Virus record (IMG/VR): IMGVR_UViG_3300037434_000061
Span: 1 to 22,024 of that record
DNA: 22,024 nucleotides
Source: a virus
Direction: 5' to 3' (one strand)
Position 1 is the first letter of the stretch. Each line of letters starts with the position of its first letter. The position numbers were made by a program, and so were the translations under genes. The notes under the pieces are model-generated. The model had not been told where the DNA came from, did no database searches, and worked only from the letters and a program-made list of their open reading frames with translations. Positions 1-22,024 of this stretch are shown piece by piece.

Positions 1-574
1 TCTTTCCACCGCCATAAAACCCTACCTTATTCTTTCCAAAGCAAGCAATGAACTGCTCGTGGAATTGCTTAGCTACTGATTCCGATGGACACACGATCAA
101 GGCCTTCTTCTTATATCTCTGAACGAAGTGTGTTGCGAGAAGCGTTTTACCCAACCCTGTAGCAAGGTTGATAAGTCCTCTATAGTTGTGCATCATTAGT
201 TCTACAGCTTCTTCTTGGTAATCTCTTAAGTCATAAGGTTTCTTAACCCATGGAATTACTACCTTAGTTCCTGTATTGCCTCTAAGGTCTAAGATGTTTT
301 GACAGTTGAACATAGGTTTAAGGAGTTCAACAAAGCAAGAGGAAACAGTTATCTTGTCATTCTCATCCGTATATAATTGCCCAGTTGCTTCCTTTTGAAG
401 TTGGGCGTATAGAGGAGAAGAACGCTGCCAAGGGTTCTTAGCCATCCTTCTCAATTGATATTGCTTTGATTTATCAGTATAAGAGAGATGTTCTTTAACG
501 AATGCGCGTAGCTGAGGTGTAGGATTCGTTATCACTAAACTCTCGTTATAGATTGCTACATGGCTTAATATCAT
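1..574 (-). CDS. Superfamily 2 DNA/RNA helicase, UvsW-like (N-terminal part, runs off the window)
   Basis: The visible 191 residues start at an ATG (574-572) and stay open to the left edge, so the C-terminal part lies outside. Residues 115-122 (LRDYQEEA) are the Q-motif-like entry of SF2 helicases. Residues 138-144 (ATGLGKT) are a Walker A / motif I. A hydrophobic strand and conserved serine (ALIVCPSES, 158-166) resemble motif Ia. About 110 residues precede the ATPase core, as in T4 UvsW, which unwinds branched DNA and R-loops during recombination-dependent replication. The assignment to UvsW rather than another phage SF2 helicase is inference, because the DEAD/DEAH box is not in the window. 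The Shine-Dalgarno is weak (AAGAG about 12 bases upstream). The gene is divergent from the structured RNA and replication operon. Confidence 0.8.
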   Translation of the reverse strand, partial: MILSHVAIYNESLVITNPTPQLRAFVKEHLSYTDKSKQYQLRRMAKNPWQRSSPLYAQLQKEATGQLYTDENDKITVSSCFVELLKPMFNCQNILDLRGNTGTKVVIPWVKKPYDLRDYQEEAVELMMHNYRGLINLATGLGKTLLATHFVQRYKKKALIVCPSESVAKQFHEQFIACFGKNKVGFYGGGK

Positions 575-590
575 TATAGTATTGTACTCT

Positions 591-599
591 TGGTATAAA
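591..599 (+). promoter_or_regulatory. Putative extended -10 promoter of the structured RNA
   Basis: TGG followed by TATAAA (594-599) forms an extended -10 element. Transcription would be expected to begin 6-8 bases downstream, at about 605-607. That is the first base of the closing stem of the RNA at 606. No good -35 is visible. The hexamer with its next two bases (TATAAACA) is also one mismatch from the T4 late promoter box TATAAATA, so a phage-modified polymerase is possible. Confidence 0.5.
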
Positions 600-605
600 C
601 AGATA

Positions 606-753
606 GTTGATGGCAGCACGGATAGGGACGTGCAGGGATGGGGTTCGAAACCCGAGTGACGCTCAGTCTGGTCCCAGACATTAAGTTACCTTGCGATGCG
701 TGCACGCATTACTTCGCTGGTAACAGCCTGGCGCTAAATCCGGGCCCATCAGC
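606..753 (+). ncRNA. Structured non-coding RNA, HEARO / omega-RNA-like candidate
   Basis: The ends pair (606-613 with 746-753, 8 bp with one G-U). Inside are five local helices: 616-620/629-633 with an 8-base loop; 641-643/651-653 capped by a TTCGAAA T-loop-like heptamer; 666-670/675-679; 685-690/719-724, extended by 693-695/715-717 and 696-700/705-709; and 726-731/740-745 with one G-U. Bases 626-629 can also pair with 671-674, a possible kissing interaction. Both wobble pairs are G-U only if the plus strand is the RNA; on the minus strand they would be A-C, which sets the orientation. The RNA lies 26 bases upstream of an HNH endonuclease gene and is about 150 nt long. This is the setting and size known for HEARO, the guide scaffold of IscB-type nucleases. 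The class assignment is from arrangement and memory, not from a covariance-model search. It could be another phage RNA class. Confidence 0.68.
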
Positions 754-762
754 AATTTTAAT

Positions 763-777
763 TCGTATAATATATTT
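763..777 (+). repeat. Direct repeat, left copy, flanking the HNH gene (contains a TATAAT box)
   Basis: These fifteen bases match 1138-1152 at 14 of 15 positions. Each copy contains a perfect -10 hexamer TATAAT (766-771 here). The copies lie immediately before the HNH start codon and across its stop codon. This copy could drive a leaderless HNH transcript, because a start about 7 bases after the hexamer falls at the ATG at 780 and no Shine-Dalgarno precedes that ATG. Confidence 0.5.
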
Positions 778-779
778 TT

Positions 780-1145
780 ATGAGATATTCGCAGCATTTG
801 GTTTTGCCCAATGACCCTCATCCTCAGAGTCTAGCCGCTCTAGTTCTTCTGACCAAGAAACTTGCCCCTAAACCTATAGGATACAAGATCTGGTTAAGAT
901 ATCGTAAGTGGTTCATAAAACAACATCTAAAGCAGCACAAAGAACTTCGTTGCTACTACTGCAACAAAGGCTCTCTTAAGAAACAAACTAACGTAACAGC
1001 GCAATTAGCAACTCTAGATCACATCCATCCTACATCAAAAGGTGGAGCAAAGTTTAGTTCCGCTAACATAGTTATTGCATGCTCGCCATGTAATGGATGC
1101 AAAGCTGACAAGGATTTGAACGAGTTCTTAAAACCGATCGTATAA
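780..1145 (+). CDS. Small HNH endonuclease (121 aa)
   Basis: The HNH fold is recognisable in the C-terminal half. Zinc ligands are CYYC (58-61) and CSPC (101-104). The catalytic DH pair is Asp80-His81, followed by the K-G-G turn and Asn96, then a CN..K end (104-108). Residues 1-55 are basic and rich in R/K/W and may bind DNA. No RuvC motifs or clear PLMP motif of IscB are present, so this is not a full IscB. It could be a free-standing homing endonuclease, or a minimal HNH-only relative (IshB-like) partnered with the RNA just upstream. The ATG at 780 is the first possible start, because an in-frame TAA lies at 768-770. There is no Shine-Dalgarno, only a TATAAT box at 766-771, so the message may be leaderless. 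The gene interrupts the spacing between the RNA and the replication operon and looks like a mobile passenger. Confidence 0.85.
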   Translation: MRYSQHLVLPNDPHPQSLAALVLLTKKLAPKPIGYKIWLRYRKWFIKQHLKQHKELRCYYCNKGSLKKQTNVTAQLATLDHIHPTSKGGAKFSSANIVIACSPCNGCKADKDLNEFLKPIV

Positions 1146-1152
1146 TCTATTT
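1138..1152 (+). repeat. Direct repeat, right copy, with TATAAT box ahead of the replication operon
   Basis: This matches 763-777 at 14 of 15 bases. Its TATAAT lies at 1141-1146, and it supplies the stop codon of the HNH gene (TAA, 1143-1145). A transcript starting near 1153 would have a short leader carrying the GGAG (1160-1163) of the next gene, so this copy is a plausible promoter for the replication operon. Confidence 0.5.
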
Positions 1153-1169
1153 AATATTTGGAGAATTTT

Positions 1170-1373
1170 ATGAGCGATATTTCGTACGCTAACAAACTTA
1201 AGACACAACTTTACTGGTGGTTATCAGGCCATCGCCCTTTCATTATCAATGACGAGTATAAGATTGAACTGCTGTTTCTTGATAGAGTGAATAATTCTGC
1301 CAAGATTCAGATCACCAATATAAAAACCGGTCAAGTTCTTACTCAAGAAGAGATACAAGATGAAAGCAAGTAA
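1170..1373 (+). CDS. Small phage protein of unknown function (67 aa)
   Basis: I do not recognise this protein. The start at ATG 1170 is chosen over the in-frame TTG at 1158 because GGAG (1160-1163) lies six bases before the ATG, and the TTG overlaps that Shine-Dalgarno. The product begins MSDISYANKLK, has a tryptophan pair near residues 16-17 (YWWLSG), then alternating hydrophobic strand-like segments ending in an acidic tail. That pattern suggests a small beta-rich protein. No membrane span or signal peptide is visible. It is the first gene of the replication operon and overlaps the next gene by 14 bases, so it is probably co-translated. It could be a small replication accessory or a regulator, but nothing in the sequence decides. 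Confidence 0.7.
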   Translation: MSDISYANKLKTQLYWWLSGHRPFIINDEYKIELLFLDRVNNSAKIQITNIKTGQVLTQEEIQDESK

Positions 1374-1878
1374 TCCCACATTCGACTTAATCTTCCAGCG
1401 ATGGAAGGCTGCAGTCTCTAAAAAATCTAAGAAGCGCGACGACGTCGATGGTAATTTCGATGAGTTATTTGAAGAGCTTAAGGTTAATGGTGCAACCCTA
1501 GAGGATGCACAAGAGATCTTACCACAAGCTGTTAAGGCTCATCAACCTAATCAGGTCGTGATTAAATACACTTGGAACGCTATTCGCAAAGATCCAAAGA
1601 TGACCGGTATAACAGAAGCTCAATGGGTCAATGATTGGAATCAAGACATTCACAACAAAGCTACATGTAGTATGTTCTTGTTCTTTCCTATACCTGACGG
1701 CGATGACGATGGAGAGAAAAAGATCTTTGGAAACGGGAAGGTCTCTTATAAAGAGTATCTCAGGATGCAACAGCATGCAGACTCCTTTGAGATGATAGAT
1801 ACCGATGAGTTAACTACTAGCAACAATTTTGTAGACGAGGAAGAGATGATGAAGGTTTTTGAGGGCACTAAAAAATGA
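1360..1878 (+). CDS. Unknown acidic protein upstream of the replicative helicase (172 aa)
   Basis: No family is recognised with confidence. The first 80 residues contain a basic stretch (KKSKKRDD, about 21-28) followed by predicted helices. The middle has aromatic residues (WVNDWNQD, 88-95) and an acidic turn (DGDDDGEKK, 113-121). The C-terminus is strongly acidic (DEEEMM). The ATG at 1360 lies inside the end of the preceding gene and is preceded by an AGAAGAG stretch. Its stop codon overlaps the helicase start as ATGA (1875-1878), which implies coupled translation with the helicase. By position it could be a helicase loader or another replisome partner, as T4 gp59 is for gp41. This is only a positional guess, and no loader signature is visible. 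Confidence 0.75.
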   Translation: MKASNPTFDLIFQRWKAAVSKKSKKRDDVDGNFDELFEELKVNGATLEDAQEILPQAVKAHQPNQVVIKYTWNAIRKDPKMTGITEAQWVNDWNQDIHNKATCSMFLFFPIPDGDDDGEKKIFGNGKVSYKEYLRMQQHADSFEMIDTDELTTSNNFVDEEEMMKVFEGTKK

Positions 1879-2891
1879 GTAAGTTAACGCAAGCAGAGCA
1901 AGAAGCAATGTTGGCAAAGGCTGGAATCGGCAACGCAGATAAATTAAAATCAATGCAGACATCTCTTGAAGAGATGCGCAACTTTGGTAATAGCGACGAT
2001 CGAGTCAAGAGAATGATCTCCAGTATGGCTCGTCACCAGAGAGCCTTGAAGGAACGTTTAACGTTAATTAACGATTCTCTTACCAAAGCTATTCCATTAA
2101 CAAGAGGCAATCTATATCTATTCTGTGCATACTCTGGATCTGGAAAGAGCACCATAGCTGCAAACATATCGCATCCCCTGTATAAGCAAGGCAAGAAGAT
2201 CTTGGTTATCTCTAACGAGGAAACAGAGGAAGCTATCTTTAACCGAATAGCCTGCCTAGAGATCGGTGCAGATTTTAAGGATCTAATGAATGGTAACATG
2301 AGCCCGGAGCACATGCTTCAACTCATTCCAGTAATGCGAGATATGGATAAGTATGTTCAGATCTACGCAGTCGAAGATCCTAGAACAGCAAGGATCGAAG
2401 GTATCAAGAGCATCTTAGAGAATGCTAAGAACGAGGACTTTGCTTGCATATTGATTGATTACTTTCAGTTGATCAAGTATTCAGAAGCCGATATGAAGCA
2501 GAAGCCGTACGATGTATTGTCTCAATTAAAGGATTACCTTGGGCCCTATGCTAAGTCTTCCAATGCACCGGTGGTGCTATTCGTTCAACTTCATTCCTTA
2601 AGTAAACGCCCATCTAAGGGTACTGAACTCGATAACCGAATCAAAGAGTGCTCCTTCATCATTGAGCCTGCCTCTGTAGTGATCGAGGTTATTCCAAACT
2701 TTGAATATAATACTACCGACTTTGCCATATGTAAGGACCGATTCTTTGGTCGCACTGGGAAGAAGATTGTCTGTCAGTTCAAAGATGGTAAGTACATGGA
2801 AGCATTCAAGAATAAGCAAGCTTTAGTCGATTACCAATCGAGTGTTAAGCTTGACAACATCACTAAAGATGGGGACGAATTGATTGATTAA
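1875..2891 (+). CDS. DnaB-type replicative helicase / RecA-fold ATPase (338 aa)
   Basis: The RecA-like motor of DnaB-family helicases is clear. Walker A is AYSGSGKST (85-93). The catalytic-glutamate region is SNEETEEA (113-120), equivalent to the FSLEM motif of DnaB. Walker B is ILIDYFQLI (192-200). The sensor glutamine strand is VVLFVQLHSL (233-242). A basic tip, CKDRFFGRTGKK (286-297), corresponds to the arginine-finger and DNA-loop region. At 338 residues it is shorter than DnaB or T4 gp41 (about 470) and has only about 70 residues before the motor, so the usual N-terminal DnaB domain is reduced or absent. It would unwind DNA ahead of the phage fork together with the primase encoded next, which overlaps it by 8 bases. 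A weak GAGG precedes the start, and coupling with the upstream gene through ATGA is likely. Confidence 0.88.
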   Translation: MSKLTQAEQEAMLAKAGIGNADKLKSMQTSLEEMRNFGNSDDRVKRMISSMARHQRALKERLTLINDSLTKAIPLTRGNLYLFCAYSGSGKSTIAANISHPLYKQGKKILVISNEETEEAIFNRIACLEIGADFKDLMNGNMSPEHMLQLIPVMRDMDKYVQIYAVEDPRTARIEGIKSILENAKNEDFACILIDYFQLIKYSEADMKQKPYDVLSQLKDYLGPYAKSSNAPVVLFVQLHSLSKRPSKGTELDNRIKECSFIIEPASVVIEVIPNFEYNTTDFAICKDRFFGRTGKKIVCQFKDGKYMEAFKNKQALVDYQSSVKLDNITKDGDELID

Positions 2892-3756
2892 TACTAAGAA
2901 ATGTCTCATCTGTAACGAAGGTCGTAAGAATAATACGCTCTACTGGCATAAGGATCCTGACAACGGAGACATGTGGTGCTGGTGTAATAAGTGCAACCGT
3001 GGATACTCTATCCACAGCTACTGCTATCAAGCTGGTCTCTCTTTGGCTGAGTTCTTATCTGGAGACTTTGAAATCCAAGAAGCGAAACCAAACGAGGTCA
3101 CGGCACAGGTGTGGCCCAGCCGCTTCGTTCCGCTCTCAGATCCTCGTGCAGAGGCAGGCGTAGAATATATTAAGACCAGAGGGCTTCTTTTAGAGGGCGA
3201 CATGTATTATGATATGGAGAGGAACGGAATCGTCTTCCCTTACTACTTCGACAATACATTTTGTGGCGCTCAGACAAGATTCATCGTACCAAAAGTACAC
3301 GACGATGGAGAAGTTCAGAAGATGGATACTTTGCCTGGAACAAGGTTAGGTTTACTTTTTTATGGCTGGAATCAGTCGAGATTCATTGGAAATGTTAAGG
3401 GCGTCATTGTGTGCGAAGGGTCGTTCAATGCGATCTCTATTAACCAAGCGTTCAACTTGGCTTACGGTGGGATTGCTAGTAATCCCTGGAGGGCTGTTTC
3501 TTGTAGTGGGTCTGGCGCTACGAAATTCCATCAAGAGGCGCTCAAAGAACTTAAAGAACAAGGAATGAAGATTGTTGTGGCTCCTGATTCTGATGAAGCA
3601 GGAACTAAGATGTTAAAGAAGTTTAAAGAATCTGACACCGCTACACATTATGCTTTGACTGGTTGTACTGAAGACTGGAATGAAGTCTGTAAACGTATGG
3701 GTCACTCAGACTTTGCTAAGTTCTTTATCTCCACAGTAAAAGATATAAATGTCTGA
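2884..3756 (+). CDS. DnaG-type primase with zinc finger and TOPRIM domain (290 aa)
   Basis: A zinc-binding region opens the protein: Cys7-x2-Cys10 and Cys34-x2-Cys37, with W/H residues between, as in primases that read a template trinucleotide. The TOPRIM catalytic fold follows. VIVCEGSFNA (174-183) carries the catalytic Glu178, and VVAPDSDEAG (231-240) carries the metal-binding DxD (Asp235, Asp237). In motif 1 the usual D/A context is replaced by FNA, a small variation. The start must be the TTG at 2884: an in-frame TGA occupies 2881-2883, and the next ATG would remove the first cysteine pair. GGGGA at 2871-2875 is a suitable Shine-Dalgarno. The gene overlaps the helicase by 8 bases and the next gene by 8. 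It would lay RNA primers for lagging-strand synthesis with the helicase. Confidence 0.88.
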   Translation: MINTKKCLICNEGRKNNTLYWHKDPDNGDMWCWCNKCNRGYSIHSYCYQAGLSLAEFLSGDFEIQEAKPNEVTAQVWPSRFVPLSDPRAEAGVEYIKTRGLLLEGDMYYDMERNGIVFPYYFDNTFCGAQTRFIVPKVHDDGEVQKMDTLPGTRLGLLFYGWNQSRFIGNVKGVIVCEGSFNAISINQAFNLAYGGIASNPWRAVSCSGSGATKFHQEALKELKEQGMKIVVAPDSDEAGTKMLKKFKESDTATHYALTGCTEDWNEVCKRMGHSDFAKFFISTVKDINV

Positions 3757-4135
3757 TGTCAAGAAGAAACTATTAGAAGAGATCAATAAGAAGGCTGATC
3801 GCATGAAGGCGAGGAAGCAAGAGATCGCTAATAGAAATAACAACGTGGAAGAGTTTGTATTAAAGATGATGAAAGAGATCGACGAGGGAGCTTCTGTCTT
3901 TATGAACTCTGACCTCGGTCCTACGCTTATAGCTTTCTATGTTTCTTCACTGCAAGAGCGTATGAAGACGCTAGATTCTAATTGCAAAACAGAAATATCT
4001 TGGGCACCTAAAAACGAAGATGAAAACCTTCCTAGGATTAATGGTGTATTAATTAAATGGTCTAAAGAGTATCAGACAGTCAATGACTGCGACCCAGAGC
4101 TCTTCGTAGATATAGCGAACTTACTATTCACATGA
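3749..4135 (+). CDS. Small charged protein of unknown function (128 aa)
   Basis: I do not recognise a family. The first 50 residues are lysine/glutamate-rich and probably helical or coiled coil (MSDVKKKLLEEINKKADRMK and following). A more hydrophobic segment (LGPTLIAFYVSSLQ, about 56-69) follows, then a tryptophan-containing C-terminal half. No membrane span long enough for insertion is seen. The start overlaps the end of the primase (ATGTCTGA, 3749-3756) and has only a weak purine stretch upstream, so translation is probably coupled to the primase. Its stop overlaps the start of the 22-codon membrane-peptide gene as ATGA. It is the penultimate gene of the replication operon and may be a replisome accessory, but that is only by position. 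Confidence 0.75.
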   Translation: MSDVKKKLLEEINKKADRMKARKQEIANRNNNVEEFVLKMMKEIDEGASVFMNSDLGPTLIAFYVSSLQERMKTLDSNCKTEISWAPKNEDENLPRINGVLIKWSKEYQTVNDCDPELFVDIANLLFT

Positions 4136-4200
4136 TAACCGACTTGAGTATATCGATTATCATGTTCATAGTTATATTTTTACTTTTGATTTATATCTAG
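4132..4200 (+). CDS. Putative 22-residue single-span membrane peptide
   Basis: An ATG at 4132 overlaps the stop of the preceding gene as ATGA and is followed by 21 sense codons and TAG (4198-4200). The peptide is MITDLSISIIMFIVIFLLLI followed by YI. After a short polar start it is an almost uninterrupted hydrophobic run of about 15-16 residues, long enough for one membrane helix. The ATGA coupling, identical in type to the 1875 junction, and the strong hydrophobic bias support real translation. Against it, AU-rich DNA easily encodes I/F/L runs by chance. It could resemble the tiny membrane proteins that phages use to alter lysis or the host envelope. No family is assigned. It ends one base before the convergent minus-strand cluster. 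Confidence 0.45.
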   Translation: MITDLSISIIMFIVIFLLLIYI

Positions 4201-4211
4201 ATTAACTAGAT
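4195..4211. other. Inverted repeat spanning the convergent stop codons
   Basis: ATCTAG (4195-4200) and CTAGAT (4206-4211) form a 6-bp AT-rich stem with a five-base loop. The stem contains the TAG of the membrane peptide and touches the TAA of the minus-strand gene. No U-tract follows on either strand, so it is a weak candidate for a bidirectional terminator. Confidence 0.3.
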
Positions 4212-4387
4212 GGTAATTGAGCGTCAGGGGTAATAACAGCTGTTTTTGTAGCAACCCATGTTTTGTCCCAATACGGTCTAGTTTGTTCTTCAGCAAGCCA
4301 TTCATCACAGGACACTTCGTCGTTGAAATGCTCCGTCCAATAAACAGATGCGTCAGCTCTAGTAATTACAAGTGTATAAGACGTCAT
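4202..4387 (-). CDS. Small unknown protein at the end of the tail-fibre cluster (61 aa)
   Basis: No family is recognised for certain. The protein starts MTSYTLVITRADASVYW, a strand-rich opening. It contains several tryptophans, an acidic centre (FNDEVSCDEWLAEEQ, 21-35) and a VATKTAVITPD strand near the end. The start ATG (4387-4385) has a strong AAGGAG seven bases upstream. The gene follows the glycine-rich tail protein by only 14 bases and is probably on the same transcript. Small proteins of this size after adhesin genes are often chaperones or fibre-tip components, but nothing here proves that. It converges with the plus-strand operon, with a one-base gap between the two stop codons. Confidence 0.75.
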   Translation of the reverse strand: MTSYTLVITRADASVYWTEHFNDEVSCDEWLAEEQTRPYWDKTWVATKTAVITPDAQLPSS

Positions 4388-4401
4388 ATTTTACTCCTTA
4401 A

Positions 4402-6993
4402 TTATTGCCAATATTCCGTAACAACAACGACACCAGATCCACCGGCACCACCAACTTGCGCTGTACCGCCACCTTGAGCAGCTCCTGCGGTACCACCGGC
4501 ACCTACGGCGTAAGAGTATGTTGCAGAAGGAGATTCGATTATGGCTTCTGCGTAACCGCCAGATCCACCGCCTTGACCAGCACAAAATCCACCAGTACCA
4601 GTAGAGCTTCCTCCACCAGATCCACCACCACCAGTATTAGCTGAACCAGCAAATCCTGCTGTAGCGTTGGCTCCTTGGCCTCCACCACCAAAATATCCGT
4701 TTCCTCCGCAACCAGCGCACCCGTAAATGTTTGCATTGGCCACTAGAGTACCACCACCACCACCGCCACCAGTAAGAGCATATACTAAGATTGCAGGAGA
4801 ACTAACAGAGGCAGTACCGCCGCTGGCACCTTGAGCATAGCCAGCTCCGCCACCACCGTTAGCACTTAACACAGAACCGAAGGTACTATTTCCACCGGTA
4901 CCTGCTAAGGTGTTCGCACCAGAATTTGCTCCACCAGATCCACCACCACCACCACCTATTGCTGCGACGCGGATATAAAGAGGCGCACGCGCAGTAGTGT
5001 ATGTGAACGTGGTTCCACTACCAGTAGAGAATGTCATTGTTCCACTAGAAGTAGGAGCTCCCGTACTAGTTACTAAAACTGAAGAAGCACTAGTTACAGA
5101 ATTTACCACTGTAAATGTTTGACCATTGTTGGTAAACGTAGATCCAGCGGTAGCTGTAATTGTTGTACCAGCAGTCAAATAATAACTAACACCATAAGTA
5201 CCAGAACCAGAAGTAAAAGGTCGAACATTTGGTTGTAAGAAAGAAGAGTTCGCTAAGTTAGCCGGATTAACTAAACCGGTAATCTGCGTCGCTGTACCAA
5301 CAGAACCGTTGGCATAGTATTCAGTTACTTCAATATAACCAGAACCACCAGTACCACCAGTAAATCCAGATGTACCAGCTGTACCGCCGCCACCACCATT
5401 ACCAATTGTGTAACTATATGATGCTGCAGGAGCTACTATGAATGCTTCAACATATCCACCTGATCCACCGCCGTTACCACCGATCACGCTTGCAACAGCT
5501 CCACCACCCGCACCAGCACCACCGCCTCCGGTATTTGCTAATCCGTTACCGCCGTTACCTTGATAACCTGTAGGTCCTGCTCCAGCGAAGAATGGAGCGT
5601 TACCGCCGTAACCACCAGATAATCCTAGAGATCCACCAGTTTCTCCACTTGGGAATGAACCGCCTTGTTCACCGATAATTGTTGTACCGAAAGCTGGACT
5701 ATTGATCGTTGCAGATCCACCAGCTCCACCGTTACCGCCACCGGCGTTACCGCCTTGACCAGCACCAGCTGTTAATAGAGAAGAGCCGAATGTTGTGCTA
5801 GAACTACCGGCACTACCTGCTCCATAACCGGAACCAACTGTACCAGATCCAGATCCACCACCACCTGCACCAACCATTCTTACACGAATGTAAGAAACGT
5901 TAGCTGGAGTTGTATATGAACTAGTTCCTGCTGTTGTAAATTTTTGAATTGTAGGAGTATATGCTCCGCCGCCGACTGCACCAGCTGCTGCTGATGTTGG
6001 TGCGTAGTATTCAGTTACTTCAATATAACCAGAACCACCGGCTCCGCCGGTAAAACCTGAAGTTCCTGCTGTACCACCAGTACCAGCTGTACCAACCGAG
6101 TAAGAATATGAAGCCGCTGGACTATTGATGATTGCATCAATGTATCCACCACCGCCTCCACCTGGCCCAAAATAACTTCCAGTGGTAACACCCGCGCCTG
6201 CGCCGCCTCCACCCGCACCAGAATTCGCTACCGCAGCATTACCGCCAGAGTTACCTGGGCCGCCGCCGCCTCCACCTGATAATGGGGTTGCAGCACCTTG
6301 TCCACCAGCTGCGAAACCATTTGCTACATTTATTACTCCACCACCTTGACCAAATCCGCCTTGAATTGCTTCACCGATTGGTCCTGAGCCTAAAGATGCC
6401 GTACCACCAGTTCCACCTGCAGCTTGAAATTGACCAAATGCTCCGCCGTTAGCGACTAGGAGAGATGTACCGAAAGTGGTATTACCACCCGCACTACCGT
6501 TAGATGAACCTGTTGTTCCCGATCCAGCTCCACCACCACCTCCACCAATCATCTTTACTTTAATAAAGAGAACGTTAGCAGGAGTTGTATAGGTTCCAGA
6601 ACCTGATAAGAATTTTTGAACTGTAGGAGCGTAAGGTCCTGCGCCACCTGAAGAAGAAGAAAGAACTGCCCATGTACCTGCTGCAGTACCATTCGTTTGT
6701 AGAGTTATGAACAATGAAGCGTGTGATGCAATGTTACTATAATTTGAACCTGAAGCATCGGTAAATGCCGTAGCGCCATTGAACTGTAAAGTAAGAGCTC
6801 CAGTTGATTGATTGAAGAACTCAAACTTTTGCCCAACTGACATCGTAGTTGCATCTGGCAACACGATTGTTTGAGTTGTAGACCCTGTGAATACTTGTAA
6901 TTGTTTAGAGGTATTAACTAGTGTAGTTGTGCCTGCTGCTGTTGCGGTTGCTGCTAGTTGTTCTACTAACCCGCCATACTGAAACGAAGCCAT
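4402..6993 (-). CDS. Glycine-rich three-module tail protein, probable adhesin (863 aa)
   Basis: Residues 1-120 are a T/S/Q-rich beta domain (a TTTLVNTSKQLQVFTGSTTQ-type strand repeat) that probably attaches to a fibre. Three homologous glycine-rich modules follow at about 121-330, 344-560 and 590-863. Each opens with an SGSGTYTTPAN-type motif and an I-x-V strand, runs through poly-glycine patches, and closes with GGSGYIEVTEYY or a variant. Poly-glycine stretches of this kind form packed polyglycine-II helices in phage adhesins such as gp38 of phage S16, where variable loops bind the receptor. Module 3 carries an extra inserted domain of about 65 residues (601-665) and two cysteines (CAGC, 759-762) absent from modules 1 and 2. 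The ATG has AAGGAG upstream, and that Shine-Dalgarno overlaps the stop of the GIY-YIG gene. Receptor binding is inferred from composition and position. Confidence 0.82.
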   Translation of the reverse strand: MASFQYGGLVEQLAATATAAGTTTLVNTSKQLQVFTGSTTQTIVLPDATTMSVGQKFEFFNQSTGALTLQFNGATAFTDASGSNYSNIASHASLFITLQTNGTAAGTWAVLSSSSGGAGPYAPTVQKFLSGSGTYTTPANVLFIKVKMIGGGGGGAGSGTTGSSNGSAGGNTTFGTSLLVANGGAFGQFQAAGGTGGTASLGSGPIGEAIQGGFGQGGGVINVANGFAAGGQGAATPLSGGGGGGPGNSGGNAAVANSGAGGGGAGAGVTTGSYFGPGGGGGGYIDAIINSPAASYSYSVGTAGTGGTAGTSGFTGGAGGSGYIEVTEYYAPTSAAAGAVGGGAYTPTIQKFTTAGTSSYTTPANVSYIRVRMVGAGGGGSGSGTVGSGYGAGSAGSSSTTFGSSLLTAGAGQGGNAGGGNGGAGGSATINSPAFGTTIIGEQGGSFPSGETGGSLGLSGGYGGNAPFFAGAGPTGYQGNGGNGLANTGGGGAGAGGGAVASVIGGNGGGSGGYVEAFIVAPAASYSYTIGNGGGGGTAGTSGFTGGTGGSGYIEVTEYYANGSVGTATQITGLVNPANLANSSFLQPNVRPFTSGSGTYGVSYYLTAGTTITATAGSTFTNNGQTFTVVNSVTSASSVLVTSTGAPTSSGTMTFSTGSGTTFTYTTARAPLYIRVAAIGGGGGGSGGANSGANTLAGTGGNSTFGSVLSANGGGGAGYAQGASGGTASVSSPAILVYALTGGGGGGGTLVANANIYGCAGCGGNGYFGGGGQGANATAGFAGSANTGGGGSGGGSSTGTGGFCAGQGGGSGGYAEAIIESPSATYSYAVGAGGTAGAAQGGGTAQVGGAGGSGVVVVTEYWQ
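4405..5226 (-). repeat. Glycine-rich module 3 of the adhesin, with inserted domain
   Basis: This third module (residues about 590-863) has its SGSGTY opening separated from the TTARAPLYIRV strand by a T/S/N-rich insert (4999-5193). It ends in a divergent VVVVTEYWQ. Confidence 0.7.
5314..5964 (-). repeat. Glycine-rich module 2 of the adhesin
   Basis: This second module (residues about 344-560) has the same opening and closing motifs as module 1. The shared 35-base identity (5315-5349 with 6005-6039) shows recent duplication or gene conversion at the module ends. Confidence 0.75.
6004..6633 (-). repeat. Glycine-rich module 1 of the adhesin
   Basis: This is the first of three homologous modules (residues about 121-330). 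The closing motif is GGSGYIEVTEYY. The stretch 6005-6039 (35 bases) is identical to 5315-5349 at the end of module 2. Confidence 0.75.
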
Positions 6994-7002
6994 GTGATCT
7001 CC

Positions 7003-7542
7003 TTATAGGTATTTAAACCTAAATCCTTTTGTGTTGCTGAATTCATTTTTGCAAACTCTCGGTATTGCTGATGGATCTAAATCCAATTCAATAGCCGCTT
7101 TTCTTGCAGAAACGTATTCAACGTTATTATTTAGGCAAAGCACTCTTTTTGCTTTACCAGAAGTTTTGCCCCAATTGGGGTGATTTTCTTTGTTAGAAAG
7201 AAGTATTTTTCTAGACCTTGATTTCTTTTTCTTTGTTTCTTCTGAATCAAGTCTATTTTGTCCACCGGACATTAAATTGTAACCGTTAGGAAACAATGAA
7301 CCTAGCTGTTCTATATGTAACTCTTCTTTTTTATTTAGTTCTTCTATTGAAGAGGCGTTATCAATCTCTTCAAATGTAAAATTGTCAAACCCGTATTTGG
7401 CCATAGCATTGTAGATAGGCAAATTATTAGTTCTATTTCCTGCGCAGTATTTATGTGATGCAATACGCTCATGCAGATCTCTAGTGGTTTGACCCACATA
7501 GACCTTATCATTGATTGTATTTGTTATCTTATAAATTACCAT
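7003..7542 (-). CDS. Free-standing GIY-YIG homing endonuclease with NUMOD DNA-binding modules (179 aa)
   Basis: The N-terminal nuclease domain shows the GIY-YIG signature as VIYKITN (2-8) and VYVGQT (14-19). The likely catalytic Arg26 lies in LHERIASH and Glu74 in EELHIEQL, as in I-TevI. A lysine-rich linker (103-111) leads to a NUMOD3-type HPNWGK (121-126). A NUMOD1/IENR1-type helix-turn-helix segment follows (about 134-176: RVLCLNNNVEYVSARKAA and on to GFRFKYL). This is the layout of Seg-type and I-TevI-type mobile endonucleases. It cuts an allele lacking the insertion and spreads by repair. It sits between two tail-fibre genes with no intron around it, so it is an intergenic homing gene. 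The start ATG has AAGGA overlapping the stop codon of the upstream fibre gene. Confidence 0.92.
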   Translation of the reverse strand: MVIYKITNTINDKVYVGQTTRDLHERIASHKYCAGNRTNNLPIYNAMAKYGFDNFTFEEIDNASSIEELNKKEELHIEQLGSLFPNGYNLMSGGQNRLDSEETKKKKSRSRKILLSNKENHPNWGKTSGKAKRVLCLNNNVEYVSARKAAIELDLDPSAIPRVCKNEFSNTKGFRFKYL

Positions 7543-7548
7543 ATATCC

Positions 7549-8454
7549 TTAAGGTGTGGTTGAAATTGCGTAACATGTTAAAACGTAGTTTGCTGTATCA
7601 GTTGGATCATTCCAGCTGATGGTTACGTTGTTAGTGCCTTTTGCCGTTACTAGCATAGGCTGAAATTTTGGTGTAGGGTCAACTGTGTTTTGTGCTGTAA
7701 CTACGATACCGTAAGCAGTACTGCCGTAATCAACTGGAAGAGTAAGAATAGCTGAAGTAGCTCCACTTCCTACTGCAACTTGCGATGTAGCATTAAGCAT
7801 GTACGGGATTTTATAGTTTGCTGTATCAGTTGGGTCATTCCACTTGAACGAAGCATTAGCCGTTGTTTTAGCGTTAACGATTAAGGTTTGAAACTGAGGT
7901 AGTGCATCCACCGTGTTTTGGAACTGTGCTATAACGCCGTAGCTAGATGCCGCTTGTGGAAATGGAAACGTAACTGTTGAACTGGTTGCACCGCTGATAA
8001 CACTACTCTCTGCATATGCGACCCATTTAGGTGGAACTATAAAAGATAGAGTATAGTTAACGGTATCAAGCGGTACATTCCACTGAACGGTGAATCCATT
8101 TACGTTTTTTTGTGTTACTTCTACTTGTTGAAATTTAGGATTAGGGTCTACGAGATTTTCCATCATAGCGAAAACTACATACGATGTGTCTGCTTGTGGA
8201 GTTGAAAAACCTACTGATTCACTAGTAGATGCTACGGTGAGAGGGACTTCTTGAGCTACCCATGGAGAGCCGCTACCGCCTCCGCCACCTGAAACATCTA
8301 AGTCAGTCCAAAAACCGTTTTGAAATTTACGAAACTTACCTAGTACGTTGTTGTAATAGATATCGCCGTTGGTGCCAACGGGGTCACCGCTGCCGTACTC
8401 AGATTGGGGGTTTAAGGTTACACCCCTGTTTATTCTAAAGAAATTGTCGCTCAT
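7549..8454 (-). CDS. Tail-fibre-type protein with three tandem beta repeats (301 aa)
   Basis: The N-terminal segment (GTNGDIYYNNVLGKFRKFQN, 27-46) is the common phage-fibre 'DIYYN...KFR...W' element, followed by a glycine linker (55-63). Three repeats of about 75 residues occupy roughly 67-141, 144-220 and 222-299. Each is built as S-x-TVTFP...SYGVIAQFQNTVDP-x-PKFQ...WNDPTDTANY. One further copy of the same repeat ends the neighbouring gene at 8517. The repeats look like beta-sandwich host-surface modules, but their ligand is not known. The start has only a weak GGGA, so expression may be lower than its neighbours or depend on coupling. The stop codon overlaps the Shine-Dalgarno of the GIY-YIG gene. 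Confidence 0.82.
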   Translation of the reverse strand: MSDNFFRINRGVTLNPQSEYGSGDPVGTNGDIYYNNVLGKFRKFQNGFWTDLDVSGGGGGSGSPWVAQEVPLTVASTSESVGFSTPQADTSYVVFAMMENLVDPNPKFQQVEVTQKNVNGFTVQWNVPLDTVNYTLSFIVPPKWVAYAESSVISGATSSTVTFPFPQAASSYGVIAQFQNTVDALPQFQTLIVNAKTTANASFKWNDPTDTANYKIPYMLNATSQVAVGSGATSAILTLPVDYGSTAYGIVVTAQNTVDPTPKFQPMLVTAKGTNNVTISWNDPTDTANYVLTCYAISTTP

Positions 8455-8516
8455 AATATCCCAAAGTTCACATATCCCTAAAGGAAGATATAGCCCTATA
8501 TTATCATAAAACTAGG

Positions 8517-9128
8517 TTAGTTATTGATGATGGCGTGCCAAGATAGGACGTAGTTAGCTGTAGGTACTGGGGCGTTCCACTTAGCCGTAAATCCTGTAGT
8601 ACTTTGCGCTGTGATTGTAATAGGTTGGAAATCAGGGTTAGTATCTGTAGTGTTTAAAAAGTTACAAGTAACCGCATAACCCGTACTAGCAAAAGCTGTA
8701 CTAAAGGTTACAGAGACGCTGGTACCAGCATTACTGATAGTTGTCTTTCCAGCATATATATTTAAACTAGTTAGAGTAGGGATAGCCGATGCTGCCCAAG
8801 CAGGAAGTCCGCTAACTACAGTGAGAACTTGACCAGTAGACCCAATAGGTAACCTAGCAGCCGTACTCGCAGATGCCTCATAAATAATATCTCCCGTCGT
8901 TGTCATTGGGTTAATATTGTTGAATGATGTAGACTTAGAGGCCACATCTGACAAGTTATTAGATATTAGTAAGTCACCTAACATCGTATTAACTTGAGCT
9001 ACTGTTAGATCTAAGGCGTTTGCCGTACCGCCGGTGTTATTACCCTTAATGGTAAGAGTCGGCATCTGCGCTAACTTAGCGTTAGTGACATTGTTATTCT
9101 TTATGAATTTGGTTGAGATTTGTGACAT
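8517..9128 (-). CDS. Modular tail-fibre protein (203 aa)
   Basis: The first 20 residues (MSQISTKFIKNNNVTNAKLA) parallel the start of the larger fibre gene at 9236 (MAQIQTKFIANEAVTAPKI), so both probably dock at equivalent fibre sites. A middle segment (70-113) shares the TTxGD...IGSTGQVLTVVSG-x-PAWA element with that protein. The C-terminal 122-201 is a single copy of the beta repeat found three times in the 7549 gene. The gene is thus a short mosaic of its neighbours. The start ATG has AAGGAAG upstream, and the leader contains a hairpin and a terminator of the preceding gene. Confidence 0.82.
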   Translation of the reverse strand: MSQISTKFIKNNNVTNAKLAQMPTLTIKGNNTGGTANALDLTVAQVNTMLGDLLISNNLSDVASKSTSFNNINPMTTTGDIIYEASASTAARLPIGSTGQVLTVVSGLPAWAASAIPTLTSLNIYAGKTTISNAGTSVSVTFSTAFASTGYAVTCNFLNTTDTNPDFQPITITAQSTTGFTAKWNAPVPTANYVLSWHAIINN

Positions 9129-9148
9129 TGTTCTTCCTTTTGTTTCTT

Positions 9149-9185
9149 GCGAAACAGCTCATCCGAGCCAGCTTCAGACTTTCGC
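9149..9185 (-). promoter_or_regulatory. Leader hairpin ahead of the 203-aa fibre gene
   Basis: GCGAAA (9149-9154) pairs with TTTCGC (9180-9185), with an inner GCTC/GAGC stem (9157-9160/9165-9168). It lies between the upstream terminator and the Shine-Dalgarno (about 9132-9138) and may stabilise the transcript end or regulate translation. No protein-binding motif is recognised. Confidence 0.4.
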
Positions 9186-9193
9186 CTGGTATG

Positions 9194-9220
9194 GAAAAAC
9201 AGGGAGATTTTACTCTCCCC
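9194..9220 (-). terminator. Rho-independent terminator after the 564-aa fibre gene
   Basis: On the minus strand GGGAGA (9219-9214) pairs with TCTCCC (9207-9202) across a six-base loop. The next bases read TGTTTTTCC. The six-bp GC-rich stem plus U-run lies about 16 bases beyond the stop codon of the gene at 9236. It splits the tail-fibre cluster into at least two transcription segments, or attenuates it. Confidence 0.7.
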
Positions 9221-9235
9221 GTCTTTATTTAATTA

Positions 9236-10930
9236 TTAGAAACTGTAACCGATCATGAGGATATCGCCAGCCGCTAGAGCTGCGTTTCCGCCTATCGCAA
9301 GGTCTCCTGCGAAAGTGATTCGAGTGTTACCACCAGTACCACCAGTTAAAGAAACTGTATAGTCAACAGTTTTTTGTTGTTCTGGTCCGCCAACTACACT
9401 TAATTGAATACTGTTGATTGAAGCACTCGCTCCTTGAGCAACGTGTGGAAGATCGTAGTATTGGTTAGTGATATCGCCAGAAACTAGAGTAGCAATGGTC
9501 TCTGTAGCGGTAGAAGTTACTGCAGGAGTAGCCCATGCTGGTTCGCCAGAAACTACTGTCAAGATTTGACCAGTAGAACCGATTCCCAATCTTGTGTTGT
9601 GCGTACCATTGTAGTATAAGGTATCGCCAGCAGTTGTTAGAGGAGAAAGGTTGTCAAACGCTGCAATTGCAGTAGAAGCGTTAGTACCACCGTTTGCAAT
9701 CGGAAGGATACCGGTTACGCCAGAAGTTAAAACTAGTCCAGTAGCATTAGTAAGAACTAATGTACTTGGTGTTCCTAAGTTTGGAGTAACTAATGTTGGA
9801 GAAGTTGCAAGTACGACTGCACCAGAACCAGTAGTTGTGGCAGCAGAGATCGCTGTACCGTTACCTTGTAAAATACCTGTAACAGTAGTAGACAATGTAA
9901 GAGCAGTTCCGCTATAAGTTCCTGCGAAACCGTTAGCAGATGCTACGGTTAATGTAACAGAGCCTTGGGCGCCGTTAACAAAGCTAACGCCAGCAGCAGG
10001 AGTAGTTAACACCCATTTGGTACCGTTGTAGATAACCAAGTCACCAACGTTGAAGTTAACCATTGATGGGTCTGTTAATCCAGAAACTGTTCCAGCATCA
10101 GCAGCACTTACCCAGTAAGTGAAACCAGTTGTACCAGTACCATCGACTAAGGTAGGAGTGTTCGTATTAGGATTCCAGTTATCTTTGAATTCCATTAAGG
10201 TAGATGGAAGTTGAGAAAGAGGAACTTTTCCGCCGCCGTCAAGGGTTGCAACGCCGTTTGCAGAACCAGCGAAAGATAAATCACCAACAACTAAAGATCT
10301 GAAGGTAGGTTGAGCAGCTGAACCAGTAGTTGGACCAGCGAACACCATGTTAGCAGATTGGGTCATTAATGTAAAGTCTAATGTTCCTGAACCAGTAACT
10401 GGTGAACCAGAGATACTGTAGATAGGAGTTGTTGAACCGTCTGCTAATGCTACAGAAGTTACTGTACCACCAGAAGTTGCTTGCCATGTTGGCGCTGCAG
10501 TTGTACCATTTGATGTAAGTACGAAACCACTTGTTCCACCAGGAACTTGTGTTAAATGTCCTGTTGAAGTTGTACCACCAAGTATTACTTGATTGGCTGA
10601 GAACGTTGCAACGCCTGTACCGCCGTTAGCAACTGGAAGAGTTCCACTCACTTGAGTAGTAAGAACTATATTTCCACTTAACTGAGATGTTGGAAGACTT
10701 AAAGAACTAAGAGTTGTTAAGGTCGAATTGGTAGTCGCAGTTATGTTTGATGCTGTACCTGTTGTATTCGACGTTATTGTTCCTGGTAGGTCAGTTGATA
10801 GCAAACTTCTAAAAGCCGCACCACCACTGCCATCGGCAAATAATGCCTGAGCCGCTGTTGCCGATAAGGAGCCTATTTTGGGCGCCGTTACTGCTTCATT
10901 TGCTATAAATTTTGTTTGAATTTGTGCCAT
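9236..10930 (-). CDS. Large modular tail-fibre protein (564 aa)
   Basis: This is a low-charge, T/S/G-rich fibre protein. The N-terminus (MAQIQTKFIANEAVTAPKIG) matches that of the 8517 gene. Two (L/I)P(V/I)ANGGTG-type elements, typical of phage fibre shafts, occur at about 98-106 and 409-417. A shaft segment with VVLATSPTLVTPNLGTPS (372-389) is also a common fibre element. Residues 420-468 share the TTAGDTLYYN...IGSTGQ module with the 8517 gene. The C-terminal 483-564 shares a 'VDYTVS...GGNAALAAGDILMIGY' domain with the 10949 gene. The start ATG has AAAGGA 11 bases upstream. The function (a fibre contacting the host) is inferred from these elements. Confidence 0.82.
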   Translation of the reverse strand: MAQIQTKFIANEAVTAPKIGSLSATAAQALFADGSGGAAFRSLLSTDLPGTITSNTTGTASNITATTNSTLTTLSSLSLPTSQLSGNIVLTTQVSGTLPVANGGTGVATFSANQVILGGTTSTGHLTQVPGGTSGFVLTSNGTTAAPTWQATSGGTVTSVALADGSTTPIYSISGSPVTGSGTLDFTLMTQSANMVFAGPTTGSAAQPTFRSLVVGDLSFAGSANGVATLDGGGKVPLSQLPSTLMEFKDNWNPNTNTPTLVDGTGTTGFTYWVSAADAGTVSGLTDPSMVNFNVGDLVIYNGTKWVLTTPAAGVSFVNGAQGSVTLTVASANGFAGTYSGTALTLSTTVTGILQGNGTAISAATTTGSGAVVLATSPTLVTPNLGTPSTLVLTNATGLVLTSGVTGILPIANGGTNASTAIAAFDNLSPLTTAGDTLYYNGTHNTRLGIGSTGQILTVVSGEPAWATPAVTSTATETIATLVSGDITNQYYDLPHVAQGASASINSIQLSVVGGPEQQKTVDYTVSLTGGTGGNTRITFAGDLAIGGNAALAAGDILMIGYSF

Positions 10931-10948
10931 AAATAGTTATTTCCTTTG

Positions 10949-11392
10949 TTAGTTATATTGTATTACGAGAATGTCGCCAGAAACTAGGGCTGAGACCCCA
11001 CCCACTGCGAGACTATTAATAAAAGTAAGTTGAGCGCCCGAAATTGTGTAATCTACGCCATATGATTGCATAGGTCCACCTATAACGGTTAGAATGGTAT
11101 CAGCCGGTACATCCGGGGCAGAACTTAAAGTTACGAAACCATTAGATATATCAGTAGGTGAAAGAGTGAACTCATTCACAAGATATGAACTACTGCCCCC
11201 CATATCTGCCCAGGTAGTTCCATTAAAGAAACGAACTGTGTTAGATACTGAGTTATAGTACATGTCTCCAGCTATAGCCGATACTGGGTCAGTAGTTGAA
11301 TTAGGTAAAGTAACGGCAGTCCCATTAACGAATACGACCCCGTTGAGGAAGGCTACTTTACTTGCAAAATTTAAAATATTTGGTCCTGCCAT
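10949..11392 (-). CDS. Small tail-fibre-type protein (147 aa)
   Basis: The start is set at ATG 11392. An in-frame TTG four codons upstream coincides with the GGAG ribosome-binding site, so it is not the start. The protein has the 'GDMYYNSVSNTVRFFNGTTW' fibre element at about 42-61. Its C-terminal domain (NEFTLSPTDISNGFV... to VSGDILVIQYN) is homologous to the C-terminus of the 564-aa fibre protein. The Shine-Dalgarno overlaps the stop of the upstream 1411-aa gene, so translation is coupled. It could be a small fibre or a fibre cap. Confidence 0.8.
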   Translation of the reverse strand: MAGPNILNFASKVAFLNGVVFVNGTAVTLPNSTTDPVSAIAGDMYYNSVSNTVRFFNGTTWADMGGSSSYLVNEFTLSPTDISNGFVTLSSAPDVPADTILTVIGGPMQSYGVDYTISGAQLTFINSLAVGGVSALVSGDILVIQYN

Positions 11393-11394
11393 AT

Positions 11395-14300
11395 TTAACT
11401 CCAAGTCCTCATGGAGTATTTAAATGTTCCGTTAAATCCAGTACTTGCAGATGTATATGTTATCACAACATTTGATCCAACAATCTCTGCTCCCAGTGTT
11501 ACGTTTGTAGAACCGGTCTCTGTAAAGTCATCACTCTCACTTGTTATCGTTGTGTTATTAGCTACTAGTAGACGACCTGTTCTGTTATCGCCATCTCTAA
11601 CTATAGAGTATTCAATTACAGCGTTTGCGTTCGTTGAAGCAGTGTATGAGAACAATGCCGCAGGGGAAGAAGTATTGTCTACGATAGTTATAGGTACACT
11701 TAATATGCTCTGTTGAAGTCCATTTAAGTTAATGAGTCCATTTGCAGAATCGATTAGGAAATTGCTGTTCCCGTCTAAGATGCCGCCATTGTTAAATTGT
11801 ATAGATTCATTTGGACCACCAGCTGCAGCACTGCTGCCGCCTCCACTGTAGCTAGGAACGCCACCTGGACCGCCTGCTGAGTTTGACCACCTACGGATCA
11901 TGAATTTCATTGTAGCGTAAGAGCCAGTAGAGGTTGTAGTGTAAAGAAGACTAAATACTCCTGATACTATCTCACCAGTAAAGCTTGTTCCACTGTTGTT
12001 AATGTAGGCACCGCCCTGTGCTACTTCAACGTTAACGCCATCAGTAGTTACATATAGTGTGCCAGTATCTCTCGCTGTTCCTCTAATGATAGAGAAATCA
12101 ATGATCATATTCTCGCTGCCGGTATAGTTAAAGCTACTTACTACACCATTAGTAGTGTTGTCATTTAAAGTACTTGTCAATAAGCTAGATTGTTCAAAAT
12201 AGTCAGTTCCATTGAAGTACCTAACGAAACTATTAAAGCCCCAAGTTGTACCGTTAAATATACCAACTTGATCTGCGAAACTGTTACCATTTTTGACTAT
12301 AACTGTATCTGCCTTACTTGGATTAGGTAAGCCGTTAAACAGCAACTGTTGTGTCCATCCTGTGATGAGGGTACCAGTTCCATTGGCCATGTAGATTTCG
12401 TTGTTTCCAGAACCTAAGTTAGAAAACAATACCGTATCACCGGCTTGAACGTCGAAACCATCTTCTACTACTGGATTTCCAGTTGGAAGAGTGGTGCTGA
12501 TAGGATCATAGTAAGTAACTGCTATTAGAGATGATCCGCCTGGAACTAGAGGTATAGCGCCTATAACTTCTGCACCGTTCCATAGGTAGACATTATCGTC
12601 TCCAAGTCTACTTGCGATAATGATAACATTTTCATCAATTGGCACATTAGCATTATTAGCAACAACTATAGAAGGCGTGTTAGCGGCATTTCTGTTTATT
12701 ACAACGTATGCAGATTGATTTGTTAATAGTGATATTCCGGGTGAACCAGAAGGTAAACTGATTACTGAGTTACCAGGAGATCCTGGTTGTAAGATCGTTA
12801 ATGTGCTGCTCGCTGGTAAGAAAGTGAGTTGCTGTGCGCTACCGCTTGTAGTATTAACCGCAGTCGAAGCATTACATAGATACTTAACAGTTTTATCTTG
12901 CGCTTTGTCTGCCATCATCGCAGTGAGTTTCGCACTACGGATTGTTAAATTATCGGTTATAGAAGAGTTATAATTTGCTAGGTTCCAAAGAGTGTTATAT
13001 GGACCAGTGAAGTAATCAGGATATGTCTCTGCAAGAGAGCTCATGCCTATGAATCTTTGAATGTTATCAGAGTCACCTTCACCGATGTCGATAGTTTCAC
13101 CTTGAACAACCTTAGTGATACCTTCTTCAGAACGAACGTCAAGGCGAGCTAATGTTGCTGTACCAGCTGATTCAGGAGCAGGAGGTCCAACAGATGTTCC
13201 TAATGTAATTGCAGATGCTGCACTGATAGTGACTGCACCATTAAGAGCAATCAAGCTACCGTTTACCGAACCACCATCTATTGTTACGCTGGCGTGAGCA
13301 ATCAAAGTTCCTTCGAAGGTACCGGTTCCACTAACATTTAATGTTGCAGAAGAACCGATAGCCCAATATAGATTTGATGCTAATGCTCCACCTGTAAACG
13401 CAATAGTTGGAGTTCCACCGGCGCCAGTAGTTAAGGTAGAAGCAGTTTGTATTACGAAGATATCAGTCGCACTACCGTTGAAGGTCAATGTACCGTTTGT
13501 AGAAGTCGCTAATGAAGCTGAACCAGAACTAAATTTATAAACACCTGCACTAAGAGTTTGACCGTCAAGAGATGAAGGAATTATGGTTGCTGTACGTGTA
13601 GATAGATCAGTGTAAGCTGCTGTGGCATCAATCTCAGCTTGCATTGCCGCAGGGTTTGCAATATTCTCTGTGCCGGAAACTGTCCCTGGTGGAAAACCAG
13701 TAACAGAGGTTCCAGGATACAAACCAAGATTTCCGGTGATTACACTTGAACCTACGTTGGTGATTGTTGAGTTAGCTAAAACTGCATAGCTTGCAGCTGT
13801 TGCCATAACTGGACTTCCTGCTGGTGGACTAGGAGGTACTAGCCCAGCAATTGGAAATTGAAATTGAGTTGGAGATCTATAGTTGATTACGTACTCGCCG
13901 TTAAAGTTTGTAGTTCCACCGATGATGATGGTTTCACCAGACTCGAACCCGTTATTAGCAGATTCAGTTGCTGTAGCCACTGTAGTACATAATCCGTAGT
14001 AACCAGTAAAAGATCCTGTAGCAGTGTCCGTTGTATTAAAGAAGAATGTGTTGGCGTCGATGACTTCAACTGTATATGTTCCTGCTTGTCCCACAGGGGC
14101 AGTTACAGTGATACGATCTCCATCTATTAAACCATGTCCTGTTGCAATAACTTCTGCAACTGTTCCAGTTGGAGAAGCAGCTGAACCATCGGTTACGGTT
14201 AATGTACCAGAAACGGTAACAGCACTTATGCTTCCGATTCCCTCGATCGTATCGCTACGTAGAACTAACCAAAGGAAGTTTCCACCGGCTTCAGCGATAG

Positions 14301-15630
14301 CTGGATTAGATCTAGCTTGAATCTGTATGTCGCTTATTGGATAGATACCTTGATTAAATGTAGCTAATGTTACCGAAGTTAATCCTTGATAAGCTCCGCT
14401 TAGTAATACTGATTTAGCGTTGGCTGCAGTAGTAACAGAGCCAGTACCATTTGTACCACTATAGAATTGTTCAACCTGTAATGTATAGTTGCTTGGATCG
14501 CCTACTGCACTAACCCAATCACCGGCACTTAACTCTGAAAAGAATCCAATAGATCCGTTAGGAGTATTGAGATAAGTGGATCCGTTAGTCCATAGAATTG
14601 CTTCATTGAGAGAGTTAACAGGTTGTGTATTTGCTAATGAGATATACCCAACATATTCATCAGGAATGTCGATAGTTCCTGCTTGAATAGTGATATCTTG
14701 CGGTGAGTTTGTGCTCTTGATTACTAGATTTTCAGTGAGTGTTAATTCACCTGGAACAGAAGAACTGTGTTTATACTTTCCTTTAGAGTAGAAAGTTATA
14801 TTGAGATCGTTGAATAAATTTATTAAGCTAAAGGTAGAGTTATCTTCGTACCAGTATTGCGAACCGCCAAGGTTGGCAAGCTGCGTCATTACCGCGTCCA
14901 TCCACTCTTTCATTGAGGTGAGATTCTTGTCGCCACCTTGAAATGGATTTGGTCCTGATGAGGAAGTAAGGGTGATTGGGGTTTCCATCTGCTCGTATTG
15001 AGCACTTGGTAAAGCTGGCCATTGAAATCTATTAGCAGGATTAGGATCGATACCGCCGGTACCGAGACGGAACATCATCGGTCTTGCGTCTTCAATACTT
15101 GTGATAACTGAAGGACCAACCTTTATGATTGCGACTGGAACTGTATTATCTGGGAATGAACCTGTTGATACGTTGACTTGAACTTGAATTACTGATTCAG
15201 TGTTTACTTCCTGAGTGAACTCGCCGCCGGTATCTCCGTTAGCGTTTGGATCCCAGAAAGCTCTTGTATCCGCTGCAGCACCTATAGTTGTAAAAACAAG
15301 GTAGACATAATTTGTAGCGTTTTTAATTAATGCAGGAACTAATGGTTGAGCGTTAGGATCTCCGACTGGTAGACCATAGTAAAATGATCCCGCAGCAGAG
15401 CCTGGGTAGTACATTGCGGAGTCAGCGATATTGATAGCGCAATTTTGAGTTCCAATTGCACTAGCTGGATTAGCAACATCGAAGCCTTTGATAATGTAAG
15501 GAGTGTCCTCACCTACCAAGGTCTCAATGAAGTATTTCCAGTCCCCTGCTGAGTAACTATCGATACTTAGTAAATCAGGGAGATCTAGTCGCTCCGCAGA
15601 GCTAATAAGTAAGCGTCCTAATACAGCCAA
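11395..15630 (-). CDS. Very large baseplate/tail-fibre protein with an embedded ice-binding-type (DUF3494) domain (1411 aa)
   Basis: Residues 1-205 form a baseplate/fibre-attachment domain of the type seen in myoviruses (AFWDPNAN at 124-131; VPVAIIK...ITSIEDARPMMFRLG at 164-190). About 205-470 is beta-rich with no firm family. Residues 470-598 are GHGL-x-DGD-type beta domains. Residues 607-812 are a complete DUF3494 ice-binding domain. Residues 815-1150 contain further beta segments. A tandem pair of 100-residue domains closes the protein at 1152-1249 and 1305-1411, separated by a glycine linker and an ESIQFNNGG fibre element. The start is TTG (15630-15628) with AAGGAG five bases upstream, and an in-frame TAA lies just upstream. 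It follows J-like and I-like genes, which corresponds to the P2 H (tail fibre) position. Confidence 0.82.
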   Translation of the reverse strand: MAVLGRLLISSAERLDLPDLLSIDSYSAGDWKYFIETLVGEDTPYIIKGFDVANPASAIGTQNCAINIADSAMYYPGSAAGSFYYGLPVGDPNAQPLVPALIKNATNYVYLVFTTIGAAADTRAFWDPNANGDTGGEFTQEVNTESVIQVQVNVSTGSFPDNTVPVAIIKVGPSVITSIEDARPMMFRLGTGGIDPNPANRFQWPALPSAQYEQMETPITLTSSSGPNPFQGGDKNLTSMKEWMDAVMTQLANLGGSQYWYEDNSTFSLINLFNDLNITFYSKGKYKHSSSVPGELTLTENLVIKSTNSPQDITIQAGTIDIPDEYVGYISLANTQPVNSLNEAILWTNGSTYLNTPNGSIGFFSELSAGDWVSAVGDPSNYTLQVEQFYSGTNGTGSVTTAANAKSVLLSGAYQGLTSVTLATFNQGIYPISDIQIQARSNPAIAEAGGNFLWLVLRSDTIEGIGSISAVTVSGTLTVTDGSAASPTGTVAEVIATGHGLIDGDRITVTAPVGQAGTYTVEVIDANTFFFNTTDTATGSFTGYYGLCTTVATATESANNGFESGETIIIGGTTNFNGEYVINYRSPTQFQFPIAGLVPPSPPAGSPVMATAASYAVLANSTITNVGSSVITGNLGLYPGTSVTGFPPGTVSGTENIANPAAMQAEIDATAAYTDLSTRTATIIPSSLDGQTLSAGVYKFSSGSASLATSTNGTLTFNGSATDIFVIQTASTLTTGAGGTPTIAFTGGALASNLYWAIGSSATLNVSGTGTFEGTLIAHASVTIDGGSVNGSLIALNGAVTISAASAITLGTSVGPPAPESAGTATLARLDVRSEEGITKVVQGETIDIGEGDSDNIQRFIGMSSLAETYPDYFTGPYNTLWNLANYNSSITDNLTIRSAKLTAMMADKAQDKTVKYLCNASTAVNTTSGSAQQLTFLPASSTLTILQPGSPGNSVISLPSGSPGISLLTNQSAYVVINRNAANTPSIVVANNANVPIDENVIIIASRLGDDNVYLWNGAEVIGAIPLVPGGSSLIAVTYYDPISTTLPTGNPVVEDGFDVQAGDTVLFSNLGSGNNEIYMANGTGTLITGWTQQLLFNGLPNPSKADTVIVKNGNSFADQVGIFNGTTWGFNSFVRYFNGTDYFEQSSLLTSTLNDNTTNGVVSSFNYTGSENMIIDFSIIRGTARDTGTLYVTTDGVNVEVAQGGAYINNSGTSFTGEIVSGVFSLLYTTTSTGSYATMKFMIRRWSNSAGGPGGVPSYSGGGSSAAAGGPNESIQFNNGGILDGNSNFLIDSANGLINLNGLQQSILSVPITIVDNTSSPAALFSYTASTNANAVIEYSIVRDGDNRTGRLLVANNTTITSESDDFTETGSTNVTLGAEIVGSNVVITYTSASTGFNGTFKYSMRTWS
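11398..12177 (-). repeat. Tandem C-terminal domains of the 1411-aa protein
   Basis: Residues 1152-1249 (11884-12177) and 1305-1411 (11398-11718) share the pattern DNT...SF-x-YT...I-(D/E)-(F/Y)-SI-x-R...TG-x-L...EIV...V-x-I-x-YTS-x-STG...K-x-(S/M)-x-R-x-WS. They are homologous domains separated by a Gly-rich linker. Confidence 0.7.
13195..13812 (-). other. DUF3494 / ice-binding-protein domain, copy A (domain within the 1411-aa protein)
   Basis: Residues 607-812 carry the hallmark order of the ice-binding family (Pfam PF11999). These are ASYAVLANSTITNVGSS, VITGNLGLYPGTSVTGFPPG, an IANPAAMQAEI helix start, a SSLDGQTLSAGVYKF strand, TLTFNGSATDIFVIQTASTL, NLYWAIGSSATLN and GSLIALNGAVTIS. The length of about 205 residues equals a whole single domain. 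The flanking linkers are proline-rich (PPSPPAGSP before, GPPAPES after). Domain identity is from family knowledge, and ice binding itself is not shown. Confidence 0.88.
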
Positions 15631-15666
15631 GTTGTCTCCTTAACTTAAATTATACTGCAACATGTC

Positions 15667-18168
15667 TTAATTACTCACTACTGTGTAAGTTGGAAGCACA
15701 CTATAAAGTTGATCTGGGTAACGTACCAAGAAATCTATGAAGATACCAGCACTTGCTACTGATTCTATCAGCTTCTCAAGGGTAACTCTAACGTCCCCTG
15801 GGTTGGTGATATAAGGCGGGTATTCAGTGCCAACTCCACTCATTATGTGTGGGCCCTTGTTGTTAATGGATACTACGCCCGAACCGTTTGCGTGATTGTA
15901 TAGAAAAATGTACGACGGATCTAGGACCAAAGTAGTGCTATTAGGGGCGTACAGGTATCTTACGGGTCCCTCTTGAGTATCAAGTCCATAGTCAAAGACT
16001 ATGAAACCGCCGCTTGACGGTATAGTATTTGAACTTAGGTTTAATAGAGGAATGGTCTTACCGGCCTGAATGCTACCAGTGATTTTAGCAGTATTGTCAG
16101 AGAGTACGAATGGAGCTGCTAGGTCCCATACGTATGGCCCATATATTCTTGTGAAGCTAACAGGTAAGGCAGCAGTGATTACAACCAACGATCCTGATGG
16201 TGCCATGCCTATAGTATCAACTCTAGCTGTTCCAGGTGCAGTCGCTGTACCGCTTAAACCTATACTGTTGTAGGTAAAAGTGTTGTCGGTTACAGAGGTT
16301 ATTACAAAGCTTCCATTTAAATCTTCATTGAACGTGATAGTTTCAGAGCCACTACCTGTTGCATTCTGAGTCATTGTTACTGTACTTCCAACTATACTAT
16401 CTACCAAGGTTCCAAGTGGAATATTTGTTCCCACTATTGTTTCACCTTTAGAAACAGTCCCTAGAGGCGAAACACCGGTGAGAGTAGGAGTTCCAGTGGT
16501 CAATGTTGCTGTAGAGGTTTGACTAAGGACGCCGCTTGCATTATATATAGAAACTATGTCGCCCACTTTATAATCATGATTAGCAGATGTTGTTGCAGTA
16601 ACAACGTCGCCAGATCTAACTAGAGAGGTTAAAGTGTTTTCATCTAGAGTAGCTAATGCCGGTAAATCAGGCGTTATGTTGTTTAAGGTATTTCCAGCGA
16701 ACTGAACTCCAACGTTAATATTACTTGCTGTAGCTGGAAAATCAACTGTAACCGTACTACCTAAAATGTTCGTTATTAAGGCATATGAAGGCACACCAGG
16801 CATAAATACGCCGTTACCAACTTCTAGACCTACTGTTGAACCTACGTTTGTAATCTGGTTACTGCCTACGGTAGTAGTACCGGTAGTTGCTAAAACCAAC
16901 CTATTAGAGTACGTATACTCGATAGGTCTACCTTGAAATCTTGTGTTAAAGGTTGTTAAAGCTAAAGTGTCTTGGGTAGGGGTTATATATCTAGTTTGAA
17001 TTTCTTCAACTTCCTGAAGCCAAAAGGTTCCAGTCATGGGAAACTGAGAGGCGTCGGCAACGGTAATAGAAGTAGGAGAATTGGTTGTAGTAACTAAACT
17101 CTCTGAACCGTTGATGTGAGCAGCACCTATCAAGGATCTCTTAACTACTGGCGGGGTAGCGGGCATCTCAACAATAACTTCACCAGGAGTTACTTCCCAC
17201 GTTACTGCGCGATTGTTCTGCGTATATACTACATACTTGTTTGGCGTAAAGAACTTAGTCTGTGTGTCATCTGTCTGAGTATATGTACCAGGTGTTGCAA
17301 ATAGATTTGTAATAGTGAACGAATTGTTTCCTAAGTTGATACCAGTGATAGGAAAATAACCAGAATTACCTGGTAAAAGAGATATCAAAATATCGCCTAC
17401 CTGCAACATGTTTAGTCCTGGAAGAGTTCCACCTGTATTTTGATAAGTAACTTTCTCACCAACTTTAGTAATAGTCCACTGAGTATTTGATCCGTTGCCG
17501 GCACCAGTTACGAAGCCATTGAATTGAAGGGCTATGTTCGCTCGTCCGCCAACCAGCTGTATAGATCCTTTTGAACCTACTGTGTTGGTGAAGATTTTTA
17601 CATAGAAGTTTTTCGCACCATTGTCGTAGTAGTTTTCGGCAAAGCTATGCTGAGCCTGCCTATTGATAACTGCTGCAACTTCTTGGGCTGTTGCTGCATT
17701 TATATCAGTAAAGTCGGCTGCATTGAAATGTATTAATTCGTCATATATGCCGTCAACAGTGTATTCAAGTTCCCAGCCGCTCTGTAAATTATATGGAGAC
17801 GGTTGTCCTGATTCAACGTAGGCAGTAGTAGTTTCTTTAGCAAAAAAGATATTAAGCAGCTGATCGACGATCAACTTAACTTGCTTAGGTTGATAAGCCA
17901 TTATCGGTATGAATTTTTTAAACGTAGTATCATCCATGCCTACTCCGGCAGGTCTTTGAACTCCGTCATTAGCAGCGAGATTGTCTAGGTATGGTGCGTA
18001 AGCTGTTTTAAGAAAAAACTGCTTCTTTACTTCTACCAACAGGTCAACTATATTATTATCAGATGCGCCAAGAGCGGTAATTAGCGCCAACCAGTTAGGA
18101 TTAGTCCTAGTGTTATAGTGCGCTGGCATCAGATCATGAAGTTGATCGATTTTATCTTGGTTATTCAT
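15667..18168 (-). CDS. P2 gpI-like baseplate/tail protein with large beta insertions (833 aa)
   Basis: The first 80 residues resemble the phage tail protein I family in layout: DQLHDLMPAHY, a helical region, then LKTAYAPYLDNLAANDGVQR (53-72), a dTA...Ld.la...gv.R pattern. Gene order supports this, because it directly follows the baseplate J-like gene. The C-terminal 770-833 (HIMSGVGTEYPPYITNPGD and following) is probably the baseplate-facing part. Between them lie beta domains, one of which (about 519-650) is interrupted by another domain (547-616). At 833 residues it is several times longer than P2 gpI, so the bulk is accessory. The start ATG is one base after the upstream stop and has no Shine-Dalgarno, so it depends on translational coupling. 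Confidence 0.78.
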   Translation of the reverse strand: MNNQDKIDQLHDLMPAHYNTRTNPNWLALITALGASDNNIVDLLVEVKKQFFLKTAYAPYLDNLAANDGVQRPAGVGMDDTTFKKFIPIMAYQPKQVKLIVDQLLNIFFAKETTTAYVESGQPSPYNLQSGWELEYTVDGIYDELIHFNAADFTDINAATAQEVAAVINRQAQHSFAENYYDNGAKNFYVKIFTNTVGSKGSIQLVGGRANIALQFNGFVTGAGNGSNTQWTITKVGEKVTYQNTGGTLPGLNMLQVGDILISLLPGNSGYFPITGINLGNNSFTITNLFATPGTYTQTDDTQTKFFTPNKYVVYTQNNRAVTWEVTPGEVIVEMPATPPVVKRSLIGAAHINGSESLVTTTNSPTSITVADASQFPMTGTFWLQEVEEIQTRYITPTQDTLALTTFNTRFQGRPIEYTYSNRLVLATTGTTTVGSNQITNVGSTVGLEVGNGVFMPGVPSYALITNILGSTVTVDFPATASNINVGVQFAGNTLNNITPDLPALATLDENTLTSLVRSGDVVTATTSANHDYKVGDIVSIYNASGVLSQTSTATLTTGTPTLTGVSPLGTVSKGETIVGTNIPLGTLVDSIVGSTVTMTQNATGSGSETITFNEDLNGSFVITSVTDNTFTYNSIGLSGTATAPGTARVDTIGMAPSGSLVVITAALPVSFTRIYGPYVWDLAAPFVLSDNTAKITGSIQAGKTIPLLNLSSNTIPSSGGFIVFDYGLDTQEGPVRYLYAPNSTTLVLDPSYIFLYNHANGSGVVSINNKGPHIMSGVGTEYPPYITNPGDVRVTLEKLIESVASAGIFIDFLVRYPDQLYSVLPTYTVVSN
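16321..16530 (-). other. Domain nested inside another beta domain of the gpI-like protein
   Basis: The outer domain reads VVTATTSANHDYKVGDIVS (522-540) and resumes at DLNGSFVITSVTDNTFTYN (616-634), halves that normally adjoin. The insert (about 547-616) has a GETIVGTNIPLGTLVDSIVG core. A related element, GNGVFMPGVPSYALITNILG, occurs at 451-470 of the same protein. Confidence 0.6.
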
Positions 18169-18169
18169 A

Positions 18170-21100
18170 TTATGACAAGCTTATGTTGTTAGGGCTTATT
18201 ATTGCTTTCTCGTTACTTGCTAAGGTTATACTTTGTGTACTTGGTACAGGATTAGTGAACACAACCGAAGCAACTCCAGTGATAGGCTGAATGTCAGCTA
18301 TGATCTGTGACATAACAATAGGAGCTCCAACAGCTAAGCCATCAATGTAGTTAATGATAGTAGATTGAATGCTGTTTGAAACATCGCCTAAGTTAACACC
18401 GGCATTTGTGATCACAGTGAGGGCAAGATTAACTTGGAACGGCAATGGAGGCAATGTTTCAATCGCACTTCCTACAGCTCTTTGTCCTGGGAAATCTGCA
18501 GCATCTGGCTCAAAGCCGTCAACTATGCGTTGAACTTTTTGTAGCAACCCTGTATAGTATGTGTATCCATCTGTACCTATTACAACGTTGTTACTGTAAC
18601 CTAACTTACCTAAGTGAGTTATGCTAGAGTTATTTGCAGGAGTGAATTTATAGTCTCTGCTATACGGAGTTATGAATATGTCTCTTAGATTGCTGTTGAC
18701 GCCATCTAATGCTGCATACTTCACTTCTCTTATAGTATAGAACTTATTAGCAAGACTTTCTATTATGTAGAAACCATCTGAACTAACAGATAGGTCACCA
18801 GTGTTTGAAACTACTGCAGCAGAGTTAATAACTCTTAAGAACGGTCTGTAGTTAGATTCTGTACCGTATTCAACGATATTAAAGTTACCTGTATTGTTAA
18901 TATTAAACCAACCTGCTTCAACTATATTCTGTACGAATAGTGTGTCGCCAACTGTTACGGAGTCACCTTCGTAAATAGCAATATCGTTAGCACTATTTAA
19001 GAACACACCTTGATCGTAATCTGTTGATTCTCTATAGATCACGCCCACTGTTGTTTCACTTGTTCCTGCATAGTTACCACCTAAAGTGATTTGAGTAGCT
19101 AGAGCAGGATTAGAGTTATTTAAACTTAAAACTTGTAAGAAATATGTTTCAGGGTCAGCTAGTTTCTTTACCCAATCTCCAACTTGTATATACTTGAATG
19201 CACCAGTAACACCAGTGATGGTATTAGTGTTTGTAGTAAATACTACATCCACACCTTGGTTATTCATTGGTCTCAATGTGTTCAATTGATCTGTACCAGA
19301 TGAATTCAAGAAGATAATAGAGTTGTTATCAACAGCTAATACTCTGAATAGTCCGTTATTGTTAGAAGCAAATGTAGTTCCACTTAAAGATATGTAGTCA
19401 TCTACAGCAACGCCGCAATCCACGAAGCTCGGTGATTGTCCATTTTGACAATTCAATCTCATTAAGTTGTTGAAGCCAAGAGATTGGATTCTATAACGAC
19501 TCTGAGTCAATGTAGACTGAATCAATGAAGCGTATGTAGGAGTTTCAGTGAAATTTGATCCTGATAGAGAGAACGTTAACTGAGTAGGTCCTACGACTGT
19601 AACTGTGTAAACTCCATCTGGTATGTTAGTGCTATCACGTAGGTCAATAGTATCTCCACTATTTAGGAAGTGCGGAGTTGATGTAAACACTGTCACAACG
19701 TTAGATGTACGGCTTAATGTAGCTACTGGGACGTAAGCTGCGTGCGCTAATGTCCATTGGATGATCGGTGTTGGACAGATTTGAACTGTTCCGGCTCCAA
19801 CAGTTGTTGAAGACATAGCAACGCCAAAAGGATTTATAACATCAACATAGTTAGAACCAATGTTTACGGCAACGATTGGAAGACCTGAAACTACTCCATC
19901 GCCAGATGGTTTAGCTAAATTCTGCTGAGACCAACCGGTTGTACCGAATGCATAAAGAAGGTCGCCTGGATTCACTGTAGAGAAATTAATTCCTGAGCCG
20001 GTAGCTGTCCATCTCCAAACGAAACCAGCAGGCCAAGCTGGAGAGTATGTTGATCCTACATCAGTTATAGTGAATGCAGTTCCAGAAACTATACCTACGC
20101 TCTTAGGGTTGTACTCGTATTCAATGGCATTTGTAACAGGGTTTAAGTTTACTGTGGTAATAGTGTCTGATGACTGTAGACGGTTAAGTCTTGCTACTCC
20201 TGCAGTGTTTTCTAATAGAACTGTGTCACCCACGCTGAATGTATCTGGGAAGGCTGGCACCTGAACTGTTAAGTAACTTCCACTTCCGTCTGTTTCAACG
20301 ATAGCTGGAGTTTGAATGTACATCTTTGATTGGTTACCTGTACCACCAAGAACTTCTACTGCACCAGCAGAACCAAGTTGCTTTGATTGTATCTGAACAT
20401 TTTTTCTATCATCAGCAATGTCAACTGTGGCAACGATAGGTAATTGTGAAAGAGCTGGCTGTGTAAACTGATGGTATAAGTTTTGTACAGTTACTGGAAT
20501 GAGTTTGAATAATTCACCGTTAGTCGCTACATTGTAGTTAGGTGCTGTATCCATTGAATATATAGATGGTTGTGCGCCTTGTAGAACGAACGGCATCTTC
20601 ATTGTAAAGTTAGGGTTTGGATTTTCAAATGTCTTAACCCAATTAACGCCGTCGTACATTCCAATGTAACTATTTCCTGGAGTGTATCCATAAGCTAATG
20701 TGGCCGCAGTCTCTTCTTGTGTAGCAAGCGAGATAGTGAGAGCACTATTGCCTACTGGGGTAGCAGACATTAAGGTACTGTTGTTGATCGTGGTAGAGAT
20801 GTTTAAAGTTGAAACACCTGTAAGTGGGAATATGCTTAGACCAACAGGATTGTTTATAACTTCTGGAGTAGCTGATGAACCAGCAACAGATGAAACTGTA
20901 AAGCCAGAGGTTCCAGCGTTTCCAGCAGGAACATTGCCGTTGAAAGTATTTGTAATAGTAACTACATTAGTTGAAACTGCTGGAGTTCCAAATGAAGCGT
21001 CACCTGTTACTGCTGCTTGAATTGCTAAAGCTACTGTGTTTGCACTAGCTCCTGCAGTTAAAGTAGATACTCTGATTGATCTGTATGCTCCATCGTATGG

Positions 21101-22024
21101 CTCCGATATTCCTTGGTTACCAATATCGAACCAGATTGATACTGGACCACCATTGTCGTATATGATGAAATATTTACCAGTCAATGAATCGTTGTTTGTT
21201 CCAGTTTGGCCTACAGGACCACTGTTGCCAGGTTGAGCTACTACGTTAGCTGCTGCACTTAATGTTACAGCACCCGTAAGAGCAATCAAGCTACCGTTCA
21301 CTGTTCCGCCGATTGTGTCGGTAATAGAGGCTTGAGCTATAATGTTACCTTGGAAGGTACCAGCACTACCTGAATTGATGGTGGCTGAAGAGCCAACGAT
21401 CCAGTATACATTTGCTGCTGTAGCTCCGCCAGTTAAGGTGATTGTAGGTATTCCACCGGCACCGGTAACAAGCGTACTAGCGCATTGAAACACGTAGGTT
21501 CCTGCGCCATTTAATGTAAGCGTACCTGGTCCAGACGTCGCCAAGTTAAATGTTCCTATTGTCTCCTTGTATACGCCAGGAGTAAGGGTTTGACCATCTA
21601 AGACTGAACTGATAGAAGTAGCTGACATTGCTGCAAAAGTGTTATATGCTGAAAGCGCTTGCGCTTGTGCCGTAGATGCTGCAGTGTTCGCGATGTTTTC
21701 TGTACCAGAATAAGTTCCAGGTGGGAAACCAGTAATAGAAGTTCCAGGAGATAAGCCGAGGTCTCCAGTAAGAACGCTAAAGCCAGTATTGGTTACAGTT
21801 GATGCACCTAAGATAGCATAAGTAGATGCTGTAGCTAGAGGTCCGCCGCCTGGTGGTGTAATTGAAAATCCAGATGTACCTACGTCAGCGATAGGTAGTA
21901 CACCATTTTGAACGTTTGTGATTAGTAGACCAGATCCACTAACTGTAGCTACGAATGAACTATTTTGATTGATGGCTACTGCGATCTTACCGGCCACAGT
22001 TGTAGCGGTGTCATTAGGTAAGAT
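18170..22024 (-). CDS. Baseplate J-like (gp6-type) protein with embedded ice-binding-type domain; 5' end outside the window
   Basis: The frame is open to the right edge, so the true start lies beyond 22024. A GTG at 21997 is only an internal codon. Residues are numbered from that GTG. Residues 1-48 are the end of a beta repeat closing in GTSGF, and a second copy of the repeat spans about 270-375. Between them, 53-256 is a DUF3494 domain. Residues 380-1100 are mixed beta domains, including an intact NVVTVFTSTPHFLNSGDTID module (766-785). The C-terminal 1120-1275 is the baseplate J-like end: INYIDGLAVGAPIVMSQIIA (1215-1234), DIQPITGVASVVF and a final ITLASNEKAIIS strand. It would form the baseplate wedge or periphery. 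At over 1280 residues it is far longer than T4 gp6 (660) or P2 gpJ (about 300) because of the insertions. Confidence 0.82.
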   Translation of the reverse strand: MLPNDTATTVAGKIAVAINQNSSFVATVSGSGLLITNVQNGVLPIADVGTSGFSITPPGGGPLATASTYAILGASTVTNTGFSVLTGDLGLSPGTSITGFPPGTYSGTENIANTAASTAQAQALSAYNTFAAMSATSISSVLDGQTLTPGVYKETIGTFNLATSGPGTLTLNGAGTYVFQCASTLVTGAGGIPTITLTGGATAANVYWIVGSSATINSGSAGTFQGNIIAQASITDTIGGTVNGSLIALTGAVTLSAAANVVAQPGNSGPVGQTGTNNDSLTGKYFIIYDNGGPVSIWFDIGNQGISEPYDGAYRSIRVSTLTAGASANTVALAIQAAVTGDASFGTPAVSTNVVTITNTFNGNVPAGNAGTSGFTVSSVAGSSATPEVINNPVGLSIFPLTGVSTLNISTTINNSTLMSATPVGNSALTISLATQEETAATLAYGYTPGNSYIGMYDGVNWVKTFENPNPNFTMKMPFVLQGAQPSIYSMDTAPNYNVATNGELFKLIPVTVQNLYHQFTQPALSQLPIVATVDIADDRKNVQIQSKQLGSAGAVEVLGGTGNQSKMYIQTPAIVETDGSGSYLTVQVPAFPDTFSVGDTVLLENTAGVARLNRLQSSDTITTVNLNPVTNAIEYEYNPKSVGIVSGTAFTITDVGSTYSPAWPAGFVWRWTATGSGINFSTVNPGDLLYAFGTTGWSQQNLAKPSGDGVVSGLPIVAVNIGSNYVDVINPFGVAMSSTTVGAGTVQICPTPIIQWTLAHAAYVPVATLSRTSNVVTVFTSTPHFLNSGDTIDLRDSTNIPDGVYTVTVVGPTQLTFSLSGSNFTETPTYASLIQSTLTQSRYRIQSLGFNNLMRLNCQNGQSPSFVDCGVAVDDYISLSGTTFASNNNGLFRVLAVDNNSIIFLNSSGTDQLNTLRPMNNQGVDVVFTTNTNTITGVTGAFKYIQVGDWVKKLADPETYFLQVLSLNNSNPALATQITLGGNYAGTSETTVGVIYRESTDYDQGVFLNSANDIAIYEGDSVTVGDTLFVQNIVEAGWFNINNTGNFNIVEYGTESNYRPFLRVINSAAVVSNTGDLSVSSDGFYIIESLANKFYTIREVKYAALDGVNSNLRDIFITPYSRDYKFTPANNSSITHLGKLGYSNNVVIGTDGYTYYTGLLQKVQRIVDGFEPDAADFPGQRAVGSAIETLPPLPFQVNLALTVITNAGVNLGDVSNSIQSTIINYIDGLAVGAPIVMSQIIADIQPITGVASVVFTNPVPSTQSITLASNEKAIISPNNISLS
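18173..18640 (-). other. Baseplate J-type C-terminal domain
   Basis: This is the final ~155 residues of the J-like protein. The conserved pattern is two alpha/beta halves, the second reading S-x-I-x-STIINYIDGLAVG...QIIADIQPITGVASV, as in the baseplate J family, where it contacts neighbouring wedge subunits. Confidence 0.72.
21230..21841 (-). other. DUF3494 / ice-binding-protein domain, copy B (domain within the baseplate J-like protein)
   Basis: The domain carries ASTYAILGASTVTNTGFS, VLTGDLGLSPGTSITGFPPG, GTENIANTAAS, SSVLDGQTLTPGVYKE, the strand FQCASTLVTGAGG, NVYWIVGSSATIN and GSLIALTGAVTLS, in the order of the ice-binding family. It is a full-length single domain of about 204 residues. 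The preceding linker is TPPGGGP, and a PG/GP-rich stretch follows. Confidence 0.88.

Follow-up and report, generated by a model that had tools for sequence, protein, structure and literature searches.

DUF3494 domains, some circularly permuted, inserted in virion proteins of an Mx1/SPO1-related phage lineage: a possible ice-adhesive cassette

EfcIBP and AnpIBP1a, which we take to be the DUF3494 ice-binding proteins of PDB entries 6eio and 7bwx, respectively, are secreted proteins. Like the domain described here (D1), they have the whole-domain fold of a helix and a three-faced solenoid; they are cellular proteins, whereas the domain studied here has been inserted into proteins of the virion and, in the tail sheath, is permuted. 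Adhesins of the SfIBP_1 type (6bg8), with an ice-binding head on Ig-like stalks, also place a solenoid on an extended surface structure, which in their case is anchored to a cell, whereas here, judging from the genes, the carrier is a phage tail and each virus has several carrier genes. Phage Ig-like domains (such as Hoc; Fraser et al. 2006, cited in PMC10385173) are, according to the available part of the citing source, likewise accessory, present in several virion proteins and variable in occurrence. They have a beta-sandwich fold, unlike the DUF3494 solenoid with its natural circular permutation, and both are likely to bind surfaces. Decoration of the Ig-like or Hoc type was not what we found, as the present domain is a DUF3494 solenoid, which may work similarly.

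Virus genomes with DUF3494 have been described, namely Arctic virus contigs (PMC11515562) and Hyperionvirus. The available part of PMC11515562 offers an auxiliary cryoprotection reading and gives no virion location, whereas the domains reported here lie inside virion proteins; it also assigns the viral PF11999 homologues mostly to S-SKS1. Neither S-SKS1 nor Myxococcus phage Mx1 gave a PF11999 match at E <= 1, a threshold at which the B. subtilis control also matches, below the cut-off. Hyperionvirus was the sole organism with PF11999 matches (E <= 0.001) in BFVD, with three proteins, and no phage was found there. Within the open-licence literature searched, neither the presence of DUF3494 in phage tails or sheaths nor a circular permutation of the domain was found described, and words starting with phage or viral are absent from PMC12337378 and PMC9957290.

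The window, i.e., the whole stretch of DNA analysed, is a virus record of 22,024 bases, in which the tail-type genes lie on the minus strand. In transcription order, a baseplate-J/wedge-like protein that is truncated at the end of the contig (18170..22024) is followed by an 833-aa protein (15667..18168), a 1411-aa protein (11395..15630) and, as far as position 4402, by smaller proteins that are mostly of tail type; genes for a DnaB-type helicase and a Toprim-domain protein lie on the plus strand at the opposite end of the window. Because the 1411-aa ORF itself has no PHROGs match, its label as a tail (fibre/baseplate-region) protein comes from this gene order, in which it stands after the J-like protein and the 833-aa protein. 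The latter contains no domain insert, matches phrog_15814 (E 2.9e-10) and, weakly, the baseplate family phrog_1160 (E 0.0066), and shows 69-71% identity in two relatives, G014 and G039. The TTG start of the 1411-aa ORF fits its homologues, and the domain-free homologues are 1192 and 1200 aa long.

A complete DUF3494 domain between proline-rich linkers had been proposed for the middle of the 1411-aa protein by a first-pass annotation, which also named a PF11999 search and an AlphaFold model as checks. Both checks agree with the proposal. D1, which has the canonical order, lies at 13195..13812 on the minus strand (13216-13782 by profile search), and residues 617-804 of the ORF match PF11999 (Ice_binding) with an E-value of 6.2e-37 and 127.7 bits, compared to a curated cut-off of 28.7 bits. 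The match spans positions 1-204 of the 208 in the profile, and the domain is therefore complete. The translation shows the linkers GLVPPSPPAGS on the N-terminal side (13813..13845, minus strand) and SVGPPAPESAG on the C-terminal side (13162..13194, minus strand). The PF11999 profile search gave 0 matches in 14 control genomes.

The AlphaFold model of D1, built with 15 viral sequences, has a mean pLDDT of 94.1 and a pTM of 0.91 and shows the fold of the family, a three-faced beta-solenoid with a long helix (54-71) alongside the solenoid strands. Foldseek returned 31 PDB matches (E <= 0.001), all of them ice-binding or antifreeze proteins, with 6eio, which is also the closest solved relative of D1 by sequence, at the top (TM 0.89). 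VIA-align superposed D1 on 7bwx with a Z score of 32.0 (194 residues, 37% identity, 1.1 A) and on 6eio with a Z score of 31.8 (197 residues, 44% identity, 1.1 A); the 25 top-ranked entries were all ice-binding proteins (Z 28.2-32.0, 193-198 residues), and the next row had a Z score of 13.4.

A second DUF3494 domain (D2), also in canonical order, was identified at 21251..21814 on the minus strand (PF11999 E 9.6e-37, 127.1 bits, profile positions 1-205 of 208). Its carrier is the partial J-like protein, whose Baseplate_J match is weak (E 3.6e-4; 20.3 bits, slightly below Pfam's 21.1); the full-length copy in an overlapping contig, G001, has 2580 aa and matches the baseplate wedge family phrog_6 with an E-value of 5.7e-30. 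Thus, the single domain reported by the first-pass annotation is real, but D2 was missed, and there are several copies per virus, some of them circularly permuted.

Several other genes of the window are worth recording. Between the tail genes lies a GIY-YIG/NUMOD-type homing endonuclease gene (7003-7542, minus strand; phrog_314 E 9e-34, PF01541), and an HNH endonuclease gene (780-1145, plus strand; PF14279, PF01844) lies close to the replication genes. An 863-aa protein (4402-6993, minus strand) contains three similarly planned long Gly-rich stretches, each preceded by a YTTPANV/YTTARAP-like start; it has a weak match to the tail fibre family phrog_863 and is perhaps a fibre tip. Compared with phages, the helicase gave weak matches (24-29% among the matches listed), and the window DNA had no match in phage records by megablast.

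Two relatives of about 176 kb, G014 and G039, gave no PF11999 match by profile search. Their J protein shows ~70% identity to that of the window before the missing stretch and 66% after it, and their 1411-type protein shows 60-67% identity; in both proteins, the domain is absent between conserved flanks. Their sheaths are 72-73% identical to the 946-aa sheath of G001, measure 734 and 737 aa, and have no insert. Three tail genes hence carry a domain that the same three genes lack in two sisters. Together with the profile, the model and the gene context, the empty sites in these two relatives support the tail location and the tail-borne solenoid of the first-pass annotation.

Contig G001 matches, at its end, positions 11007..22024 of the window at 99.99% identity (11018 bp, one mismatch) and runs beyond the shared stretch to a tail sheath gene with a third, permuted copy; this overlap assigns the sheath copy to the same virus as the window or to a near-identical one. 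The 946-aa protein is a tail sheath by its match to phrog_279 (E 5.7e-26), a family matched by three of the three sheaths given. The model of this sheath, computed for the identical copy in L042 (pLDDT 86.3, pTM 0.63), aligns to the phi812 sheath over 504 residues with a VIA Z score of 34.0. The DUF3494 insert occupies residues ~165-372 with its parts swapped: the stretch that begins with the long helix and ends with the C-terminal coil comes first, and the N-terminal coil follows. Within the insert, residues 171-320 have confidence values of 87-96 and residues 321-360 values of 81-90, with 59 for residues 161-170 and 69-73 for residues 361-380 at its edges; given the pTM of 0.63, it is uncertain how the insert is positioned with respect to the sheath core. 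A sequential structural search with 6eio aligned 151 columns of the sheath model, versus 209 for the canonical domain.

D1 and D2 follow the canonical order of N-part and then C-part; the sheath copy proved to be a permuted member with its C-part before its N-part, an arrangement present in 21 of 80 distinct viral ORFs. Against a doubled reference, the 21 permuted copies gained at least 61 (median 99), whereas 65 canonical viral copies had a median gain of 0 and a maximum of 12. As a control, the tails were shuffled (50 times each), and the real tail beat the best shuffle in all 21 cases, sometimes by less than half the gain. The coil order in a DUF3494 crystal structure is beta1-6-5-4-3-2, as stated in the available part of PMC7966756, and therefore the first coil adjoins the last. 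With these two coils stacked as neighbours, joining the C-part to beta1 would give a continuous solenoid. Among cellular ORFs from the best 80 of 499 loci, 96 domains were paired as canonical, and no permuted copy was seen; four apparent ones read, on inspection, as canonical domains in tandem whose N-part is weak. A further 22 cellular C-parts, in 16 ORFs, had no paired N-part.

The sheath insert was not confined to a single site. In a remoter sheath lineage (L089, L090 and L092), the permuted insert lies in another loop of the accessory region and follows the LRxNGG strand instead of preceding it, so that insertion probably took place more than once. Co-occurrence of the copies was counted on records that are fragments and, through relatedness, non-independent: PF11999 was found in 15 of 80 sheath-found records (best 80 of 83), all 15 being carriers of the sheath copy, with 15 of 36 in one batch and 0 of 44 in the other, where the controls too gave none. 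Four of the 15 domain-bearing sheaths (L042-L045) share one sequence, as judged by identity and length, and L061 was dropped since its sheath ORF is not intact. Extra copies elsewhere were found in six of the eight sheath-positive records of at least 30 kb (G001, G005, G006, G019, G022 and G036), and in the other two (G037 and G038) the carrier genes may lie off the contig. By comparison, 12 sheath-found records of at least 97 kb without a sheath copy (best 80 of 83), six from each batch, gave 0 PF11999 matches. The viral loci fetched for the domain itself were the best 80 of 123, and 39 of these were taken to a record-wide PF11999 search; each of these 39 further records gave one to five matches, with permuted copies often being counted twice.

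The domain also occurs in a protein often encoded near the major capsid gene. The 171-kb relative G006 encodes a 322-aa protein with the domain (E 4e-54) about 600 bases from its major head protein (phrog_752, E 1.4e-40). The N-terminal module of this protein recurs in seven ORFs (six distinct, 322-554 aa), all with DUF3494, a proportion that is biased, since it was through the domain or the sheath that these loci had been retrieved. A major capsid gene lies within ~3 kb in four of the six distinct ORFs, and none was found in the available stretch for the other two. Two of the six contain a permuted copy, and a scan of one of them showed a chitobiase C-terminal domain in addition. We regard these capsid-side proteins of 322-554 aa as presumable virion decorations. 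By tblastn against 50,697 phage records, neither D1, D2 nor the 322-aa protein had a match.

Altogether, the 80 distinct viral ORFs comprise 51 with a single canonical domain, seven with two canonical domains, 21 with a permuted copy (19 sheath and two capsid-side proteins), and one sheath with a C-part only. Another sheath type (L178; phrog_2839, E 2e-27) carries a canonical copy, and six of nine other carriers had no PHROGs match. The tail protein of L312 (G097) has a canonical and a permuted DUF3494 domain side by side (residues 199-386 and 497-697). Two records, L218 and L193 (G119 and G107; 142 and 118 kb), have five and four PF11999 matches in role-unassigned proteins unlike those of the window; these proteins of 804, 684, 816 and 732 aa have the canonical order, and the domain may serve another group of phages in a way of its own. 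The IMG/VR contig L214 encodes a stand-alone 314-aa DUF3494 protein (5911-6855, plus strand) whose start resembles a signal peptide by eye and whose tail is rich in Pro and Ser; its gene may be a true secreted one, of auxiliary type, or a bacterial one.

With regard to kinship, the major capsid protein of G006 is 52% identical to that of Mx1 and 27-28% identical to those of the SPO1 type, and the C-terminal half of the G001 sheath shares 30% identity with the sheath of Mx1. On these protein identities, the domain-bearing lineage is placed among Mx1/SPO1-related contractile-tailed phages. Mx1, from cow dung, is the nearest cultured relative; it gave no PF11999 match and has other sequence in the accessory region of its sheath, whereas the lineage of the window carries DUF3494. 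The Mx1 sheath (L332, 25320-28178) has 953 aa, compared with 716-737 in several insert-free relatives, and its accessory region has no Pfam match; in this group, additional domains may quite generally be docked on the sheath.

A quick tree of 134 domains, with SH-aLRT support only and with every second cellular domain (48 of 96), placed 67 viral rows, including the 21 permuted copies and the two types present in the window, in one group with a support of 96. The J and fibre labels each change nine times on this tree, and therefore copies have moved between genes. The permuted sheath copies require two changes, and two canonical rows lie inside their 23-row cluster, so that the tree does not show one clade of permuted copies, which may nonetheless have a single origin. 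The two 322-aa copies were placed elsewhere, at the end of a long branch among cellular rows, a position that points to more than one uptake of the domain by phages.

D1 has a Thr-x-(Thr/Asn/Asp/Ser) ladder over five coils of one face, a candidate ice-binding face on which 6eio and 7bwx have similar residues by eye. At the ten ladder positions, Thr accounts for 64% of residues (13% elsewhere) in 67 canonical viral rows, namely the 65 copies plus D1 and D2, which duplicate two of them; the values are 65% (12% elsewhere) in the 21 permuted viral copies and 42% (11% elsewhere) in the 96 cellular copies. After removal of copies more than 80% identical, the mean number of Thr among the ten was 6.3 in canonical viral (53), 6.5 in permuted (15) and 4.5 in cellular copies (51), a viral-cellular difference that leans towards the viruses because the positions were picked by eye on D1. 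According to the available part of PMC7966756, the DUF3494 ice-binding site has no repetitive motif, and a flat T-x-T face is therefore non-decisive as an ice test. DUF3494 had also been linked with cold-adapted microbes, but membership of the family does not point to a cold habitat: the record titles of cellular relatives (best 80 of 499 loci) include fen, palsa and Brumimicrobium glaciale, but also sludge, groundwater and roots.

Complete DUF3494 domains have thus been inserted repeatedly, at several sites, in virion proteins of one lineage. We infer that the domain serves this lineage as a virion-display cassette, most likely with ice as the ligand, and regard this reading of display and binding as a matter of even chances. 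Sheath rings contain six subunits, and multivalent display strengthens binding. A virion would show the domain many times, on the six sheath subunits of every ring and in the baseplate and tail copies, and such numbers would allow multivalent binding to an extended, regular surface. Since the modelled copy has retained the fold and most viral copies have retained a Thr ladder, this surface is, in our view, most likely ice. Virions might adhere to grains of ice or to the walls of veins, sites at which hosts gather during freeze-thaw, or might alternatively be shielded from recrystallising ice. Counting against ice are the absence of a required ice-binding motif in DUF3494 proteins, the bacteria from sludge, groundwater and roots that carry the domain, and the nearest cultured relative, Mx1, with its origin in cow dung and its lack of a PF11999 match. 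As for the permutation, fusion of the N-terminal coil to the C-terminal one would make a discontinuous solenoid continuous, so that it could be plugged into a loop; the sheath, the one carrier modelled, still resembles known sheaths despite the insert. The full proposal, which we hold to be plausible at somewhat below an even chance, is that these virions are ice-adhesive, with DUF3494 on the sheath, baseplate and tail and beside the capsid, and that the permutant, perhaps of a single phage origin, is a loop-insertable cassette moved between virion genes.

A serious contender, though one that we consider rather doubtful, is that the domain is a general adhesin, by which virions are reversibly held on host glycans, extracellular matrix, or peat and soil particles, with ice being irrelevant. 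Placement on the sheath, baseplate, tail and probably the capsid side recalls the phage Ig-like domains (as described in the available part of PMC10385173), one capsid-side protein has a chitobiase C-terminal domain, DUF3494 accompanies adhesion domains in bacteria (available part of PMC9957290), and its presence in bacteria of sludge, groundwater and roots supports this reading as well. However, the Thr ladder has been retained in dozens of viral copies, and the modelled canonical copy has the fold of proven ice binders. Moreover, we know of no DUF3494 domain that binds sugar, which counts against a general adhesin. It is improbable that the domain is recombination-prone and spreads for itself with little function, as a structural filler or selfish element. 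The shuffling of copies between genes (nine changes each for the J and fibre labels), the use of two sheath loops, and the coexistence of canonical and permuted copies in one protein (L312) would fit such a domain, but the domain matches are free of internal stop codons, the model is confident, and the ladder is conserved. In addition, the presence of the domain in several genes of one genome and its absence from all three sister genes suggest selection. As to the ligand, ice thus has about an even chance, general adhesion comes next, and a mainly selfish domain is third.

A further reading is that of an auxiliary gene shielding the host from freezing, as given to PF11999 in Arctic viromes in the available part of PMC11515562, where three vOTUs were credited with such a gene; the stand-alone ORF of L214 with its signal-peptide-like start would suit such a role. 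For the present lineage, we consider this highly unlikely, as the copies of the window lie inside J-like and tail proteins and those of its kin inside the sheath; for the window copies themselves, an auxiliary metabolic gene was rejected, both being internal to tail proteins and not free-standing. An assembly chimera or bacterial contamination might come to mind for a 22-kb fragment but is hardly credible: contigs that bear other sample numbers also have this domain in the same two genes, the overlap with G001 is 99.99% identical, and recurrence in many contigs makes a chimera very unlikely.

For the reading of viromes, it follows that the carrier protein of a PF11999 match should be inspected before the match is filed as auxiliary cryoprotection. 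Whatever the ligand, DUF3494 would be a second promiscuous virion-decoration fold besides Ig-like domains, with a natural circular permutant whose topology is simpler than that of the original ice-binding fold, and contractile tails would gain a ready cassette for the display of such domains. If the domains do bind ice, these would be the first viruses known to us to dock their particles to ice, and the ecology of phages in snow, in sea ice and in soils that freeze would gain a physical mechanism open to testing.
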